The notes under the pieces are model-generated. The model ran no database searches and was not told the origin of the DNA. It saw only the letters and a program-made list of their open reading frames with translations. From Bacillus sp. es.036 (GTDB lineage Bacteria > Bacillota > Bacilli > Bacillales > Guptibacillaceae), in contig NZ_PDIZ01000001.1 in NCBI RefSeq assembly GCF_002563635.1, forward strand, positions 496,001 through 560,000: a stretch of 64,000 bases of DNA, given 5' to 3'. Positions 1-64,000 of this stretch are shown in pieces. Each line of letters opens with the position of its first letter. Position 1 is the first letter of the stretch. Position numbers and translations under genes: made by a program.

Positions 1-1041
1 CTTTTCATTCAGTTCCTTTTTAAATCGATTCACATTCTGCTCTTCCGCCAGTGAGAAATGGTCAGGAATATTTTGTTTAGCTGTTTTTTCAGCCGAGTAA
101 TACGAAATATAGCTGAGCGAAGAAAGGGCGATCGCGAGTGCTGACACAGTCGTAATGATTGTAAGAAGAAGCGAGTTCGATTTCATACGAAACATGATTG
201 ATGATAGCGAAAGAACATCGTTAATGTTCAAATAGCCTTCTTTTCGTTTTCGAAGCAGGTTGGCAACGAAACGGATCGACCCTTTGTAGAAAAGGTACGT
301 GCCAAGGATGACGCTTCCTAGAATGAAAATCATCACAATCAAAAGCTCAGTCATTTCTGAAAAATCGCCATCAAACATTTTGCTGGATAGGTAATAGCCT
401 GCAATGATTAATACGAGTCCGAGCACGCCCATAATGATTTCCCGAATGGAAATCCCTTTTATTCGATCTTCCGTTTTTGATGTCACTCGAAAAAGGGACA
501 GAATGCTTTGAGCTTTAATAAAGATCCAATTTGTTAGCATAATCACACCAAAAATGGCGAAGAAAACGATAACGGTCTGCACGAAGGCCGCGGTGGAAAA
601 GTTTAAGCTCGCGACACCATCAATCCCGGTCGCTTTAAAGAGGACCATTTGAATCAGCTTGGAAAATGAAAAGCCAACGAAAATTCCAATGATCATCGAT
701 CCAATATAGATAAGCAAATTTTCTACCGTTAAGATCCGAAAGATGCGTCCTTTTGTCATGCCTATTAATTGAAACAGTCCAATTTCTTTTCCTCGTCGTT
801 TGATAAAAATGCTGTTCGCGTAGACGAGAAAAACAGTAACGATCACAACAAGCATAACGGAAGCAGCTTTGATAGCGGCTGTCATTTTAGCGGAGGTTTC
901 CATGTTGTCGACACCAGGGTTATATTGAAGAGTGACGAAGGAAAAGTAGAGCCCGACACTAAAGACAAGGGCAAAGACGTACAGGTAATAGTTTTTCAGG
1001 TTCTTCTTTAAGTTCTTCAGGATCATGTGATTAATGTTCAT
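1..1041 (-). CDS. bceB: BceB-type ABC transporter permease, N-terminal part (cut by window edge)
   Basis: This is the membrane permease of a BceAB-type transporter that senses and removes cell-wall-targeting peptides such as bacitracin. Translation on the minus strand from ATG at 1041 gives [20 protein letters not shown], then a first membrane helix, a second around residues 60-75 and the FtsX-type motif [20 protein letters not shown]. About 347 codons lie in the window; the remainder, including most of the large extracellular domain, is beyond the left edge. The start overlaps the end of bceA by 11 nt, the normal translational coupling for this family. Identification rests on the family-typical N-terminus and on the complete bceRSA set upstream. 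No break is seen in the part visible. Confidence 0.9.
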
Positions 1042-1795
1042 ATTGTACACCGCCGAGCACGCCCTGCGTTTTCATAATGTCTTTTAAAAACGATTGGCGA
1101 GATTCAGACCCTTTATTAAGCTGGGTGTAAATCCGGCCGTCTCGAATGAAAATGACACGACTACTGTAGCTAGCTGCGACAGGATCGTGGGTGACCATTG
1201 CAATCGTCGCTTCACGCGTCTGATTTAAGTCGCTTAGCTTATTCAAAAGATCAGATGCCGACTTTGAATCAAGTGCCCCGGTTGGCTCGTCAGCAAAAAT
1301 GATGCTTGGATTGTGAACAAAGGCCCGTGCCGCTGAAGTACGTTGCTTTTGCCCTCCTGAGATTTCGTTCGGATATTTATCCTGGATGTCATGAATGCCG
1401 AGTTCACCTGCGAGCGCATCAAATGCTGCGGTTGCTTCTTTTTTAGAAACTTTTGCAATTGAAAGGGGAAGCAGTACATTTTCTTTCACCGTTAACGTAT
1501 CAAGCAGGTTATACTCTTGAAAAATGAACCCAAGATGACGTTTTCGAAATTCAGCAAGCTGCTTTTCTTTTTGCTTCGTCATTTCTTGTCCTTCAATCTT
1601 AATCGATCCACCACTCACGCGATCGATGGATGACAGTACGTTCAGTAGTGTCGTTTTTCCAGAGCCCGATGCGCCCATGATGCTGATAAACTCGCCACGT
1701 TCGATCGAAACGTCGATTCCCATCAATACATCTTGTTTCATAAACTTATTTCCAAAGCTTTTTTGAATTTTGCTTGCTTCAAGTACGTTGGTCAT
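1031..1795 (-). CDS. bceA: BceA-type ABC transporter ATP-binding protein
   Basis: This 254-aa protein is the ATPase of the bacitracin/lantibiotic transporter. It shows Walker [10 protein letters not shown] (about residues 41-49), the signature ISGGQKQR, Walker [17 protein letters not shown] and the H-loop MVTHD. The ending [10 protein letters not shown] closely resembles the B. subtilis BceA ending as I remember it. The stop overlaps the bceB start. A good ribosome binding site (GGAGGGAA) precedes the ATG. The gene has its own promoter region between 1796 and 1902 with a BceR-type operator, so it is expected to be induced through BceRS. The length matches the family and no catalytic residue is missing. 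Confidence 0.95.
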
Positions 1796-1827
1796 TAAAT
1801 TCCCTCCAATGAATTGCTGATACGTTT

Positions 1828-1856
1828 AGTATAAAGAGGGGCATTCCATCTTTCCT
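1828..1856 (-). promoter_or_regulatory. probable bceA promoter
   Basis: Read on the minus strand, TATACT (1828-1833) makes a reasonable -10 box about 30 nt before the bceA start. The region where a -35 box would lie (1851-1856, AGGAAA) is a poor match, as expected for a promoter that needs an activator, and the BceR-type operator lies just upstream. Confidence 0.5.
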
Positions 1857-1884
1857 TCGATTCGCCGAACAATAAGTGAAGGCG

Positions 1885-1902
1885 TGTGACATTGTTGTCA
1901 CA
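1885..1902. promoter_or_regulatory. BceR-type operator upstream of bceA
   Basis: A perfect inverted repeat TGTGACA-TTGT-TGTCACA sits about 90 nt upstream of bceA and overlaps the end of bceS. It fits the TnACA-N4-TGTnA pattern known for BceR-like regulators. The regulator gene next door carries a frameshift, so the site may no longer be used unless that frameshift is a sequence error. Confidence 0.75.
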
Positions 1903-2902
1903 TGCCTCGTATTTGGTCAAAATCATTTCGTTCTGGGAAGGTGAGTGTAAAAGTGGTACCCATTCCTGGTTCTGAGATTACATTGATGTTTACTTTTAAA
2001 TGATCTGCAATTTTCCTTGTCAGATAGAGGCCCATTCCTGTTGCAGCTGAATCCTGATGGTTCGCAGTTGATGTAAAACCTTTCTCGAAAATGCGAGGTA
2101 GGTCACGTTGCATGATTCCGCGACCCTTGTCCTTTATGAGAAGGACAGGTTGATTGTCCTTCATTTTGCTAACAATCGAAATGTCACTGTTTTCACTGTA
2201 TTTCACAGCGTTTGTCAACAGTTGACGGAGCATAAAAGCGAGCCATTTGGCATCACTTAATAGCTCAGTGACGTTCAAATCGAGATCAAAGCCAATGCCC
2301 CGCTGTTTGCACCAGGTACGTAAGGGTGTGATTTCATCGACTAGCATTTGTTCAAGATTTACTTTTTCTATATACAAGTCGTTTTCAATTGCTGGCATAC
2401 GTTTGTGGTGAAGTTGCTGATCAAGTAGAAAGTGAATCCGAAGCCACTCGTAGGTAAGCTGCTCGTTTAGCTCACGGTCTGCGACACGGTCCATCAGCAA
2501 ATGAAGCGCCGTCAGTGGCGTTTTTACTTCATGGATCCATGTGATGAGGTCATCTTTTTCGACTTCAAGCTGGTGCTTCATGTGACTGGACTCATCTTTC
2601 AGCTGTTCAATTTGTTCCGATGTCACTTGCTCCACCACTTTTTCAAACGGGCTTGTCGCCTGTGGGATGCTTGTGATGTCAAAGTTTGTTTCTCGGTCTT
2701 CCAGCTCCTGATAGAATTTCGTTTCTTTAACGAATCGCAATCCTAGAAAAAGAAAGAAGAGGAGAGAAGTTAGAAAAACAGCATATAACATTGATGTGAA
2801 AGGGATTGTCGCATCAACATATGTAATGAGAAGAAAGCACGCTTCTATGAAAAGGATAAATAGTATCCAACTACGTCGTTCTTTAAAAAATCGCCACATC
2901 AT
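1898..2902 (-). CDS. bceS: BceS-type sensor histidine kinase
   Basis: This is a 334-aa intramembrane-sensing histidine kinase. Two membrane helices (about residues 13-32 and 37-55) are separated by only a few residues, so it has no real extracellular sensor; kinases of this class receive the signal from the BceAB transporter. The phosphoacceptor motif is IHEVKTPLTAL, followed by an N box (LLTNAVKYS) and G boxes (DKGRGI, GMGLYLTRKI). Its start overlaps the stop of the response-regulator gene by 4 nt, so the two are translationally coupled. The gene is intact even though the regulator upstream is frameshifted. Confidence 0.94.
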   Translation of the reverse strand: MMWRFFKERRSWILFILFIEACFLLITYVDATIPFTSMLYAVFLTSLLFFLFLGLRFVKETKFYQELEDRETNFDITSIPQATSPFEKVVEQVTSEQIEQLKDESSHMKHQLEVEKDDLITWIHEVKTPLTALHLLMDRVADRELNEQLTYEWLRIHFLLDQQLHHKRMPAIENDLYIEKVNLEQMLVDEITPLRTWCKQRGIGFDLDLNVTELLSDAKWLAFMLRQLLTNAVKYSENSDISIVSKMKDNQPVLLIKDKGRGIMQRDLPRIFEKGFTSTANHQDSAATGMGLYLTRKIADHLKVNINVISEPGMGTTFTLTFPERNDFDQIRGM

Positions 2903-3593
2903 TGCGTTTCTAGAGCCATATAGCCCTGACCTACCTTCGTTTGGATAGCATCACCAAGCTCGATTTCTGCGAGCTTTTTTCGAAGACGATTCACGTTAAC
3001 TGTTAGGGTATTGTCACTAACAAAGCGCTGATCATCCCAAAGTCGATTGATCAGCTCATCCCGCGTAACGATTTTGTTTTTTCGTTCTATGAGCATAAGG
3101 AGAATGATCATTTCATTCTTCGTTAACTCGATCGCATTGTCATCGATCGTTACGCGGTTCCGCTCTGAATCGACTGTAGCACCATGCCAGGTTTTGAGCG
3201 TGTTCGTCTCAGTATTGTAATTGTAAACGCGCCTTAAGATCGCCTGAATTTTGGCGACAAGCACCTCGAAGTGAAAAGGCTTCTGGATAAAATCATCAGC
3301 TCCAAGATTCATCGACATCACCATATCAGTAGGATGATCGCGTGAGAGAGGAAGATGATCGGAACATTTGAATGATCCCGGATCATCCGGCACCAGTGAA
3401 ACCCGTCAAACTTTGGGAGTTGAATATCGATGATTGTAAGGTCTGGTTTTACTGTAGAGAATTCTTGCATCACCTGACTGAAATCATGAATGCCATAAAC
3501 CTCATAAGACCACTGCTCCAATCGCTCCTTCATTTCCTGAAATAATGATGTATCATCTTCAATTAGTAATAGTTTAAACAATCTGTCCACCAC
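2899..3593 (-). pseudogene. bceR: BceR-type response regulator with a single-base frameshift
   Basis: The regulator is spread over two reading frames. The first (from 3593 or, more likely, a TTG at 3581 preceded by GGTGG) starts FKLLLIEDD and carries the receiver domain with acidic pocket, phosphorylation site (IIDIQLPKFDGFHW) and IIFLS. The second, ending at 2899, continues SRDHPTDMVMSMNLGADDFIQKPFHF and contains the whole winged-helix DNA-binding domain (ELTKNEM, RFVSDNTLTVNVNRLRKKL). Adding one T near 3347-3352 would restore FLSSRDHP, which I recall as the family sequence. As written, no full-length regulator is made. Either the gene is freshly broken or one base is missing from the sequence. 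Confidence 0.88.
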
Positions 3594-3690
3594 ACTTTGC
3601 TTCGTTATCTATGTTGATTATAGCAAATAATTGGAAAGCGGTAAGGAACGGGAAGAGGTTAAACTCCAGTCGACAAATTCTAACAAAAAC

Positions 3691-3707
3691 CGGGTGGTGA
3701 CAGGCAC
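3691..3707. repeat. CGGGTGGTGACAGGCAC dispersed repeat, copy 1
   Basis: This 17-base sequence recurs exactly at 10011-10027. Both copies are intergenic and both follow a run of AT-rich sequence. It looks like one arm of a dispersed palindromic element and differs from the GGGGTCAGG family described below. Confidence 0.6.
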
Positions 3708-3759
3708 TCGCAGCTAGCGTATCCTTAAAAAGGATGAAATTAGAAATTGGGGGAGTACG

Positions 3760-4439
3760 ATGAGTTGGTTCAGTCGAAATCAGAATGAGATCAAGTTCAC
3801 AGAGCTTGATGAAGAAACTCGTGAAAAGATGTTAGTATTTACGGGCAAGCGTGATGAGGTTTATGAAAAGAAGTGGGAAAAGCTATCATCAAAGAAGTCG
3901 CCTATTTCGTGGATCTATCTGTCCTTATTTTTAAGAAAGCACTACCTGGTTCCACGATTGGCCATGCTTATATTGTGTTAGCTTTGTTTGCGAATAAACT
4001 GTATTTTGATTTTGCGTTAAACAAAATAAAGAAGTTAAAGAATCTTTATCCTGACCGTGATGAACGTTTTGAAGTGTTAAGAAAGCGTGGAGGTGTCAGT
4101 TGGCTATTTGCGCTACTGTTTGTTGTGGTCATGATGGTCTATGGTTTTGGGATCACGTATTTAGAAGAGGAAGTTTACTATTCTTATATGGAACCGAAAT
4201 TTACTGAAGCTGCTGAATTACAGGACTCAGGGAAACTCGATGAAGCCATGGACATCTACAATGATATCGAAAATGATAATGTAGCTGTGCCATCCATTCA
4301 TTTTAACAAGGGGCTTATTTATGAGGAACAGGGAGAATATGATCAGGCGTTAAGTGAGATGAATACATATCTTAGTCTAGAGCCGGATGATCAGGAAGCG
4401 AAAGGGATTAAAGACGAGATTAAAGCTAAAATAGATTAA
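3760..4439 (+). pseudogene. TPR-repeat membrane protein (DUF2628-like) broken by a frameshift
   Basis: The first frame (3760-3981) begins MSWFSRNQNEIKFTELDEET after a GGGGGAG ribosome binding site and reads into SISW/LFLRKHYL, then stops. The second frame (to 4439) picks up at GSTIGHAYIVLALFANKLY, has one clear membrane helix (SWLFALLFVVVMMVYGFGI) and two C-terminal TPR units around LDEAMDIYNDIEND and YDQALSEMNTYLSLEPDD. One extra G in CTGGTTCC near 3948 would join them as RKHYLGSTIGHAY, close to the DUF2628 pattern. The family has no firm function. The ribosome binding site and the conservation of both halves suggest a recently broken gene or a sequence error. Confidence 0.7.
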
Positions 4440-4440
4440 A

Positions 4441-4479
4441 TGTAAGGGGGGGGGCAGGTACGTACCTGACCCCCTTACA
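4441..4479. repeat. GTCAGG palindrome, copy 1
   Basis: The 39-base element TGTAAGGGGG...CCCCCTTACA has the core GCAGGTACGTACCTGA. It begins directly after the stop of the TPR gene and may act as its terminator. First of 12 copies. Confidence 0.85.
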
Positions 4480-4527
4480 ATAATCTTGTAAACTAGTGAA
4501 ATTGAAAGAAGATTTGGAGGGAAGAAA

Positions 4528-5640
4528 GTGAATGTCTATCAAAACCGAGATGACCTCGTTTTTTCTTATTTGCGATTAAAATCCCCTCGCTTCATCCGTT
4601 GGAGCATATTAGTGATCACGCTAGTAGTGTTAGATCTCTTTGGTTTCTTTCCGTTATTAAATAATGCTGGATCACTGATCGTGATGTTAACATTATTTAG
4701 TATTGTGGGGATCCTGAACTTTTGGGCGCTTCAGTTGTTTTTAGACCCATATGAGTATGAGTCTGGCTATTATTTGTATCTTGCAGTTTTCGGTGTGATC
4801 ACAACCATTCTTTTTGTTCTCGTTGATGAACAGGTTGTTTCTCATTACGTTTCGGGAAATGAACGAACTTACCTCTTGATGGTCAATGGACTGTTGCTTC
4901 TCATTCTGACGGGATGTTTTCATTTATTGAATCGGAATCTTTTGTATGGGGAAGAGTACGATCAGGACAAAAATACAAGTGCGAATCGCAAAATAACAAT
5001 GGTGAGTGGCGTGCTAGCTGTTTTATACATACTGGGGCATGTTGGACTTCTTATTATGGGAGATGCCCCGATTCGTCATTTTATTGTTCTAACGTTATTA
5101 ACCTTGTTCACTGTGGTAACAACGTATCTGACCACCTTTTTTCACCGATATCGCTTTCTTAGAAAGCATGTATCGGTTCTTGAAAAGCGAGATGCCTATT
5201 TTGGACTACCGAAACATCTTCGGATTCCTGAGTATGAAGGTGATGCTTTTACGGTAATCATTTTCAATGATATTGATATGGATGAGGAGCGTTTTATTGA
5301 GCTTGCGGGAAGTTTTACGGAAGAGGGGGCTGAAGAAGTTCAGCTAATTGAAATGGACGAAGAAGTAAGACGTCAGCTAGAAAAACGTTTTCCACATCAA
5401 TCGATCCAGCAAGAGGGATTTGCTGTGATTAAAGTAAATCGCGAGCGTGTACTCAAAAACCTTCGAGAGCTAAAGAAAAGAACGATGCTGAAAAGTCTTT
5501 ATCGCAACATTCCTCATCAGGTGTATGAAGAAACGAAACATGAAGCGATGTTTCATTTAAGTGATGCGGTGTTTTATTCAACGAAGGAAGAAGAAGTGAA
5601 GGCGTTCTTAGCGAATGGAGGGGGTCAGGTACGTACCTGA
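4528..5640 (+). CDS. multi-pass membrane protein with C-terminal soluble domain, paralogue of the 10925 gene
   Basis: This 370-aa protein starts at GTG 4528 behind GGAGG. It has about six hydrophobic helices in its first 215 residues, then a basic turn (HRYRFLRKHVSVLEKR) and a soluble region of about 150 residues ending with EGFAVIKVNRERVLKNLRELKKR. The gene at 10925-12018 has the same layout and the same EG(F/I)AVIKV(N/D) motif, so the two are paralogues. I do not recognise the family or its function. The last codons (NGGGQVRT) and the stop are made by a copy of the dispersed palindrome, so its natural C-terminus was probably altered when the element inserted. Confidence 0.8.
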   Translation: MNVYQNRDDLVFSYLRLKSPRFIRWSILVITLVVLDLFGFFPLLNNAGSLIVMLTLFSIVGILNFWALQLFLDPYEYESGYYLYLAVFGVITTILFVLVDEQVVSHYVSGNERTYLLMVNGLLLLILTGCFHLLNRNLLYGEEYDQDKNTSANRKITMVSGVLAVLYILGHVGLLIMGDAPIRHFIVLTLLTLFTVVTTYLTTFFHRYRFLRKHVSVLEKRDAYFGLPKHLRIPEYEGDAFTVIIFNDIDMDEERFIELAGSFTEEGAEEVQLIEMDEEVRRQLEKRFPHQSIQQEGFAVIKVNRERVLKNLRELKKRTMLKSLYRNIPHQVYEETKHEAMFHLSDAVFYSTKEEEVKAFLANGGGQVRT

Positions 5641-5645
5641 CCCCC
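5620..5645. repeat. GTCAGG palindrome, copy 2
   Basis: A perfect 26-base palindrome with core GGTCAGGTACGTACCTGACC. It encodes the last residues and the TGA stop of the preceding membrane-protein gene. Confidence 0.9.
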
Positions 5646-5730
5646 TTCGTGGACATTTGTCTTTTTTTACATAATTCTCCTATTTTGATCAATAATAAGG
5701 GAAAGGCGGTTGAAATAAGGAGTTGATCCT

Positions 5731-6003
5731 ATGAACGAGTTAAACCAGCAAGTATTACGCGAAGCGCATCAGGCTTGCGGAGAAATAGAAACCATTCGTC
5801 AGCAGTTGCTTGATGCAAGGCAACAAGGCGATCAGGCGTTAGCTCAACGGTTTGAGCAGGAATTAATTCGAGCGGAGCAAGTTGCGAGAGAGTGTCAACG
5901 GAAGCTTCAACAAACGACAGCAGGTAGTCTTGAGGGAGAACAGATTCTTCAGCAGATCACTCATGACTTACACTCGTGCGGTCAGACGCTGCGGCAGCGA
6001 TAG
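5731..6003 (+). CDS. small coiled-coil protein of unknown function
   Basis: This 90-aa protein is Gln/Glu/Arg-rich (IETIRQQLLDARQQGDQALA) and predicted to be almost entirely helical coiled coil, with three Cys (residues 16, 55, 83) and no signal peptide or membrane segment. AAGGAGT lies about 8 nt before the ATG, and a strong terminator follows 10 nt after the stop, so this is a complete single-gene unit. I do not recognise a family. Confidence 0.7.
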   Translation: MNELNQQVLREAHQACGEIETIRQQLLDARQQGDQALAQRFEQELIRAEQVARECQRKLQQTTAGSLEGEQILQQITHDLHSCGQTLRQR

Positions 6004-6010
6004 CTCTATC

Positions 6011-6040
6011 AAAAAAAGCTGACTTGACGTCAGCTTTTTA
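6011..6040. terminator. bidirectional terminator
   Basis: The stem AAAGCTGAC/GTCAGCTTT with a 5-nt loop is flanked by A and T runs. It lies between the converging coiled-coil gene and the fatty-acid hydroxylase gene and can serve both. Confidence 0.85.
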
Positions 6041-6044
6041 TGTT

Positions 6045-6668
6045 TTATAAGGATGTATATTTCCTCTGCTCCAAATCCTTTGCCGTTTGGCTCATCTGCA
6101 CATCTTTTTCCTTTTTTAACGTGCCGAAAAGAACATCAACAAATGGTGTGGAAACCCCGTACCAATAGTTTTCATTTTTATAATGATGCAGGATATGCGT
6201 TTTTTTCAGCCACTGTCCGAACTTTGTTCTCGGTTTAAAGGGGCGATGGGCAATATAGTGTTTCCACTCATAAAAAAAGAACATGGCGAGCAGTCCTGTA
6301 CTAAACGCAAGTGTGAGAAGAAGAGATCCTGAAATCCAGTAAAAAATCAAGCAGAGGAGAAACAGGTTTGGAAAGCTATACCAAATCGGCAGAAATAAAA
6401 GCTTTAAATCATTCGGTACTTTATGATGGTCATAGTGCAACCGTTTAATCAACTTTAATAGATAGGGGTTCTGAGGTGTTTTAATGTGAAATAAAAAGCG
6501 GTGGGTGAGGTACTCGCTAAACATGTAAGTCACAATTCCAATAAGAATGAAGAGTAGGACAATTGGAGAGAGCGTCATCGTCAGTAGAAAGCCAAGAACG
6601 ATCAGAAACACAGCAAACATGAGTAAGATATCAGGATGAAAGATGAAGTCACGATACAACTGTTTCAC
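6045..6668 (-). CDS. fatty acid hydroxylase / sterol desaturase family membrane protein
   Basis: This 207-aa integral membrane enzyme shows the histidine clusters of the fatty-acid-hydroxylase superfamily, which bind a di-iron centre: HRFLFH, HYDHHK, HYIAHR and HILHHYKNENYWYGVS. About four hydrophobic helices surround them. The likely reaction is hydroxylation or desaturation of a lipid chain; the substrate cannot be read from sequence. Its start lies 1 nt after the GntR-regulator stop, so the two form one operon and the enzyme is probably controlled by that regulator. Confidence 0.85.
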   Translation of the reverse strand: MKQLYRDFIFHPDILLMFAVFLIVLGFLLTMTLSPIVLLFILIGIVTYMFSEYLTHRFLFHIKTPQNPYLLKLIKRLHYDHHKVPNDLKLLFLPIWYSFPNLFLLCLIFYWISGSLLLTLAFSTGLLAMFFFYEWKHYIAHRPFKPRTKFGQWLKKTHILHHYKNENYWYGVSTPFVDVLFGTLKKEKDVQMSQTAKDLEQRKYTSL

Positions 6669-6669
6669 A

Positions 6670-7356
6670 CTACACGCCCCCGTTCATTTTCATTTTCCAA
6701 AGCTCTAAACTGGTTACCATCATCTGTTTCGTAAGCGTTTCAGCTTGAGTGAGGTCTCCTTTTAACGTTGCTTCGAGGAACTGTTCATAGTACTTTTTTG
6801 ATGCTTTTCGATGAGAGCGTTCTAGAAAGTATTTCTCCGCCATTTTTCCATAAATGTTTTCGTAACTATTTAAGATGAGAAGAAAAACCGGGTTAGGAGA
6901 GAGCTCGGCAACGCTTTTCTGAAGCTTCCAGTCAAACTCAGCATATGATTTCGGATCGTCTGTTAGCTCTTGAAGTGGGATGAAAAGTGAAATCATTTGA
7001 AGTCTGTGATGGAGAAGAGCATCTCGGACGTAAGCCGGTGTTAACGTAATCCGAAGCTCTAGCATGTAAACGATAAACTCATCAGGAATCTCATCGTGGT
7101 GCTGAAGAATGTTCACGATCGTCATTAAATTCCCATGCTTCCAATAATCATTCACAACAGCTGGCGCTCCCTTTCGAATCGTAATCCACCCATCACGCTC
7201 CAAGCGTTGCAGGGCTTCGCGAATGGAAGGTCTGCCAACTTGGTAGTGAGTAGCGAGTTCTCGTTCAGGAGGGAGTGGGTCATTTGTGCGCCATTCTTTT
7301 TCTAAGATCGATCGAATAAGCTGTTTTGTGATCTTTTCGGAGGAACGTTCGATCAT
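6670..7356 (-). CDS. GntR-family (FadR/FCD type) transcriptional regulator
   Basis: This 228-aa repressor has an N-terminal winged helix with the classic PLPPERELATHYQVGRPSIREALQRLERDGW segment and an all-helical C-terminal effector domain of FCD type. It starts 22 nt downstream of paired operator sites and is followed at once by the fatty-acid-hydroxylase gene. The arrangement predicts autoregulation and an acyl or lipid-related effector, but the ligand is inference. Confidence 0.88.
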   Translation of the reverse strand: MIERSSEKITKQLIRSILEKEWRTNDPLPPERELATHYQVGRPSIREALQRLERDGWITIRKGAPAVVNDYWKHGNLMTIVNILQHHDEIPDEFIVYMLELRITLTPAYVRDALLHHRLQMISLFIPLQELTDDPKSYAEFDWKLQKSVAELSPNPVFLLILNSYENIYGKMAEKYFLERSHRKASKKYYEQFLEATLKGDLTQAETLTKQMMVTSLELWKMKMNGGV

Positions 7357-7377
7357 TATTTAGGTTCACCTCGGTTC

Positions 7378-7409
7378 TGGTAATACCAGAGTTTTTATTG
7401 GTAATACCA
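7378..7409. promoter_or_regulatory. paired GntR-type operators TGGTAATACCA
   Basis: Two identical 11-base palindromes TGGTAATACCA lie at 7378-7388 and 7399-7409, start to start 21 bp, which places them on the same face of the helix. They match the TGGTn-ACCA half-site style of FadR-type regulators and sit directly before the GntR gene. Confidence 0.8.
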
Positions 7410-7475
7410 TTATAAGGTATGAGAGCGGGGAATGGTGATTTTTGTTTGAAAATTCTTTCTTTTTTGGTTGAGCAT

Positions 7476-7513
7476 AAAAAAACTCTGCGGACAATGATCC
7501 GGAGAGTTTTTTT
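7476..7513. terminator. terminator after the YwqI/YwqH-like genes
   Basis: The stem AAAAACTCTGCGG/CCGGAGAGTTTTT with T run on the minus strand ends the 7580-8223 operon. Confidence 0.8.
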
Positions 7514-7579
7514 AGTGTATACCAGATTTTTATGAAAAGTTCATTCAACATACTTTTTCCTGTGGCTAACCTGTACACA

Positions 7580-7858
7580 TTAACGTATCTGCATAGAAGT
7601 AGAGAGCTCCTGGTCCGCATTCTCCAGTTGCTGCACTGATTCTCGTACGGTCTGGTTATTCAAGGTAAGGATTTCTTTGTAGGCGTTTCCGACTTCCGTT
7701 AGCATATGATTTATCTCATTTAATCGATTTACGACATCCAGCGTATTTCCTTCTCCGGTGTTCTTTGGTAGCTCTGCGTTAAAAGCGCTTAGGCTTTTCT
7801 CGATTTGGCTGATCGATTGTTCGACTTCACTAAATTTTACTAGCATTTCATTACTCAC
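7580..7858 (-). CDS. ywqI: YwqI-like (DUF5344) WXG100-type small helical protein
   Basis: This 92-aa all-helical protein (MSNEMLVKFSEVEQSISQIE) resembles YwqI, the second gene of LXG polymorphic-toxin operons, which is thought to help export or stabilise the toxin through the type VII secretion system. It overlaps the upstream YwqH-like gene by 4 nt. In the usual order an LXG toxin and an immunity gene follow, but here a terminator comes directly after, so the pair is orphan. The family call is from pattern and gene order. Confidence 0.7.
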   Translation of the reverse strand: MSNEMLVKFSEVEQSISQIEKSLSAFNAELPKNTGEGNTLDVVNRLNEINHMLTEVGNAYKEILTLNNQTVRESVQQLENADQELSTSMQIR

Positions 7859-8223
7859 TTCGCATTTCTCCTTTCTCTCGCTTCCTCTTCTAACCGGTGA
7901 ATTTCCTGGGTGATGTTAAATTCAAGCGTCTGGATTTCACGACGAAGGTGATCAGCTTTATTTTCCATTGTATTGAGTGCAGAATTCACTTGGTTAATCG
8001 ATAATTCCTGATAAGACGCTTTCATATCTTCGCGTATATTTTGGAAAGAGTTTGCTAATTCGCCGGCCCAAGTAGTAGGCGTTAGCTCAGGTTGATCGAC
8101 AAGCTGTTTATTTTGAATAAATTCTCCTTGTAAGCTATCTAATTTCACTAAGCTGGACTGGAGGCGGACGAGTTGAGCTCGCTTTTCAGCTATTTCTGAT
8201 TGTAAATAGGATAAATAGGACAT
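7855..8223 (-). CDS. ywqH: YwqH-like (DUF5082) helical protein
   Basis: From ATG 8223 (MSYLSYLQSEIAEKRAQLVR), preceded by AAAGGGGA at a good distance, this is a 122-aa coiled-coil protein. The open frame extends 15 codons further upstream, but that part has no ribosome binding site. DUF5082 proteins such as YwqH are the first gene of LXG toxin operons delivered by the type VII system. With the following YwqI-like gene it forms a two-gene operon lacking the toxin. Confidence 0.75.
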   Translation of the reverse strand: MSYLSYLQSEIAEKRAQLVRLQSSLVKLDSLQGEFIQNKQLVDQPELTPTTWAGELANSFQNIREDMKASYQELSINQVNSALNTMENKADHLRREIQTLEFNITQEIHRLEEEARERRNAK

Positions 8224-8281
8224 TTGCGCTATCCCCTTTGTAATAGTCATTAGAAAAATCATACTCAAGCAGTAGTATATG

Positions 8282-8636
8282 GTACCAAATGGAAGGGTTC
8301 TGGTAAATAGGTTGTTCTACCTGTTCGTGAGACTGACGTACGGGGTATTTATACCTATACCCGGGTTTCGATTTCTTTTAACCATATTTTTGTAAAAATG
8401 GTAATAGTGTTGCTGAGGGGGTTTTTATAGCGTAATAGAGTGTATAAAGCCTTCGTTTAATAATGAAAGGGAGTTAGGAGTTAAATGGTTAGGGTTTTCG
8501 TTTAACGGGAAAATACGGAGTAAACTCTGTTAAAGAATGTTCAAACTTTTGCCATAACAAAAACCACATTGGCGCTGTTATAATTAGGATAGAAGTCATG
8601 AATCAGTTCACCTAGAAAAGGAAAGAAGGAAGAATG
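8282..8636. other. intergenic region between the YwqH-like gene and the next gene
   Basis: About 350 bases without a convincing gene. It contains the inverted repeat GGGTAT-N8-ATACCC (8343-8362), which could be an operator for the divergent ywqH promoter, and a TATAAT at about 8577-8582 about 55 nt before the 8637 gene without a convincing -35 box. Confidence 0.4.
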
Positions 8637-8903
8637 ATGAGCACAGAATCTGAATCTAAACTATTGTTTTCATTGAGCATTGTGCAGTTTATCCTATCTG
8701 CGTTAATACTTTTACTTCCGATTATGTATCTGATTACTCCTGAAGAGGAGAATTTACTATTATACGGTATTATGGGATTTGGCGTCATTAATCTACTTGC
8801 TGGTATTTCGAACAGAATCAAAGGGCAGCAGCGTTCTGGTATGTTTTATTCGATTGCGGGCGTTGTGCTGTTTGCGATTGGTGTTAGTTTGCTATTGTTT
8901 TAA
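8637..8903 (+). CDS. small three-helix membrane protein
   Basis: An 88-aa protein with hydrophobic stretches near residues 9-30, 42-58 and 68-87 and a basic turn NRIKGQQRSG before the last helix. ATG 8637 is 7 nt from AAGGAAAGAAGG; an ATG three bases earlier is also possible. No known family is recognised. A terminator shared with the converging lipoprotein gene follows. Confidence 0.65.
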   Translation: MSTESESKLLFSLSIVQFILSALILLLPIMYLITPEEENLLLYGIMGFGVINLLAGISNRIKGQQRSGMFYSIAGVVLFAIGVSLLLF

Positions 8904-8922
8904 TTTAATGGATTCCTATCAT

Positions 8923-8960
8923 AGACAGACCTATTCTCATCAGAGAGTAGGTCTGTCTTT
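8923..8960. terminator. bidirectional terminator
   Basis: The stem AGACAGACCTA/TAGGTCTGTCT lies between two converging genes and is followed by a short T run. Confidence 0.8.
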
Positions 8961-8969
8961 GCGTTTCGT

Positions 8970-9911
8970 TTATATTTCCTCACTTAGCGTATAATTCACT
9001 CGTGCCATCATGTTGAGCGTTTCTTTTCTCACTTCAAGGTAGAGTTGCTCAAACTCCGCGCGATTTGTTTCCGGGTTTTCAAATTGTCCGAGCTGGCCAC
9101 ACATTGCTTGCACAGCTTGCATGCTTTCAAAAAGCTGAAGGTCCATTGCCGTTTGAGGGGCGGGAGGGAGGAGCGTTGGTGAACCAAGACTCTCTAACTC
9201 TTCTAAAAGGATTGGGAGTGCTTCATGATCGTAAGCCTGAGTCTGTACAATATAATCGAGATCACCAAGTGTTGGGGCGATAAGATACGTCATCTTAGTA
9301 ATGCCTCTTTCTAAATTTGTCGCTTCTTCATAAGTGCGGTAAGTTAATTCTTGCCCTTGTAATTGGGTTGGCGTAGCACTAAGAATCAATTGGTACGCTT
9401 CTTCAATCTGCTTTTGATCCGTAAGCTCGTAAGCTTCCTCTTCAAGGATTCCAATGAAAGCATCCCCATAATTTGTAATGTTGCGCATGTTTTCGTTTTC
9501 TCCGCTTACAATGGTGCGAATTGGTTTCTCATCTAAAGGGAAATAAATGCGGCCATCCTCATCCATGTATTCTTCGACAATTTCTTTTTGAGTATGTTCA
9601 TAAGCGATATTTCCGTCTTCTCCGTACGGTGTTTCAATCGAGATGGTAGGAATTCGTAGGAACTTCTTTTCAGTATCCGTTAGGCTATTAGTTGATGAAG
9701 GTGAATCTGGGGTGGGCGTAGCTGAATTAGTTGTGGTAGTATCCTTTTTGTTTTTCTTAGCTGAGGACGATTCTTCTGATGTGTTGGTATTGCTAGCCGC
9801 TGTTTCTTCAGTAGTAGCGGCTTCTGCTTCTTCATTTTGAGTCGCATTTTGGTTGTTATTACAGGCAGCTAATAATCCACAGGCAAGTAGGATAAGTAGG
9901 TACTTTTTCAT
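8970..9911 (-). CDS. lipoprotein of unknown function
   Basis: This 313-aa protein has a lipoprotein signal peptide (MKKYLLILLACGLLAAC, cleavage before Cys17), then a low-complexity Asn/Glu/Ser/Thr/Lys linker to about residue 75 that would span the cell wall, then a folded domain of about 230 residues beginning LTDTEKKFLRIPTISIETPYG. I do not recognise the domain. It is monocistronic, with a terminator downstream and no coupled gene. Confidence 0.75.
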   Translation of the reverse strand: MKKYLLILLACGLLAACNNNQNATQNEEAEAATTEETAASNTNTSEESSSAKKNKKDTTTTNSATPTPDSPSSTNSLTDTEKKFLRIPTISIETPYGEDGNIAYEHTQKEIVEEYMDEDGRIYFPLDEKPIRTIVSGENENMRNITNYGDAFIGILEEEAYELTDQKQIEEAYQLILSATPTQLQGQELTYRTYEEATNLERGITKMTYLIAPTLGDLDYIVQTQAYDHEALPILLEELESLGSPTLLPPAPQTAMDLQLFESMQAVQAMCGQLGQFENPETNRAEFEQLYLEVRKETLNMMARVNYTLSEEI

Positions 9912-10010
9912 TCGACTAACCTCACATTCGATTATGTTTTATTTCCTTAGATACCCATATAATCCAATGCTAAACAAATGGAAATTGGTTCGACAGGAAG
10001 TTACATATAT

Positions 10011-10027
10011 CGGGTGGTGACAGGCAC
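10011..10027. repeat. CGGGTGGTGACAGGCAC dispersed repeat, copy 2
   Basis: An exact copy of the 17-base sequence at 3691-3707, in the intergenic region before the comK leader. Confidence 0.6.
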
Positions 10028-10170
10028 CGTAAGGTCTTCCTGGGTCTTATCTACTAAAAAAGTATTTGAATATTTCGGAACATTCATTATAATCAAGATT
10101 AAGGGTGGAAATATTTAGAAGATGACGAAGGTGTGGTGAAACGTCATCTTGCTGATCGTGAGAGGAGGTG

Positions 10171-10353
10171 ATGAAGAAAGTGAATAGCATACATAAAAGC
10201 CCCAGAATGTTTTGTCTTGGAGGACACATTCTGGGGCAGTTGTTGGCGTCCAAACCAACAATAGTACAAGTATACCTTTTTCTTGTACAAAGGGGAACTG
10301 CAACGGAATCAGAAAGGGATCCATTGCCAATTGAAAACAGAAGGGAAAAGTAA
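10171..10353 (+). CDS. possible leader ORF upstream of comK
   Basis: A frame of 60 codons begins at ATG 10171 or GTG 10180 just behind a very strong ribosome binding site AGAGGAGGTG (10161-10170) and ends 2 nt before the comK start. The peptide looks random (basic, no family) and a 12-bp hairpin falls inside it, so I doubt it makes a stable protein. Its position and signal suggest a leader that couples ribosome movement to comK expression, which is inference. Confidence 0.3.
   Translation: MKKVNSIHKSPRMFCLGGHILGQLLASKPTIVQVYLFLVQRGTATESERDPLPIENRREK
10199..10237 (+). promoter_or_regulatory. stable hairpin in the comK leader
   Basis: The 12-bp perfect stem GCCCCAGAATGT/ACATTCTGGGGC encloses a 15-nt loop that contains a second Shine-Dalgarno-like GGAGG. 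No T run follows, so it is not a standard terminator. It lies 119 nt upstream of the comK start codon. Confidence 0.55.
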
Positions 10354-10355
10354 AC

Positions 10356-10838
10356 ATGGTCAATATCGAGGCAGAAATCATGAATGACTATGAAATTAGT
10401 AAATCGACTCGGGCGATTGAAGTGGCGAAAGAAGTTGGATTTAGTTCGAGGATTTATGATCGAAGCGGGGTCTATTTATCAGAAACAACGCCAGTCGATT
10501 TAATTAGGCAGGCCTGTCTTGAAGCAGGCGTCACGTATGAAGGACGAAGAAAAGCAGTCATCTATCATTTAAAGTACGAACAGCAGACGCCAATTATTGT
10601 TTCGAATTGGAATGCGATTTCGGTTTTCCCTACCGAGTCACCTGAAAGCATTGATTGTTGCTGGGTATTTTACCAGCATGTTCGAGATACGTGTGCGATT
10701 ACGAAAAATACAACAATGATTTTGTTTCAGGATGGCTTTGAATTAACGGTGCCGGTTTCGAGAGGAAGACTACAAAAACAAATGGAGCGCACGGGGCGCT
10801 GGGTGAGTCATTATTCGAATAATCCGGTTTATTGTTGA
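10356..10838 (+). CDS. comK: ComK-family competence transcription factor, short C-terminus
   Basis: This 160-aa protein matches the ComK fold along most of its length: YEISKSTRAI near the start, the YEGRRKAVIYHL segment, PIIVSNWNAISVFPTESPESIDCCWVFYQHV, and the ELTVPVSRGRLQKQMERTGRW region. ComK activates DNA-uptake genes by binding K-boxes. Compared with the B. subtilis protein (192 aa) it ends at NPVYC, about 30 residues early, and lacks the C-terminal FMLYP-type segment that binds MecA for ClpCP degradation. It could be a stable ComK or a diverged second copy. AAGGGAAAAG precedes the ATG; a second ATG at 10380 is possible. Confidence 0.85.
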   Translation: MVNIEAEIMNDYEISKSTRAIEVAKEVGFSSRIYDRSGVYLSETTPVDLIRQACLEAGVTYEGRRKAVIYHLKYEQQTPIIVSNWNAISVFPTESPESIDCCWVFYQHVRDTCAITKNTTMILFQDGFELTVPVSRGRLQKQMERTGRWVSHYSNNPVYC

Positions 10839-10847
10839 GAGGGTCGA

Positions 10848-10871
10848 GGGGTCAGGCACGTGCTTGACCCC
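10848..10871. repeat. GTCAGG palindrome, copy 3
   Basis: GGGGTCAGGCACGTGCTTGA followed by CCCC and TTTTT. It lies 10 nt after comK and, with the T run, is a likely terminator for it. Confidence 0.85.
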
Positions 10872-10924
10872 TTTTTCTGTTAAACTATAGAAAAAATAGG
10901 GTTTTTATGGAAGGTGGAGGATGG

Positions 10925-11926
10925 ATGGGTAAACGAGACATATCTGATAAAGAGATGTTAGCGTATTTACGATTTAGAACTCCGGAAGACAATCGAGTTA
11001 CTATCATTTTCATGGTTTTATTTTTTATCGACTTCATGGGGTTCTTACCTTCATTGATTGGTTCGTTCTCCAAACTGTTTTTTATTGCTGCACTTGTGCC
11101 TGCAATCATTCTTAATCTATGGACACTCGTTTACATTCTTGCTCCTTTTAAACTGGAAAAGTCATTCCATCTTTTTATGGGGATTTTTTCAATAGTGAGT
11201 ACCTATTTATATTGGCTTGGTATTGAAAAAATAATTTATATAGATATTGGGATAAAGGGAAATATTCCTTTTACGATTGGCTTATTTACATTGGTTCTTT
11301 GCCTCGCTATTTTTTATTTCTATACTCGTTATCGATTTCAGAGAGCAAAATATCCACAAACTAATAGGGAACGGGAAAAGCTAAGCGGATTTGACATTTT
11401 GGTAAGCGTTGCGATTATTATGGGATCTAATCAGTTATGGGGGTTCATAAATATAACGGGAGCGATGGTATCGTTTGTTCAAATAGGACTATTTTGTTTG
11501 CTATCGTTCATTACTCTACATATGATTGGAAGCCTTCATCATTATAATTTTATTAGAAAAAATATCAAAGTAGTTCAAAAGGTATACCCGGATTTTGAAG
11601 CAAGTAAAAAAGAGAGAAAAGCGCAGGGGGACATCTACACAATTGCCCTATTAAAAAGGGATGAATTATCTGATCGAGATATTCAATCCGTCACAGATGA
11701 ATTAGGTGATCTTCAAAATATCTCTTCTGTAAAAGAAGTTAGGATGGAGAATTTTGATGTAGGTGGGTTACAAAATGTCTTTCAAAAGGTTGATCCGACA
11801 GTAGAGGGGATTGCGGTTATAAAAGTGGATGAGTCACGTCTTGAGGAAGAAAAAAAGAAGATGGAAAGAACGAAACGTTGGAAATATTTCTTTAAAAAAT
11901 TCCAGAAAAAGAGTATGAGAAGGTAG
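10925..11926 (+). CDS. multi-pass membrane protein, paralogue of the 4528 gene, frameshifted near the 3' end
   Basis: ATG 10925 (MGKRDISDKEMLAYLRFRT) has AAGGTGGAGG at ideal spacing; an upstream in-frame ATG at 10907 does not. About six helices are followed by a basic turn (HHYNFIRKNIKVVQK) and a soluble domain ending EGIAVIKVDESRLEEEKKKM, as in the 4528 paralogue. The frame stops at 11926 in KSMRR. One extra A in the A-run at about 11891-11896 would continue KKIPEKEYEKVENRVLLDPK and end at 12018 (AFLLKEKG), matching the paralogue end (NIPHQVYEETK, VKAFLANGG). So the true gene is probably 10925-12018. Function unknown. Confidence 0.78.
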   Translation: MGKRDISDKEMLAYLRFRTPEDNRVTIIFMVLFFIDFMGFLPSLIGSFSKLFFIAALVPAIILNLWTLVYILAPFKLEKSFHLFMGIFSIVSTYLYWLGIEKIIYIDIGIKGNIPFTIGLFTLVLCLAIFYFYTRYRFQRAKYPQTNREREKLSGFDILVSVAIIMGSNQLWGFINITGAMVSFVQIGLFCLLSFITLHMIGSLHHYNFIRKNIKVVQKVYPDFEASKKERKAQGDIYTIALLKRDELSDRDIQSVTDELGDLQNISSVKEVRMENFDVGGLQNVFQKVDPTVEGIAVIKVDESRLEEEKKKMERTKRWKYFFKKFQKKSMRR

Positions 11927-12112
11927 AGAATCGTGTGCTTCTTGACCCGAAGCAGAGTAAGTTTTATGCAGAAAGACTGACAGAAGTTCGTGCTTTTTTG
12001 TTGAAAGAGAAAGGCTAGGGTGAGCAAAAACTATTTTTCCAATGAATTGAAGGTGTGCAAGAAAGACAACGAGAAGTAGTGAGATTACGAGTATCTAACT
12101 GGAGGTGTTTCG

Positions 12113-12292
12113 ATGGAAGATGCAGTGTTCTGGATCATGATAGGCGGTGGTTTGCTATCTCTCATTGCCTGGGGGTGGTATTATGCCGCTCTTGGGAAAA
12201 GGATTTCGAAGGAAGAAGAAAAGGCAGGGCGAGATTTGACGTATGAAATCAATCCGTTTACAGGTAGCTCGCGTGGGGCTATGGATGGTTGA
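12113..12292 (+). CDS. 59-aa single-pass membrane protein
   Basis: A small gene with start ATG 12113 behind GGAGGTG. The product (MEDAVFWIMIGGGLLSLIAW) has one N-terminal membrane helix to about residue 27, then a charged Lys/Glu segment and a polar tail ending GSSRGAMDG. A longer overlapping frame beginning at 12055 has unlikely composition and no ribosome binding site. The next gene's frame begins inside or just after this stop, so the two are probably co-expressed. No family recognised. Confidence 0.6.
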   Translation: MEDAVFWIMIGGGLLSLIAWGWYYAALGKRISKEEEKAGRDLTYEINPFTGSSRGAMDG

Positions 12293-12312
12293 AGGTAAGG
12301 GAACAACTCGTT

Positions 12313-12600
12313 ATGCTTGGAGAGCTACACGTGAAGAATGAAAGTAACTTTATAAGGATAATATATTTAGTTGTTGGGATCATAGGGCCTGTTGTGATCG
12401 GGGCTGGTTTTTTACGCATGCAGCTCGTAGTTGGTGATGTAGCCGGAGCATTTTGGATGTTAATGGGTTTTTTCTTAATCCTATTCTATATTGAATTTTT
12501 GGAAAAGAAAGCAGGATTAAGTGCTAAGTATCGATGGACGAGAGCGATCGCCTCGATGGTATTATTCGCAGGCTTCTCGTTTTATTTCTATTTACTCTAA
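12313..12600 (+). CDS. small multi-helix membrane protein
   Basis: The frame is open from TTG 12289. ATG 12313 follows TAAGGGA at 9 nt; GTG 12331 follows GGAGAG at 6 nt and would begin MKNESNFIRIIYLVVGIIGP. The start is therefore uncertain. Three hydrophobic helices make up nearly all of the roughly 90-aa product. No family recognised. A hairpin terminator follows directly. Confidence 0.6.
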   Translation: MLGELHVKNESNFIRIIYLVVGIIGPVVIGAGFLRMQLVVGDVAGAFWMLMGFFLILFYIEFLEKKAGLSAKYRWTRAIASMVLFAGFSFYFYLL

Positions 12601-12604
12601 GATA

Positions 12605-12635
12605 TGGCTGCGTTAATACGCGGCTTTTTATTGTT
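12605..12635 (+). terminator. terminator
   Basis: The hairpin GCTGCGT-taat-ACGCGGC (one G-T pair) is followed by TTTTTATTGTTTTTT. Confidence 0.75.
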
Positions 12636-12661
12636 TTTTAGCTAGTATAGGGGGCGACCAA

Positions 12662-13489
12662 TTGGAATTAAAACAAGCTTTAGAAGAACTAAATCGAAAT
12701 GAGTTTCAAGGAGATCTGAACGATCTTCTTATTCACATGCTTCACCAGATTGGTAGTACGGACCCTGTCTTAAGGGATGATCTCATCTATCCAACGTTTG
12801 GAAAGCTAGTTACAGAAGATTTTTTAACGAAGGAACAGCTTACATCTCTATTAAACACATGCCTTGATGATGAACACCTTTTTTATCGTATCGGTGAAAG
12901 AGGCACAGACTCGGTTTTTACACGTTCTTTCTCGGTTCTGGTCGTTGCGCTTATTATAGAAAAAGATCGGGAAGCGGGATTTCTTTCGGAGAATCGATTT
13001 TCTGCTGTAAGGGAAGCCAGTTTTCGGTATTTACGAGAAGAGCGGGATACGAGAGGGTATGTTGATATAAAAGGTTGGGCGCATAGCATCGCACATGGGG
13101 CAGATGTGCTAACGGAAGTAATCCGGCATCCGGTTTTTGATATCGAAAAAATGGATGAATGTCTTGAAGTGATACAGAAGTGTCTTTTTAAAGAAGCCAC
13201 CACGTATGTAGATGATGAGGACGAACGACTATTGTTTGCGTTGGAGGCGCTTTTGGATAGAGGGTTGAAGGAGCAGCACCTTAGTAATTGGATTGAGTTG
13301 CTCTCAACAGAGTTAGATGGACTGTTTCAGCTGAAAGGATACAGTGTTGAATTCTTTCATCCAAAAGGAAATGTGCTACGTTTTATGAAAACTTGCTATT
13401 TTAGATTAATCATGAGAAACGAGTTTCTTGAAGCAAGGTATATGATTGAAAAAGTTGTGGAGAGATGGACGAGGAAGATTTATGGGTGA
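12662..13489 (+). CDS. DUF2785 family protein
   Basis: This 275-aa helical soluble protein has the family landmark GWAHSIAHGADVLTEVIRHP around residues 140-160. The proposed start is TTG 12662 behind GGGGG. The family is common in Bacillus and has no assigned function. The gene stands alone: a terminator lies upstream and a converging gene lies downstream. Confidence 0.75.
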   Translation: MELKQALEELNRNEFQGDLNDLLIHMLHQIGSTDPVLRDDLIYPTFGKLVTEDFLTKEQLTSLLNTCLDDEHLFYRIGERGTDSVFTRSFSVLVVALIIEKDREAGFLSENRFSAVREASFRYLREERDTRGYVDIKGWAHSIAHGADVLTEVIRHPVFDIEKMDECLEVIQKCLFKEATTYVDDEDERLLFALEALLDRGLKEQHLSNWIELLSTELDGLFQLKGYSVEFFHPKGNVLRFMKTCYFRLIMRNEFLEARYMIEKVVERWTRKIYG

Positions 13490-13516
13490 CTGTTTAAAAA
13501 GAAACTTCCCCGTGAA

Positions 13517-14062
13517 CTAGATTGACATCTCGTGTCCTCTTTTCCGATAGCTTCTCCTCGTCACTTCATCCCAGATAAAGAATAGGACGGAGCAAATACT
13601 TGCCCATAGAAAAAAGGCTGGTGCAACGAAAAAGGTTGCGAAGCCAAATCCTAGATGAATGAAAGCGGAAAGAACCATTCGAAAACGGCTCGTTTTTACA
13701 GAAAGGTACTCAGCCAAAATGGAGACGGGTAGTCCGTATAGTAGATTTCCAAGCAAGCTATAGAGTAAAACAACGATAAAGGACATGACGGTAATGAACG
13801 AGAATGCCTCCATACCAGCCATTGGAAGCGAAGAGAAAAAGAGTCCGATTGAAAAAGTTATCGATGTAAGAAGAGCGACTTTAAGTTTCCTCATTTTATT
13901 TTGAAAAACATGTTTTCTAAAGGCGGGGAATAAAAATGCTACCGCTAGAAGAGAGAGAAGCACTTTTAGAAAGGGGGCCGTCTCGGAGATCGAGATGATT
14001 AGAATAAAAAGCAAAATAGATATATAGAGTACAAAGCTATTTTTCTTAAGCATTATATTCAC
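13517..14062 (-). CDS. integral membrane protein, possibly UPF0715 family
   Basis: This 181-aa protein has about five helices, and a central segment LLYGLPVSILAEYLSVKTSR followed by FIHLGFGFATFF that resembles UPF0715 (YwlA-like) proteins. Function unknown; the family call is tentative. It shares the minus strand with the 25-aa membrane peptide upstream, but a palindrome separates them. Confidence 0.6.
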   Translation of the reverse strand: MNIMLKKNSFVLYISILLFILIISISETAPFLKVLLSLLAVAFLFPAFRKHVFQNKMRKLKVALLTSITFSIGLFFSSLPMAGMEAFSFITVMSFIVVLLYSLLGNLLYGLPVSILAEYLSVKTSRFRMVLSAFIHLGFGFATFFVAPAFFLWASICSVLFFIWDEVTRRSYRKRGHEMSI

Positions 14063-14108
14063 CTTCCTCTTTTTCTTTCATACATGCTCTTCATTGCTTT
14101 AGCGTAGC

Positions 14109-14133
14109 GGGGGTCAGGTACGTACCTGACCCC
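14109..14133. repeat. GTCAGG palindrome, copy 4
   Basis: A perfect palindrome with core GGTCAGGTACGTACCTGACC. Its right edge supplies a base of the stop codon of the 25-aa protein at 14133-14210. Confidence 0.9.
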
Positions 14134-14210
14134 TAATGCTCTGATCTCCCCATATAATAGAGGAAACCTGCAGAAGATAAGATTGTAAGAATGGCAATGA
14201 ACAGTCCCAT
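14133..14210 (-). CDS. 25-aa membrane peptide
   Basis: A very short gene with a near-perfect ribosome binding site (AAGGAGGTG) 6 nt before ATG at 14210. The product is one hydrophobic helix (MGLFIAILTILSSAGFLYYM) followed by GRSEH. The strong translation signal and the clean helix support a real small membrane protein rather than chance. It lies just downstream of a lipoprotein gene on the same strand (14251-14805) and could share its transcript. Function unknown. Confidence 0.6.
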   Translation of the reverse strand: MGLFIAILTILSSAGFLYYMGRSEH

Positions 14211-14250
14211 TTTCTACACCTCCTTAAGGTTTTGAACAGTGAATAGCATA

Positions 14251-14805
14251 CTACTTTCGCTGCTGAATAATCGAGTTCGCTATTTCTACCATGTCTTTTT
14301 TTGTGAAAGCCGCTTCTTCTTCTGATGGAGTGAATCCAACCACTTTATAAAGGACATTTTCGTTCTGACTTACCCACGTAATTGTTAACAGGTGACCATC
14401 TTCAGCTTCCGAGTAGAATCCTTTCATGTCATGATCAAGCTCCTGATTTGTTTCCTCAATAGAAGAGTCGATTCCTTTCTGGTCTTTAACCATTACATTC
14501 AACCGTTTTTCATCTTCTGCGTAATAAACATCGATTCCGTATGGTTCAAATTTTGTTTCTGCGACCGCTTCGACATCACTAACGTCCAATGGGATCGTCT
14601 CCATATCCGGGACGGTAACTTCACTTCTGAATTCTTCAGGAAGTTTCTCAAGTTCTGTCTTCACCTCTGGATAATTTTCTTTCAAAGAGTCTAACTGATT
14701 TTCCGTAGATGTTTCAGATTGCCCACTACAAGCAGCAAGAATTAGGATTAATCCGAATAAAACGGATGTAAATTTTAATTTTATATGTAACGCCTCCTCT
14801 ATCAT
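14251..14805 (-). CDS. lipoprotein of unknown function with doubtful start
   Basis: The product is a 184-aa or slightly shorter lipoprotein: the signal KLKFTSVLFGLILILAAC ends at the lipobox Cys, followed by an acidic domain (LDSLKENYPEVKTELEKLPE). The only standard start, ATG 14805, puts an odd MIEEALHI before the signal and lies upstream of a good GAGGAGG site, while the codons at correct distance from that site are TTA, CAT and ATA. An AUA start, or a mutated start codon, are both possible. The domain is not recognised. Confidence 0.7.
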   Translation of the reverse strand: MIEEALHIKLKFTSVLFGLILILAACSGQSETSTENQLDSLKENYPEVKTELEKLPEEFRSEVTVPDMETIPLDVSDVEAVAETKFEPYGIDVYYAEDEKRLNVMVKDQKGIDSSIEETNQELDHDMKGFYSEAEDGHLLTITWVSQNENVLYKVVGFTPSEEEAAFTKKDMVEIANSIIQQRK

Positions 14806-14947
14806 GTACTACGAGAGCGCTGTGAAAAATGTTTCAGATGTATGAGTATTTTGTTGTTTGCTACACAGTTATCACGCTACCAATTAAAGAATTCATTTAC
14901 TCTAAATAGTATCGTTAGAGTGTAAGGTGATAACTAATAGACAAACT

Positions 14948-14983
14948 AAAAAGAGCGGCGAAGTGCCTGCGCATTCGCCGCTC
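14948..14983 (-). terminator. terminator for the 15014 gene
   Basis: A 10-bp perfect stem GAGCGGCGAA/TTCGCCGCTC is followed by TTTTT on the minus strand. Confidence 0.85.
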
Positions 14984-15013
14984 ATTTCTAATGGTGTAAA
15001 ATTTTCACTCTGT

Positions 15014-15364
15014 TTAAGCTAGCTCGCGCTCATAAACAACTTCTTTCGATTCGATGTCGATCGCGTCTACCTTCATTTTAATAACCTCATTATTGTCATT
15101 CTTTTTCGCACCCCAGAGGCGGATGTAGTTCTCTGTTTTGTGATCTAGGAAATTTACTTGGACTGTTCTTACTTCTCCAATTTCCGCTTCTTTATCTTCA
15201 ATCCAACACTCCTGGAACACCATCGTTTCTCTCGGTTGGCTTAAAAGGTAATCCTGCATGATCTTTACATATTCAGGGAAATTAAGCTCTCCGTTTTCAA
15301 TGCAAATCTCATGAAAATCATTAAAGTCCGTAATATGGTAGCTTGCCTTTGATTCGTTCGTCAT
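15014..15364 (-). CDS. hypothetical cytosolic protein
   Basis: A 116-aa acidic soluble protein (MTNESKASYHITDFNDFHEI) with no signal or membrane segment, preceded by GGAGGAAAAA and followed by a strong terminator. It looks like a compact alpha/beta domain with a conserved-looking core ETMVFQECWIEDKEAEIGEV. No family recognised. Confidence 0.7.
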   Translation of the reverse strand: MTNESKASYHITDFNDFHEICIENGELNFPEYVKIMQDYLLSQPRETMVFQECWIEDKEAEIGEVRTVQVNFLDHKTENYIRLWGAKKNDNNEVIKMKVDAIDIESKEVVYERELA

Positions 15365-15701
15365 TGTTTTTTCCTCCTACAGGTCTTGTATAATAAAATA
15401 CTATTTCCCCAAAAGTGAACGTTAAAAACAGGTAAAATTTTTGAGTAGCGATCAGCGGATCTTTCAAAGGAAAAAGACGCTATCTTAATAGAGAAATGAC
15501 ATGGATTGGTCATCGGAACCTTTTTTGATTCGATCTATTGAATTAAGATGTCAATGGATTTTTCATACAAAAAGAAGCGATTTAAATTTAAGAAAAGAAG
15601 AAAGTCTGAGCAACTTTTAAGAGGTGAATCGAATGGGTAAATTTATGAGGTGAAAATTCACAGCAACATGTTGTTAAATTAAAAAATAAGGAATGATCTT
15701 G
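15365..15701. other. intergenic region without clear features
   Basis: About 335 AT-rich bases between two divergent genes. I see no gene, riboswitch or strong hairpin; it presumably holds the two promoters. Confidence 0.4.
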
Positions 15702-16112
15702 ATGGCACAATCCTATCAAGTTATTGATCGTTATCCAAGCTACGAAGAGTATGTCAGCTTATGTAAATCAGTGGGGTGGGAATTGAATTTTAGCGTGGCC
15801 GAAAAAGCGATACGTCACTCGCTTTATGCGGCTGTGATGATAGACGGTGAAAACGTCATTGGAATGGCAAGGATTGTGGGGGATGGAGCGATGTATTTTT
15901 ACATTCAAGATTTTGTTATCCACCCAGACCATCAGCGGAACGGTGCAGGAAAGCAGCTGATGGAGAAGCTCTTTTCCTATTTGAAAGAGCATGCTCCATC
16001 TCCAGCGTTCATTGGACTGTTTTCGACGGAGGCGGGTAGCGGATTGTATGAGCAATTTGGCTTTCAACCGCGTGATTTGCAAGGGATGTTTCGACTAACC
16101 CCAATTGATTAG
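15702..16112 (+). CDS. GNAT-family N-acetyltransferase
   Basis: This 136-aa protein (from ATG 15702, 9 nt after AAGGA) has the GNAT core: a beta bulge around YIQDFVIHPDHQ, the acetyl-CoA pyrophosphate loop RNGAGKQL and a final strand near LYEQFGFQPRD. Substrate unknown. Monocistronic, with a terminator following. Confidence 0.85.
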   Translation: MAQSYQVIDRYPSYEEYVSLCKSVGWELNFSVAEKAIRHSLYAAVMIDGENVIGMARIVGDGAMYFYIQDFVIHPDHQRNGAGKQLMEKLFSYLKEHAPSPAFIGLFSTEAGSGLYEQFGFQPRDLQGMFRLTPID

Positions 16113-16118
16113 TGGGAT

Positions 16119-16147
16119 AGCGGTGTCTTCAACGACACCGCCATTTT
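16119..16147 (+). terminator. terminator
   Basis: The stem GCGGTGTC/GACACCGC with loop TTCAAC is followed by CATTTTA. Confidence 0.75.
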
Positions 16148-16222
16148 ACGATAGATAGCTATTAGAATCGTTGAAACTTTATGGGCAATTGAACCGTATA
16201 CTATAAAAAGGGAGGGATGAAT

Positions 16223-16405
16223 ATGGAAGCATTCTTTGTGATTTTTCTAGTTATTTTATTTATTGCTCTTGGATCGGCAAAATCAAAATCCTTGAATCAT
16301 CGCAGCGGTGGAACGGATCATTCAAGCTACTATAGTGGAAGTCATCATAGTTCAGGTTGTGATAGCGGAGACGGTGGTGGCTGCGGAGGGGGCGGTGGTG
16401 AATAG
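16223..16405 (+). CDS. small membrane protein with Ser/His/Gly/Cys-rich tail
   Basis: From ATG 16223 (7 nt behind GGGAGGG) this is a 60-aa protein: one N-terminal helix (MEAFFVIFLVILFIALGSAK), then a tail rich in His, Ser and Tyr ending in CDSGDGGGCGGGGGE. The tail could bind metal or cell-wall material, which is a guess. It is probably co-transcribed with the next gene. Confidence 0.6.
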   Translation: MEAFFVIFLVILFIALGSAKSKSLNHRSGGTDHSSYYSGSHHSSGCDSGDGGGCGGGGGE

Positions 16406-16447
16406 CCTTCGTCTTCATTTTTTTAGTGAATGAGTGGAGGTTATCCA

Positions 16448-16669
16448 TTGCTTAAAGCATTACGCATAAGTTGCGCCATTATGGCGGGTGGATTTGCAGT
16501 AGCTGTTTTAACTGGAAGCATCTTTCTTTTGCCGTTGATGCTCCTTTCACTTGGTCTTTTCATGACGGTAACGGGCTTTGAGGAATTAAATCGTGGTCAA
16601 AGAAGATCAGCGAAACTAACGTTTTGCGTTTCTGCCTTGATTATTTTCGCTGTGTTTCTTACCTTCTAG
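16448..16669 (+). CDS. YczI-like (DUF3953) small membrane protein
   Basis: The likely start is TTG 16448, 8 nt behind GTGGAGG, giving 73 aa (MLKALRISCAIMAGGFAVAV). Three helices; LLPLMLLSLGLFMTVTGFEELNRGQR resembles the DUF3953 signature. Function unknown. Confidence 0.6.
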   Translation: MLKALRISCAIMAGGFAVAVLTGSIFLLPLMLLSLGLFMTVTGFEELNRGQRRSAKLTFCVSALIIFAVFLTF

Positions 16670-16796
16670 GGCTGTTAGTAAGCGTTTTAAAAAAGAAAAC
16701 AGAACTATTGAAGCGTAAGTGGTAGAATGGAGAGAGTTCATAAAAAAACATACATAAGGTTGAGGGAAAGACTTTCCATACTGAAGGGAGCACCAT

Positions 16797-17318
16797 GTGA
16801 AGACGGAGATTGTCCAATTAACAAAACCAACTGCTCAATTTGTGGAAGTCCTGAATCGTTGGGAAAATGATCGGGAATTGATACCGCTTATTCGTCCAAA
16901 TAAAAGTCAGGAGGAATTAGATCGTCGCGAAACCATCACCCTTGAAGGGGTAAGGGATCGCCTGGAATACCAGCAAATTTTCCAGATATTTGTGAATCAT
17001 GAAATAATCGGTGAAATGAATTACATGGTAGACCCTCCGCACCTCTTTAAGCAAGAATCAGGAACGGCGTGGATCGGGATTACAATCGGTGAACCTGAAG
17101 GCAGAGGCAAAGGAATTGGCTTTGAAGCGATCCAATATTTAGAAGAACACATTTACCAACAGGGCTTTAACCGGATAGAGCTTGGTGTGTTTGAGTTTAA
17201 TACAAACGCGTATAAGCTTTATCAAAAGCTTGGTTATGAAGAGATTGGAAGATTAGAAGATTTCACTTACTGGAATGGAAAAATGTGGTCGGATATTCGA
17301 ATGGAAAAGTATTTGTAA
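16797..17318 (+). CDS. RimJ/RimL-type GNAT N-acetyltransferase
   Basis: A 173-aa acetyltransferase starting at GTG 16797 behind AAGGGAG. The acetyl-CoA binding loop is PEGRGKGIGFEAIQYLEEH, and the ending GVFEFNTNAYKLYQKLGYEEIG is typical of the RimJ/RimL class. Substrate unknown. A terminator follows. Confidence 0.87.
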   Translation: MKTEIVQLTKPTAQFVEVLNRWENDRELIPLIRPNKSQEELDRRETITLEGVRDRLEYQQIFQIFVNHEIIGEMNYMVDPPHLFKQESGTAWIGITIGEPEGRGKGIGFEAIQYLEEHIYQQGFNRIELGVFEFNTNAYKLYQKLGYEEIGRLEDFTYWNGKMWSDIRMEKYL

Positions 17319-17323
17319 TGAAC

Positions 17324-17362
17324 AGTGCTGCTTGCCAGAGTTTTGGTTGAGCAGCACTTTTT
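17324..17362. terminator. terminator between converging genes
   Basis: The stem AGTGCTGCT/AGCAGCACT is followed by TTTTT. Confidence 0.8.
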
Positions 17363-17366
17363 ATGT

Positions 17367-17780
17367 TTAGGGTACAAGGTTAAGAGAACTTGAAAGACGA
17401 TAGACGCTCTCTTCTTCAAGAGAAAGAAAGGCGTCGGTTTCGTGATGCTTATCTTTTGGATAATAGCCGAGTATTTTCAGCACTTTATCATCGTTTAAAA
17501 ATAGGACTTTGTAAGAAGGAAGATCCAGGTCGGCACTTTTGGTACTCTCAACGTCTGCTTTTACGAGCGCGTGACGTACTTGATCGATCGTTTCCGTTGA
17601 GGTGATTTCATTAATGAGTTTTCCTTCACGCTCATATTGGTCAGGAGATGGGGACAAGTCACTCACTTTGATAACGTTGATCTGTGTGACTTGATCAAGA
17701 AGCTGAAATTCATCATTTTGACAGCTTAAGAGGAAGAGTAGGAAAGGGAATAAGATGATGCATTTGCGCAATGGGTTCAC
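17367..17780 (-). CDS. small lipoprotein
   Basis: A 137-aa protein with signal peptide MNPLRKCIILFPFLLFLLSC (lipobox LLSC) and a domain of about 115 residues (INVIKVSDLSPSPDQYEREG) that resembles the two-strand/one-helix pattern of many Bacillus hypothetical lipoproteins. Function unknown. Confidence 0.7.
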   Translation of the reverse strand: MNPLRKCIILFPFLLFLLSCQNDEFQLLDQVTQINVIKVSDLSPSPDQYEREGKLINEITSTETIDQVRHALVKADVESTKSADLDLPSYKVLFLNDDKVLKILGYYPKDKHHETDAFLSLEEESVYRLSSSLNLVP

Positions 17781-17794
17781 CTCGATTTAGGATA

Positions 17795-17820
17795 GGGGGG
17801 TCAGGTACGTGCCAGACCCC
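17795..17820. repeat. GTCAGG palindrome, copy 5
   Basis: GGGGTCAGGTACGTGCCAGA followed by CCCC; two bases break the symmetry. Lies between the lipoprotein and SMR genes. Confidence 0.8.
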
Positions 17821-17834
17821 GCCCTACTTAAGAC

Positions 17835-18131
17835 CTATAATAGCATGACGCCAACCATAATGAGCGCGATGGAGAAGAATTTTCTTCTGGTCGCTTTTTC
17901 GTTGAATAAGAGAAGACCCGCAATTGTTGTGCCGGCGATGGAGCCGCCGGACCAAATGGCGTAGGCAAGACCGATTTCGATGGATTGAACAGATAAGGTA
18001 AGAAAGTAGATGCATAGTCCAAAAAGGAAGAATGCAGCTATGCCTGGCATTCTCTTAGTAAATCCGACCGAACGTTTGACAGCGATACTACCAATGATTG
18101 AAAACGCAAGGGCAAGGATCAGGTAAATCAT
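17835..18131 (-). CDS. SMR-family efflux subunit (second of a pair)
   Basis: A 98-aa four-helix protein of the small multidrug resistance family (MIYLILALAFSIIGSIAVKR). Its start overlaps the first SMR gene by 4 nt. The family glutamate in helix 1 (normally E14) is replaced in this subunit, as in asymmetric pairs such as YkkCD, where only one partner carries it. The helix-3 motif AYAIWSGGSIAGTTIAGLLLF is intact. Confidence 0.85.
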   Translation of the reverse strand: MIYLILALAFSIIGSIAVKRSVGFTKRMPGIAAFFLFGLCIYFLTLSVQSIEIGLAYAIWSGGSIAGTTIAGLLLFNEKATRRKFFSIALIMVGVMLL

Positions 18132-18478
18132 GAAATATCCTCTCCTTTTTTCAGATAGCGTGAATTTGTATTTAACCCGATAATTCCTATAACAATAAGG
18201 GATATGGCTAGTAATTTTGTGAGCGATGTGGACTCCTGGAAGAGGAGGATGCCAGCGGCGGCAATGATTACCGTGCCGCCACCTGACCAAAGTGCATTAA
18301 TGATTCCTAGATCATGATCTTTCGTGAGAAAAATATAAAAAAGGAGCGCAATGGCATAACTTAAGATCACGATAACAGTAGGGCCCCAGTTACTAAAGCC
18401 ATCGGTGTATTTCATAAATGTTGCTCCAATCACCTCAAAAAGAATGGCAATTCCGAGCCACATATAAACATTTTTCAT
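18128..18478 (-). CDS. SMR-family efflux subunit (first of a pair)
   Basis: From ATG 18478, 6 nt behind AGGAGG, a 116-aa four-helix SMR protein with the membrane-embedded glutamate in helix 1 (LFEVIGATFMKYTDG) and the NALWSGGGTVIIAAAGILLF motif. With the overlapping downstream subunit it should form a heterodimeric proton-coupled exporter of small cationic compounds. A LysR regulator is transcribed divergently from the same region. Confidence 0.88.
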   Translation of the reverse strand: MKNVYMWLGIAILFEVIGATFMKYTDGFSNWGPTVIVILSYAIALLFYIFLTKDHDLGIINALWSGGGTVIIAAAGILLFQESTSLTKLLAISLIVIGIIGLNTNSRYLKKGEDIS

Positions 18479-18615
18479 TTTCATCCTCCTAGTATTGCTT
18501 CTGATCTATCTCTAGCATAACGTGTGATAGAGTGAGGAAGGTAATATCAAAAAATGATCAATCCATAACTACAGGTTATAATAAAGAGAGTGATTCAAGG
18601 AGGAGGTTAGAGGCT

Positions 18616-19440
18616 ATGCTTCATCAATTAACGGTTTTCCTCAAAATTGCTGAGGAGAGAAGCTTCACACGTGCAGCAAAAGCACTATTCGTTTCGCAGC
18701 CAGCGCTAAGCAAGCAAATGAAGAAACTTGAGGAGGAGCTTGGTTTTCCTCTTTTTAACAGGTCGGTTAAAGGGGTGGAACTAACGCCGAAGGGAAAAGC
18801 ATTTTACGAGGATATCAGGCCGCTTTTTTCACAAATCAATCAAACGGTTGATCGGTATAAGACATTTGATCAGATTCGTTTTGGCTCAACGCCTATTTTG
18901 AGCACTTATTTTTTACCGGGATTTTATAAACAACTACAATATTCCAATGTATACGTGACGGCCATTCACGAGGATAGCCTTGATTTAGTTCCGCTTTTAA
19001 AAGCGCATGAAATTGATGCGGCAGTTGTTCAAAATACACCTGTAATTGAAGGGATGTATTCGACTTTTCTCTTTTCAGAACCATTTGTCGCAGCTGTACC
19101 CGTCTCTCTTTCACTAGCGGTTAAGAAAGAGGTAACGCTAGAAGAATGTTTTAACTACACACAAATTATCCCTCCGACCGGCTACCTATCCGAGCAAGTA
19201 AGAAGGATTTTGAATGATCATTTTATCGAAGCGGACGTGTTAGAAACACACTATCTTGGTATGGGAGGACTCGTTTCACTCGGGATTGGGATTGCTTATT
19301 TGCCGAAAATGATGGCGGATGCGATTGAACAAAAAGGTGTAACGTTTCTTCCGATAAAAGGGGAGCCGCTCCAAAGAGAGATGTATCTCCATACGAGCAG
19401 TCCTGATCTTCTTAAGTTATTATCCCAATCGTTTACTTAG
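18616..19440 (+). CDS. LysR-family transcriptional regulator
   Basis: From ATG 18616 behind AAGGAGGAGG this is a 274-aa LysR regulator: N-terminal helix-turn-helix (LTVFLKIAEERSFTRAAKAL, VSQPALSKQMKKLEEELG) and a periplasmic-binding-type effector domain (FGSTPILSTYFLPGFYKQL). The frame is open further upstream but without a ribosome binding site. The divergent SMR pair is the probable target; the effector is unknown. Confidence 0.85.
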   Translation: MLHQLTVFLKIAEERSFTRAAKALFVSQPALSKQMKKLEEELGFPLFNRSVKGVELTPKGKAFYEDIRPLFSQINQTVDRYKTFDQIRFGSTPILSTYFLPGFYKQLQYSNVYVTAIHEDSLDLVPLLKAHEIDAAVVQNTPVIEGMYSTFLFSEPFVAAVPVSLSLAVKKEVTLEECFNYTQIIPPTGYLSEQVRRILNDHFIEADVLETHYLGMGGLVSLGIGIAYLPKMMADAIEQKGVTFLPIKGEPLQREMYLHTSSPDLLKLLSQSFT

Positions 19441-19442
19441 CT

Positions 19443-21608
19443 TTAACGCTGCAGCGGTAAAGTGATTGTTACAACGGTACCAACACCTTCCGTGCTATCA
19501 AAGTGAATGGTGCCATGGTGTTCATGGATAATTTTATAACAAACCACAAGACCAAGTCCGGTTCCTGTATCTTTGTTTGAGAAAAATGGTTCCCCAAGTC
19601 GTTCTAATCGGTCTTTTGGAATGCCGACACCTTTATCGGCGATTTCGATAAACAAATGGGTATCGGAGTTGCAGGTCGTGATCGAAAGCAGTCCACCATC
19701 CGGCATTGATTCAATCCCATTTTTGATCACATTCATAAGCACCTGAGTGATCTGGTTTTTTTCGCAGTGCATCATAAGGGATGGCGTGTGAAAAACGGTT
19801 CTTATATTAACTTTATTTAATAAAAGTTCAGGATTCATAAGTGAAACGACGTTCCGCGTTAGCGCCATAATATCAATTTGCTGATACGTGACAGCCTGTG
19901 GTCTCGCCAGTGAGAGAAACTCGTTTATAATTCCTTCAATTCGATCCATTTCAGAAAGCATGAGCTCAAGAATTTCATCGTTAATGCGATCCTTGTAAAG
20001 TTGAATGAAGCCTTTGACAGATGTTAATGGGTTGCGAACTTCATGAGCGACGGCGGCTGCTAGCTGGCCAATTGCTGAAAGTTTTTCTGAACGAAGAAGA
20101 AGTTCTTCGGTTTTTTTACGGTCCCGAATATCTCGGGTAATGGCGGACATCGCTGTAACATTTCCTTCGTGATCTTTGATGGGGGAGTAGGTGACGCTTA
20201 CATCGATCTGTGTGCCATCTTTTTTTACTCTTACTGTTTCAAAATCAACAACCTCCTCACCATTAAGGACGGCTTTAGTGATGCGGTTTGCTTCGTCTTT
20301 ATTGTGCTCAGGATAGATGTCATGTAAATAGGTGATCATATCCTCATCGTTGAATCCGTAGAGTTTCTTAAAGGCTGGATTCACCTGAATGATTTCTTTG
20401 TCCAAATTACTAACAGAAATCGCATCGGCGTTATTGGTAAAGATGGATTCGATGAACTCCTGTGTTTCGATAAGTTCTCGTTCGACTTCTTTCCGCTCAG
20501 AAATGTCTCTTCCAATGGCAATAAGATATTTTCGCTTTCCATTGGAATGAAAGGTTGGGGCTTTAATGATTTCGAATGTGGCCATTTCGCCACTTGCGAG
20601 TTCGAGTTGATATTCATAATCGACTTTTGCTTGTTGCTTCCAGGCTAATCGATCAGTATTCGCGTTGTTTTTCAGTAAACGATGGGCATCGATGTTGCTA
20701 CAGTTTAATTCTTCGCACGTTCTCCCTTTGTATTTTCCTTCTTCTATTCCGAAGATTCGTTTAGCGTATGCATTCATTTCAATGATTTTACCGTTCTCAT
20801 CTTTAAAAATAATAAATTCAGGAATGGAATCAATGAGTGAGCGTAATTGTTCCGCCTGATCGAGTGCATCAAGCTGGGCACTTTTGAATTCAGTAATGTC
20901 TTTTACAATTTTATAAGCACCTCGAAATTGTCCGTTCGTATGAATGGGAATGGTTTTGATGAGAAGATGTACACGATTTCCATAAACATCGCTCGCTTCA
21001 ATTTCGTATGGATGATGATCACCGTGGAGTGCTAATTCAAAGTGTCTCTCGATCGTTAATATAGTTTCATACTCAACGACCTTTGCAGGAACGTGTTTAA
21101 GGTCATCAAGAGAATAACCAAGCATTTGATGAAGCGCCTGATTAATGAGCGTTAGTTGCAAGTGTTCATCGACAAAAGCAATCCCATCTGGGTTCTCATC
21201 GATTAAAGAATGGAACTGCTGTTGGAGGTCTTCTGGTGGAATGGATTTCTCTTTTTCTCTTTTTTCTTGCGGGATTTCTTTATCAACGGCTTCTTTATCT
21301 TCAACAATGATGAACGTAGCAAGGTTCTCATCGACTCGAGAGAAACGGATCCTTTCCTTCGTGTAGGGAAGAGGTAGCGAAATAAACTCACCTAACGTCA
21401 CTGTAAACGCCTGATCGAGATAGGATTTTAGTTGATTCTGTTCCATTAGTAGAATGCTTTCGAACGATTGGATGTAATCGATCTCTTCATAAGGTGAAAA
21501 TCTAGAAATCGCGTATTCATTACGATAGACAATACCGCCATTCCGATCAAAAACAATGAGGGGCAAGGGGATGGCATCGTAATGAGCAAAAAAGGAAGCT
21601 GCTATCAT
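19443..21608 (-). CDS. cytosolic multi-PAS sensor histidine kinase (sporulation-kinase type)
   Basis: A 721-aa soluble kinase with a degenerate N-terminal PAS, three clear PAS domains (about residues 130-240, 250-370 and 380-495), a HisKA domain with AAAVAHEVRNPLTSVKGFIQLY, and an ATPase domain (MNVIKNGIESMP, DKGVGIPKDRLERLGEPFFS, GTGLGLVVCYKIIHEH). There is no membrane helix. The layout and the HEVRNPLTxVKG motif are those of KinA/KinE-type kinases that feed Spo0F in the sporulation phosphorelay. No response regulator is adjacent, as expected for an orphan phosphorelay kinase. Confidence 0.87.
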   Translation of the reverse strand: MIAASFFAHYDAIPLPLIVFDRNGGIVYRNEYAISRFSPYEEIDYIQSFESILLMEQNQLKSYLDQAFTVTLGEFISLPLPYTKERIRFSRVDENLATFIIVEDKEAVDKEIPQEKREKEKSIPPEDLQQQFHSLIDENPDGIAFVDEHLQLTLINQALHQMLGYSLDDLKHVPAKVVEYETILTIERHFELALHGDHHPYEIEASDVYGNRVHLLIKTIPIHTNGQFRGAYKIVKDITEFKSAQLDALDQAEQLRSLIDSIPEFIIFKDENGKIIEMNAYAKRIFGIEEGKYKGRTCEELNCSNIDAHRLLKNNANTDRLAWKQQAKVDYEYQLELASGEMATFEIIKAPTFHSNGKRKYLIAIGRDISERKEVERELIETQEFIESIFTNNADAISVSNLDKEIIQVNPAFKKLYGFNDEDMITYLHDIYPEHNKDEANRITKAVLNGEEVVDFETVRVKKDGTQIDVSVTYSPIKDHEGNVTAMSAITRDIRDRKKTEELLLRSEKLSAIGQLAAAVAHEVRNPLTSVKGFIQLYKDRINDEILELMLSEMDRIEGIINEFLSLARPQAVTYQQIDIMALTRNVVSLMNPELLLNKVNIRTVFHTPSLMMHCEKNQITQVLMNVIKNGIESMPDGGLLSITTCNSDTHLFIEIADKGVGIPKDRLERLGEPFFSNKDTGTGLGLVVCYKIIHEHHGTIHFDSTEGVGTVVTITLPLQR

Positions 21609-21708
21609 TCAAGTAACCCTCCAGATCAAGTAATCTATTCATCTAGTATAACAAACGAAAAAGATGAGAGGGGTAAAAAGGGTGGGGGCGCAGTGAGGGG
21701 ATTGCATT

Positions 21709-21738
21709 GAGGGGGTCAGGTTCGTACCTGACCCCCTC
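21709..21738. repeat. GTCAGG palindrome, copy 6
   Basis: A 30-base element with arms GAGGGGGTCAGG/CCTGACCCCCTC and one mismatch at the centre, upstream of the padR promoter. Confidence 0.88.
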
Positions 21739-21767
21739 ACCCTTTCGCAACTATTAAGAAATTCACA

Positions 21768-21796
21768 TTGTTGTATCACACATAATACTGTATGAT
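21768..21796 (+). promoter_or_regulatory. padR promoter
   Basis: TTGTTG, a 17-base spacer, and TATGAT form a sigma-A type promoter. The -10 box overlaps the left arm of the operator at 21785-21828. Confidence 0.65.
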
Positions 21797-21828
21797 ACAT
21801 AGTATAAATGGTGTACGACATACAGTAT
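21785..21828. promoter_or_regulatory. PadR operator
   Basis: The 9-base inverted repeat ATACTGTAT ... ATACAGTAT (21785-21793 and 21820-21828) encloses the promoter -10 region. It fits the ATAC/GTAT half sites of PadR regulators and predicts autorepression. Confidence 0.65.
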
Positions 21829-21844
21829 GAAAGTTGGTGTAGAT

Positions 21845-22189
21845 GTGACGCTGTTACAATCATTAATCACGGAGCTTAGAAGAGGAACGTTAACGCTTGC
21901 AGTACTCAGCCAATTAAGGTCTCCTCAATATGGGTATTCACTTGTTCAGTCGCTTGAAAAGTCAGGAATCTCCATTGAACAGAGCACACTGTATCCACTT
22001 CTTCGCAGATTAGAAAAGCAGGAACTTGTGACGAGCAGTTGGGATACGACGGAAAGCAGACCACGTAAGTATTACGTTTTAAGTGAGTATGGTCGTGACA
22101 TTTTCGAGCAGCTAAAGGCGGAGTGGGAAAAAACGTCAAGCGAGCTAGGGTCCTTATTGAAAGGGGAGGAAGAGCGTGAATCTGATTGA
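21845..22189 (+). CDS. PadR-family transcriptional regulator
   Basis: A PadR winged-helix regulator (LQSLITELRRGTLTLAVLSQ, STLYPLLRRLEKQELVTSSW). The open frame begins at ATG 21827, but that codon lies in the operator arm; GTG 21845 gives the usual family N-terminus and 114 aa. It overlaps the next gene by 14 nt; PadR regulators coupled to HAAS-domain membrane proteins are a common Firmicute arrangement. Confidence 0.87.
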   Translation: MTLLQSLITELRRGTLTLAVLSQLRSPQYGYSLVQSLEKSGISIEQSTLYPLLRRLEKQELVTSSWDTTESRPRKYYVLSEYGRDIFEQLKAEWEKTSSELGSLLKGEEERESD

Positions 22190-23129
22190 GGTTTACATTG
22201 GAGAAGTGACGAGAAGGCTTCCTGAATCCAGTCGAGAAGACATTGCCCTTGAGCTGCGCTCGACAATCGGGGATATGTTGCCAGATAGTCCAACGGAAGA
22301 AGATGTGAAAAGGGTTCTTAATGAACTTGGAAGCCCGGTACAGATGGCAAACGGATTCCGAGATTGGCCAATGTATTTAATCGGTCCACAGTATTTCGAG
22401 CACTATGTTAAATTATTAAAAACTGTGATGCCAATCGCTTTGACCGTCACATTTATCTTGTTTATGACAGCGAATGTTATAGATTACAATGGGACTGAAA
22501 CGATAGGAGCTGTTTTCTTTCATTTACTTGGGGATGCCATTAGTGGTTTATGGAATACCTTCATTCAAACGTTATTCTGGATTACGCTCGTTTTTGTTGT
22601 CTTAGAGCGAACCAATTTGAAGGTGACGGATAGTAGTCATAAGTGGTCTGCAGATGAATTAACGAAAGTTACCACTCCGCCGAAGAAAAAGAAAATTTCC
22701 AAATTTGAACTGTTTAGTGATCTTCTCTTTGCAGCGGTGTGGGCTACGCTATACTATAACGCTGAGCATTTGCTTGGCATCATAAGAAATGGCGAAATCG
22801 ATGTGCCTTTCTTTAACAATGAGGTGCTGCTCTCTTATTGGCCGCTTGTTAGTCTAGCTCTTCTAACAGCGGTGTTGCTTGCGCTGTACAAAATACTTGT
22901 CGGCTATTGGACGAAACGGTTAGCCATTGCGAACGCAGTTCATCATGTCTTTGCAACCGCCGTGATTGTGATCATGCTTTTAAACGATCGTCTCATTCAT
23001 GACGAGTTCACGAAGTTATTATCCCTGTCAGAAACCGTTCAAAACACCTTATTAGCGGCGATTGGACTCTTCTTTGTCATCAGTGCTGGGATCGATATTA
23101 TCAAAGGATTTTGGAAAGCGAAATTGTGA
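22176..23129 (+). CDS. HAAS-domain membrane protein
   Basis: This 317-aa protein starts at GTG 22176 inside the padR gene. Residues 1-70 (EVTRRLPESSREDIALELRS, EEDVKRVLNELGSPVQMANG) are the HAAS helical signalling domain found next to PadR regulators; the rest is about seven membrane helices. It is probably the regulatory target of PadR and may respond to envelope conditions, which is inference. A hairpin terminator follows its stop. Confidence 0.82.
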   Translation: MNLIEVYIGEVTRRLPESSREDIALELRSTIGDMLPDSPTEEDVKRVLNELGSPVQMANGFRDWPMYLIGPQYFEHYVKLLKTVMPIALTVTFILFMTANVIDYNGTETIGAVFFHLLGDAISGLWNTFIQTLFWITLVFVVLERTNLKVTDSSHKWSADELTKVTTPPKKKKISKFELFSDLLFAAVWATLYYNAEHLLGIIRNGEIDVPFFNNEVLLSYWPLVSLALLTAVLLALYKILVGYWTKRLAIANAVHHVFATAVIVIMLLNDRLIHDEFTKLLSLSETVQNTLLAAIGLFFVISAGIDIIKGFWKAKL

Positions 23130-23135
23130 GTTACC

Positions 23136-23168
23136 AAAAGAAGGCTGCCCGTAGAGCAGTCTTCTTTT
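23136..23168 (+). terminator. terminator
   Basis: The stem AAAAGAAGgCTGC/GCAGtCTTCTTTT follows the HAAS gene. Confidence 0.75.
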
Positions 23169-23179
23169 ATTATTCAGAA

Positions 23180-23345
23180 GTTTGGGGTCCGCTATTTGGG
23201 ATTTTGGCAGGGTTTTCAGTAAGCTTTGTTTATGTACCTTTTCAGGCTATTTTCCAGGTAGATACGCCAGTTCATATAACAGGAATAGTCTTTGGCGTCA
23301 TTTAATAGTGTGACGATTACAGCGACAATAATCGGCCCATTGGTA
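23180..23345 (+). pseudogene. remnant of an MFS transporter (C-terminal helices)
   Basis: The translated fragments WGPLFGILAGFSVSFVYVPF, then TPVHITGIVFGVI and, after a frame change near 23303, NSVTITATIIGPLVGRWLS look like the TxxHxxGRVFGxxNS...GPLxGG region of major-facilitator transporters. Nothing before or after belongs to such a gene, so this is a short relic. It runs straight into a TetR relic, as if an intervening piece was deleted. Confidence 0.5.
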
Positions 23346-23369
23346 GGAAGGTGGCTATCACCAGACGAC

Positions 23370-23684
23370 CGCATGGATCCGTTAGCGCCTAGTAATCTGG
23401 AGTTTTTTATTACAGGTCGAAACGATGAACGGAGACGTCAGTATGGCTTGAATCGCTATCACCTTGGGTTACAGTTGTATGAGGAATTAATCAAAGCAGG
23501 ACAGGAATGTGGAGAATTTAGTCAAAAGTACGACAGCAGAATCATTGCGAAGTCAATTGTATCGTTTGTTGATGGGCTTGCCCTCGATCATGCGATTTTA
23601 CCTTAAGAGGAAATTCAATTGAAAGAGCAGTCACTTCTATTTGTCGAATATTTAAAAATGGCGCTTGGAATTGGAGAGAACTAA
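23370..23684 (+). pseudogene. remnant of a TetR-family regulator (ligand-binding half)
   Basis: The frame encodes APSNLEFFITGRNDERRRQY and EELIKAGQECGEFSQKYDSR plus VSFVDGLALDHAILP, which is the C-terminal half of a TetR/AcrR protein. A TAA at 23604 interrupts it and the same frame continues EEIQLKEQSLLFVEYLKMAL to a second stop at 23682-23684. The DNA-binding half is absent. It is probably the decayed regulator of the adjacent transporter relic. Confidence 0.65.
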
Positions 23685-23705
23685 TTAACTGAAAAAATAA
23701 ATTTT

Positions 23706-23738
23706 AAAAGAATCGCAGATTTTGTGATTCTTTTTTTC
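23706..23738 (+). terminator. terminator-like hairpin
   Basis: AAAAGAATC/GATTCTTTTTTT follows the TetR remnant. Confidence 0.65.
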
Positions 23739-23822
23739 ATGCTTATAAACCTTGATATAAAAGGGTTTTTGCTATTTTTTTATCTATGAAATTGGGCGAA
23801 TGGCAATTCTTCAGAAAAATTT

Positions 23823-23836
23823 TTTAAACGTTTTCA
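23823..23836 (+). promoter_or_regulatory. cre-like catabolite repression site
   Basis: TTTAAACGTTTTCA departs from the CcpA consensus TGWAANCGNTNWCA at one conserved position and lies immediately upstream of the permease -35 box, so it could mediate carbon catabolite control. Confidence 0.5.
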
Positions 23837-23865
23837 TTGATTTATGAAATAATAATTCCTATAAT
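23837..23865 (+). promoter_or_regulatory. promoter of the GntP-type permease
   Basis: TTGATT (23837-23842), a 17-base spacer, and TATAAT (23860-23865): a strong sigma-A promoter 70 nt upstream of the start codon. Confidence 0.75.
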
Positions 23866-23935
23866 GAAGAAAGTTGGAAGGGTTTTCAGAGATTCGCTGG
23901 AAATATCCTTTATTTCAGAAGAGGTGGGAGTTATC

Positions 23936-25267
23936 ATGGAAATTTATCTTTTAGCAATAACACTCATATCGATTGCAATTGTCATCGTAGGAGTTTCTGT
24001 TTTTCAATGGCATGCGTTTATCGGTTTAACGGTAGCGGCTTTATTCCTAGCAGTCATGTCTGGTATGGAATGGGTCAATATCATAGGTTCATATGAAACG
24101 GGCGTTGGTGGCGTTCTCGGTCACTTAGTTGGTATTCTAGCCCTTGGTACAATTCTTGGAAAACTGTTATCTGAATCTGGAGCAGGTTTACAGATTGCGA
24201 ATTTCTTTATTCGCGTTTTTGGAGAGAAGAAGCTCCCGTGGGCGATGTTCTTCTCAGGATTTATTATCGGTATCCCAGTATTCTTTGAAGTTGGTATTTT
24301 AATCTTATTACCACTCGTCATTTCAATTCAAAAAGCAACGAAGAAAAACATTTTATTGATTGCGCTACCAGCCGTAGCGGGCTTGTCGATTGTGCACGGT
24401 TTAATTCCGCCACATCCAGGTGCAGTTGCAGCGATTGGAATTTATGAAGCCGATCTTGGTAAGGTTCTTTTATACTCACTCATAATAGCGCTTCCAGCAG
24501 GTATTCTTGGCGGTCCGGTATTCGCGAAGTGGATTAATAAACGCGTCGTTCCTGTAGGTGAACCTGATTTGATCAAGGTAGAAGATCAGCGCGATCCTTC
24601 TACGCTACCTGGAACAGGAATTTCATTTACGACGATCATTATGCCTGTCTTGCTTCTTGTCTTAGGAACATTCGCACCGTTTCTACCTTTACCAGGTGAT
24701 GCAGTAGGAATTTTAGAATTTATCGGTAGCCCGCTCGTGGCATTGTTACTTTCTTGTTTCTTTGCTTTCTATTTCCTTGGCTTCCGTCAGGGATTAGACA
24801 AAAAACAAATTAAAAAATACGTGGAAGAGTGTATTCTACCTGTAGGTTCTATCATCTTGATCATTGGTGCAGGTGGCGGTTTTAAACAAATCTTGATTGA
24901 TAGTGGAATTGGTACGATTATCGGGAACCTTTCACAGGATCTCTCTTTGTCACCGCTCGTTCTCGCATTTATGATTGCAGGTTTGATCCGAATTGCAACA
25001 GGATCAGCAACGGTAGCCCTTACAACAGCGGCTGGTATTGTTTCACCGATTATCGCAACAATGTCAGGGGTAAACCTTGAATTGCTCGTTATTGTAACAG
25101 GTGCAGGTTCACTTATGTTCTCACACGTGAACGATGCTGGGTTCTGGATGGTGAAGGAATATCTAGGCTTAACGGTTAAAGAAACGTTCAAAACGTGGAC
25201 TGTGTTGGAAACAGTGCTTTCCTTTGCTGCTTTTGGTGGCGCTTTGATTTTGAATATGTTTGTATAA
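23936..25267 (+). CDS. GntP-family gluconate/organic acid permease
   Basis: From ATG 23936 behind GAGGTGGGAG, a 443-aa permease with about 12 helices. Family landmarks are GHLVGILALGTILGKLLSES near the N-terminus, FFEVGILILLPLV, HGLIPPHPGAVAA, and the C-terminal RIATGSATVALTTAAGIVSP. Members import gluconate or related sugar acids with protons. No gluconate kinase or dehydrogenase gene is next to it, so the substrate is unsure. It has its own promoter with a cre-like site and ends at a palindrome that can act as terminator. Confidence 0.88.
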   Translation: MEIYLLAITLISIAIVIVGVSVFQWHAFIGLTVAALFLAVMSGMEWVNIIGSYETGVGGVLGHLVGILALGTILGKLLSESGAGLQIANFFIRVFGEKKLPWAMFFSGFIIGIPVFFEVGILILLPLVISIQKATKKNILLIALPAVAGLSIVHGLIPPHPGAVAAIGIYEADLGKVLLYSLIIALPAGILGGPVFAKWINKRVVPVGEPDLIKVEDQRDPSTLPGTGISFTTIIMPVLLLVLGTFAPFLPLPGDAVGILEFIGSPLVALLLSCFFAFYFLGFRQGLDKKQIKKYVEECILPVGSIILIIGAGGGFKQILIDSGIGTIIGNLSQDLSLSPLVLAFMIAGLIRIATGSATVALTTAAGIVSPIIATMSGVNLELLVIVTGAGSLMFSHVNDAGFWMVKEYLGLTVKETFKTWTVLETVLSFAAFGGALILNMFV

Positions 25268-25279
25268 GAAATGAAAGAG

Positions 25280-25320
25280 AGAGAGGGGGTCAGGCACGTG
25301 CCTGACCCCCCTCTCTTTTT
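25280..25320. repeat. GTCAGG palindrome, copy 7, acting as terminator
   Basis: The core GGTCAGGCACGTGCCTGACC is extended by AGAGAG/CTCTCT arms and a TTTTTT run, so it forms a very stable terminator between the converging permease and CzcD genes. Confidence 0.9.
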
Positions 25321-26231
25321 TAATTGCAGTTATTTTCTTGGTTCTTTATGTCAGATGTATCGCATTCCATTTGAATGGTGGTGTGGCTAAGCTCAAACTG
25401 ATCATGTAGTTTTTGATTTGCGAGTTGGAGAAGTTGATCACGGTCACAACCTTTATTGACGACTAAATGACACGTGAAAGCAGGAAAGTCAGAAGTGATG
25501 TTCCAAATATGCACGTCGTGGATCGAATGAACATCATCTAAACTAGTTAACATTTTCTTCACTTCTTCTAGATCAATATTTGAAGGTGTTCCTTCCATTA
25601 AGACGTGGAAGGAATCTTTTGTGACGCGAATGCCACTTATTAATACAAGAACAGCTACAATTGAGCTTGCGATTGGATCGGCATAATTCCAGCCGACAAA
25701 CATAATGAGTAAGGCTGCAATAATGGCTCCAATTGAACCTAACAAATCGCCAAGTACATGGAGAAAAGCACTTCGTAAATTTAAGTTTTCTGATGTATCA
25801 CCTTTCATCAAGATCCAGGCCACTAATACGTTTACGATAAAACCGATTGCAGCAATGATCAGCATGCCTGTACTTGCTACATCAGGTGGATCGATAAATC
25901 GATTAATAGATTCCCATAGGATATAGATAGAAATACCGATTAGTGCAATACCATTTAAAAAAGCTGCTAAAATTTCAAATCGTTTATATCCATAGGTTTT
26001 GTCCTGATCCGATGCCTTTTCCCCAAGTTTAAATGCAAGGAGACTCATACCAAGGGCTACTGCATCGCTAAGCATGTGTCCTGCATCTGATAAGAGGGCG
26101 AGACTATTTGTTACAAATCCTCCAATTACCTCGAGAATCATGAAAGATGAAATGAGTAGGAAACTAATAAAGAGCGCTTTTTTGTTAGCGGAATGTGTGT
26201 GTCCATGGTCATGAGAATGGTTATGTCCCAA
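25320..26231 (-). CDS. czcD: CzcD-type cation diffusion facilitator (Zn2+/Co2+/Cd2+ efflux)
   Basis: The likely start is TTG 26231, 7 nt after TGGAGG, giving 303 aa beginning MGHNHSHDHGHTHSANKKAL. The His-rich N-terminus, six helices, the metal-site motif SDAGHMLSDAVALG in helix 2, HVLGDLLGSIGAI in helix 5 and the cytoplasmic C-terminal domain (VHIWNITSDFPAFTCHLVV) identify a proton-coupled zinc-type exporter. No metalloregulator is adjacent. Confidence 0.92.
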   Translation of the reverse strand: MGHNHSHDHGHTHSANKKALFISFLLISSFMILEVIGGFVTNSLALLSDAGHMLSDAVALGMSLLAFKLGEKASDQDKTYGYKRFEILAAFLNGIALIGISIYILWESINRFIDPPDVASTGMLIIAAIGFIVNVLVAWILMKGDTSENLNLRSAFLHVLGDLLGSIGAIIAALLIMFVGWNYADPIASSIVAVLVLISGIRVTKDSFHVLMEGTPSNIDLEEVKKMLTSLDDVHSIHDVHIWNITSDFPAFTCHLVVNKGCDRDQLLQLANQKLHDQFELSHTTIQMECDTSDIKNQENNCN

Positions 26232-26346
26232 AGTGATGCCTCCAGTCTGTATGACGTTTAAGTTATATATGATTATGTGTTCATGTATTGATTGTACCAC
26301 TTTTTGTGGAGAATTAAACGAATTAAACGGGGAGAAGGTGAGAGAA

Positions 26347-26372
26347 GGGGGTCAGGTTCGTACCTGACCCCC
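26347..26372. repeat. GTCAGG palindrome, copy 8
   Basis: A 26-base element with arms GGGGGTCAGG/CCTGACCCCC and one central mismatch (TTCGTA). Confidence 0.88.
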
Positions 26373-26373
26373 T

Positions 26374-26393
26374 CAAAAGACAATTGTCTTTTG
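26374..26393. repeat. AAAGACAATTGTCTTT palindrome
   Basis: A perfect 20-base palindrome CAAAAGACAATTGTCTTTTG directly abuts palindrome copy 8. A partial match (GGACATTTGTCTTTTTTT) follows copy 2 at about 5651, so this may be an accessory part of the repeat. Confidence 0.6.
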
Positions 26394-26490
26394 AGAGCGC
26401 ACACTTAGTAGAAAGGTAATGGGTACAATTGAATTTTTATGTATGGAAGCCTTATTTTCGGAAACAGTATTAGGATAGAGGAGGTTATGG

Positions 26491-26982
26491 ATGGTGTCAA
26501 AAGATCGTGGAATACTCTACATCATTTGGATTGTCACTGGTGTGTTATTATATCGATTTGTTCCGAAAACTAAAATAAGGCATGTTCTAGTTGTGATGTT
26601 TTTTAAGCAATTTATTACCTGGTTTTTAGGGTTGTGGGTTGTTGAGAAAGGTATGATTAAGTACCCTGTGCGATTTATGAAGAAATCAAATAAAAGTAGC
26701 TTTACATTTGAATACTTCATCTATCCCTCGTTCTGTGCGATTTTTAATTTGAATTATCCTGAGAAGCGAAATAAGGTTATCCAATTTTTTTACTATCTTT
26801 TTCATGTTGGTTTGATTACTTGTGGCGAAGTACTAGCTGAGAAGTATACGAATCTCATTAAGTATGTCAAGTGGAAGTGGTACTATAGTTTTGTGTCACT
26901 TGGAATAACGAATTACATATCGAGACGTTTTTATAAATGGTTTTATAAAGATGAGTTTAAGAATCATGAAACAGGTGGTTAA
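26491..26982 (+). CDS. CBO0543-family membrane protein
   Basis: A 163-aa protein with about four helices and the family-like motif KYPVRFMKKSNKSSFTFEYF followed by IYPSFCAIFN. ATG 26491 is 6 nt behind GAGGAGG. The family is frequent in spore-formers and uncharacterised. Confidence 0.75.
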   Translation: MVSKDRGILYIIWIVTGVLLYRFVPKTKIRHVLVVMFFKQFITWFLGLWVVEKGMIKYPVRFMKKSNKSSFTFEYFIYPSFCAIFNLNYPEKRNKVIQFFYYLFHVGLITCGEVLAEKYTNLIKYVKWKWYYSFVSLGITNYISRRFYKWFYKDEFKNHETGG

Positions 26983-27092
26983 ACTCTCGGTCATTTTGTA
27001 CACATTTTTCGACGAAATAACAGTCTGCCATTCACGCCCTTCCCTGTGGTATTCTTCTTATGATTCTTAGAAAATAAGTGAAGGGTGTTTGA

Positions 27093-27743
27093 ATGTATAA
27101 AAATGTGAAAGTGACGCTTCCTAAAATTCCGGCGGTTTTGGAAAAAGGAAGCTTTCGTGATATCTACAATGATGACGATTTTACATTAATGAATTGTGAG
27201 ATAACTGGAGAGACAATCGAAGACATTGAAGTTGATCAGGCTATTGTTTCAAAAGTTGTATTTCGAAATGTGACGTTTACGAATGCCTCGCTACCTCGTA
27301 TTGACCTAACCGATGTGACCTTTGATAATTGCGATCTTTCAAATGTGAACTTCAATGAAGGCATCATTCATCGTGTGAAGTTTATTGATTGCAAACTCAT
27401 GGGAACAGATTTTTCTGAAGCAAATCTCGGAAACGTTCTATTTGAAAATAGCCGTGCGCATTTCAGTAGTTACGTGGATACGCGCTTAAAACAAGTGGAG
27501 TTTAAATCCACTTCTCTACAAAATGCAAACTACCACGGTTGCCAGTTTACAAAAACGACATTCGTTCAGTGCGACCTTAATGAGGTGAACTTTGTGCAAT
27601 CGCGTTTAAATGGAGTGGATATTAGTACGTGCTATTTCGAGAGGCTTCACGTGGATTTTGAAACGCTTGAAGGTTGTATCGTTTCACAGGAACAGGCGAT
27701 TGGATTTGCGAAGTTATTAGGACTGAAAGTAGCGGATAAATAG
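27093..27743 (+). CDS. pentapeptide-repeat protein
   Basis: This 216-aa protein is made of about 25 A(D/N)LxX-type pentapeptides (for example DLTDVTFDNCDLSNVNF and CQFTKTTFVQCDLNEVNF), which fold into a right-handed four-sided beta helix. Such proteins include the DNA-mimicking gyrase protectors Qnr and MfpA and the Bacillus protein YjcF-like group; gyrase protection is possible but unproven here. Monocistronic with its own terminator. Confidence 0.85.
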   Translation: MYKNVKVTLPKIPAVLEKGSFRDIYNDDDFTLMNCEITGETIEDIEVDQAIVSKVVFRNVTFTNASLPRIDLTDVTFDNCDLSNVNFNEGIIHRVKFIDCKLMGTDFSEANLGNVLFENSRAHFSSYVDTRLKQVEFKSTSLQNANYHGCQFTKTTFVQCDLNEVNFVQSRLNGVDISTCYFERLHVDFETLEGCIVSQEQAIGFAKLLGLKVADK

Positions 27744-27746
27744 AAG

Positions 27747-27783
27747 ATGGCGAGGCAGGATCATTTCTGTCTCGCCATTTTTA
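27747..27783 (+). terminator. terminator
   Basis: The stem ATGGCGAG/CTCGCCAT extends through AGGCAG...CTGTCT with a T run. Confidence 0.85.
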
Positions 27784-27876
27784 CTTTCAAGAACGGTTGC
27801 GGAGTTGTTTAAGAATTTCAAGACCGGCAGCCTTGACTCATGGCAGAACCACCACCAACATACAAATGTGTTTAAT

Positions 27877-27902
27877 GGGGGTCAGGTACGTACTTGACCC
27901 CC
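27877..27902. repeat. GTCAGG palindrome, copy 9
   Basis: A 26-base element with arms GGGGGTCAGG/CTTGACCCCC; one base breaks the symmetry. Confidence 0.85.
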
Positions 27903-28030
27903 GGTACGTTAAAAGAGTAAAGAAGTGATTGAGGATTAGGTGATAATTTGAAATAATTGAGAGTAGAGCAGGTTACATAGACGAAGAAGCGTAAGGAAGA
28001 CGTAATAAGCTCAGAAGATTGGAGGGTTTT

Positions 28031-28501
28031 ATGAACATTCGACATGTAAAGCAGTCAGACTACTATGTCATTGTGCCACAAATTAATGAATGGTGGGATG
28101 GTAGACAGATGGCAGACAAGCTACCTAAATTGTTTTTTGATCACTTTACAAATACGAGTTTTGTGGCAGAACAGGACGGAGAAATTATTGGCTTTCTGAT
28201 AGGTTTTCTTTCTCAATCGCATCTACAAGAAGGCTATATCCATTTTGTTGGTGTACACCCAATTCATCGAGATAGCCATATTGGACGCCAACTCTATGAG
28301 TCTTTCTTTCAAACGATGAAAATGTATGGTCGTAATTTGGTGAGGTGCGTTACCTCTCCAGTAAATAAGAATTCAATTGCATACCACATTCGAATGGGAT
28401 TTGAAATTGAAGGTGGTAATCGTGTCGTAAATGGAATTGCGGTGCACTCAAATTACGACGGACCTGGTGAAGAGCGGGTTGTGTTTGTGAAGCGCATATA
28501 A
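28031..28501 (+). CDS. GNAT-family N-acetyltransferase
   Basis: From ATG 28031 behind GGAGGG, a 156-aa acetyltransferase (MNIRHVKQSDYYVIVPQINE) with the GNAT core IHFVGVHPIHRDSHIGRQLY and a final VNKNSIAYHIRMGFEIEGG. The pyrophosphate loop (RDSHIGRQL) is slightly atypical in its first glycine position. Substrate unknown. Confidence 0.85.
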   Translation: MNIRHVKQSDYYVIVPQINEWWDGRQMADKLPKLFFDHFTNTSFVAEQDGEIIGFLIGFLSQSHLQEGYIHFVGVHPIHRDSHIGRQLYESFFQTMKMYGRNLVRCVTSPVNKNSIAYHIRMGFEIEGGNRVVNGIAVHSNYDGPGEERVVFVKRI

Positions 28502-28513
28502 ATGTCCACGGGA

Positions 28514-28537
28514 GGGGTAAGGCTCGAGCCTTACCCC
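28514..28537. repeat. GTCAGG palindrome, copy 10 (diverged)
   Basis: The perfect palindrome GGGGTAAGGCTCGAGCCTTA plus CCCC keeps the family layout but with TAAGGC for TCAGGT. It follows the acetyltransferase gene. Confidence 0.75.
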
Positions 28538-28618
28538 CTGCTTAGCAGCAGGAATCCCCAATCCCCTGCCGAACTATATTTCTTGAGAAAACACACATAA
28601 TCAAAGGAGCGGTGACCA

Positions 28619-29383
28619 ATGTCATTTATGAAGAAAATGATGGCGCGTGTAGGTGTTGGAAGTTCAGAAGTTGATACGATCTTGAATCGGAATGTGCTTG
28701 TTCCAGGTGAAACGGTCGATGGTGTGATTAAAATAAGAGCAGGCAGTGTCGAACAAACGATTGAAAAGATCGATCTTTCTCTTCACACAACTTACGTGCA
28801 AAAGAAAGATGACAGCAAGGTAACAAAATCGGTTCAGATTGCGCAGCACACGGTAGCGAATCAGTTTACGCTTCAACCAAATGATAAGAGAGAATTCCCA
28901 TTCGCGTTTATACTGCCACTTGATGCCCCGATCAGTAAAGGGAAGAGTAACGTTTGGCTTCAAACTGGACTCGATATTAAAAATGCCGTGGATCCGCAAG
29001 ATAAGGATATGATTCAGGTTGCTCCTCATCCGTATATCAATGCTTTCCTTCAAGCAGTCGATGGACTTGGTTTTAAGCTTCGAGAGGTTGAAAATGAAGA
29101 AGCTCACGGTTTTGGCCGACTGCCGTTTATTCAGGAATTTGAGTTCCACGCCACACACGGTGCGTTTCGCAGTCGCCTTGATGAGCTAGAAGCCGTGTTC
29201 CAGCCGGTTTCAAAAGACAACATTCGCGTGATCCTTGAGATCGATCGAAAAGCACGAGGCTTTTCGGGGTTCTTATCTGAAATGCTTGAAACGGATGAAT
29301 CTAAAGTGCAGTTTATGTTAACAACAGACGATGTTAACGAGATCCAGCGCCAGCTTACTGATGTTCTTAACCAATACGCATAA
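28619..29383 (+). CDS. spo0M: Spo0M-family sporulation-control protein
   Basis: A 254-aa arrestin-like protein (MSFMKKMMARVGVGSSEVDT) with the family strands VLVPGETVDGVIKIRAGS and VWLQTGLDIKNAVDPQDKD. Spo0M is a cytosolic regulator of sporulation and cell division in B. subtilis. AAAGGAG lies at good distance before ATG, and a terminator follows. The length matches the family. Confidence 0.93.
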   Translation: MSFMKKMMARVGVGSSEVDTILNRNVLVPGETVDGVIKIRAGSVEQTIEKIDLSLHTTYVQKKDDSKVTKSVQIAQHTVANQFTLQPNDKREFPFAFILPLDAPISKGKSNVWLQTGLDIKNAVDPQDKDMIQVAPHPYINAFLQAVDGLGFKLREVENEEAHGFGRLPFIQEFEFHATHGAFRSRLDELEAVFQPVSKDNIRVILEIDRKARGFSGFLSEMLETDESKVQFMLTTDDVNEIQRQLTDVLNQYA

Positions 29384-29413
29384 AAAGTTAACCGCACGCT
29401 CGAGCATAGCTGA

Positions 29414-29450
29414 TAAAAACGCACTTATTTAGGTAAGTGCGTTTTATTTT
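29414..29450 (+). terminator. terminator
   Basis: The stem AAAACGCACTTA/TAAGTGCGTTTT is followed by ATTTT. Confidence 0.85.
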
Positions 29451-29544
29451 GAAACAAATCTCATTTTAATTCGTATGTATTCTTATAGATAGAATTTTCT
29501 GACCGCTTCATTCAAGCGAATAAATATGTACTGAGGTGACCAAT

Positions 29545-29616
29545 TTGGAAGAGGGATTTTTCTTATTGTTGATCGTCTTAACGACAGTCATTATTCTTCG
29601 CAAAAAGAAAAAGTGA
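29545..29616 (+). CDS. 23-aa membrane peptide
   Basis: TTG 29545 follows GAGGTGACC at good distance. The product (first 20 residues MEEGFFLLLIVLTTVIILRK, then KKK) is a single hydrophobic helix with an acidic N-terminus and a four-residue basic C-terminus, a typical small membrane protein. No known homologue is recalled. Confidence 0.5.
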   Translation: MEEGFFLLLIVLTTVIILRKKKK

Positions 29617-29731
29617 TTATTTCAACGCAAGCTTTCTCTTCTTACTTATCGCCTAGCGCTTCAGCAGGAATTTATTCCCTTTTATCGAAGAGATATGAGT
29701 AGTAGATCAATCCATGAAATGGGGGATGAGA

Positions 29732-29929
29732 ATGCTTGAAGCGAATTGTTTTTTTTGTAAAAAGAAATTCCGGGTAAAGCCATCTGATTCGCAATTTCGG
29801 AAATTAAAGCAGAATCCAAAGGCGAGCTATGTGTGTCAGTCATGCAACCAATCAATGCAAAGAGAAGCGCAGCGAAGCACTGGTCTTGATCCCGATCAAA
29901 TCGACCAGTATGATAAGTTTTTTCGCTAA
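29732..29929 (+). CDS. small zinc-finger protein (DUF2197/YlaI-like)
   Basis: From ATG 29732 (or 29726) about 65 aa: MLEANCFFCKKKFRVKPSDS, with two CxxC pairs (CFFC and CQSC) about 30 residues apart that should bind one zinc ion. The second half (MQREAQRSTGLDPDQIDQYD) is polar. It resembles YlaI-type DUF2197 proteins, but the match is loose. The lipoprotein gene follows after 16 nt. Confidence 0.65.
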   Translation: MLEANCFFCKKKFRVKPSDSQFRKLKQNPKASYVCQSCNQSMQREAQRSTGLDPDQIDQYDKFFR

Positions 29930-29945
29930 AAGGAGCTGAAAACAA

Positions 29946-30404
29946 ATGAAGAATTGGTTGGAAATGGTGCCGCTTCTTCTTGTCATATTAGTGGGATGTA
30001 GTGATAAAGAAGAGGCCCGGGCTAAGCAAGTTGTACATAAAGATCCCGACTTAAAAGTAAGTGACACATTTACATCAGGATCCTACAAAATGATCGGTGA
30101 TGAAGGGCGACTAGGCTTTATTTATGGTGAAGCGGCAACATTTATAGTAGGACAGCCAAACAAGTATATGTGGCATTTTTGGGGAACTGATGATGAACTA
30201 GATGGAAGATTTAAAGTGATCGGCACGAATCAGGATACAAATGAAGAAGTGGTCGTTTTTGAAACAAATGAATTAGCCGGTGCTCATAATGGAGCTGATG
30301 CTCATACCCCGTCTTCCATGCAGCTTCCTTCAAGTGGAACTTGGGAGCTCGATGCTTATGTCGGCGGTGATTTATTTGGAACGGTCGTTGTGGAGGTGGA
30401 GTAA
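29946..30404 (+). CDS. lipoprotein, DUF4871/YhfM-like
   Basis: A 152-aa lipoprotein with signal MKNWLEMVPLLLVILVGC and a beta-rich domain containing the segment PNKYMWHFWGTDDELDGRFK and an ending GGDLFGTVVVEVE. This resembles DUF4871 (YhfM-like) proteins. Function unknown; probably in an operon with the zinc-finger gene. Confidence 0.7.
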   Translation: MKNWLEMVPLLLVILVGCSDKEEARAKQVVHKDPDLKVSDTFTSGSYKMIGDEGRLGFIYGEAATFIVGQPNKYMWHFWGTDDELDGRFKVIGTNQDTNEEVVVFETNELAGAHNGADAHTPSSMQLPSSGTWELDAYVGGDLFGTVVVEVE

Positions 30405-30407
30405 GTC

Positions 30408-30554
30408 CATGCACCATATGGGCTACATGATTTGTTTGGATTGATCGTCCGTCCGAACAAGCTCTTGATTTCCCGTGATGTGTATGAAACGAAAGTGGCC
30501 CAGTGGTCAGTTCGGTGGCCGGAGCTTGAGGTCATCTCGTGGGATGAAAGGTGA
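30408..30554 (+). pseudogene. C-terminal remnant of a nucleotidyltransferase-family protein
   Basis: The frame, without its own start, reads HAPYGLHDLFGLIVRPNKLL, then SRDVYETKVAQWSVRWPELE and VISWDER-stop. This is the conserved C-terminus of a Bacillus nucleotidyltransferase-like family (APYGLxDLFxxxVRPN ... YxxKVxxWxxxWPxLxVIPW). The rest of the gene is missing, so it is a deletion relic. Confidence 0.6.
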
Positions 30555-30638
30555 CGAAATGAAAACCACTCCTCTTAAGGGTGTGGTTGTACATAAGTTT
30601 TGCGAGAATTAAAAGTTTAAAAGTAAGTGAGGTTAGGA

Positions 30639-30848
30639 ATGAAAGCCAAAACGTTTTTACACATACTCGGATGGGTCATTCTTGGATCGTGGCTCATCCA
30701 TTTTCTAGCGTTCTATTTTATTGATTCCGAAAGAAAGGTCTACAGTATCGAAAAAATAATAGAAGGCGTTGTGTTTATAGTTCTCGTAGTGCCTGTCTAT
30801 TTTAGCGGTGTTACGCTGTATTACAAATTTTTTGATACAGATGTATAG
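30639..30848 (+). CDS. small two-helix membrane protein
   Basis: From ATG 30639 behind GAGGTTAGG, a 69-aa protein (MKAKTFLHILGWVILGSWLI) with two helices joined by a charged loop DSERKVYSIEKIIEG. No family recognised. Confidence 0.6.
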   Translation: MKAKTFLHILGWVILGSWLIHFLAFYFIDSERKVYSIEKIIEGVVFIVLVVPVYFSGVTLYYKFFDTDV

Positions 30849-30968
30849 GAAGAAAAGGTTAGGTGATGAGAAGTAAGCTGGGCGCAGTGCCACTCATGTA
30901 TGAGAAAAAAGTCCTTCCATCAATAAATGAAGTGTCAGTACAATAGTCGAATTGGTGACCTTATTAGG

Positions 30969-31003
30969 AATTCCGGGAAGCGATCTTCACCGGAATTTTT
31001 TTA
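30969..31003 (+). terminator. terminator
   Basis: The stem AATTCCGG/CCGGAATT is followed by TTTTTT. Confidence 0.8.
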
Positions 31004-31070
31004 TATACAATAAGACCCCGGTGATTGACACGAAAGTTAAAGGAGAGTGTAAAGTATCGCACCTTTACGA

Positions 31071-31634
31071 TTGAAGATCTCGAATTTAGATTTTACAAAA
31101 GTATTGCCTCAAGCTTCGTTAAAAACACCCTTTGTGCTGGGGATTGACGGGCTAAGTCGTTCAGGTAAAACGACCTTCGTCACCAACCTGGAGCATTATT
31201 TCAAGTCGCTAGGATATCGTGCGGTTACGTTTCATATCGATGATTACATAGAACCGCGCAATAGACGCTATGATACGGGGCATGAAGAATGGTTTGAATA
31301 CTACTTTTTGCAGTGGGATATTGAAAAGCTAAAGGAAGAACTATTTGAAAAGGCGAAAGAGGGAGTAAAACCTGATCAAGGATCTTCTACCGGTGAAAGC
31401 CCTCTTTCAGATGTAGTGATCATTGAAGGTGTTTTCCTCCAACGAAAGGAATGGCGCGGAGCCTTTGATCGAATGCTTTATTTAGATTGTGCGAAAGAGG
31501 TGCGATTTCAACGAGAAAGTGAAGTAACACAGAAAAAGATAAAGAAATTTGAAGACCGTTACTGGAAGGCAGAGGAGTATTACTTGGAGAGTGTTCGACC
31601 GGGAGAAAAGGCTGATATTGTGGTTGAATCTTGA
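31071..31634 (+). CDS. uridine-kinase-like P-loop kinase
   Basis: A 187-aa P-loop protein with Walker A GIDGLSRSGKTTF (about residues 24-36), FHIDDYIEPRNRRYDTG (the DD/Y acceptor-site motif of the uridine/pantothenate kinase class) and a VVIIEGVFLQRKEW strand. It probably phosphorylates a small metabolite or nucleoside. The only start that fits is TTG 31071, about 23 nt after an AAAGGAGAG site, so the true start is uncertain. TTGACA at 31024-31029 may be its -35 box. Confidence 0.78.
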   Translation: MKISNLDFTKVLPQASLKTPFVLGIDGLSRSGKTTFVTNLEHYFKSLGYRAVTFHIDDYIEPRNRRYDTGHEEWFEYYFLQWDIEKLKEELFEKAKEGVKPDQGSSTGESPLSDVVIIEGVFLQRKEWRGAFDRMLYLDCAKEVRFQRESEVTQKKIKKFEDRYWKAEEYYLESVRPGEKADIVVES

Positions 31635-31688
31635 GTTTCTTTTGTTTAGGTATGTTTAGTAGCGTAGGTTATTGGAGGGTAGAATCGT

Positions 31689-32183
31689 ATGACGATCGCA
31701 TATGTTCAATGGGGTGCACAGAAAGTGAAGTTAAGCTGGAACGGCAAAACCGCTCCAGATGGAATTGTGACAAGCGCTCATGGATTCTGTTTCAATAGAA
31801 ATCAACTTCTTCTCGTAAATTTGAAGCAAAGAGGTTGGGACTTTCCGGGCGGGCATATTGAAGCAGGGGAATCACCTGAAGCTTGTTTGGCGCGTGAAGC
31901 AATGGAAGAAGGGTATGTGAAAGGCGTTAGTCAATTCATCGGTTCTTTAACGGTCGATCATAGCGAAAATCCGAACTGGAACGAACAGAGCGCTTATCCT
32001 AAAGTGGGGTATCAACTTTTCTATCGAATGGATATAAGAGAGGTGCTACCTTTTGAGGCTGAACACGAATCAATGGATCGCATGTTTGTCGATCCCTATC
32101 AAATAGGAGCCTCCTACAAGAGATGGAATGAGGTGTACCAGGCAATTTTAGAAGCTGCACTAAAATTGGAGGAGAAGAAGTGA
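31689..32183 (+). CDS. Nudix hydrolase
   Basis: A 164-aa protein with a complete Nudix box: GGHIEAGESPEACLAREAME followed by EGYV, matching Gx5Ex7REUxEExGU. Nudix enzymes hydrolyse nucleoside diphosphates linked to another group; the substrate cannot be read. Its stop overlaps the next lipoprotein start by 4 nt, so they are translationally coupled. Confidence 0.9.
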   Translation: MTIAYVQWGAQKVKLSWNGKTAPDGIVTSAHGFCFNRNQLLLVNLKQRGWDFPGGHIEAGESPEACLAREAMEEGYVKGVSQFIGSLTVDHSENPNWNEQSAYPKVGYQLFYRMDIREVLPFEAEHESMDRMFVDPYQIGASYKRWNEVYQAILEAALKLEEKK

Positions 32184-32797
32184 AGAAAAGATGGTGGCTC
32201 TCATTCATTCTGGCAACCGTTCTTCTTTCGAGCTGCTCAGCTAATGAAAACAAAGTAGCCGAAATAGAAGCAGCGCCTGAGTCTGAATATGCGAAAACAT
32301 TTGATGAGTTAGTGCTTGGTACCCTATTTGATTTTAAGCTTGAAGTACAAAATGCGGATCAAAGATGGGTGAAGCTTTGGGTTGAACGCTATCAAGATGG
32401 GAAGAAGGATGATCATTCCGTTGTGGATCTTATCTATGGTGAAAGTTTAGATGAGACGGATGAAGGTCATGTAGGATTCGGAATCATCAATTCAGAAACA
32501 GATGAACCATTGTACTTTCTATATGCACCAGATATAAAATTAAATACGCAAAAAAGCAGTAAGAAAGCTAATTTAGAAAGTTCGATGTCGACTTGGGAAT
32601 ATGCGTTTAAAGATGAAAAAGTATCGCTAGCGTTAGATGAAGAAAAAGTACTTGCGGTGTATCGGAGTACAACGTCAAACGAGATGAGGACGGTTGATAT
32701 GAGTGATCCGAATGATCTGGAAAAAATGATTCAGGAAGACAGCGAAGTGTTACTACTCAAAATCCTCATCACTGAAAATAAAGACGCTCTTTATTAA
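32180..32797 (+). CDS. lipoprotein of unknown function
   Basis: A 205-aa lipoprotein with signal MKKRWWLSFILATVLLSSC and an acidic domain of about 180 residues (FDELVLGTLFDFKLEVQNAD, VGFGIINSETDEPLYFLYAP). It is coupled to the Nudix gene. The domain is not recognised. The first copy of the composite repeat begins about 15 nt after its stop. Confidence 0.7.
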   Translation: MKKRWWLSFILATVLLSSCSANENKVAEIEAAPESEYAKTFDELVLGTLFDFKLEVQNADQRWVKLWVERYQDGKKDDHSVVDLIYGESLDETDEGHVGFGIINSETDEPLYFLYAPDIKLNTQKSSKKANLESSMSTWEYAFKDEKVSLALDEEKVLAVYRSTTSNEMRTVDMSDPNDLEKMIQEDSEVLLLKILITENKDALY

Positions 32798-32813
32798 GGA
32801 GCGGAGAGTGGTT

Positions 32814-32953
32814 TATTGGCCATAACGAAAAGCTGCTGGAAATCCGGCGGCTTTTTTAGTTGCCCCTCACGCTGAAGCAATAGAAGGCTGCCGTCGGTGG
32901 TGGAGGGACAGTTGTTTGTCAGGGGGGTCAGGTTCGAACCTGACCCCCCTGAC
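32814..32953 (+). repeat. composite repeat element, copy A
   Basis: The parts in order are one TATTGGCC unit (32814-32833), a terminator-like hairpin AAAAGCTGCTGG/CCGGCGGCTTTT (32828-32857), about 50 bases, the shared string GACAGTTGTTTGT (32908-32919), and a perfect 36-base palindrome (32918-32953, copy 11 of the GTCAGG family). The same parts in the same order and orientation occur at 35728-35950. Confidence 0.8.
32918..32953. repeat. GTCAGG palindrome, copy 11
   Basis: The longest perfect member, 36 bases, with half-site GTCAGGGGGGTCAGGTTC. Confidence 0.92.
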
Positions 32954-33006
32954 TTTTAATTTTCCAATTCATGGTTGCGCACTATGTCATAACCTGATAT
33001 ATTACA

Positions 33007-33026
33007 TTTAATGATATATCATTAAA
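33007..33026. promoter_or_regulatory. PadR operator
   Basis: A perfect 20-base palindrome TTTAATGATATATCATTAAA lies 24 nt before the padR start, where it would block the promoter or early transcription. Confidence 0.65.
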
Positions 33027-33049
33027 CGATATAAGTTTGGAGGAACCTC

Positions 33050-33379
33050 ATGCCAAGGAATGATTCTCTTGATGTAGGAGAGCTAACGGACACGTCTTAT
33101 TATATTCTTTTATCGCTCAAGGAGCCGAAACATGGCTATTTAATTATGAAGTCGATTGAAGAGTTAACAAATCACAGCGTTGTGATCGGACCGGCGTCCA
33201 TGTATACAACGATCAAAAAACTTCTTGCGGCCGGTTTGATTGAGCTCTTAGATAAAAGTGAAAAGAAAAAAGTGTATGTAACAACAGAAAAGGGTGTCGA
33301 GCTAGTAAGGAAAGAAATTGAACGGAAACGTATCATGATTCAACACGGGGAAGCGATACTTGCAAACAAGGGAGAGTGA
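33050..33379 (+). CDS. PadR-family transcriptional regulator
   Basis: A 109-aa PadR protein (MPRNDSLDVGELTDTSYYIL) with the winged helix EPKHGYLIMKSIEELTNHSV and the MYTTIKKLLAAGLIELL recognition region. ATG 33050 follows TTGGAGG. It is the first gene of the cassette padR-DUF2812-ABC ATPase-permease and probably represses it through the palindrome just upstream. Confidence 0.9.
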   Translation: MPRNDSLDVGELTDTSYYILLSLKEPKHGYLIMKSIEELTNHSVVIGPASMYTTIKKLLAAGLIELLDKSEKKKVYVTTEKGVELVRKEIERKRIMIQHGEAILANKGE

Positions 33380-33930
33380 GAGGTGTGGGGAAGACAAAAT
33401 ACGTAATGAGCAGTGGATTAGCTTTTTCAGAAGAGAAAGAGATGGCAAAGCTGAGCGAATACGCGCGAAAAGGATGGCTATTTGAGAAATTTGCGTTTCT
33501 AGGATTTGTATTACGACAAGGAGAACCACAGAATCTTATCTATTCTCTAGACTATCAAAAAGAACCTGATGAGGAGTATTTTAGTTATTTTGAAGAAGCT
33601 GGGTGGACGATTGTTTGTTCGGTTGGAAATGAAATGCACGTATTTTCAGCAGCTCAAGGAACAACTCCAATCTATTCTGATAAAGAATCAACGAAAGAGA
33701 AATATGAGCGGGAACGTCAGTCGATGAAAAAAGTCGCCAGCCCAGCGCTTTTGCTTACGCTTGTTTTCATAGTGTTGTCAATGAGTAGTCAGAATGGTTA
33801 TCTTCCATCAATTGTTGGCCAAATCAGTGAATATAGTAGTTACGCTACTTTTATTGTGCTGATATTTACTGGAATGCCGTACCTTGCTTATTGCTATAAA
33901 TTGAAGAAATTAGAGAAACAAGATTTCTAA
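33376..33930 (+). CDS. DUF2812 membrane protein
   Basis: A 184-aa protein that overlaps padR by 4 nt at GTG 33376 (GTG 33385 is an alternative). The N-terminal soluble DUF2812 domain (EYARKGWLFEKFAFLGFVLR, YFSYFEEAGWTIVCSVGNEM) is followed by two membrane helices. PadR-DUF2812 pairs are frequent in Firmicutes and regulate membrane or transport functions; the molecular role is not known. Confidence 0.85.
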   Translation: MRGVGKTKYVMSSGLAFSEEKEMAKLSEYARKGWLFEKFAFLGFVLRQGEPQNLIYSLDYQKEPDEEYFSYFEEAGWTIVCSVGNEMHVFSAAQGTTPIYSDKESTKEKYERERQSMKKVASPALLLTLVFIVLSMSSQNGYLPSIVGQISEYSSYATFIVLIFTGMPYLAYCYKLKKLEKQDF

Positions 33931-33950
33931 TCAAGGAGAGGAGTCTGCTG

Positions 33951-34739
33951 ATGGCTAGCGTGCTAGAGGTAAAAGGACTTGGTAAGCGATTTAAACATGG
34001 AGCGATCATTGAAAATCTTTCCTTTCACGTTAATAAAGGCGAGATTATGGCGATTCTTGGACCAAATGGAGCTGGAAAGTCTACGACAATTCGTTCAATT
34101 TTGGGGATTTTATATCCCGATGAAGGAGAGATCTTTTATCAAGGAGAGTCTATGAAAAAAATCCCTCCGGAGCGGATTGGGTACTTACCTGAAGAGCGTG
34201 GTCTTTATAAAAATGTAAAAGTAATCGATATCCTCCTCTATTTTGCAGATTTAAAAGATTATCCTATTCAAAAAGCCAAGCAACGTGCTAAGTTTTATTT
34301 AAAGAGGTTTGGTCTAGAAGATAAAGAGAAAGTGAAAATGGACGAATTATCGAAAGGGATGGGGCAAAAAATTCAGTTCATCGCTTCCATCATTCATGAG
34401 CCAGAAATCCTCATTCTTGATGAACCCTTTTCAGGTCTGGACCCTGTTAGTCAGGAACTTTTCCAAAAAGAAATCAAAGAATTGGCGGAACAAGGTACTG
34501 CGATTTTACTTTCCTCTCATCAAATGAATCTTATCGAAACGTTAGGAGATCGGCTCTTATTTATACATAAAGGAAAAGAGGTAGTGACGGGCTCAATCCA
34601 TGATGTGAAAGCACAGTTTTCGAATTACAAATGCACGATTCGTGGAGAAAATACCCGCTCCCTACTAGAAACGATTCCTATGGTTGACCGAATTGAGCAA
34701 AAAACAAGACGTCGATTCTATTCCTTGAAAAGGAGGTAG
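33951..34739 (+). CDS. NatA-type ABC transporter ATP-binding protein, frameshifted near the end
   Basis: The ATPase of an ABC-2 exporter: Walker A LGPNGAGKSTT, signature LSKGMGQK, Walker B ILILDEPFSGLDP, H-loop SSHQ. The frame stops at 34739 in FYSLKRR. One additional A in the run near 34729-34732 would continue KKEVELTRWLSTLPKKLDIQ and LRLDRISLHDIFVSIASGRK and end at 34870, 11 nt past the permease start, the usual overlap. So the complete gene is probably 33951-34870 with one missing base. The catalytic domain is intact; only the C-terminal about 45 residues are out of frame. Confidence 0.85.
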   Translation: MASVLEVKGLGKRFKHGAIIENLSFHVNKGEIMAILGPNGAGKSTTIRSILGILYPDEGEIFYQGESMKKIPPERIGYLPEERGLYKNVKVIDILLYFADLKDYPIQKAKQRAKFYLKRFGLEDKEKVKMDELSKGMGQKIQFIASIIHEPEILILDEPFSGLDPVSQELFQKEIKELAEQGTAILLSSHQMNLIETLGDRLLFIHKGKEVVTGSIHDVKAQFSNYKCTIRGENTRSLLETIPMVDRIEQKTRRRFYSLKRR

Positions 34740-34859
34740 AGCTGACCAGGTGGTTGAGCACTCTTCCGAAAAAACTAGACATTCAAGAGCTTCGCCTTGA
34801 TCGAATCTCTCTACATGACATTTTTGTTAGCATCGCAAGTGGCAGAAAGGACCTGAGCT

Positions 34860-35708
34860 ATGAAAAATAGTTTGAAAGTTGCGAAATGGGAGTTTAAGCG
34901 GAACATGACCAATAAGTCTTTTTTGATCTCCGTTTTTATGACACCTATCATTATCATATTGTTTAGTTTTTTACCTTCGATGATATCAGGGGGATCGACC
35001 TCCAGTGGGATGGCTTCATTGTTGAACGCCCGTTTGCTGCCCGGAATTGTTTCCGGTAGTATTTTTCTCTCCGTTCTATTAACAGGCATGCTGATTTTTC
35101 AGAGTGCTTCTCAAGAGAAGAAAGAGAAAGTGGCTGAAATTATTTTATCGTCAATGGAACCATACGAATTAATGCAAGGAAAAATCATAGGCTATTTTTT
35201 GCTTGGAGTGTCACAGGTGTTCATTTGGCTGTTCTGTGCTCTTCCATTCTTAGCGTGGAAATTAGGACTGGATATCCTGAAATACTTGATTTTGCCAAAA
35301 ACGATCGTATTGATTTTCATTGCACTGCTTGGTTACTTTTTATTTGCAGCGTTACTCGTTGGTCTAGGAGCAACAGTTGAAGATGTAACCTCATCAAGTA
35401 ATTTTCAAGGAACGATTATGATGTTGCCTTTCTCCTTTTCGCTTTTCATTCTTCCTGTATTAGAAGAGCCGAATGGAATGGCCGCAACGATTGGTTCTTA
35501 TATTCCATTTACGGCAACTGGAACATTGATTTTCCGTCTTTCTCTACTGGAAGTATGGCCATGGGAACAGATTATCGGGTCAATTTGTCTCTTACTTCTA
35601 ACTTCCTGGATATGCATGAAGGTGGCAGGTAAAATCTTTAAAGTTGGCATCTTAATGTATGGAAAGAATGCTAGCCCTCGTGAGATTTGGAAGTGGATGA
35701 GGGCTTAA
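34860..35708 (+). CDS. ABC-2 type permease (NatB-like, short form)
   Basis: A 282-aa permease (MKNSLKVAKWEFKRNMTNKS) with six helices and the ABC-2 motif EKKEKVAEIILSSMEPYELM. Compared with Na+-exporting NatB (about 386 aa) it has a short extracellular loop after helix 1. It works with the ATPase upstream, overlapping its restored frame by 11 nt. The exported substrate is unknown. Confidence 0.87.
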   Translation: MKNSLKVAKWEFKRNMTNKSFLISVFMTPIIIILFSFLPSMISGGSTSSGMASLLNARLLPGIVSGSIFLSVLLTGMLIFQSASQEKKEKVAEIILSSMEPYELMQGKIIGYFLLGVSQVFIWLFCALPFLAWKLGLDILKYLILPKTIVLIFIALLGYFLFAALLVGLGATVEDVTSSSNFQGTIMMLPFSFSLFILPVLEEPNGMAATIGSYIPFTATGTLIFRLSLLEVWPWEQIIGSICLLLLTSWICMKVAGKIFKVGILMYGKNASPREIWKWMRA

Positions 35709-35727
35709 GGGATAGGTGGCAGTGGTT

Positions 35728-35827
35728 TATTGGCCGAATTCTCAGGATATTGGCCAAAACTGAAATATATTGGCCGAAATTAGAATATATTGGCTAAATC
35801 TTATTTTTATTGGCCAAAACGAAAAGC
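35728..35827 (+). repeat. five tandem 20-bp TATTGGCC units
   Basis: TATTGGC(C/T) begins at 35728, 35748, 35768, 35788 and 35808, exactly 20 bp apart. The remaining 12 bases of each unit vary but stay AT-rich. 20 bp is close to two helical turns, so the conserved parts lie on one face of the DNA. The other copy of the element (32814) has just one unit. Confidence 0.85.
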
Positions 35828-35950
35828 TGCCGGAAATCCAGCAGCTTTTTTTAGTTCCATCTCAAGCTTAAGCGAAATAAATCCGCTGTCCGTCGTAGAG
35901 AGACAGTTGTTTGTAAGGGGGGTCAGGTACGTACCTGACCCCCCCCTTAC
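35822..35950 (+). repeat. composite repeat element, copy B (hairpin and palindrome part)
   Basis: After the TATTGGCC units come the hairpin AAAAGCTGCCGG/CCAGCAGCTTTT with a T run (35822-35852), about 50 bases, GACAGTTGTTTGT and the GTCAGG palindrome. It matches copy A part for part. The hairpin probably ends transcription of the ABC operon. Confidence 0.8.
35913..35950. repeat. GTCAGG palindrome, copy 12
   Basis: Arms GTAAGGGGGGTCAGG/CCTGACC...CCTTAC with unequal C/G runs. It contains the stop codon of mprF (35947-35949). Confidence 0.88.
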
Positions 35951-38478
35951 CCTTTACTCCCCTTCTTACTTATCAATCGCGAGACCTGCGCCATTGTAAA
36001 GGGGAGGGAGGATTTTTTGCGATAGGCGAGGTATTTGCGTTCCCAGGTGTGAGCGTATTTTCCTTTGAACTTCCGCAGGCCCTGGAAGTGATAGAAGATA
36101 TGGCCATGTAGGAAGATTTGGGCAGCGATGCGTTCACTTAGGAAAGAAAATTTGGATTGACCCACATTTGCTAGAGGAGCCATGCCAAGGTTAAAAGACT
36201 GATAGCCTTCTGCTTTGGCCCATTCAAATAATGAAAGAAACATAACGTCCATTGTGCCAGACGGGGCGCTGTGTAGGAAGCGCATTAAATCGATAGAAAT
36301 GGTTTTATTTCCATCGTAGACTGGCATAAGACTAGTAAAGGCGATAATCGTATCATTTTCTTTCATGATGGCGATCTCCGACTTATTCAAATAATCAACG
36401 TCAAAGAATCCTAACGAAAACCCCTTTTCATTCCTTCCTTGTAGCCATTCATCCGATACATTTTTCAGTTTATTCAATAGCGCTTCACTATGAGGAGGTG
36501 TTGCGATTTCAAACAGATAATTTTCACGTTCAAATTTGTTTTTAACTGCGCGTAGCGCCTTCATTTTCTTACCGGATAAGGTGAATTGCTCCAATTCAAC
36601 GAATGCTTCTTCACCAAGTTTAAAAAAGCCAAACCCTTTTTCGTGTAAAAGTGGAAGCAAATCATTGCTCACTTCATAGAAGACTGGCGTAAAGCCTTGA
36701 ATATCTGCAAGCTGTTGAAACTCATCAATTGCATTTGAAAAGTCGTTTTCCTCTCCAACCGGATCACCAAGGACGACAAGTTTATCAGACGATTGTTGAA
36801 AGCTTAGGAATACCGTACGCTTGGCATTCCAGAACAGCGATTTATCGTGTAAGAATACTAAATGCGTTAATGTATTGCCGCGATAGGTTGTTAAGTGCTC
36901 GAGAATGTGAGGATCTTGCTTAGGCTCGGAATTCTGGATTGGATTTTTAGGTTTAATCACGGCGTTTCCAATAAGGAAGACAAGTAGCGCAATCAACAAT
37001 CCAATTAATGCACTGTAAAACAACGTGTGGTAATCCGTAATCAGATAGGGCAACACTTGCGACGGAATCGCGTTCGTTGAAGACGGCAAGCTCATGTACC
37101 CAATTAAAACATACATCGACGTAATGAAAAGAATAACGAGTGCATCAATAATCGTTTTGCTCCATGTTAACACATAGCTTTCACGATAAAAGCGCGTTCT
37201 TGATAGATAGAGTATGAATGCCACAATTAATAGGAAAATGGCTTCCTCATAATCAATCCCTTTTGAAAATGTAAATGCAGCCGCGCAGAAAAGGACAACG
37301 ATCGTCAGGTAATAGGCTCGTTTCACTTTGTATTCAATGCCTCTGGATAATCCGAGTAGCGCAAAGCCTGCTCCGACAGAAAGCTGGTGTGAGAGATTAA
37401 CTAGAAACGGAATCGAGTGCATTTCCTCGAGAATTTTTAGTCGGTCAATGATTCCGGGTAAAGCAGCAGATAAGAGTAGGATTAATCCCGATACAAAGAC
37501 TAACAAAGTGATGAATACGTGGCTCAGTCTTTGTACGAGTGCGATCGGGAGGTTATCCCAGTTCGCATTCCACTTTTCCCAATAGTCTCTGACGAACAGA
37601 ATCATCGCTAGTAAAAATGGGAAGAAAAAGTAACCAACGCGAAATAAAATGAGCAGGAAAAGCACCTTTTCATTTTGTAAACCAATCAGCTGACTGCCCC
37701 AGATGAAAGTGAGATCAAATGAACCGAGACCTCCAGGAATCATACTAACAATGCCGACACATGCAGCGATCACAAAGAGTGGGAAAAGGTCATGAAATGA
37801 AATGCTTAAGTCAAGCATTGTTGCTAATAGCCAGATCGCAAGAAACGCAAAACTCCACTCCAGGAATGATACCGCGATAAGCTGAAGCCTCGTTTTCGTG
37901 CCAAAAGAGCGCGTCCGGTAGTTGTTCCACAAGAACGAAAAAATGAGAACAGGTAAATAAAGTCCAACGACGATCACAACCAAATAAAGCCAGGGAATTT
38001 CTTTGAGTAAGGGACTTTCTCTGTAAGTGATCATCTTGATTAGCGCAAGAAGAGATAGACCAGTTAAATAAAAGTAGGTCATGTTTCCAATGCTCTTTGA
38101 TAGTTCACTGTGATCGTCCTGCTCCGTTTGATAAAAATAGTTTCGAAGCATGCTGCTAACGATTCCACCAGATCCAATCAAATTTGAAACGGCATTAACG
38201 ATAAACGATTGCTTCAGAAGTTGTTTCATTGGAAATGTTTTTTGCAATGATTTCAAAATCAAAGAATCATATAAAAACATTGGGCTAACTGCCCCCATTG
38301 TAATGAGTAACACGAGAAAAAGTTTTCCTATATTAAATTGATTTACTTCATTTAATAGAAGACTTACATGAACGTCTGATAGAAATGACGTGATTTGAAT
38401 GGCAGAGAGTACAAAAAGAAAAGCTGGTAAGAGTAATTTTAAATAGTGAAATAAAATGGTGTGTAAAATTGGTTTCAT
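35947..38478 (-). CDS. mprF: MprF, phosphatidylglycerol lysyltransferase and flippase
   Basis: An 843-aa bifunctional membrane protein. The first roughly 510 residues contain about 14 helices (flippase part, with SMIPGGLGSFDLTFIWG typical of the family); the C-terminal roughly 330 residues are the cytosolic GNAT-like DUF2156 synthase (KMKALRAVKNKFERENYLFE, FNLGMAPLANVGQ). The enzyme adds lysine from lysyl-tRNA to phosphatidylglycerol and flips it outward, which protects against cationic antimicrobial peptides. The length matches the family. Confidence 0.93.
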   Translation of the reverse strand: MKPILHTILFHYLKLLLPAFLFVLSAIQITSFLSDVHVSLLLNEVNQFNIGKLFLVLLITMGAVSPMFLYDSLILKSLQKTFPMKQLLKQSFIVNAVSNLIGSGGIVSSMLRNYFYQTEQDDHSELSKSIGNMTYFYLTGLSLLALIKMITYRESPLLKEIPWLYLVVIVVGLYLPVLIFSFLWNNYRTRSFGTKTRLQLIAVSFLEWSFAFLAIWLLATMLDLSISFHDLFPLFVIAACVGIVSMIPGGLGSFDLTFIWGSQLIGLQNEKVLFLLILFRVGYFFFPFLLAMILFVRDYWEKWNANWDNLPIALVQRLSHVFITLLVFVSGLILLLSAALPGIIDRLKILEEMHSIPFLVNLSHQLSVGAGFALLGLSRGIEYKVKRAYYLTIVVLFCAAAFTFSKGIDYEEAIFLLIVAFILYLSRTRFYRESYVLTWSKTIIDALVILFITSMYVLIGYMSLPSSTNAIPSQVLPYLITDYHTLFYSALIGLLIALLVFLIGNAVIKPKNPIQNSEPKQDPHILEHLTTYRGNTLTHLVFLHDKSLFWNAKRTVFLSFQQSSDKLVVLGDPVGEENDFSNAIDEFQQLADIQGFTPVFYEVSNDLLPLLHEKGFGFFKLGEEAFVELEQFTLSGKKMKALRAVKNKFERENYLFEIATPPHSEALLNKLKNVSDEWLQGRNEKGFSLGFFDVDYLNKSEIAIMKENDTIIAFTSLMPVYDGNKTISIDLMRFLHSAPSGTMDVMFLSLFEWAKAEGYQSFNLGMAPLANVGQSKFSFLSERIAAQIFLHGHIFYHFQGLRKFKGKYAHTWERKYLAYRKKSSLPFTMAQVSRLISKKGSKG

Positions 38479-38502
38479 AGTTCACTCCTTTATCCTAACC
38501 CT

Positions 38503-38530
38503 ATTGTACAGTTAGAAAGGCATCTGTAAA
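38503..38530 (-). promoter_or_regulatory. probable mprF promoter
   Basis: On the minus strand TTTACA (38525-38530), 16 bases, and TACAAT (38503-38508) lie about 25 nt upstream of the start codon. Confidence 0.5.
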
Positions 38531-38785
38531 CTTTCTTTTTTGAGTGGTGTTGAAAGGATAATCAATTAAATGCATATTTTCAGTCATTGATTATGTGGAG
38601 AATGTACTTCATATAGACTATACAATAGAATAAGCGTATTCATTCATAAAAGTTGAAACGGATTGCACTCAAGAAAATTGGAGTAAGAGGGAGATTTGAT
38701 TGTTAATCGTTAGGAAATTTATTGAAAAGCTATCTTATCTACCTAGAAAGGGCTATCTATTATCTTCTTTATAAGGAGGAAAGCA
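38531..38785. other. intergenic region between mprF and the NmrA-like gene
   Basis: AT-rich region between divergent genes. A short hydrophobic frame at 38722 overlaps the next gene in another frame and is not convincing. No RNA gene or repeat is visible. Confidence 0.4.
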
Positions 38786-39631
38786 ATGTCTATATTAGTA
38801 ACGGGTTTCAATGGAAAAGTTGGTCTAGAAGTTGCAAAGAAGTTGAAAGAAATGAACGTGGCGATGAAATGTGCGGTGAGGAATGTAGTAAAAGCAGCAT
38901 CAAGGTTTGGGGATCACTACCATTTCGTTGAACTGAACTTTTCTGATTCAAACACGTTTGACCTTGCGTTAGAAGGTGTTGAACAGGTATTCCTCATTTA
39001 TCCGCCTGGCGGTGATATGAAATTTGAGAAGTTTCTACAAACAGCGAAAGAAAAAAGCGTTCAACAAATTGTTTATTTGTCAGTTAAGGATGTGCAATAC
39101 CTGCCTTTTATTCATCATTTTAAAAATGAAAAAATGATTAAAAAGCTGGGGATTCCTTATACATTTATTCGTGCTGGGTATTTTATGCAAAACCTGAATG
39201 ACTTTCTTGGTGATGAATTAAGAGTACGGCACCGAATTTTTGTTCCTGCTGGAAAAGGAAAGACGAGTTTTGTTGATACAAGAGACCTTGCGGAGGTAGC
39301 TTCGATGGTTTTAACACATCCAGAGGATCATCAGAATAAGAACTATGTCATTACAGGGGATCAGGCTCTGGATTTCTTTGATGTTGCTAAACGAATGACG
39401 GACGTTCTTCAAGTGGAGATTCACTACACGAATCCAACTGTTAAAGAATTTAAAGAGTTTATGTTGAAAAAAGGGGTGGAAAAGGAATTCATTGATGTGG
39501 TAGTCGGGATTCATTTTCCGACAAAATTAGGATTAGCGAAGGGGATCACAAACGAATATGAGAAGGTGACGAATAAGAAACCGAGGAGAATGGAGGGATA
39601 TATAAACGACTATAAGGATAATTGGGTATAG
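38786..39631 (+). CDS. NmrA-like NAD(P)-binding protein
   Basis: A 281-aa atypical short-chain dehydrogenase with the N-terminal nucleotide-binding motif GFNGKVGLEVAKKL (GxxGxxG), the VYLSVKDVQ strand and the TFIRAGYFMQNLND motif of the NmrA/NAD(P)H-quinone-oxidoreductase class. The classical YxxxK catalytic pair is absent, as in NmrA, so it may be a sensor or a quinone reductase. ATAAGGAGG precedes ATG. Confidence 0.85.
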   Translation: MSILVTGFNGKVGLEVAKKLKEMNVAMKCAVRNVVKAASRFGDHYHFVELNFSDSNTFDLALEGVEQVFLIYPPGGDMKFEKFLQTAKEKSVQQIVYLSVKDVQYLPFIHHFKNEKMIKKLGIPYTFIRAGYFMQNLNDFLGDELRVRHRIFVPAGKGKTSFVDTRDLAEVASMVLTHPEDHQNKNYVITGDQALDFFDVAKRMTDVLQVEIHYTNPTVKEFKEFMLKKGVEKEFIDVVVGIHFPTKLGLAKGITNEYEKVTNKKPRRMEGYINDYKDNWV

Positions 39632-39646
39632 TTTCCATAACCTATT

Positions 39647-39681
39647 AAAAGCGCTCAGGAATCATGTCCTGAGCGCTTTTA
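39647..39681. terminator. strong bidirectional terminator
   Basis: A 14-bp perfect stem AAAAGCGCTCAGGA/TCCTGAGCGCTTTT with a 6-nt loop between two converging genes. Confidence 0.92.
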
Positions 39682-39687
39682 TGCTAC

Positions 39688-42600
39688 TTACATTTCTTCT
39701 TGCGCTGGTTTCTTTCTTCTAAATCGATAGAACACGAGGTAAAGCATCGGCACCATGATCAGTGTGAGTACAGCTGAGAAGAGGATACCTGAAATGATCG
39801 TAACCGCAAGTGGTGTAAAGAGCGCATCGCCACTTACCGCAACTGGGATTAAGGCAACGATTGATGTGATGGCTGTAAGAATAATTGGGCGAAGACGTAC
39901 ACGTCCAGATTCAATGACAGCTTCTTTCACATCCATGCCTTTCTTAATGGCTTGTTCAATAAACTCAATAAGCACAACCGAGTTACGAACGACAATACCT
40001 GTGAGTGACACCATTCCCATCACGCCAAGGAAACTAATTGGCGTTTGCGTTACGAATAGACCAAGGATGGCACCTGCGATCGCAAGGTATACGGCAACGA
40101 GTACAAGGAACGGTAGCGATAGTGAATTAAATTGTAGCGCGATTAACAGATACACTAAGAACAGAACGATAATGAAGAGAACCGTAATTTCCGCAAAGAA
40201 ATCATTTTGTGCTTCATTTTCACCGCCAAGTGTCATGCTGTAATCAGCATCATCAAGCTGGTCACGCTGATCTTCCACAATCTCCGTTACATTTTCTTTG
40301 TAATTCTCCTCGTCTTTCGGGAAGGCACGAAGCGTAATCGAGCGTTCGCCATCAATGTGAGGAATCTTTTGAATTTGTTCACTTTCTTTTGTTGTGACAA
40401 GCTCATCTAACGAAATCAGTTCAGGAGGTCCGCCTGAAGAAGCGGAAGCAGCAGGAAGCTCAAGGTTTGAGAGATCAACTTCATCTTCGCTTCCTTCAAG
40501 CACGATGTTCATGTCGCGTTTCACGACGCCGTTATCAAATGCTTTTAGTGGAATGCCTGCTGTTGCTAGACGAATTTGCTGACTAACTTGATTAACTGTA
40601 ATGCCGTTTTCTTCAAGGGCATCACGGTCTGGAACGTATTCAACTGAAGGTTCAAAGTCACCAACGTCATCGACGACAAGGTCCGTTTCAAGTCCTTCAA
40701 TTTCATTTTTTAGGTTATCTCGAAGTTCAATTAGCTTATCTATTTCTGGTCCAGAGACGGTGACGGTCACAGGTGCACCTGCTGGAGGACCCTGTTGGAT
40801 CGTTTCCATAAAGATCTCTGCATCTGGATATTCATTTCTTAATTTATCTGTCCAATCGTCAATGAGACCTTGCGTCGTTTGATTCTCACGATCAACGCGA
40901 GCGACGATTTGGCCAGTATTTTCACCGGTGCTCGTTAGGGAACTATTAAAGAGTCCCGGCGTACCTGTACCGGTAAAGACGCTTGTTTCATAAACGCCGT
41001 CATCTGTTTTTAATCTGTCTTCAATTTCTTGAAGCGTATCGTGCGTTTCCTCAATTGGGGTTCCAATTGGTAGGGTAATATCAACCGTTACTTCTTCCTT
41101 ATCTGCTGCCGGGAAGAATTCAAACGGTGTTAACACAACTAACCCAAAAATGGCGGTTGTAAGAACGAGGCCAAGAATAGAAACAAGGATCGGTTTTTTA
41201 GAAAAATTCTTTAGAAGCTTATCGGCATAAACATCAGCTAGTTTATTTAGCGGTTTTCCTAATAGCCCTGGTGCATCTGACATTGGCTTCTTCGATCGTT
41301 TGCTTAAGAAGTAGCGTAAAATCGGTACAAAGATTAGTGCGACAAGCGTTGATGCAATGATTGTTGTAATTAGTACCGTAGGCAAGGCGCGAATAAAGGC
41401 ACCGTTTCCGCCTGAAAGGAAAATGAGCGGCAGGAATGTAAATACAATCGCAAGAGAAGAGGTGACGATCGAAACCCAAATCTCTTTAACGCCATTGACA
41501 GCTCCCATCATGCCTTTGTCGCCCAGTTTGTATCTTCGCTGGATGTTATCGTTAATTACGATAGAGTCATCGACGATAATCCCGAGTGCGATGATTAACC
41601 CGATTACGGAAATCTGGTTAAGGTCCACATCAGCGAACGGCAGAGGGATAAAGCCCATAAGGACAGAAATTGGAACTGCTAGTGCAACAACAAGTGCACC
41701 AGATCCAGAAAGTCCAAGGGACGTTGCTACAATAACGGCTAGAACAGAAATCGCTAGTGATAAGAACAAGCCATCAAAAATATCCGTTACGATCGAGGCT
41801 TGTGAGTAATAAGGCTCAAGTTCAACGTTAGAAGGGAGACCTTCTGATAATTCATCCACCTTATCACTTACACGCTCATCAACAGTAGGAATGTCCTCAC
41901 CTGATTTAACATAAGCCGTGAAGGATACGGAAGGCTTCCCTTCAAATGTGATGATATCTTCAAGTTCTTTTGGACTCACTTCGACTGTCGCGATATCTTT
42001 TAAGTAAACCGCGTCGCCATCAGGGTTTTTACCAACAAACAGCTCTTCCATCTCGTCAAGAGAGTCATAATTTTCGACAGAAAGCTGAACGACTTTATCA
42101 TCCATTTCCTGTTTTCCTAAAGGCGTTGGGTAGTACTCATTGTTAATCGCACTTTGAACGTCGGTTACGTTCAGCCCAGAATCCTTTAGTTCATCTTGCT
42201 TTAATTCAATTAAAATTTGTTCTTCAGGCAGTCCTTTGATTGTTACGCCGGAAACGCCTGATAATTCTTCTACTTCATCTTTCCAGCGGTTTAACTCTTC
42301 CTGTAGGGAGAAGAGATTGTCGCGATTATCACTTGTCAGATGATAGGAAACAATCGGCATTTTCGCCGTCGATTCATTCACATCCGGTTCGAAAGCTTCT
42401 TCTGGGAAAGAAGTAGAGGCATCGGAAACGGCCTGGCGAACGTCACCAAATACTTCTTTTTTACTTTCGCCTTCTGCGACTTCAACCACAATGTTTGAAA
42501 AGCCAGCTGCAGAAGATGATGTGACCTCTGCAATCCCATCGATCGAACTAAGTGATGACTCGATTGGGTTCGTTATTGATCGTTCAACCGTATCTACCGT

Positions 42601-42756
42601 GGCACCAGGATAAACCGTGCTAATCGTTCCGATATTCACCGTTGTTTCTGGAATTTCACGTTGTGGAAGTTGAATAAATGTAAACACTCCAACAATGACA
42701 AATAATAGGATGAAGATAATGAAAAGCTTGGAGCGTTGTAAAATCCATTTCAGCAT
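39688..42756 (-). CDS. RND-family efflux transporter (AcrB/MmpL-type, HAE1-like)
   Basis: A 1022-aa transporter from ATG 42756, which is behind GAGGAGG (the frame extends 13 codons further without a site). It has 12 helices and two large extracellular loops; helix 1 begins RSKLFIIFILLFVIVG, the porter domain has STVYPGATVDTVERSI, and helix 4 has the proton-relay stretch LIIALGIIVDDSIVINDNI. It probably exports lipophilic toxins or lipopeptides. No membrane-fusion protein gene is adjacent, as in other Gram-positive pumps of this kind (for example SwrC). Confidence 0.9.
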   Translation of the reverse strand: MLKWILQRSKLFIIFILLFVIVGVFTFIQLPQREIPETTVNIGTISTVYPGATVDTVERSITNPIESSLSSIDGIAEVTSSSAAGFSNIVVEVAEGESKKEVFGDVRQAVSDASTSFPEEAFEPDVNESTAKMPIVSYHLTSDNRDNLFSLQEELNRWKDEVEELSGVSGVTIKGLPEEQILIELKQDELKDSGLNVTDVQSAINNEYYPTPLGKQEMDDKVVQLSVENYDSLDEMEELFVGKNPDGDAVYLKDIATVEVSPKELEDIITFEGKPSVSFTAYVKSGEDIPTVDERVSDKVDELSEGLPSNVELEPYYSQASIVTDIFDGLFLSLAISVLAVIVATSLGLSGSGALVVALAVPISVLMGFIPLPFADVDLNQISVIGLIIALGIIVDDSIVINDNIQRRYKLGDKGMMGAVNGVKEIWVSIVTSSLAIVFTFLPLIFLSGGNGAFIRALPTVLITTIIASTLVALIFVPILRYFLSKRSKKPMSDAPGLLGKPLNKLADVYADKLLKNFSKKPILVSILGLVLTTAIFGLVVLTPFEFFPAADKEEVTVDITLPIGTPIEETHDTLQEIEDRLKTDDGVYETSVFTGTGTPGLFNSSLTSTGENTGQIVARVDRENQTTQGLIDDWTDKLRNEYPDAEIFMETIQQGPPAGAPVTVTVSGPEIDKLIELRDNLKNEIEGLETDLVVDDVGDFEPSVEYVPDRDALEENGITVNQVSQQIRLATAGIPLKAFDNGVVKRDMNIVLEGSEDEVDLSNLELPAASASSGGPPELISLDELVTTKESEQIQKIPHIDGERSITLRAFPKDEENYKENVTEIVEDQRDQLDDADYSMTLGGENEAQNDFFAEITVLFIIVLFLVYLLIALQFNSLSLPFLVLVAVYLAIAGAILGLFVTQTPISFLGVMGMVSLTGIVVRNSVVLIEFIEQAIKKGMDVKEAVIESGRVRLRPIILTAITSIVALIPVAVSGDALFTPLAVTIISGILFSAVLTLIMVPMLYLVFYRFRRKKPAQEEM

Positions 42757-42781
42757 AGAAGAGCCTCCTCTGTTCGTTTTC

Positions 42782-42793
42782 GACTGGTCGGTC
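42782..42793. promoter_or_regulatory. possible TetR operator before the RND pump
   Basis: GACTGGTCGGTC is an imperfect 12-base palindrome (8 of 12 positions symmetrical) of the GACCGACC type seen upstream of many TetR-controlled pumps. It lies about 25 nt upstream of the start codon. Confidence 0.4.
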
Positions 42794-43060
42794 AATCTGA
42801 TGTCATTTATACCCCATATTTGTTGAAATATAAAGTTTTAATGTGTTTGACTCAATAGTCATTTTTACGGATATCAATTAAGAAGTCAAGAAATGAGTGT
42901 GCTTGAAAATAGATTTTGGGCAAAAATTGTGTCTAACGTATGATAGAGCAAGGCTTTACTAAATAATAGCAACGTAACTCTTATCACAGGACACACTGTG
43001 ACTATCATTTCACTTATGAAGTAGTGTATTCTGTTGAAAGAAGACATCGAGGTGAACGAT

Positions 43061-43942
43061 ATGGATAAACGAAAGGCAATATTAGAGGCGGCAGTTGAAT
43101 TGATCGCAGAGCAAGGCTATACCCACACGTCCATGCAGCAAATTGCGGATAGTGTCGGTGTGTCTAAGGGATCGCTTTATACATTTTTTCCGTCAAAAGA
43201 AGATTTAATCATTTCGATTTATGAACATTACCAACAGCTTGTATTTGAACGGGCTTTTGTCGTGGGGTTAGATGGGAATCTACCCCCATATGAACGGTTC
43301 GCAAAACAGTTTCAAGTTCAATTTGAAGGTATATTAGAATATAAAGCGTATATGAAAATGCACATGCGGGGAGAGTCTGCCCAAAGCAGCGAGAAGCTAG
43401 AAGGAATGGGGCATCGCATGAGAGGACGCCTGTTTAGCTGGTTAGAGCGAAATTTAATCGATTTATATGGAAGCGAGATTGAACCATACAAATGGGATTT
43501 AATGTGGATGACGCAATCCATCTACACGTCATATACCGGCTTAATGATTTCTTCTGAAAATGAACTCGCCCCTGATCAACTTGGTAAACACATTGTCAGG
43601 CAGATTGATATTCTAGCAAAAGATTATCTTGCTGGAAAAAGTAATCCTCTTCTTGATGATGAGATGATGCGTCCGTTCTCTGTTGGAATGGATCGCGAAG
43701 GCGCATTTACCTCATTTGAAAAAAGAGAAAACGCATGGAAAAGTCTTTATGAAAGCATTCATCAGCTCGATCAGTCGCACTACTATCTTGAAGTGACCGA
43801 TCGTATTTCTGAAGAATCCAGGAAATCAAATCCTGATGAAATTGTGATGAGAGGCCTGTTTCAGTTGTTGAAAGCGGATGAAGAACTAAATGAGAAAGCA
43901 CAACTATTAGAAATGCAGCTCTTGTCTGAATCAAAACATTAG
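43061..43942 (+). CDS. TetR-family transcriptional regulator
   Basis: From ATG 43061 behind GAGGTGAAC, a 293-aa TetR regulator: helix-turn-helix AAVELIAEQGYTHTSMQQIA, DSVGVSKGSLYTFFPSKEDL, then an unusually long C-terminal part (about 90 residues more than a minimal TetR). It is divergent from the RND pump and is its probable repressor, as YerO is for YerP/SwrC in B. subtilis. Confidence 0.87.
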   Translation: MDKRKAILEAAVELIAEQGYTHTSMQQIADSVGVSKGSLYTFFPSKEDLIISIYEHYQQLVFERAFVVGLDGNLPPYERFAKQFQVQFEGILEYKAYMKMHMRGESAQSSEKLEGMGHRMRGRLFSWLERNLIDLYGSEIEPYKWDLMWMTQSIYTSYTGLMISSENELAPDQLGKHIVRQIDILAKDYLAGKSNPLLDDEMMRPFSVGMDREGAFTSFEKRENAWKSLYESIHQLDQSHYYLEVTDRISEESRKSNPDEIVMRGLFQLLKADEELNEKAQLLEMQLLSESKH

Positions 43943-44016
43943 AAAGATTATCTCCATTTGGTTTCGGGTAACTAGTTAATAGAGAGACGCGTTACACCAA
44001 AGGAGAGAGCAACAGG

Positions 44017-44307
44017 ATGACGAAAACACCTACATCAATTAATGGAAGTAGCACATTTATATCAATTGTATCGATAGCGGCAGGCTTTCTTGCGGCAATC
44101 ATAGCTGGGAGCTTCCTTTCTGGAGCCATTGAACTTACAACGATCGAAATCTTTCCGATCTTTTTCCCTATCCTAATTTGTGCCGTCGGCATTGTTTTAG
44201 GAACGATTGCGTATCGTTTATCCAAAAGAAAACTAGCTGTAGCGGGCATTGTTGTCAATGCGGTTGTGCTATTATTGCCATTAACATTTATTGTCGTGGA
44301 ATGGTGA
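44017..44307 (+). CDS. small membrane protein, DUF4190-like
   Basis: A 96-aa protein with three helices (STFISIVSIAAGFLAAIIAG, EIFPIFFPILICAVGIVLGT, KLAVAGIVVNAVVLLLPLTF) in the pattern of DUF4190. AAGGAGAGAG precedes the ATG and a terminator follows. Function unknown. Confidence 0.7.
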   Translation: MTKTPTSINGSSTFISIVSIAAGFLAAIIAGSFLSGAIELTTIEIFPIFFPILICAVGIVLGTIAYRLSKRKLAVAGIVVNAVVLLLPLTFIVVEW

Positions 44308-44369
44308 TTAGGTAGAGAGGGGTTTTTTAGCTTTTTATCCTTCATGTGCAAAATTTAAATACTTAGGAG

Positions 44370-44402
44370 AAACCCACCAAAACGTCACTTGGTGGGTTTT
44401 TT
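44370..44402 (+). terminator. terminator
   Basis: The stem AAACCCACCAA/TTGGTGGGTTT is followed by a T run. Confidence 0.88.
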
Positions 44403-44495
44403 GTTTTTATTGGAGTTTACTAGCCCTTTGTAACTTTTATAAGGGAGATCTCGTCTAGTAAAGAAAGTTCGTATCAATGGAAGGAGAAAGACTCC

Positions 44496-44861
44496 ATGAA
44501 ACGTGAGAAAATCTTGTTCGTTCTATTGGTGGCCGCTTTACTAACTGGTTGTGGAAGTATGGAAGAGAAGGGCTCTAACTCATCAAGTCAAAATTCGGAG
44601 CAAACGAGTCGAGAAGCAGAAAAGGAAAGTGATTTCTCTGCACAGATTAAGATGATCGCAAATGATGAGAAAATCATTAAAATGCTAAAGGATTCTGGTG
44701 AGATTCCAGACAATGCTAGCGGTACGGAAATCCACGAGGCGTTAGAAGATTATTTGAAGAAAAAAACAAAAAATGCTGAAATAAATGAGAAACTAAGTGA
44801 GAAGTATATCGAGGATTTAAAAAAGCAAATTCAGCAAGATCTTCAAAGAGAAGGTAATTAA
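44496..44861 (+). CDS. lipoprotein resembling the propeptide of the downstream M6 protease
   Basis: A 121-aa lipoprotein: signal MKREKILFVLLVAALLTGC, a Ser/Glu-rich linker, then a helical domain. Residues about 63-92 (KMLKDSGEIPDNASGTEIHE, ALEDYLKKKT) align with the pro-region of the metalloprotease gene 300 nt downstream (EMLKESGKISKNASAEDAEQ, ALESFLEKK). The protein is thus a membrane-anchored stand-alone copy of a protease pro-domain. Pro-domains often fold or inhibit their enzyme, so it may be a chaperone or self-protection inhibitor; this is inference. It has its own ribosome binding site and terminator. Confidence 0.75.
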   Translation: MKREKILFVLLVAALLTGCGSMEEKGSNSSSQNSEQTSREAEKESDFSAQIKMIANDEKIIKMLKDSGEIPDNASGTEIHEALEDYLKKKTKNAEINEKLSEKYIEDLKKQIQQDLQREGN

Positions 44862-44881
44862 TATACCTGCATAGTAAATAG

Positions 44882-44922
44882 AAAACCAAGGGTCAACGAT
44901 TTACGTTGACCCTTGGTTTTTT
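44882..44922 (+). terminator. strong terminator
   Basis: A perfect stem of about 17 bp, AAAACCAAGGGTCAACG/CGTTGACCCTTGGTTTT, followed by TT. Confidence 0.93.
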
Positions 44923-45154
44923 GAGTTTAATGTGTCGAAGCGTTATTGCGAAAAAATAATAGTAACGGTGAAGTGCAATACTTTAGAACCATTACTTTTG
45001 GTAGGATATTGTCATTTTTCTAGTAAAATACGTTTATTTTAAAGTTAATTGCCGAACGTCGTGACTTTCGGATCATTCAAATTTTTCAGATAAAGGGATA
45101 TAGTGAGATTATTGTAAAGTTATTGTAAAAAACATTTTTAGGGGGAATGGGATT

Positions 45155-47548
45155 TTGAAAGGGAAAAACGTATTGTCGATGGCGATGATTGCCGCGTTAA
45201 CGCTAAGTGCATTTTCAACACCTAGCGCAAGCGCAGCGGTTCAAACCGACACAACTCCAGTAAAGCAGGAAGTGAAGAAAGAAGCAGTACATAAGGAAGG
45301 ACCATTTGATCTCGCGATTGCGAATGAAGAGAAATTGATTGAGATGCTAAAAGAGTCCGGCAAAATCTCAAAGAATGCTTCAGCAGAGGATGCCGAACAA
45401 GCATTGGAAAGTTTTCTGGAAAAGAAATCAGAATCACTTCAAGAAAAGGATTCTAGTGGTGAATTAGAAGATGAGAAGCTTGAGGTTGAAGCTGATATTA
45501 ATGAAAAATTAAAAAATGGCAACAAGGATAAAGCGAAGGGGAAATATAGTAAAGGTGGTAAAAACCTTGCACCGGTTGTTGAAGAAGAATATGACGGAGA
45601 CGTTCGATCAGATAACGTCCTCGTTCTGCTTGTTGAATTCCCAGATTTTCCTCATAACAGCATCCAGCCAGAAGAATCGGACATGTACTATGAGGACTAT
45701 GTGAAAGAACATTATCAAGATATGATTTTCGGCGAAGACGGGTATGAAGGGCCGAATGGGGAAAACCTCGTATCTATGAAGCAATTCTATGAAGAGCAAA
45801 GCGATGGCGCTTATACCGTGAATGGTGAGGTTGCTGGTTGGTATATGGCATCTAAAAATGCGGCTGAATACGGTGGGAACTTTCCTACTGAAGATGATAG
45901 TGATAAGGATGCACGTGGACTTGTGAAGGAAGCTCTTACTGCAGCCGCTGCAGACCCGGATTTAAATCTAGCAGACTATGATCAGGAAGATCGTTATGAC
46001 CTTGATGGCGACGGAGACTTCCGTGAGCCGGACGGTTTAGTTGATCACTTAATGGTTGTTCACTCGGCTGTTGGGGAAGAAGCAGGCGGAGGCCAACTTG
46101 GACCTGACGCGATCTGGTCCCACCGTTGGAATCTTGGAGGGATTTTCCCAATTGAAGGATCTCCAGAACCAGAAGTCGATTACTGGGGTGAAGGCTCAAT
46201 GTATGCGTACGACTACACAATCGAGCCTGCCGACGGCGCTGCCGGCGTATTTGCGCACGAATATGGTCATGATTTAGGTCTACCTGATGAATATGATACG
46301 CAGTACTCAGGTGAAGGAGAAGCGGTTGCTTACTGGTCCATTATGGCTAGCGGTAGCTGGGCAGGAAAAGTTCCAGGCACGGAACCGACTGGTTTTAGTG
46401 CATGGTCGAAGGAGTTTCTACAAGCTTCTCAAGATGGAAACTGGTTGAAGTATGATGAAGTAGATTTAGAAGACATTGATAAAAAAGGTTTAGAAGTTTA
46501 TCTTGATCAGGCGAATACGAAAGGGACAAACCTTGATGCGCTTCGTATTAACCTGCCAGATAAAGAAACGGTCATTAACGAACCATTCAGTGGTGACTAT
46601 GAATATTTCAGTGGAAGCGACAATGATTTAGACAATTCGGCTGTCATGAATGTCGATCTCTCAAGTGCTGCATCTGCAGAGTTAACGTTCAAAACATGGT
46701 ATGACATTGAAGAAGACTGGGATTATGGTTCCATTCAAGTGAGTGAAGACGGTGAGAATTGGAATACAATTCCTGGTAACATTACAACACAAACCAATCC
46801 ACACGATAGTAACCCGGGTGACGGCATTACGGGTAAATCAGATGGATGGATTGATGCTTCCTTTGATTTAAGTGCTTATGCTGGTAAAGACGTTCAGGTG
46901 AAAATCAATTACTGGACTGATGGTGCAGCAATTAACCCTGGTTTTTATGTGGATGATGTTCGCGTAACGGCGGATGGCAATGAGCTTTTCTTTGATAATG
47001 CTGAAGGAGAGCCAAAGGTTGATCTACAAGGATTTACGAAAGATGATGGTATTAAAGTATCTGAACACTATTATCTTCTTGAATGGAGAAACCACCAGGG
47101 TGTTGATAAAGGGTTGGATCACATTTCACGCGGTGCAAGTCTGATGTCTTATGATCCAGGTTTAATTGTTTGGTATGCGGATAATAAATACTCTGATAAC
47201 TGGACAGGCATTCACCCAGGAGAAGGCTACCTTGGCGTAGTTGATGCTGACCAACATGAATTGTTCTGGAGTGATGGCACAGTAGCGCAAACGCGTTATC
47301 AAATCCATGATGCAGCATTCAGTCTCCGTAAAGATGAAAAAATGTTCATTGATTACAGCGAGCTTCTTGGCCGCACTCTAACTGACAAGAAGAACCAATT
47401 TGTAAAAGAATTCAATGATAAGAAGAGTTACTTAAACGAAGCGATTCCAGATGCTGGCCGTAATGTGCCACAATATGGATTGAAGTTTAAAGTAACAGGT
47501 GAAGCAAAAGATCGTTCTGTTGGACGAGTTCTAATTACAAAAAAATAA
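45155..47548 (+). CDS. M6-family secreted metalloprotease (immune inhibitor A type)
   Basis: A 797-aa secreted zinc protease starting at TTG 45155 behind GGGGGAATGG. It has a signal peptide (MKGKNVLSMAMIAALTLSAF, cleavage after SASAA), a charged pro-region to about residue 140, the catalytic domain with the zinc motif HEYGHDLGLPDE (H368, E369, H372, matching HExxHxxGxxD) and a C-terminal region with a VEG/MAM-like beta domain (FSGSDNDLDNSAVMNVDLSS). InhA enzymes degrade host and spore-coat proteins. A partial second copy lies at 49337. Confidence 0.93.
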   Translation: MKGKNVLSMAMIAALTLSAFSTPSASAAVQTDTTPVKQEVKKEAVHKEGPFDLAIANEEKLIEMLKESGKISKNASAEDAEQALESFLEKKSESLQEKDSSGELEDEKLEVEADINEKLKNGNKDKAKGKYSKGGKNLAPVVEEEYDGDVRSDNVLVLLVEFPDFPHNSIQPEESDMYYEDYVKEHYQDMIFGEDGYEGPNGENLVSMKQFYEEQSDGAYTVNGEVAGWYMASKNAAEYGGNFPTEDDSDKDARGLVKEALTAAAADPDLNLADYDQEDRYDLDGDGDFREPDGLVDHLMVVHSAVGEEAGGGQLGPDAIWSHRWNLGGIFPIEGSPEPEVDYWGEGSMYAYDYTIEPADGAAGVFAHEYGHDLGLPDEYDTQYSGEGEAVAYWSIMASGSWAGKVPGTEPTGFSAWSKEFLQASQDGNWLKYDEVDLEDIDKKGLEVYLDQANTKGTNLDALRINLPDKETVINEPFSGDYEYFSGSDNDLDNSAVMNVDLSSAASAELTFKTWYDIEEDWDYGSIQVSEDGENWNTIPGNITTQTNPHDSNPGDGITGKSDGWIDASFDLSAYAGKDVQVKINYWTDGAAINPGFYVDDVRVTADGNELFFDNAEGEPKVDLQGFTKDDGIKVSEHYYLLEWRNHQGVDKGLDHISRGASLMSYDPGLIVWYADNKYSDNWTGIHPGEGYLGVVDADQHELFWSDGTVAQTRYQIHDAAFSLRKDEKMFIDYSELLGRTLTDKKNQFVKEFNDKKSYLNEAIPDAGRNVPQYGLKFKVTGEAKDRSVGRVLITKK

Positions 47549-47553
47549 AAGGA

Positions 47554-47587
47554 AAGAAGGAGCGCAAATTAGCGCTCCTTCTTTTTT
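47554..47587. terminator. bidirectional terminator
   Basis: The stem AAGAAGGAGCGC/GCGCTCCTTCTT is followed by TTTTT and lies between converging genes. Confidence 0.88.
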
Positions 47588-47603
47588 GATTGCATTTTGA
47601 TCT

Positions 47604-49157
47604 TTACAGACAGCGTCTACACTGACGACAGCCTGATTTTTTCTTCTGGCACTTCTTACAACGTCCAATATAGTTGACTGGTACACTTGGAATCGGGGGA
47701 ATTGGCGATTGAACGAGCACATCAACGAGATTACTAATACTAACGCCTTCAAATACCGGACCACCAGGAGAGCTCTCAAATTGGAAGAACAGTTCGGTTG
47801 TATCCGATAAAATGGATCCCTCCGGTAAAGAAGTGACTTGGATCTGAAACGAAATTTCGACGGATTGATCTGGATCTATTGTTCCAAGAGGAATAGGAGC
47901 TACCGTTGGGTCTCCTGGATTTGGTATTCCATTGATAATTAGTGAACCTGGTACAAAAGTTCCGCCTGGCGTAATTAAAAAGTCATCAAAGAGAACGACT
48001 TCTGCTGGTACAAGCCCAGTATTTGTAATCGATACATTGTAGGTGATGATTTCTCCCACGTTTACAGAGGAAGGCGTAGCTGATTTAACCGTTTCAAAAA
48101 CAGGTGCATTTACATCAAATTGAACACCTAAAGCATTTACAGCGTAACCATCACCCGCTGTTGTTAATCGGACAACGGCAGAAGTCTGGTTATTGATGAG
48201 GGCGAAGGAGACATCAACATTCGTAATATCCCATCCTTGTCGACCAGCATTGATGTTGGTTGCTGTAAAAGGATTAGCGTTCCGATCTCCAAAAGTTCCT
48301 GAAGTATCTAAGTTACCGGCATCATTGTTAATTTGGGACCCGAAAAAGTTGTTTACAGGGTTATTCGGTCCTGAAATTGTCGTTAATGTAGGAACGGTTG
48401 GACCAAACAGTAGCTGATCACCCGTAATGGAAGCATCTCCTTCACCAGCACTGACTAACAGTCGGCCATTAATGGGGCCAGAAACCGGCGTGTTAAAGCC
48501 CGTTATCGTAATGTCTACTGGAGTGCCAGAAGAAATAATCGCTTCAAGCCCGACATAGAGAGTCATAAATCTTGGAGGCTGTGTCGGATCTTCATAAATG
48601 ACAGCGAGCGTCCAGCCAGCATGATTGGAGTTCGAAGCAGGATCTAATAATGCAGGTACAGCTCCTGCAGAATAAGTGCCTTCTAATTGAGCAGCCACGA
48701 TACTCGTTACATCCCGAGACCTTACATAATAACCTACTGTTTCAGAACCGTTATTAAAGACTTGCTCAAACGAGGTCGCTGGATCGGGGGGAATGCTATA
48801 AACATTGCCGGAAGGATCGACGAATTGAATGGGATTATCAATTAAACCAGAGATGTCCTGGTTATTAGTGAGATACTGTCCCTCCCATATTAATTCAGCA
48901 TAGAGAACTCTACTTAATCCGGCAACGTTGTTTATATGCAAAATAGCAGATGATAAACTCTCAGTATAATTTTGTGTCGTACCAGGAGGGGGAGTAGGGT
49001 AAGTAGGGACACCTGTATTTTGCAATGTAATAAAAGAACCAATTGAGCCTTGTGTTCCTGCGGCTAATGTATTATTTTGCTTACTTAATCCCAGTGTGTT
49101 TCCGGTAAACGTCATCGCGCCATCAGTTGTTGTTGTAAAACGTTGAATATATGGCAT
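47604..49157 (-). CDS. DUF11-domain protein with a basic Cys-rich tail
   Basis: From ATG 49157 (AAGGAAATGTGAA before it; the open frame is 15 codons longer) this is a 517-aa protein without a signal peptide. Residues about 1-350 are a Thr/Gly/Asn-rich beta domain (ILHINNVAGLSRVLYAELIW); about 370-490 is a DUF11 beta-sandwich (SSVNVGEIITYNVSITNTGL); the last 20 residues (RCKKCQKKKSGCRQCRRCL) hold five Cys and nine basic residues. DUF11 proteins usually sit on cell or spore surfaces. The absence of a signal peptide and the cross-linkable tail suggest a spore-surface protein made in the mother cell, which is inference. Confidence 0.8.
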   Translation of the reverse strand: MPYIQRFTTTTDGAMTFTGNTLGLSKQNNTLAAGTQGSIGSFITLQNTGVPTYPTPPPGTTQNYTESLSSAILHINNVAGLSRVLYAELIWEGQYLTNNQDISGLIDNPIQFVDPSGNVYSIPPDPATSFEQVFNNGSETVGYYVRSRDVTSIVAAQLEGTYSAGAVPALLDPASNSNHAGWTLAVIYEDPTQPPRFMTLYVGLEAIISSGTPVDITITGFNTPVSGPINGRLLVSAGEGDASITGDQLLFGPTVPTLTTISGPNNPVNNFFGSQINNDAGNLDTSGTFGDRNANPFTATNINAGRQGWDITNVDVSFALINNQTSAVVRLTTAGDGYAVNALGVQFDVNAPVFETVKSATPSSVNVGEIITYNVSITNTGLVPAEVVLFDDFLITPGGTFVPGSLIINGIPNPGDPTVAPIPLGTIDPDQSVEISFQIQVTSLPEGSILSDTTELFFQFESSPGGPVFEGVSISNLVDVLVQSPIPPIPSVPVNYIGRCKKCQKKKSGCRQCRRCL

Positions 49158-49336
49158 TTCACATTTCCTTTCTTTAGACTTTTTTCTAGGCAGCTTGTAC
49201 ATAAATTGTTAAAAGCTTTGCTTGTACTAATGTATGCAACACCATCATTTCCGTGATGAATGAAATGTTTGTTTTTTTAACGCTGAGGGGCTTATCAATA
49301 GAATTAGAAAAACCGTCCTGGAAGTTGGACGGTTAG

Positions 49337-49558
49337 CTCGTAAAGATGAAAAAATGTTCATTGACTACACTGATCTCCTTGGTCGCACAATGACTGATAA
49401 GAAAATAATTCGTTAAGTTCTTTAACGATGACAAGAGCTATTTGAATGAAGCGCTGCCGGATGCAGGAAGAAATGTTCCTGAATATGGCTTGCAATTTAA
49501 AGTAACTGGTAAAGCAACAGATCGTTCTGTTGGCCGCGTATCGATTTCAAGAAAATAA
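49337..49558 (+). pseudogene. 3' remnant of a second M6 protease gene
   Basis: The translation RKDEKMFIDYTDLLGRTMTD, then after a 1-nt frame change near 49405 FVKFFNDDKSYLNEALPDAG and YGLQFKVTGKATDRSVGRVS-ISRK-stop, is nearly identical to the end of the intact protease at 45155. The rest of this copy is absent. It marks an old tandem duplication into which, or beside which, the DUF11 gene now lies. Confidence 0.9.
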
Positions 49559-49565
49559 GTTTAGC

Positions 49566-49602
49566 CAAAAGGCAACGCTAATTAAGAGCGTTCCCTTTTT
49601 TG
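49566..49602 (+). terminator. terminator of the remnant
   Basis: The stem AAAAGGcAACGCT/AGCGTTcCCTTTT is followed by a T run, comparable with the terminator of the intact protease gene. Confidence 0.75.
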
Positions 49603-49695
49603 GGTTTGAAGCGCCTGACTTTTTTTGAAGAAAGTAGTAACGTAAGCTTGACCGGGTGGTGCACCCCATGATTTAAGATGAAGTAGGAGGTAAAG

Positions 49696-50037
49696 ATGTA
49701 CAAAATCGGTGAGTTCGCTTCATTAACGGGTTTGAGTAAGGAAACGCTTCGCTATTATGCAGAAGTGAATTTGTTAGAGCCTGCCTATATGGATCCTATC
49801 AACAAGTATAGATACTATGATGATGGTAGCTATTTTCTAGCGCTTTTATTAGGTAAGCTTCGGCGCTTTGGATTTACAATTCAAGAAATGAAATCTGTGA
49901 TGGAAGATGAGTCGTTTGCTCATTTAGAGGATCTCTTGCGTCATAAAAAAGCGAACATCGAAAATAAAATCAATGAGCTTCAACTTCAAGTAAATGAGAT
50001 TGAGGAGTTTCTTAGATCAGGGAGGGGAAATGAATGA
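49696..50037 (+). CDS. MerR-family transcriptional regulator
   Basis: A 113-aa MerR regulator (MYKIGEFASLTGLSKETLRY) with the winged helix and a dimerising coiled coil (MEDESFAHLEDLLRHKKANI) but no separate effector domain. It overlaps the SRPBCC gene by 4 nt; that neighbour may provide ligand binding. Confidence 0.88.
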   Translation: MYKIGEFASLTGLSKETLRYYAEVNLLEPAYMDPINKYRYYDDGSYFLALLLGKLRRFGFTIQEMKSVMEDESFAHLEDLLRHKKANIENKINELQLQVNEIEEFLRSGRGNE

Positions 50038-50489
50038 TTCAATGGCAAGAAGAAAAGACGATTGAAGCACCGATCGAAACGGTTTGGGGATTATTTAAAG
50101 ACGAGCATATTAAAGCGATTATGCCTAAGGTTGAAGAGCATGTGTTAATTGAAAAAGAAGAGCATGAAGTAGGTGCAAAGCATCGCCAAACATATCGTGA
50201 AGGAAAAAGACTGGAAACGTACACGGTTGAAACGCTTGCATACGAAGATCACGAAACGCTTAAAGTGAAACGCATTTGCTTTGTTTTAGGAAAGGCGTTT
50301 GAAATCACGCTTGGCTTTACGTTGGAAAAGATGGGGGAAAACCAAACGAAATTCATTTATGAAGGACATAATAAAGGAGTGAATTTTGTAGGTAGAGCGA
50401 TGCTGAAGTTAAGCCGACCGAAGGATCAAATGAACGTTGTGCAAGAGTTTATGGATCGAGTGGAAAGCGAAGCAAAGAAGAGGGCTTAG
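50034..50489 (+). CDS. SRPBCC-family protein
   Basis: A 151-aa START/AHSA1-like protein (MIQWQEEKTIEAPIETVWGL) with the N-terminal EAPIETVWGLFKDEH and C-terminal long helix (KDQMNVVQEFMDRVESEAKK) of the SRPBCC fold, a hydrophobic ligand pocket. Coupled to the MerR gene. Substrate unknown. A terminator overlaps its stop. Confidence 0.85.
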   Translation: MIQWQEEKTIEAPIETVWGLFKDEHIKAIMPKVEEHVLIEKEEHEVGAKHRQTYREGKRLETYTVETLAYEDHETLKVKRICFVLGKAFEITLGFTLEKMGENQTKFIYEGHNKGVNFVGRAMLKLSRPKDQMNVVQEFMDRVESEAKKRA

Positions 50490-50507
50490 ACGCGTAGCCC
50501 TCTTTTT
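50478..50507. terminator. terminator between converging genes
   Basis: The stem AAGAGGGCT/AGCCCTCTT is followed by TTT and overlaps the end of the SRPBCC gene. Confidence 0.8.
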
Positions 50508-50509
50508 CT

Positions 50510-51373
50510 TTACTTAAAATAGTTGCCAACTAACTCATCAAGGTGTTTAACAGTTGTTTGGTCAAGTTTCGGATCATCTCTGAGCGAACAAAGAACGCTC
50601 TCGATGAGAAACTTACGGGATTTCTTGGAATGGAGAAGCTCGTCCTTTACAAAATCTAATCGTTCAATTGCTTCATTATTTGATTCTGCCAGATCAGCTT
50701 TTAATAAACGAATGGTACTTACGAGGTTAGAGTGAAACAATTGGTTACCCTCGGGAAACCAGTCGTCCATCTGTTCTGGTTTGTTTAGTTGTTGATCTGT
50801 GATTGACGCATCTTCGACGATCGTAACCATCCGATCAACGCTGTATTCCACGACTGGATAAATATCTGCACTTGCTCCATTTGCGATCGAATAATACTTT
50901 ACATTATGGTGAAGGATCCCCAAAAACATGATCGCCCCATCCAATAAGTACGGTTGTTTTTCTTCCCCAAATAGCTCAAGAAACCGGTTGTAAACCCATC
51001 GAAGCATTCGTTTTTGACCTTCTCGAAGGAAGTGTTTTAAGTCCTCATCATTTGAAACAAACACTTCCTCAAACAGGGTAATGAGCTTGTTTTTTTTATT
51101 TGTATTCATTTGCAGTTCAATTTGTTTCTTGAAAATCGTAAGGTCTGATGGGTCCTGACCGATAAGCAGTTCATCCCGCTTTCGCTCCATCGATTCATAA
51201 AGTGCTTTAAACAGAGCGATTAACAATTCGTTTTTTGATGAGAAGTAGTTATAAAACGTTCCTTTTGAAATACCGCTATACTCTAAAATGTCTTGTATGG
51301 AAGTAGACTGGAAGCCTCTTTCTATGAAAAGCTGATGCGCCATTTTAATAACGTGCTGTTTGCGATCGTTCAT
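50510..51373 (-). CDS. TetR-family transcriptional regulator
   Basis: From ATG 51373 behind AAAGGTGATACG, a 287-aa TetR protein (HVIKMAHQLFIERGFQSTSI, YSGISKGTFYNYFSSKNELL) with a long C-terminal domain. The frame is open further upstream without a ribosome binding site. It is divergent from an MFS exporter with three direct repeats between them, so it is the probable repressor. Confidence 0.87.
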   Translation of the reverse strand: MNDRKQHVIKMAHQLFIERGFQSTSIQDILEYSGISKGTFYNYFSSKNELLIALFKALYESMERKRDELLIGQDPSDLTIFKKQIELQMNTNKKNKLITLFEEVFVSNDEDLKHFLREGQKRMLRWVYNRFLELFGEEKQPYLLDGAIMFLGILHHNVKYYSIANGASADIYPVVEYSVDRMVTIVEDASITDQQLNKPEQMDDWFPEGNQLFHSNLVSTIRLLKADLAESNNEAIERLDFVKDELLHSKKSRKFLIESVLCSLRDDPKLDQTTVKHLDELVGNYFK

Positions 51374-51499
51374 CGTATCACCTTTTGCTTCTTTATAGTG
51401 TTTAGTCGTTATGATTACTATTGTACTGTCGGTATAAACCTGATCATACCTTACTTTTATCATTGGAACAAATCCTTTTGCATTGGGAAGAAATAATGA

Positions 51500-51528
51500 T
51501 TGCAAAAGTTGAACTCATGGTATATGAT
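51500..51528 (+). promoter_or_regulatory. promoter of the MFS exporter
   Basis: TTGCAA, a 17-base spacer, and TATGAT: a sigma-A type promoter about 55 nt before the start codon, overlapped by the first of three direct repeats. Confidence 0.65.
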
Positions 51529-51574
51529 ATGAGAGATTTGAACCGATGGTATAAATAATTGAACTGAAGGTATA
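51509..51574 (+). promoter_or_regulatory. three direct repeats TTGAAC-N2-AtGGTATA, likely TetR operator
   Basis: TTGAACTCATGGTATA (51509-51524), TTGAACCGATGGTATA (51538-51553) and TTGAACTGAAGGTATA (51559-51574). The starts are 29 and 21 bp apart. They cover the promoter and the transcript start of the exporter gene. Confidence 0.7.
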
Positions 51575-51581
51575 TGGGGGT

Positions 51582-53105
51582 ATGATGATGAGTCAATCAG
51601 GAAAAGAGACGCCTCGTCCAAAGTACGGTATTCTTGCGATTTTAATTGTTGGCGCGTTTATCGCGTTTCTAAATAATACGCTGCTTAATATTGCACTACC
51701 GTCGATTATGGCGGATTTACAAATTGAAACCGCAACGGTTCAGTGGCTTACCACAGGCTTTATGCTTGTGAACGGAATCATGATTCCAGCTACGGCCTTT
51801 TTAATTGAAAAATATTCAGTGCGCCGCCTCTTTCTTGTGGCGATCGGGCTATTTACGCTTGGTACCGTGATTGCCGGAATGGCTCAGATTTTCCCTGTCC
51901 TACTTGGAGGGAGAATGTTACAGGCTTCAGGATCGGCCATTATGATGCCGCTCTTAATGAACGTGATGCTTATTAGCTTTCCGATTGAAAAAAGGGGAGC
52001 GGCTATGGGTGTTTTCGGACTCATTCTCATGGCAGCACCAGCGATTGGTCCAACGCTATCTGGGTGGATTATCGAACATTATGATTGGAGAATGCTGTTC
52101 CACTTTGTTACGCCAATTGCGATTTCAATCTTCTTGCTTGGGTTCTTCTTATTAAAAGATAAGAAAGAAAAGGTAAACATTCGACTCGATTTGTTTTCAC
52201 TTATTTTATCAAGCGCAGGGTTTGGTGGTATTCTTTACGGCTTTAGTTCTGCAGGGAATAAAGGATGGGATAGTCCGCAAGTGTATTTAACGATCGGGAT
52301 CGGCGTTATCGCACTGACAACCTTCATTATTCGACAGTCGAAGCAAGAGCGACCGATGCTAAACTTTACGATCTTTAAATATCCAATGTTTGCTCTTTCT
52401 TCTTCCATTACGATGGTTGTGAACATGGCGATGTTTTCAGGAATGCTGTTGCTTCCGATCTACGTACAAACAATTCGAGGTATTTCACCGCTTGATGCCG
52501 GTTTAATGATGCTGCCAGGAGCACTCGTGATGGCCTTTATGTCACCGATTACGGGTCGTTTATTTGATAAAATTGGTGGGCGTATTCTTGCAACATCTGG
52601 TCTTGCGATTACGGTTGTTACGACGTACCTCTTCAGTACACTGTCGATGGAGACAACGTATAACTACATTATGATTCTTCATGCTGTACGCATGTTCGGG
52701 ATGTCGATGGTGATGATGCCGGTATCAACAAACGGGTTAAATCAACTGCCAGCTCGTTTTTATCCGCACGGTACAGCAATGAACAATACGTTAAACCAGG
52801 TAGCAGGAGCGATTGGCACAGCCCTTCTCGTGACGATTATGTCCAACCGGACGGAATCTGTTGCGGCTGATCTTGCGAAAGAAGCTGCGGCTGGAAACGC
52901 GGGAGTTGATCCGGCTACGCTCCAACAGCAGGTCGCCATGCAAGCGATGCTTGAAGGCATTAACTTCGCGTTCTTTATCGCTACCTTTATCGCAGGTTTA
53001 GCGTTTGTGCTTGCTTTCTTCATTAAGCGCGCGGGACGTGAAAAAGAAGTGAAGCAGCCGATTGTGCCGGAGTCGAAGCCTGTTGAGCTTGTGACAAATT
53101 CATAG
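51582..53105 (+). CDS. DHA2-family MFS drug exporter (EmrB/QacA type)
   Basis: A 507-aa protein with 14 helices. Motifs are NTLLNIALPSIMADL near helix 1, MLQASGSAIMMPL, the helix-5 antiporter motif GLILMAAPAIGPTLSGWIIE and GRLFDKIGGRILATSG. It is a proton-coupled multidrug exporter. Three ATGs in a row make the exact start uncertain by two codons. Control by the divergent TetR gene is likely. Confidence 0.92.
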   Translation: MMMSQSGKETPRPKYGILAILIVGAFIAFLNNTLLNIALPSIMADLQIETATVQWLTTGFMLVNGIMIPATAFLIEKYSVRRLFLVAIGLFTLGTVIAGMAQIFPVLLGGRMLQASGSAIMMPLLMNVMLISFPIEKRGAAMGVFGLILMAAPAIGPTLSGWIIEHYDWRMLFHFVTPIAISIFLLGFFLLKDKKEKVNIRLDLFSLILSSAGFGGILYGFSSAGNKGWDSPQVYLTIGIGVIALTTFIIRQSKQERPMLNFTIFKYPMFALSSSITMVVNMAMFSGMLLLPIYVQTIRGISPLDAGLMMLPGALVMAFMSPITGRLFDKIGGRILATSGLAITVVTTYLFSTLSMETTYNYIMILHAVRMFGMSMVMMPVSTNGLNQLPARFYPHGTAMNNTLNQVAGAIGTALLVTIMSNRTESVAADLAKEAAAGNAGVDPATLQQQVAMQAMLEGINFAFFIATFIAGLAFVLAFFIKRAGREKEVKQPIVPESKPVELVTNS

Positions 53106-53111
53106 CATGAC

Positions 53112-53148
53112 TAAAAAGGATGAAGCCAAAATGGTTTCATCCTTTATT
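53112..53148. terminator. terminator between converging genes
   Basis: The stem AAAGGATGAA/TTCATCCTTT is followed by ATTATT. Confidence 0.8.
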
Positions 53149-53168
53149 ATTTATTCTTTTCCGAAGCA

Positions 53169-54311
53169 TTAGTTTATATCCTGTGTACCATAGCCAGTTA
53201 AAGTGAAATCGACATCAATCGTTACAGGCAATTGAGCAAAAATACGTTCCCAATCTTTATGATGCTTTTGCCAATAGGCGGGCTGTTTAATGCTTGTCCA
53301 CGTACCAAACTCAAGGTAATCGAGCTTTTGCTCCTGGGCGATGGAGATTACGTGCTCTATCTCTTCTTTGACCACCTTTTCGCCCTGTTTTTTTAGCTCA
53401 TCTTCCCACCCTTCTTGAAAAACATCTCGCTTGATTTCCCAGTCTTCTGCAAGTTTAAGGGAACTTTTTACTGTTAACTGAATGGTCAGCTGTCCATCTT
53501 TTAACACGGGTTCGATAGACGTGCTTGCTTTCGTAATCTCAAGCACAGCTTGATCCGCCTCGGAATTTTTCTCTTTAATCGCTACTAATCCACCGCTTAC
53601 TTTATTCGTGATCCACTTTAATCCAGCAATTTCTTCTGGAGTGAGCCAACCAACGATCTGCTGGGATTTATCGGAAATGATCCCAGCACCAAGCAGTCGA
53701 ATACGTCCCTGGTTGATTCCAACTTCTGGGATAACGAAGCTTGCCCCTTCGGTAATTTTTTTAGACACTTCTCCAAATTTAAGCGTTTCTTGAACATACA
53801 AACTTCGATCATGGTTTTGTGTGAGTTCCTTTAACTGTACTGCTGGGAACATTTCTTTCGTCGGTTCAACCGCCAGAATATCAGATGCGGATTCTTTCGT
53901 AATAAAAACGGCCACTGTTCTCCTAAATTCATGATCTCGTAGGAAGAAGCTAATTAACTGCTTTAACGGCTCTTCTTTTAAAAGCCTTTCCGTAAGAACT
54001 ATGGATTTTAAGTGGGTATAGTTTGGCGGACGGTCTGTTTCAAGGGAGTTTTCACGGATAATTTGAAAGAAGTTGCTGCCGTTTAATGTGATGTTCTGAT
54101 AAGGAGTTCCTCCTGAACTTCCAAACTGTGTCCCTTCTATATTGTTTGGAACAACGTACTGGTTAGTCATGGAAAAGACGTCGTCATTCGATTCATTGTA
54201 ATCGAGCCCAATCCCCATGATCATCCCCAAATCCTCGATTTCATTGCTATCCCAGCACGCAGTAAGGAAGAGAAGTTGAAGAGAAATGAAAATAAGCAAG
54301 CCTTTCTTCAT
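53169..54311 (-). CDS. Ger(x)C family germination lipoprotein
   Basis: A 380-aa lipoprotein, the C subunit of a spore germinant receptor. Signal MKKGLLIFISLQLLFLTAC, then the hallmark CWDSNEIEDLGMIMGIGLDY and domains through FRRTVAVFITKESASDILAV and KQGEKVVKEEIEHVISIAQE. It overlaps the B subunit gene by 4 nt. Spores use such complexes in the inner membrane to sense amino acids or sugars. Confidence 0.93.
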   Translation of the reverse strand: MKKGLLIFISLQLLFLTACWDSNEIEDLGMIMGIGLDYNESNDDVFSMTNQYVVPNNIEGTQFGSSGGTPYQNITLNGSNFFQIIRENSLETDRPPNYTHLKSIVLTERLLKEEPLKQLISFFLRDHEFRRTVAVFITKESASDILAVEPTKEMFPAVQLKELTQNHDRSLYVQETLKFGEVSKKITEGASFVIPEVGINQGRIRLLGAGIISDKSQQIVGWLTPEEIAGLKWITNKVSGGLVAIKEKNSEADQAVLEITKASTSIEPVLKDGQLTIQLTVKSSLKLAEDWEIKRDVFQEGWEDELKKQGEKVVKEEIEHVISIAQEQKLDYLEFGTWTSIKQPAYWQKHHKDWERIFAQLPVTIDVDFTLTGYGTQDIN

Positions 54312-55396
54312 TTCATCGCCCCCTTTCTGAATGAAAAGAGGAATAACAATAGAGGAATGGCGATTAAAGAAGCATACGATAAATAGTTTAAATAGGTTCC
54401 ATATGAAAACAGCTCCGTAATGCCCGATGGTAGCAGCGAGAGCGTGAGGATGAGCAAGCCGATGATGGCATTCATCAATAGTGATTTTTTACAGTTAACG
54501 GTTTTACAAACGCCAAGCATCGCAGAATAATAGTATGCGGTTAGGGTGGTGAAAATCGTGATAATCCATCCAAATAAAAAGAGAAGCTCAAATCTTTCAA
54601 AGAAAAACCCCTGGAATTCGATCGCTTTTGCCATTTCGATCGTTGGAAACGTAATCACCTTTAGCTCTTCAATACTAAGAACACCAATGTTTAGGATAAA
54701 AAACAGCACGTAAATAAAGCATACACTGCCGATGCTGATTCCTAGAATAAACACAACTGGTTTCCAGCGTGTAAGGCGGTGTTGTCCTGATAACACCATA
54801 AGAAGCTCATATCCTACGAACGAGAAAAAGGTGGAATTGACTCCTTTTAATAGGTCAATTCCATCCATATACATGATCGGTCTTAAGTGAGACGGTTCAA
54901 TATTTTTAATGCTAAGTAAGGTTAAGAGGAGAAACATTAACAAAATAATTGGGAAGTACAGTTGTAAAAAGAGCAGGATGTTTGAAAGCCCTGTTGACAC
55001 GAGATACATACAAGAGAGTACAAAAACTAGCAAGACAACGAATTTGGGTGTTTTATCAAGTAAGTAATAATTCACAATTTCAGCCATTGTTCGAATGATG
55101 TAGGCGGAAATCGCAATCGTGTAGCAAACGAAAATTAGATTAAGCAGCTTTCCAATCCATTTTCCTACTAATTCCGGCGCGATATCAAAAACGGTTTTCA
55201 GCGGATATTTCTTCATTAACATAAAGATAAACAGCGCGTTAATGAAGGCGATCATCGCCCCGAGAATCACACTAATCCACATATTTGGCTGTCCAACAAT
55301 CGTAGCTGTTTCACGTGGTAACGTGACGATTCCAACACCAATGATGGTTGAAATAAAAAAGATAATGATGGGAAGAGAGTGCTGGTTGGTTTGCAA
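54308..55396 (-). CDS. GerAB-type germinant receptor B subunit (APC-fold permease)
   Basis: A 362-aa integral membrane protein with 10 helices of the spore-germination permease family; GVGIVTLPRETATIVGQPNM is the N-terminal motif. This subunit binds the germinant. It starts one base after the stop of the A subunit gene. The ligand cannot be deduced. Confidence 0.93.
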   Translation of the reverse strand: MQTNQHSLPIIIFFISTIIGVGIVTLPRETATIVGQPNMWISVILGAMIAFINALFIFMLMKKYPLKTVFDIAPELVGKWIGKLLNLIFVCYTIAISAYIIRTMAEIVNYYLLDKTPKFVVLLVFVLSCMYLVSTGLSNILLFLQLYFPIILLMFLLLTLLSIKNIEPSHLRPIMYMDGIDLLKGVNSTFFSFVGYELLMVLSGQHRLTRWKPVVFILGISIGSVCFIYVLFFILNIGVLSIEELKVITFPTIEMAKAIEFQGFFFERFELLFLFGWIITIFTTLTAYYYSAMLGVCKTVNCKKSLLMNAIIGLLILTLSLLPSGITELFSYGTYLNYLSYASLIAIPLLLFLFSFRKGAMK

Positions 55397-56824
55397 TTAA
55401 ATCCCCGTCCTTTTTCCCACACGGTAATAGAGCCGTATAAAGGAGTCTTTCCATCGTCTGAAATGAATGGGCGCAAATGGCTCCATATAAGGGCTTGAAA
55501 AGCTTCTAAGTTTAATAAGATGGGTCGTCACAATAAAGATGGCGATTAGCATGCCATAGACGCCAAGCATTGCTGCAGAAAATAAGATAAAAAATCGAAT
55601 CGTTCTGAGCGCAAGGCTTAGCTGGTAATTCGGTATAGCAAAAGAACAGATCGCTGTAAATGAAATCACCATGACCATCATCGGACTAACAATTCCTGAG
55701 CTTACGGCAGTTTCGCCGATAACAATGGCCCCGACGATGCTTACTGTCGAACCAATGGGTTTGGGGAGTCGCACCCCAGCCTCACGTAGAATTTCAATAG
55801 TAAGCTCCATAATAAAGGCCTCAATAACGGAAGGAAACGGAACGCCTTCCCTCGTCTTTGAGAGTGAAACCGCAAGACTTGTAGGAATAAGTCCATGGTG
55901 AAACGAAATGAGTGAAATATAAGCTGCAGGCAAGAGAACTGAAATCAGGGCTGTGAAATAGCTCAACAACCGAATGAGAGAGGCTGGAATCCATTTAAAG
56001 TAATAGTCGTCAGGTGTTTGCAGAAGCATGTTCAGTGTTGTGGGTGCAATTAATACCGTCGGCGAGCCATCTGTCATAAGAGCGACGCGCCCTTCAAGTA
56101 GCGCATTCGCTACTTTCGTTGGATGCTGAGTTGAGGCTAATTCAGGAAAAACAGAAAGAGGGTTGCGTTCAATCAGCTGCTCAAGCACTCCTGCATCTGT
56201 AATATAATCTACCTTAATTTGAGTGAGTCGCTCTCTCACTTCGTTAATTAATGTCTCGCTCGCTTTTCCTTGTAAGTATGCGATTGAAATCGACGTCACT
56301 ACATCTTTCCCAACAAAATACTGCTCAAACAAAAGATCGCTCGTTTTTAAATGAGCACGCAATAGTGCTTTATTATCCTGAATGCATTCGATAAAACCAT
56401 CTCGTGGCCCACTAATCGTCGGTTCATTCACCGGTTCATCCGGTGATCTCTTGACGGAATACGTCGTTTTTACAGAGTAAACGTGATCATCAGTCGTTTC
56501 CCGTGCAATAAGCACCGTGCAGCCATCCATCAGGTGTCTTGAAATGGTACTGTGATCGTTAATATTATTCACCGCTGCCATTGGAATGAGGTCCGGAATA
56601 TCGGTTGGGCTAATCTTCGTGTCTTCACTTAACACAGTTAGTAGTGGACTAAGAATGGTTTTTTGAATGACCATGCGATCAGAAATGTCATCAAGATACA
56701 ACAATGTTAGCGTGAGACCGTCGAGCTGAATGGTTTTTTGTTTTAGGTCTTCACTGTTATGAAACTCAAGCTTAATTTGTTCCTCTAGTAATGAAGAAGA
56801 ACGTACGAATCGTCTTCTTTTCAT
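55397..56824 (-). CDS. GerAA-type germinant receptor A subunit
   Basis: A 475-aa protein from ATG 56824 (GGAGTGATGAG before it; the open frame is 12 codons longer). An N-terminal soluble domain of about 240 residues (VIQKTILSPLLTVLSEDTKI, MDGCTVLIARETTDDHVYSV) is followed by five helices with the family motifs EGRVALMTDGSPTVLIAPTT and LPKPIGSTVSIVGAIVIGET. First gene of the tricistronic receptor operon. The promoter should be forespore-specific (sigma G); I did not identify it. Confidence 0.93.
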   Translation of the reverse strand: MKRRRFVRSSSLLEEQIKLEFHNSEDLKQKTIQLDGLTLTLLYLDDISDRMVIQKTILSPLLTVLSEDTKISPTDIPDLIPMAAVNNINDHSTISRHLMDGCTVLIARETTDDHVYSVKTTYSVKRSPDEPVNEPTISGPRDGFIECIQDNKALLRAHLKTSDLLFEQYFVGKDVVTSISIAYLQGKASETLINEVRERLTQIKVDYITDAGVLEQLIERNPLSVFPELASTQHPTKVANALLEGRVALMTDGSPTVLIAPTTLNMLLQTPDDYYFKWIPASLIRLLSYFTALISVLLPAAYISLISFHHGLIPTSLAVSLSKTREGVPFPSVIEAFIMELTIEILREAGVRLPKPIGSTVSIVGAIVIGETAVSSGIVSPMMVMVISFTAICSFAIPNYQLSLALRTIRFFILFSAAMLGVYGMLIAIFIVTTHLIKLRSFSSPYMEPFAPIHFRRWKDSFIRLYYRVGKRTGI

Positions 56825-56997
56825 CTCATCATCACTCCGAAAATGATCTCTCTTTATCATTTGCTGAAATCATAAAACTATCCAAATGGTGTCCTTTCTT
56901 TCAAAACCCTGTTAGGATATATGACCAATTTGTTATTTTCAATTTTCAAACATGGTACGATTTTGCATATTATACAGTCCAGAAAGAAGGGGATTCC

Positions 56998-58248
56998 GTG
57001 AAACGCCTTGTCGTAATTGGAAATGGACTTGCTGGCATTCAATTTCTTGAACGCTTGCTTTCGATGAAGTCTTCTCGTTTCGAAATAACGATTATTGGAA
57101 AGGAGCCTGCTTATAAGCGATATTTACTTTCGCGGATTCTGCAACAAGATATTGCTGTTGAAAAAGCAGAATTAGAAGATGAAGATTGGTACAAACAGCG
57201 AGGGATTCGACTCATAGAGAATGAAACAGCGGTAATGATTGATCCACTCAGTCGTCATGTGAAAACAGATAGAGGACGGAAGATCAACTATGACACGCTT
57301 GTTCTTGCGACAGGTGCTAATCCGCACGTTCTTCCAGTGAAAGGAGCTGGAAAGAACGGGGTTATGACGTTCCGTTCTATGAACGATTGCAAAGCCTTAA
57401 TGGATGCATCAAAACGTTATCGAAAAGCAGCTGTGATTGGTGCTGGTATTCTAGGCTTAGAGACAGCGATGGGGCTTGTTCAACAAGGGATTGATACGAC
57501 GGTTGTTCATCATCAACCTAATGTGATGAATCGGCAGCTTGACCGACTTGCATCTGAAATGCTACAAGAAGATTTAGAAAAATTAGGTGTGAAATTTGCT
57601 TTATGCAAACGAACAAAAGAAATTAACGGGGACTCTTGTGCACAATCGCTCACTTTTTCTGATGGGACTTCGCTTGAAGCCGATCTCGTTCTTATGGCTG
57701 TTGGTGTAAAGTCGAATGTGGAGTTAGCGAAAAAGAGTGGGTTGGAAGTTCACCGTGGTATCCTAGTCGATGACTATTTGCAAACAAGTGATCCATGTAT
57801 TTATGCGATAGGTGAATGTGCAGAGCATCGGGACGTTACTTACGGTGTGATTGATCCGATTCTTGATCAAGCGGAACATTTAGCAGGTACGATTGCAGGG
57901 TGTCCGAAACAATACCGTGGTTCCATACCTTCAACAACTTTAAATATTTCAGGTATCAGCTTGTTTTCTGCAGGTCAAGTGCTTGAAACGGAGGATACGA
58001 GAACGTACCAATGGATTGATCCCATTCGTCACGTTTACAAAAAAATTGTCACTTTACATGGTCATGTGATCGGGGCGATTCTTTACGGAGATACTTCAGA
58101 AGCTGTCATTTTAGCAAAACTCGTTAGTCGTTTAGCGCCGGTTTCTGACATTCCTTCTAATCAACTTTTTCCCGAAGAACGAAAACGAAAAACTAATTTA
58201 ACGCTTGTCCCGAGAAGTGATCAAGTCAATCGAACAGCACAAAGCTAG
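56998..58248 (+). CDS. FAD-dependent oxidoreductase resembling the NirB/NasD N-terminal part
   Basis: From GTG 56998 behind AAGGGGATTCC (the frame extends 69 unlikely codons upstream, partly inside the gerA gene region), a 416-aa flavoprotein: FAD motif VVIGNGLAGIQFLERLLSMK, ATG motif LVLATGANPHVLPVKG, NAD motif AAVIGAGILGLETAMGLVQQ and GECAEHRDVTYGV. This corresponds to the first half of assimilatory nitrite reductase NirB/NasD. The [2Fe-2S] and siroheme domains that carry out nitrite reduction are missing. Rieske and HemD-like genes follow. Confidence 0.87.
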   Translation: MKRLVVIGNGLAGIQFLERLLSMKSSRFEITIIGKEPAYKRYLLSRILQQDIAVEKAELEDEDWYKQRGIRLIENETAVMIDPLSRHVKTDRGRKINYDTLVLATGANPHVLPVKGAGKNGVMTFRSMNDCKALMDASKRYRKAAVIGAGILGLETAMGLVQQGIDTTVVHHQPNVMNRQLDRLASEMLQEDLEKLGVKFALCKRTKEINGDSCAQSLTFSDGTSLEADLVLMAVGVKSNVELAKKSGLEVHRGILVDDYLQTSDPCIYAIGECAEHRDVTYGVIDPILDQAEHLAGTIAGCPKQYRGSIPSTTLNISGISLFSAGQVLETEDTRTYQWIDPIRHVYKKIVTLHGHVIGAILYGDTSEAVILAKLVSRLAPVSDIPSNQLFPEERKRKTNLTLVPRSDQVNRTAQS

Positions 58249-58285
58249 TGAAAAGAGAATAGTAGGTTTTAGGAGGATCGATACG

Positions 58286-58603
58286 ATGCCGGTTCAAGCT
58301 GTCAAAATCAATGTCGGAAGAACACGTGATCACATTCCTGGTTTTGGTCGTGCAATTGATTTACTCCAGCTATCCATTGCGATATTTTGTCTGCCGGATG
58401 GCACGTTTCGAGCGCTTCATAACCGTTGTCCTAAGGGCGGGCCCATCGTGAATGGAGAAATGTCGGGGCGATTTATTACGTGCCTCGACCACCAGTGTTG
58501 CATTGATCTCTTTACAGGGAGTCTTCAATCAGCTCTTAACAGCAAGGTCGAAACGTTTCCGGTCGAAGTTGAGGATGGGTTTATTTATGTCACGCTAGAA
58601 TAG
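58286..58603 (+). CDS. NirD-like Rieske protein with one altered ligand
   Basis: From ATG 58286 (9 nt behind TAGGAGG), a 105-aa Rieske-fold protein like the small subunit NirD/NasE. The second ligand box is intact (C66-L-D-H69), but the first reads C48-P-K50-GGP where the family has CPH, so one histidine ligand of the [2Fe-2S] cluster is lysine. Some NirD proteins (for example in E. coli) lack a cluster entirely; this one would be intermediate. Probably one operon with the FAD gene. Confidence 0.82.
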   Translation: MPVQAVKINVGRTRDHIPGFGRAIDLLQLSIAIFCLPDGTFRALHNRCPKGGPIVNGEMSGRFITCLDHQCCIDLFTGSLQSALNSKVETFPVEVEDGFIYVTLE

Positions 58604-58674
58604 CGTTTAGTTGAACAAATCGACATGGTGCTGTACCCTCTATTTAAGATGAGGCTTAAGGAGATGGTAGAGGG

Positions 58675-59466
58675 ATGGGACTTAAGGATAAAAGGATTGC
58701 CGTAACGGGTGGGCGAAAGGGAGAAGAGATCCGCACACTTATCGAAAAACAGGGTGGAAAAGCGTTCATTCGCCCCGCGCAGGGAACCGTCTTTACAAAC
58801 GCGGCGCATGTTGTTCAATCGATACAAGAAATCATTGAAAACCCTCCACAATTAGTGATTTTTACAACAGGTATGGGCGAAAAGAGAATGGCTGAGCTTG
58901 CGGAAGCAAACGGTCTAGGGAAGCCTTATGAACAGCTACTTCGAACAGTTCCGATTGCCGTTCGAGGTACGAAAACATTCCAGCATTTTAAGCAAAAAGG
59001 CATTACACCTGGAACAGTAGCGGATCGGGGGACGATCCATCAACTTGAAGAATCACTCGCGATCGAAAATCAATCCATTGCTCTTCAAATGCATGGAGAG
59101 AATGTGCCAACGTTTATTAAAACGCTTGAGCAAGCAAATAATACCGTTCGAACGATTTATCCATACGAGCACACGCCTCCTGAAGAAGCGGTGGTCGAAC
59201 AATTGGTTGAGGAGATGGAAAGTGGGTTACTTGATGCGGTGGCATTTACAAGCGCCATCCAGGTTCGGTACTTTTTTGACTATGTTGAAAATAAGAAAAA
59301 GAAAAACGCGATCCTGTCTCTTTTAAATGATGAGATTCTTCCTGTAGCCGTTGGGGAAGTAACGGAAGAACACCTTAAAGAGCGCGGAGTTAAGCGCGTC
59401 TTAACACCAACCACACCACGTATGGGCGCGATGGTGATGGCCATGTCCAAGTATTATCAGGAATAG
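58675..59466 (+). CDS. HemD-like (uroporphyrinogen-III synthase family) protein
   Basis: A 263-aa protein (MGLKDKRIAVTGGRKGEEIR) with the two-lobed HemD fold: VIFTTGMGEKRMAELAEANG, then VPIAVRGTKTFQHFKQKGIT and the second-lobe DAVAFTSAIQVRYFFDYVEN and ILPVAVGEVTEEHLKERGVK. HemD closes the tetrapyrrole ring that leads to siroheme and haem. Located after the nitrite-reductase-like genes, it probably serves siroheme supply, although no siroheme enzyme is encoded here. Confidence 0.85.
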   Translation: MGLKDKRIAVTGGRKGEEIRTLIEKQGGKAFIRPAQGTVFTNAAHVVQSIQEIIENPPQLVIFTTGMGEKRMAELAEANGLGKPYEQLLRTVPIAVRGTKTFQHFKQKGITPGTVADRGTIHQLEESLAIENQSIALQMHGENVPTFIKTLEQANNTVRTIYPYEHTPPEEAVVEQLVEEMESGLLDAVAFTSAIQVRYFFDYVENKKKKNAILSLLNDEILPVAVGEVTEEHLKERGVKRVLTPTTPRMGAMVMAMSKYYQE

Positions 59467-59475
59467 GAAATAAAC

Positions 59476-59516
59476 CAAAAAAGCCGTCTTCCTTTCTAAA
59501 GGATGACGGCTTTTTG
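59476..59516. terminator. bidirectional terminator
   Basis: The stem AAAAAGCCGTCtTCC/GGAtGACGGCTTTTT lies between two converging genes. Confidence 0.88.
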
Positions 59517-59523
59517 TATGGAT

Positions 59524-59829
59524 TTAATTTGTTTGATCAGCGAGTTTCACGAGAACGTGAGACATATGCTGACGTTCTTCCTCGTTTGCTACGTTCCATA
59601 GTTCATTTAATACTTTTTCTTCACGGTTGCGTGGTTCTTCATGCTTCGCTAGATAGTCTGCAACGCGCTTAGCACCTTTTGATAATCCTTCTTCACCAAG
59701 ACCGAGTTTTTCGCCTTTATGAACCTGGTCACCGAGGTAGTCTTTGAAGGTTTTGAAGTTCTGCATAATATCATCTTTCTTATCCTCACTCATATGTGCT
59801 GCTGCTTGTTTTGGATCTTTCTCTGCCAT
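59524..59829 (-). CDS. DUF3243 family protein
   Basis: A 101-aa soluble helical protein with the family segment NFKTFKDYLGDQVHKGEKLG and VADYLAKHEEPRNREEKVLN. DUF3243 (YmfJ-like) proteins are small, widespread in Bacillaceae and uncharacterised. Monocistronic. Confidence 0.85.
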   Translation of the reverse strand: MAEKDPKQAAAHMSEDKKDDIMQNFKTFKDYLGDQVHKGEKLGLGEEGLSKGAKRVADYLAKHEEPRNREEKVLNELWNVANEEERQHMSHVLVKLADQTN

Positions 59830-60126
59830 TTTTATTCATCTCCTCTGTTTGTTAAGTACATAGGGTATGTAACCGGAAATGAGATGCATTAAACCCAATA
59901 AATGGTTTGTGAGCGCGTTGAATGTGCTGTTAGGGTTTTGCGGTGTTTAAGGAGTTGGGAATTTTAATATAGAAAGAGGAGAGTGCCAAAGCGCTCTCCT
60001 CCTTCGCAATCAATAGGCTGACAGTAGGTCCAAATAGGAGATTTAACGTCTTAAAATGAATAGCTTATCCTTTTTCGTTTTCACATCCAGTTTAATTCGA
60101 ATCATCGTCCATCGCCTGCTTTGTTG
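59830..60126. other. intergenic region with one hairpin
   Basis: About 300 bases. A hairpin AGGAGAGTGC/GCGCTCTCCT with loop CAAA lies at 59977-60000, without a T run on either side. No gene is recognised. Confidence 0.45.
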
Positions 60127-60699
60127 TTAGATTGTTTGTTCATTTTCCTCAACTGCGTTTACAGCGTACTTTAAGGCAGAGGCGATAAGGATCAGTATAA
60201 TTCCGCCTATTAAGGTATCGATATAATTTAATGTCGAGTAATCAATCGTAGCGTTCGAGATTTTTAGCAAGTCTAGTGTTCGAGATGTGATTTGTTCATC
60301 GATGTAAGTTGATGCAGTACCTAGGATAATGGTTATGATGCCGAGCCTCCAAATGATCGATACGTTTTGATATAGAAAAAGACTTTTCAAATAAATGTTT
60401 TTTAATAACTTCCTCATCAACCAAAGAAACAACATTAAAAAGAGTAGATTAGTAATCATTGAAATAAACGATAAGGTTAAAAAGGATTTCTCATCATAGA
60501 GATCTGGCTGATTTTGAAACGTTAACTGAACATAGCTGAAAATCGGTTCATATGGACGGAAAGCCTTCGCTAATGCACTATCAGCGAACCAAATGAGGGA
60601 GACATGTTCCAGTGTTGTAATAACAAGTAGTAAAGCAATGATATAAAACAAGATCATGCAAATTTTCGATAATAGATTAAACCCAAATTTCCATTTCAT
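60127..60699 (-). CDS. DUF2975-like membrane protein
   Basis: A 190-aa protein with four helices and the DUF2975-like ending LIGGIILILIASALKYAVNA-VEENEQTI. DUF2975 genes are usually followed by a small XRE regulator; no such gene is present on either side here. Function unknown. Confidence 0.72.
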   Translation of the reverse strand: MKWKFGFNLLSKICMILFYIIALLLVITTLEHVSLIWFADSALAKAFRPYEPIFSYVQLTFQNQPDLYDEKSFLTLSFISMITNLLFLMLFLWLMRKLLKNIYLKSLFLYQNVSIIWRLGIITIILGTASTYIDEQITSRTLDLLKISNATIDYSTLNYIDTLIGGIILILIASALKYAVNAVEENEQTI

Positions 60700-60875
60700 T
60701 CGTAAACTCCTTTTTTACTGTGATATTTGATTAACATTATTTTACTACAAAACACCCCCTGTTTCGATGCTTTTTTATTGATAAACAATAATTTTATATT
60801 GAATTAAATTATTTTTACTGATATCTTAAATGTTAGGAAATATTGGAATTTATAATGAAAATAGGAGGCTACAGT

Positions 60876-62060
60876 ATGGTGGGCGGGGATAGAAACGGTC
60901 TGGTGGATGCACTACGAGGCTGGAGTTTATTTGGGATCTTAATCGCAAATTTATTAATCTTTCAGTATGGTATTTTCGGGAAAGATGAGATTTCTTTTTT
61001 TCGGATATCATCTTTGGATTATGGTGGATATGAAGCGATTAAGGTTCTTATCGAAAACTCGTTTATGCCTATATTTACGTTTTTATTTGGGTATTCTTTG
61101 ATTTTGATGAGGAATCGTTTGCGAGAAAAAAAGCGACGTATAAAGTGGCATCTTTTTCGAAGATTCATCATTTTGATCTCATTTGGTGTTCTGCATTCGA
61201 TCTTCCTTTGGGAGGGAGACATTTTACTTCTTTATGGCGTAATGGGCATGCTCCTTCTGTTTTTTGTCAATCGAAAGCGAAAGACCATTCTCGTTTGGTG
61301 TGTGGTACTGTTTTCAATCATAACCCTTATCAGTTTCGTAGGGGGAGAAGAAGAGGTGTTCATAAGTGAAGAAAAAATCGATGTTTATCTAAAGGATACG
61401 ATCGAGATTTACGGATCAGGCTCTTATGAAATGATCAAACATCACCGTAATAATGTAGATCCGATGGAGATGAGTGAGGGCGAAGCGTTCTTCGTCGTCT
61501 TATTTATGCCTTTTCTTATCCTTCCAATGATGCTTCTTGGCATGTACGCTGCGCATGTTGGCTGGCTTCATGGCAACAGGGTTAAACTTTTTCAATACAT
61601 ATCGATCATTTGTCTTCCGGTTGGTCTGTTATTGAAAGCATCACTGTATCTATCAAAAGAAATCCATTGGCTGCCAGATATGAGTTTAATAGGTGGAAGT
61701 GTTTTGGCAATCGGCTATATCGGTTTGTTTAGCTATTTTTACAGTAGGTCGAATGGCCACCTCTTTCAGGGGTTTGAAAATTTAGGGAAACTCTCGTTAA
61801 CAAACTATATCCTTCAAACGGTCGTATGTACTTCCGTTTTCTATGGCTATGGATTCGGTTTATTTGGACGAATGGGTGTGCTTCTTTCCATTTTCTTTGG
61901 AATTGGACTTTTCACTCTTCAGGTTGTAGGAAGTACGTTCTTCTTAAAAAGTTTTAGACAAGGGCCGCTTGAAAAAGTGATGCGGATGGTTGTTTACTTA
62001 GAAAATCCTTTTCTAAGCAGGAAAAAAAGACAATTAAAAGATGAAATGAAAGTTAGTTAG
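60876..62060 (+). CDS. DUF418 (YeiB-like) membrane protein
   Basis: From ATG 60876 (7 nt behind AGGAGG), a 394-aa protein with about ten helices. RNGLVDALRGWSLFGILIAN is the family N-terminus, and GKLSLTNYILQTVVCTSVFY with a following GFGLFG is the DUF418 C-terminal motif. The family may be related to acyltransferase-type membrane proteins; function unknown. Followed after 12 nt by the ydbS-like gene. Confidence 0.87.
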   Translation: MVGGDRNGLVDALRGWSLFGILIANLLIFQYGIFGKDEISFFRISSLDYGGYEAIKVLIENSFMPIFTFLFGYSLILMRNRLREKKRRIKWHLFRRFIILISFGVLHSIFLWEGDILLLYGVMGMLLLFFVNRKRKTILVWCVVLFSIITLISFVGGEEEVFISEEKIDVYLKDTIEIYGSGSYEMIKHHRNNVDPMEMSEGEAFFVVLFMPFLILPMMLLGMYAAHVGWLHGNRVKLFQYISIICLPVGLLLKASLYLSKEIHWLPDMSLIGGSVLAIGYIGLFSYFYSRSNGHLFQGFENLGKLSLTNYILQTVVCTSVFYGYGFGLFGRMGVLLSIFFGIGLFTLQVVGSTFFLKSFRQGPLEKVMRMVVYLENPFLSRKKRQLKDEMKVS

Positions 62061-62072
62061 AGGAGTGGCAGT

Positions 62073-62570
62073 ATGGCAGCAGAAATTAGTAGCCCAAATC
62101 TTACATTATCAAAGGACGTCGTCAAAGTATGGACGATTAATGAAATCATTGGGAACAGTATAGGATTTCTTGTATTAGGTACACTTTTTTACCTCGACCA
62201 TCGTTTCTTATGGTGGGAATGGGTCGGATGGCTTCTTCTAGCGGTTTTGGTTATCTCAATCATAACGGCAATTTGGGATGTTTTTATCCACCCGAAACTT
62301 AAATATAAGCACTGGCAATATGAAATAGACGAAGAATACCTGAAACTGCGGCACGGGGCGATTAATGAAACACATCAGCTTGTGCCGATGAGCAAAATTC
62401 AATCCGTTGCTACAAAACAGGGTCCGATTTTAAGACGCTATCAGTTATATGCTTTAAGCATTGAAACGATGGGCTCCTCCCATCTCATTCCTGCCTTACC
62501 GAAAGAAGAAGCCTTTCAACTACGTGATACCATTGCACGCTACGCTAAGGTCACAGAGGAGGGAGAATGA
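62073..62570 (+). CDS. ydbS: YdbS-like bacterial PH-domain (bPH2) membrane protein
   Basis: A 165-aa protein: two helices (about residues 30-75) followed by a bPH2 domain (KHWQYEIDEEYLKLRHGAIN, LVPMSKIQSVATKQGPILRR). B. subtilis YdbS and YdbT form a pair that gives resistance to some antimicrobial peptides. The stop overlaps the following ydbT-like start by 4 nt. Confidence 0.87.
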   Translation: MAAEISSPNLTLSKDVVKVWTINEIIGNSIGFLVLGTLFYLDHRFLWWEWVGWLLLAVLVISIITAIWDVFIHPKLKYKHWQYEIDEEYLKLRHGAINETHQLVPMSKIQSVATKQGPILRRYQLYALSIETMGSSHLIPALPKEEAFQLRDTIARYAKVTEEGE

Positions 62571-64000
62571 TGGGGTATCACAGATATTCCCTCTGGATCA
62601 TTGCTTTTGACATTTGGAAGCTTGGAAAGAGTGCGATCTTCTTTCTCGTGTACTTTTTCCTTATTAAAAGAGGATCGGATTCTTTGATCTTTGTCTATGG
62701 TCGTCCAGCTGTTCTTCTTCTTCTCGGACTTTCGATCATTCGCATTGGTTTAAAGTGGTTTACCCATAAGTACAGTTTGGATAATGATGCCTTTCATATA
62801 AAAGAAGGGATTTTTACCAAATCTAAACGAACCATTCCATTTACCAAAATTGAAAACATCAATGAACATACGTCATTTTTCCATCGCCTAACTGGGACCA
62901 CCTCCATTATTTTTGAAACAGGAATGAAGGGAGACGAGGCGGCGGTTGAATTTGACATTGTTTCTCGCGCTAAGGCAAACGAGCTGAAGGAACGTGTGGC
63001 TACAGTAAAAGAAACAGAAGAATCTGATGCAGCATTAGAAACAAAGGAGAAAGCAGAAAGGGAAGTGCATTTTAGAGCTAGGAAAAAGGATCTCTTGAAA
63101 GCTTCTTTTACTTCCTTAAGCTTTCTTTTCTTTCTTCCTTTGATTGCTAGTTTTTATTTCAAACTAGATGACATTTTTGGAGTCGAAGACGCGGAAGGAT
63201 TGTTTGTTTTTCTATTACAGTCAGGCTGGCTCATTGCGACGATCGTCTTCCTGGTTATTCTCGTATCCATTGTATTTGGTATTAGTCGAACGTTTCTAAA
63301 GTATGGAGGTTTTGAAATTGCAACGGATTCGGATCGCATCTACATACAAAAAGGGGTGCTGGATGCTACGAAGTTTTCGATATTAAAACATCGCGTTCAG
63401 GCAATAGAAATTCGCCAAACAGTGCTCAAGCGCTTATTGGGTCTTGCGGAGGTAAAGTTAACGAGTGTTGGTGAAGCGCGATCTGATGAAGAAAAGCTTG
63501 AAAGTAATTCTTTGTACCCGTTTTTACCTGTCCATCAAGCCTATGAAATGATTGAAGAGATCTTGCCATCCTATCAGGTAACGAAGGAGATGGATCGACT
63601 GCCACATGCCTCCCTGTTCATTCGACTAATAAGACCAAGCTTCATATGGATAATTGGAACAGGAGTGCTGTGGTATTTTCAGCCTGATGTATTAACTATT
63701 CCATGGTGGATCCTTTCAGCGGTACTCCTTCTTTTTGTAAGTGTGATCCGGTATTTGGATTACAAGCATACAAAATACACATTAAATGCGTCTTTTGTTC
63801 AATTTAAAACTGGAGGGTTATCTACCTCGTTGTTTGTAACAAAGCGGAGCAAAGTAATTGAAATTAGCATAAAGCGCGGCTTTGTCCAAAAGTGGTTCGG
63901 AGTGGCTTCCGTTGGTATCGTGAACCGTTCAAAACCTGTTCATCATTCAGGGGTTGAAGATGTTCCACAGGAACTAGCAGGTGCTTTTTATCAGTGGTAT
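62567..64000 (+). CDS. ydbT: YdbT-like protein with multiple PH domains (cut by window edge)
   Basis: ATG 62567 (or 62570) overlaps the YdbS stop. About 478 codons lie in the window: two helices, a first bPH2 domain (YSLDNDAFHIKEGIFTKSKR, TIPFTKIENINEHTSFFHRL), two more helices, a second bPH2 domain (IATDSDRIYIQKGVLDATKF, SILKHRVQAIEIRQTVLKRL), two further helices and a third PH domain (LNASFVQFKTGGLSTSLFVT). The last codons lie beyond the right edge. Works with YdbS. Confidence 0.9.
   Translation, partial: MMGYHRYSLWIIAFDIWKLGKSAIFFLVYFFLIKRGSDSLIFVYGRPAVLLLLGLSIIRIGLKWFTHKYSLDNDAFHIKEGIFTKSKRTIPFTKIENINEHTSFFHRLTGTTSIIFETGMKGDEAAVEFDIVSRAKANELKERVATVKETEESDAALETKEKAEREVHFRARKKDLLKASFTSLSFLFFLPLIASFYFKLDDIFGVEDAEGLFVFLLQSGWLIATIVFLVILVSIVFGISRTFLKYGGFEIATDSDRIYIQKGVLDATKFSILKHRVQAIEIRQTVLKRLLGLAEVKLTSVGEARSDEEKLESNSLYPFLPVHQAYEMIEEILPSYQVTKEMDRLPHASLFIRLIRPSFIWIIGTGVLWYFQPDVLTIPWWILSAVLLLFVSVIRYLDYKHTKYTLNASFVQFKTGGLSTSLFVTKRSKVIEISIKRGFVQKWFGVASVGIVNRSKPVHHSGVEDVPQELAGAFYQWY

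Follow-up and report, generated by a model that had tools for sequence, protein, structure and literature searches.

Recombination between direct repeats is well known: homologous recombination deletes the segment between two repeats and leaves one repeat copy. Integron cassettes are genes that lie between short direct repeats, are present or absent as units, and occur at more than one site. Among non-coding repeats, the STAR elements of Staphylococcus are described in PMC3532100 as a 14-bp GC-rich motif with spacers of at least 40 bp; the loci are said there to differ between species, and inter-locus recombination is judged unlikely. The TATTGGC[CT]AAA arrays that we describe here resemble STAR elements, as presented in PMC3532100, in several ways: they lie between genes as direct repeats, they combine a short conserved motif with spacers peculiar to each locus, their unit number varies within a locus, and their abundance differs among related species. 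They differ in that their units, at a 20-nt pitch and mostly five in number, do not fit the STAR consensus and spacing, and in that loci are common to several species and hybrid arrays between loci are found. The likeness to STAR is one of kind; motif, pitch, unit number and conservation of place all differ. We consider it likely that same-direction arrays at operon borders are recombination seams, along which the genes between them are lost and sometimes gained.

The window, by which we mean the whole 64,000-nucleotide stretch of DNA that was analysed (G000:C1:496001-560000, G000 being the genome it comes from), carries a PadR-DUF2812-ATPase-permease operon of four genes between a lipoprotein-like gene and an mprF-like gene. 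A first-pass annotation of this DNA had given the same gene content, and all four genes matched the corresponding families (PF03551, PF11193, PF00005 and PF12698). It had further described two direct repeats, A and B, flanking the operon; these are real, as a repeat search confirmed. The features of the locus are as follows.

32180..32797, + strand: lipoprotein-like gene, left neighbour, without Pfam or NCBIfam match
32812..32953, + strand: copy A, whole, at the 3' end of the lipoprotein-like gene
32814..32821, + strand: copy A, sole remaining TATTGGCC unit
32828..32855, + strand: copy A, GCTGCTGG...CCGGCGGC hairpin with T run, terminator-like by shape
32856..32953, + strand: copy A, spacer, degenerate GTCC hairpin, GACAGTTGTTTGT and palindrome
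32918-32953, + strand: copy A, GTCAGG palindrome, 36 nt
33050..33379, + strand: PadR-family regulator (PF03551)
33376..33930, + strand: DUF2812 protein (PF11193)
33951..34739, + strand: ABC ATPase (PF00005)
34860..35708, + strand: ABC-2 type permease (PF12698)
35728..35944, + strand: copy B, whole, between permease and mprF
35728..35817, + strand: copy B, five TATTGGC[CT] units at a 20-nt period
35822..35849, + strand: copy B, GCTGCCGG...CCAGCAGC hairpin with T run
35887..35944, + strand: copy B, REP-like element (GTCC hairpin, GTTGTTTGT, palindrome)
35887-35905, + strand: copy B, imperfect GTCC hairpin
35917-35944, + strand: copy B, GTCAGG palindrome
35947..38478, - strand: MprF-like gene, right neighbour (PF09924/PF03706)

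Copies A and B lie about 2995 nt apart and align in two blocks, one of 46 nt at 91% (32812-32857 and 35806-35851) and one of 98 nt at 81% (32852-32949 and 35847-35944). Copy A of G000 holds one TATTGGCC unit against five at a 20-nt period in copy B, and GACAGTTGTTTGT occurs in the window at 32907 and 35902 only. When we searched the genome with the copy B region, as the first-pass annotation had proposed, copy A was the best second match (query 35720-35950; 138 nt, 83%, E 7e-34) and all parts occurred together only at A and B, with no third site; the array and hairpin of B are matched equally well by A and by a locus at G000:C1:3407068 (127 nt, 83%). The two copies had also been said to consist of the same parts in the same order. 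This is true of the window, but the spacer, GACAGTTGTTTGT and palindrome are missing from copy A in three other genomes of the genus (G009, G013 and G011), so the statement is limited to the window. The REP-like element is found at the B position in all nine genus genomes with an informative locus. Rather than forming one mobile element, A and B are composed of three dispersed parts, namely the array, the hairpin and the REP-like element. An Rfam scan of 28000-37500 gave no match close to the gathering score, and a literature search for DUF2812 together with PadR found no paper.

The array unit is TATTGGC[CT]AAA, with about nine weakly conserved nucleotides between units (60 arrays with an exact 20-nt pitch). 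We found the exact two-unit pattern in 10 of the 15 genomes of the family (control 0) and in 8 of 299 genomes sampled from the order, in both cases exclusively in this genus. Six genomes are array-rich, with 19-33 matches (G000, G004, G007, G008, G011 and G013), and eight are array-poor, with 0-3 (G009, G002, G005, G003, G010, G001, G006 and G012). In G000, arrays of two or more units occupy at least 19 loci (18 genome-wide plus B). We sampled 83 arrays from fetched stretches of G000, G004, G005, G007, G008, G011 and G013, picked by a match of two neighbouring units: 61 have five units, 10 have three, and four each have six, four or two, in a sample from which weak chains were dropped (including 2 of the 18 loci), single-unit remnants are missing, and orthologues are counted more than once. 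Position was classified for 64 of the 83, the 19 at stretch edges being left out; 62 lie outside ORFs of at least 110 aa and two inside, 47 have their 3' end towards the end of a gene (automatic ORFs), and the setting is one of divergent genes in three. Unit number varies within a locus, with orthologous arrays of 5, 4 and 3 units, and the hairpin with T run is common to A, B and some other arrays. Repeat B was absent from plasmids and phages, and the literature that we searched yielded no description of a TATTGGC[CT]AAA array. The first-pass annotation had reasoned that an element present at hundreds of unrelated loci, with a cassette stable and syntenic in all relatives, would make the bracketing a coincidence; the dispersal holds weakly, the parts being at some 20-30 loci and not hundreds.

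To describe the exporter locus in relatives, we compared 14 genomes of the genus. A full-length mprF orthologue is present in 12 (G001 and G012 have partial matches at 42%), and these 12 fall into four with a complete cassette, one with a partial cassette (G004), three with a single array (G007, G005 and G008), one with a remnant (G002), and three uninformative ones (G006, G003 and G010) in which neither the lipoprotein gene nor the cassette lies beside mprF. In the four carriers (G000, G009, G013 and G011) the complete cassette lies between the same neighbours; the ABC ATPase is 262 aa long in G000 versus 306 aa in the other three. Copy A has five units in G011, four in G013 and one degenerate unit in G009; copy B has five units in G013 and G011, and is without array or hairpin in G009. 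Between the lipoprotein gene and mprF, G007 and G005 each carry a single five-unit array and a single hairpin, and no cassette sequence at all; G008 has a single array-hairpin site like theirs in which the hairpin is split by an IS-looking insert of about 1.3 kb. In G002, a remnant of 31 nt, 29 of them identical, from the end of the permease gene and its flank stands ahead of a one-unit array, and a related ABC pair is found at another locus (57% and 62%). Only padR and DUF2812 are left in G004, with no array at the locus. Relatives in which the cassette is absent between single copies, which the first-pass annotation had proposed to look for, therefore exist in G007, G005 and G008, and the cassette is syntenic in its carriers but not stable. 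Amplification, raised in the same place, was not seen: each carrier has one orthologue, and other matches in carriers reach at most 31%.

We then compared pooled fourfold-site divergence between the cassette and its flanks over the six carrier pairs. The values for cassette and flanks were 0.135 vs 0.147, 0.539 vs 0.528, 0.470 vs 0.520, 0.563 vs 0.516, 0.470 vs 0.522, and 0.359 vs 0.314. Between G011 and either G000 or G009, padR and the permease diverge by 0.35-0.41, below every flank gene (0.44-0.74), a point that counts against the reading preferred below. The cassette tree and the mprF+RND tree both separate G000 and G009 from G013 and G011. A recent arrival of the cassette as a unit, one of the origins first suggested for it, does not agree with divergence similar to that of the neighbours in all six pairs, with synteny in the carriers, or with remnants in two relatives. 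Given the flank-like divergence and the remnants in G002 and G004, the simplest account is that the exporter cassette was inherited with its neighbours, being ancestral and repeatedly lost. The empty exporter sites would then be deletions; what favours loss is parsimony, divergence and the remnants. Deletion by recombination, the other possibility first raised, gains support from the single array-hairpin sites of G007, G005 and G008 and from hybrid arrays at two other places. Neither flank tree places G007 and G008 as sisters, and as the nodes concerned have supports of 61 and 70 (mprF+RND tree), their losses are likely, rather than demonstrably, independent. A clean empty site could also be a site that was never occupied.

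Copies A and B also appear to have exchanged sequence. Over array and hairpin, A and B differ at 2/122 positions in G011 and 6/102 in G013, versus 12/102 (A) and 16/122 (B) between the G011 and G013 orthologues. Fisher tests of A-B against orthologue differences gave 0.0009 for G011, 0.22 for G013 and 0.0007 pooled, in a test that treats sites as independent and in which G013 alone is not significant. In G011, A and B are 98% alike and the next best of 18 five-unit arrays is at 85-87%; copy B of the window is 83% like the 3407 kb array, and from these values A and B belong to a subfamily. The part of copy A after the hairpin in G000 is closest to B-type alleles (82/98 to G002 and 79/98 to its own B). 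As this part is B-like and missing from the remaining carriers, A of G000 probably acquired it by copying from a B-type segment, judging from sequence comparison. The arrays of G005 and G007 contain no A- or B-specific site by which to place a crossover.

Gene order in a second region (405-418 kb) was compared in seven genomes. All 28 arrays of this region, found in six genomes, run in the same direction; none was detected in G005. Arrays 407746 and 413881 of G000 enclose five genes, which we label the sugar cassette on the basis of how their sequences begin. These genes are missing in G013; at the junction there, a decayed array of two poor units is bordered on the left by the left flank of array 413881, the second of the two, and on the right by the right flank of array 407746, the first. 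Since G011, the sister of G013, and G005 have the sugar genes, their absence in G013 is a loss. The supposition that the genes bracketed by array pairs at 405-418 kb are retained in all relatives proved false, G013 being without five of them. In G007, a four-gene block starting at 414248 is absent, and a two-unit array with a differing left flank is found there.

A second hybrid array was found at the place of an SDR-like gene (so named by its sequence start), which in G011 lies between direct arrays alike at 108/111 positions, with homology stopping at the arrays. G007 has at this place one array with the outer flanks of both G011 arrays, and G013 has the same flank types as G007. The gene is absent at this place in G007, G013 and G009; in G000 it is found at a different array whose upstream flank is the same. 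With G009 lacking the gene there and the G000 copy at another array, a gain in G011 is plausible, and as likely as loss. This gene resembles an insertion of the kind that could be proposed for the exporter as well: an ancestral locus with a single array would have received the cassette on several occasions, for instance as a circular molecule made up of cassette and array. A single crossover would suffice to produce such a structure, and the exporter empty sites are clean. We nevertheless regard such an origin of the exporter cassette as unlikely: it needs the four genes to have inserted two or more times at one and the same place, the exporter divergence is close to that of the flanks, remnants are present in G002 and G004, and the plasmid matches to the permease are two distant ones (32.6% over 76% and 41.1% over 20% of the query). 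For the second region, fourfold divergence between G000 and G011 is 0.20-0.50 for cassette genes (f5-f9, f14, f10, f20 and f11) and 0.30 for the SDR gene, and among comparison genes 0.63-0.65 for f0-f1 and 0.44 for f2, which is only suggestive of recent interspecies exchange of these cassettes.

Across 92 arrays, flank pairs were constant in 58 (14 groups) and not constant in 31 (four groups), and three arrays were single; the 31 are an upper figure, since some flank sequence recurs at several arrays and has partly fused two of the four groups. With 14 of 18 flank groups showing no change of partner flank, most arrays are quiet. That most array loci are unchanged, that arrays stand at many operon borders of the second region, and that gene change without arrays exists (G004) would all be expected if arrays and gene-content change merely shared a preference for operon borders and deletions ended in repeats by chance. 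Three of the five exporter losses, however, end within one 122-nt repeat, and hybrid flank pairs occur at two further places, so that we think coincidence quite improbable.

We infer recombination as the mechanism behind the array junctions. Under this preferred reading, A and B would be two members of a dispersed array family in the same direction, A at the 3' end of the lipoprotein gene and B at the 3' end of the exporter operon. Recombination between A and B, or slipped mispairing, could act on repeats of about 122 nt that are near-identical in some species and 3 kb apart; their pairing would lead to sequence exchange and sometimes to deletion of the operon, with one array-hairpin as the product, carrying the left flank of A and the right flank of B. 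The same process may act between other array pairs, in which case arrays would be seams for gain and loss of the intervening genes. A single repeat with both outer flanks, as in G007, G005, the split G008 and the G013 sugar cassette, is the likeness to deletion between direct repeats in general; the difference here is that the repeats form a non-coding array family and that several gene blocks in several species are concerned. Integron cassettes are alike in outline only, the arrays here being long and homologous and the segments containing whole operons.

These genomes offer natural variants in which a single family of non-coding repeats marks the seams where gene blocks are lost and perhaps also gained. 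The array design is unusually fixed (mostly five units, 20 nt apart), is found in one genus of the sample, and has nearly vanished in some close relatives. Comparison of gene content could point to an array-reading protein, and thereby test chance homology against a dedicated system. As a tentative guess, the arrays may be phased binding sites for a putative DNA-binding protein at transcription-unit borders. Rather doubtful is the larger proposal of a genus-specific cassette system, in which five-unit arrays of one direction at operon borders would be recombination sites, perhaps protein-aided at phased units, gene blocks would be excised, inserted at other arrays and passed between species, and G009, G002 and G005 would have lost the protein and then the arrays. 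Intrinsic curvature behind the 20-nt pitch was unsupported (mean z 0.19, with 2/60 arrays above 2). As for coupling between array units, only pairs 1-2 and 1-5 beat all 500 shuffles, with orthologues that are not independent, and we made no use of it. A transcript-bound RNA element was not adopted, the direction of arrays relative to flanking genes being mixed genome-wide.

The GTCAGG palindrome is REP-like. Its likeness to REP/RAYT systems (PMC3733652) lies in short palindromes in tens of copies and in the presence of RAYT-like genes in G000. We found the palindrome at 31 sites in G000 (at most 3 mismatches; reversed-pattern control 1), with 11 in 464-532 kb, 8 in 2997-3057 kb, 10 in 3258-3307 kb and 2 elsewhere, and at 2 to 45 sites per genome in all 14 genus genomes (control 0). 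G000 has six Y1_Tnp matches, one of which adjoins palindromes 3306584 and 3306727, and the two RAYT-like proteins scanned scored 58.4 and 77.2 bits versus an NCBIfam cut-off of 80. Such a dispersed part, RAYT-like genes in the genome and direct repeats at both ends of the operon could suggest a mobile composite element with A and B as its ends. We find this highly improbable: inspection of ORFs and domain matches showed no transposase between the copies, copy A is without the REP part in three carriers, and the cassette occupies one chromosomal place in 4/4 carriers, although the place of the SDR gene does differ between G000 and G011.

By eye, no constant GTAG or CGTC tag of the REP type was seen at the palindromes. 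A GTCC...GGA hairpin with TTGTTTGT or TTGTCTT was seen, also by eye, ahead of 9 of the 14 palindromes displayed; among the 10 palindromes in the window, the GTCC hairpin with TTGTTTGT or TTGTCTT precedes those of A and B only.

Across the genus, the dispersed arrays of TATTGGC[CT]AAA units were abundant in some genomes and scarce in others: two-unit matches numbered 19-33 in six of the genomes G000-G013 (G000 being that of the window) versus 0-3 in the remaining eight, and this array-poor set includes the close relatives G009 and G002 as well as G005. The terminator-like hairpin was present in 13 of 64 arrays, while a second array class, comprising 19 of the 64 (seen in retrieved stretches L122, L161-L164, and L168), carried AGAAT[CG]ATTCT in place of the hairpin at its end, a motif that resembles Fur-family boxes. 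No array had both.

An array also forms the edge of a three-gene block, f3-f4-f12, in G007 (L168 12224-15172). At fourfold sites, this block diverged by 0.11-0.21 from its G011 counterpart (L163) and by 0.30-0.46 from that of G000, the clade mate of G007, as if it had been exchanged between species. At the exporter locus of G008, which has a single array and lacks the cassette, the array's hairpin is interrupted by approximately 1.3 kb (L108 about 8395-9700) that looks like an IS3-type element.

Within the cassette, at window 33951-34868, the ATPase stops after 262 amino acids versus 306 in G009, G013, and G011, a difference that reflects either decay or an assembly error. An inverted repeat 5' of padR (window 33000-33033), recognizable in these three genomes and in G004, is a candidate PadR operator.

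The 31 REP-like GTCAGG palindromes on contig C1 of G000 clustered strongly at 464-532 kb, 2997-3057 kb, and 3258-3307 kb, and their centers varied by region: mostly TACGTA or TTCGAA near mprF, and mostly CTCGAG at 3258-3307 kb. Among the matches listed, TACGTA centers also predominated near mprF in G002 and G003. Two of the G000 palindromes lie immediately upstream of a RAYT-like (REP-associated tyrosine transposase) gene at C1:3306041-3306752 (L132). Four further matches to Y1_Tnp, located at 3087-3238 kb, adjoin none of the listed palindromes.
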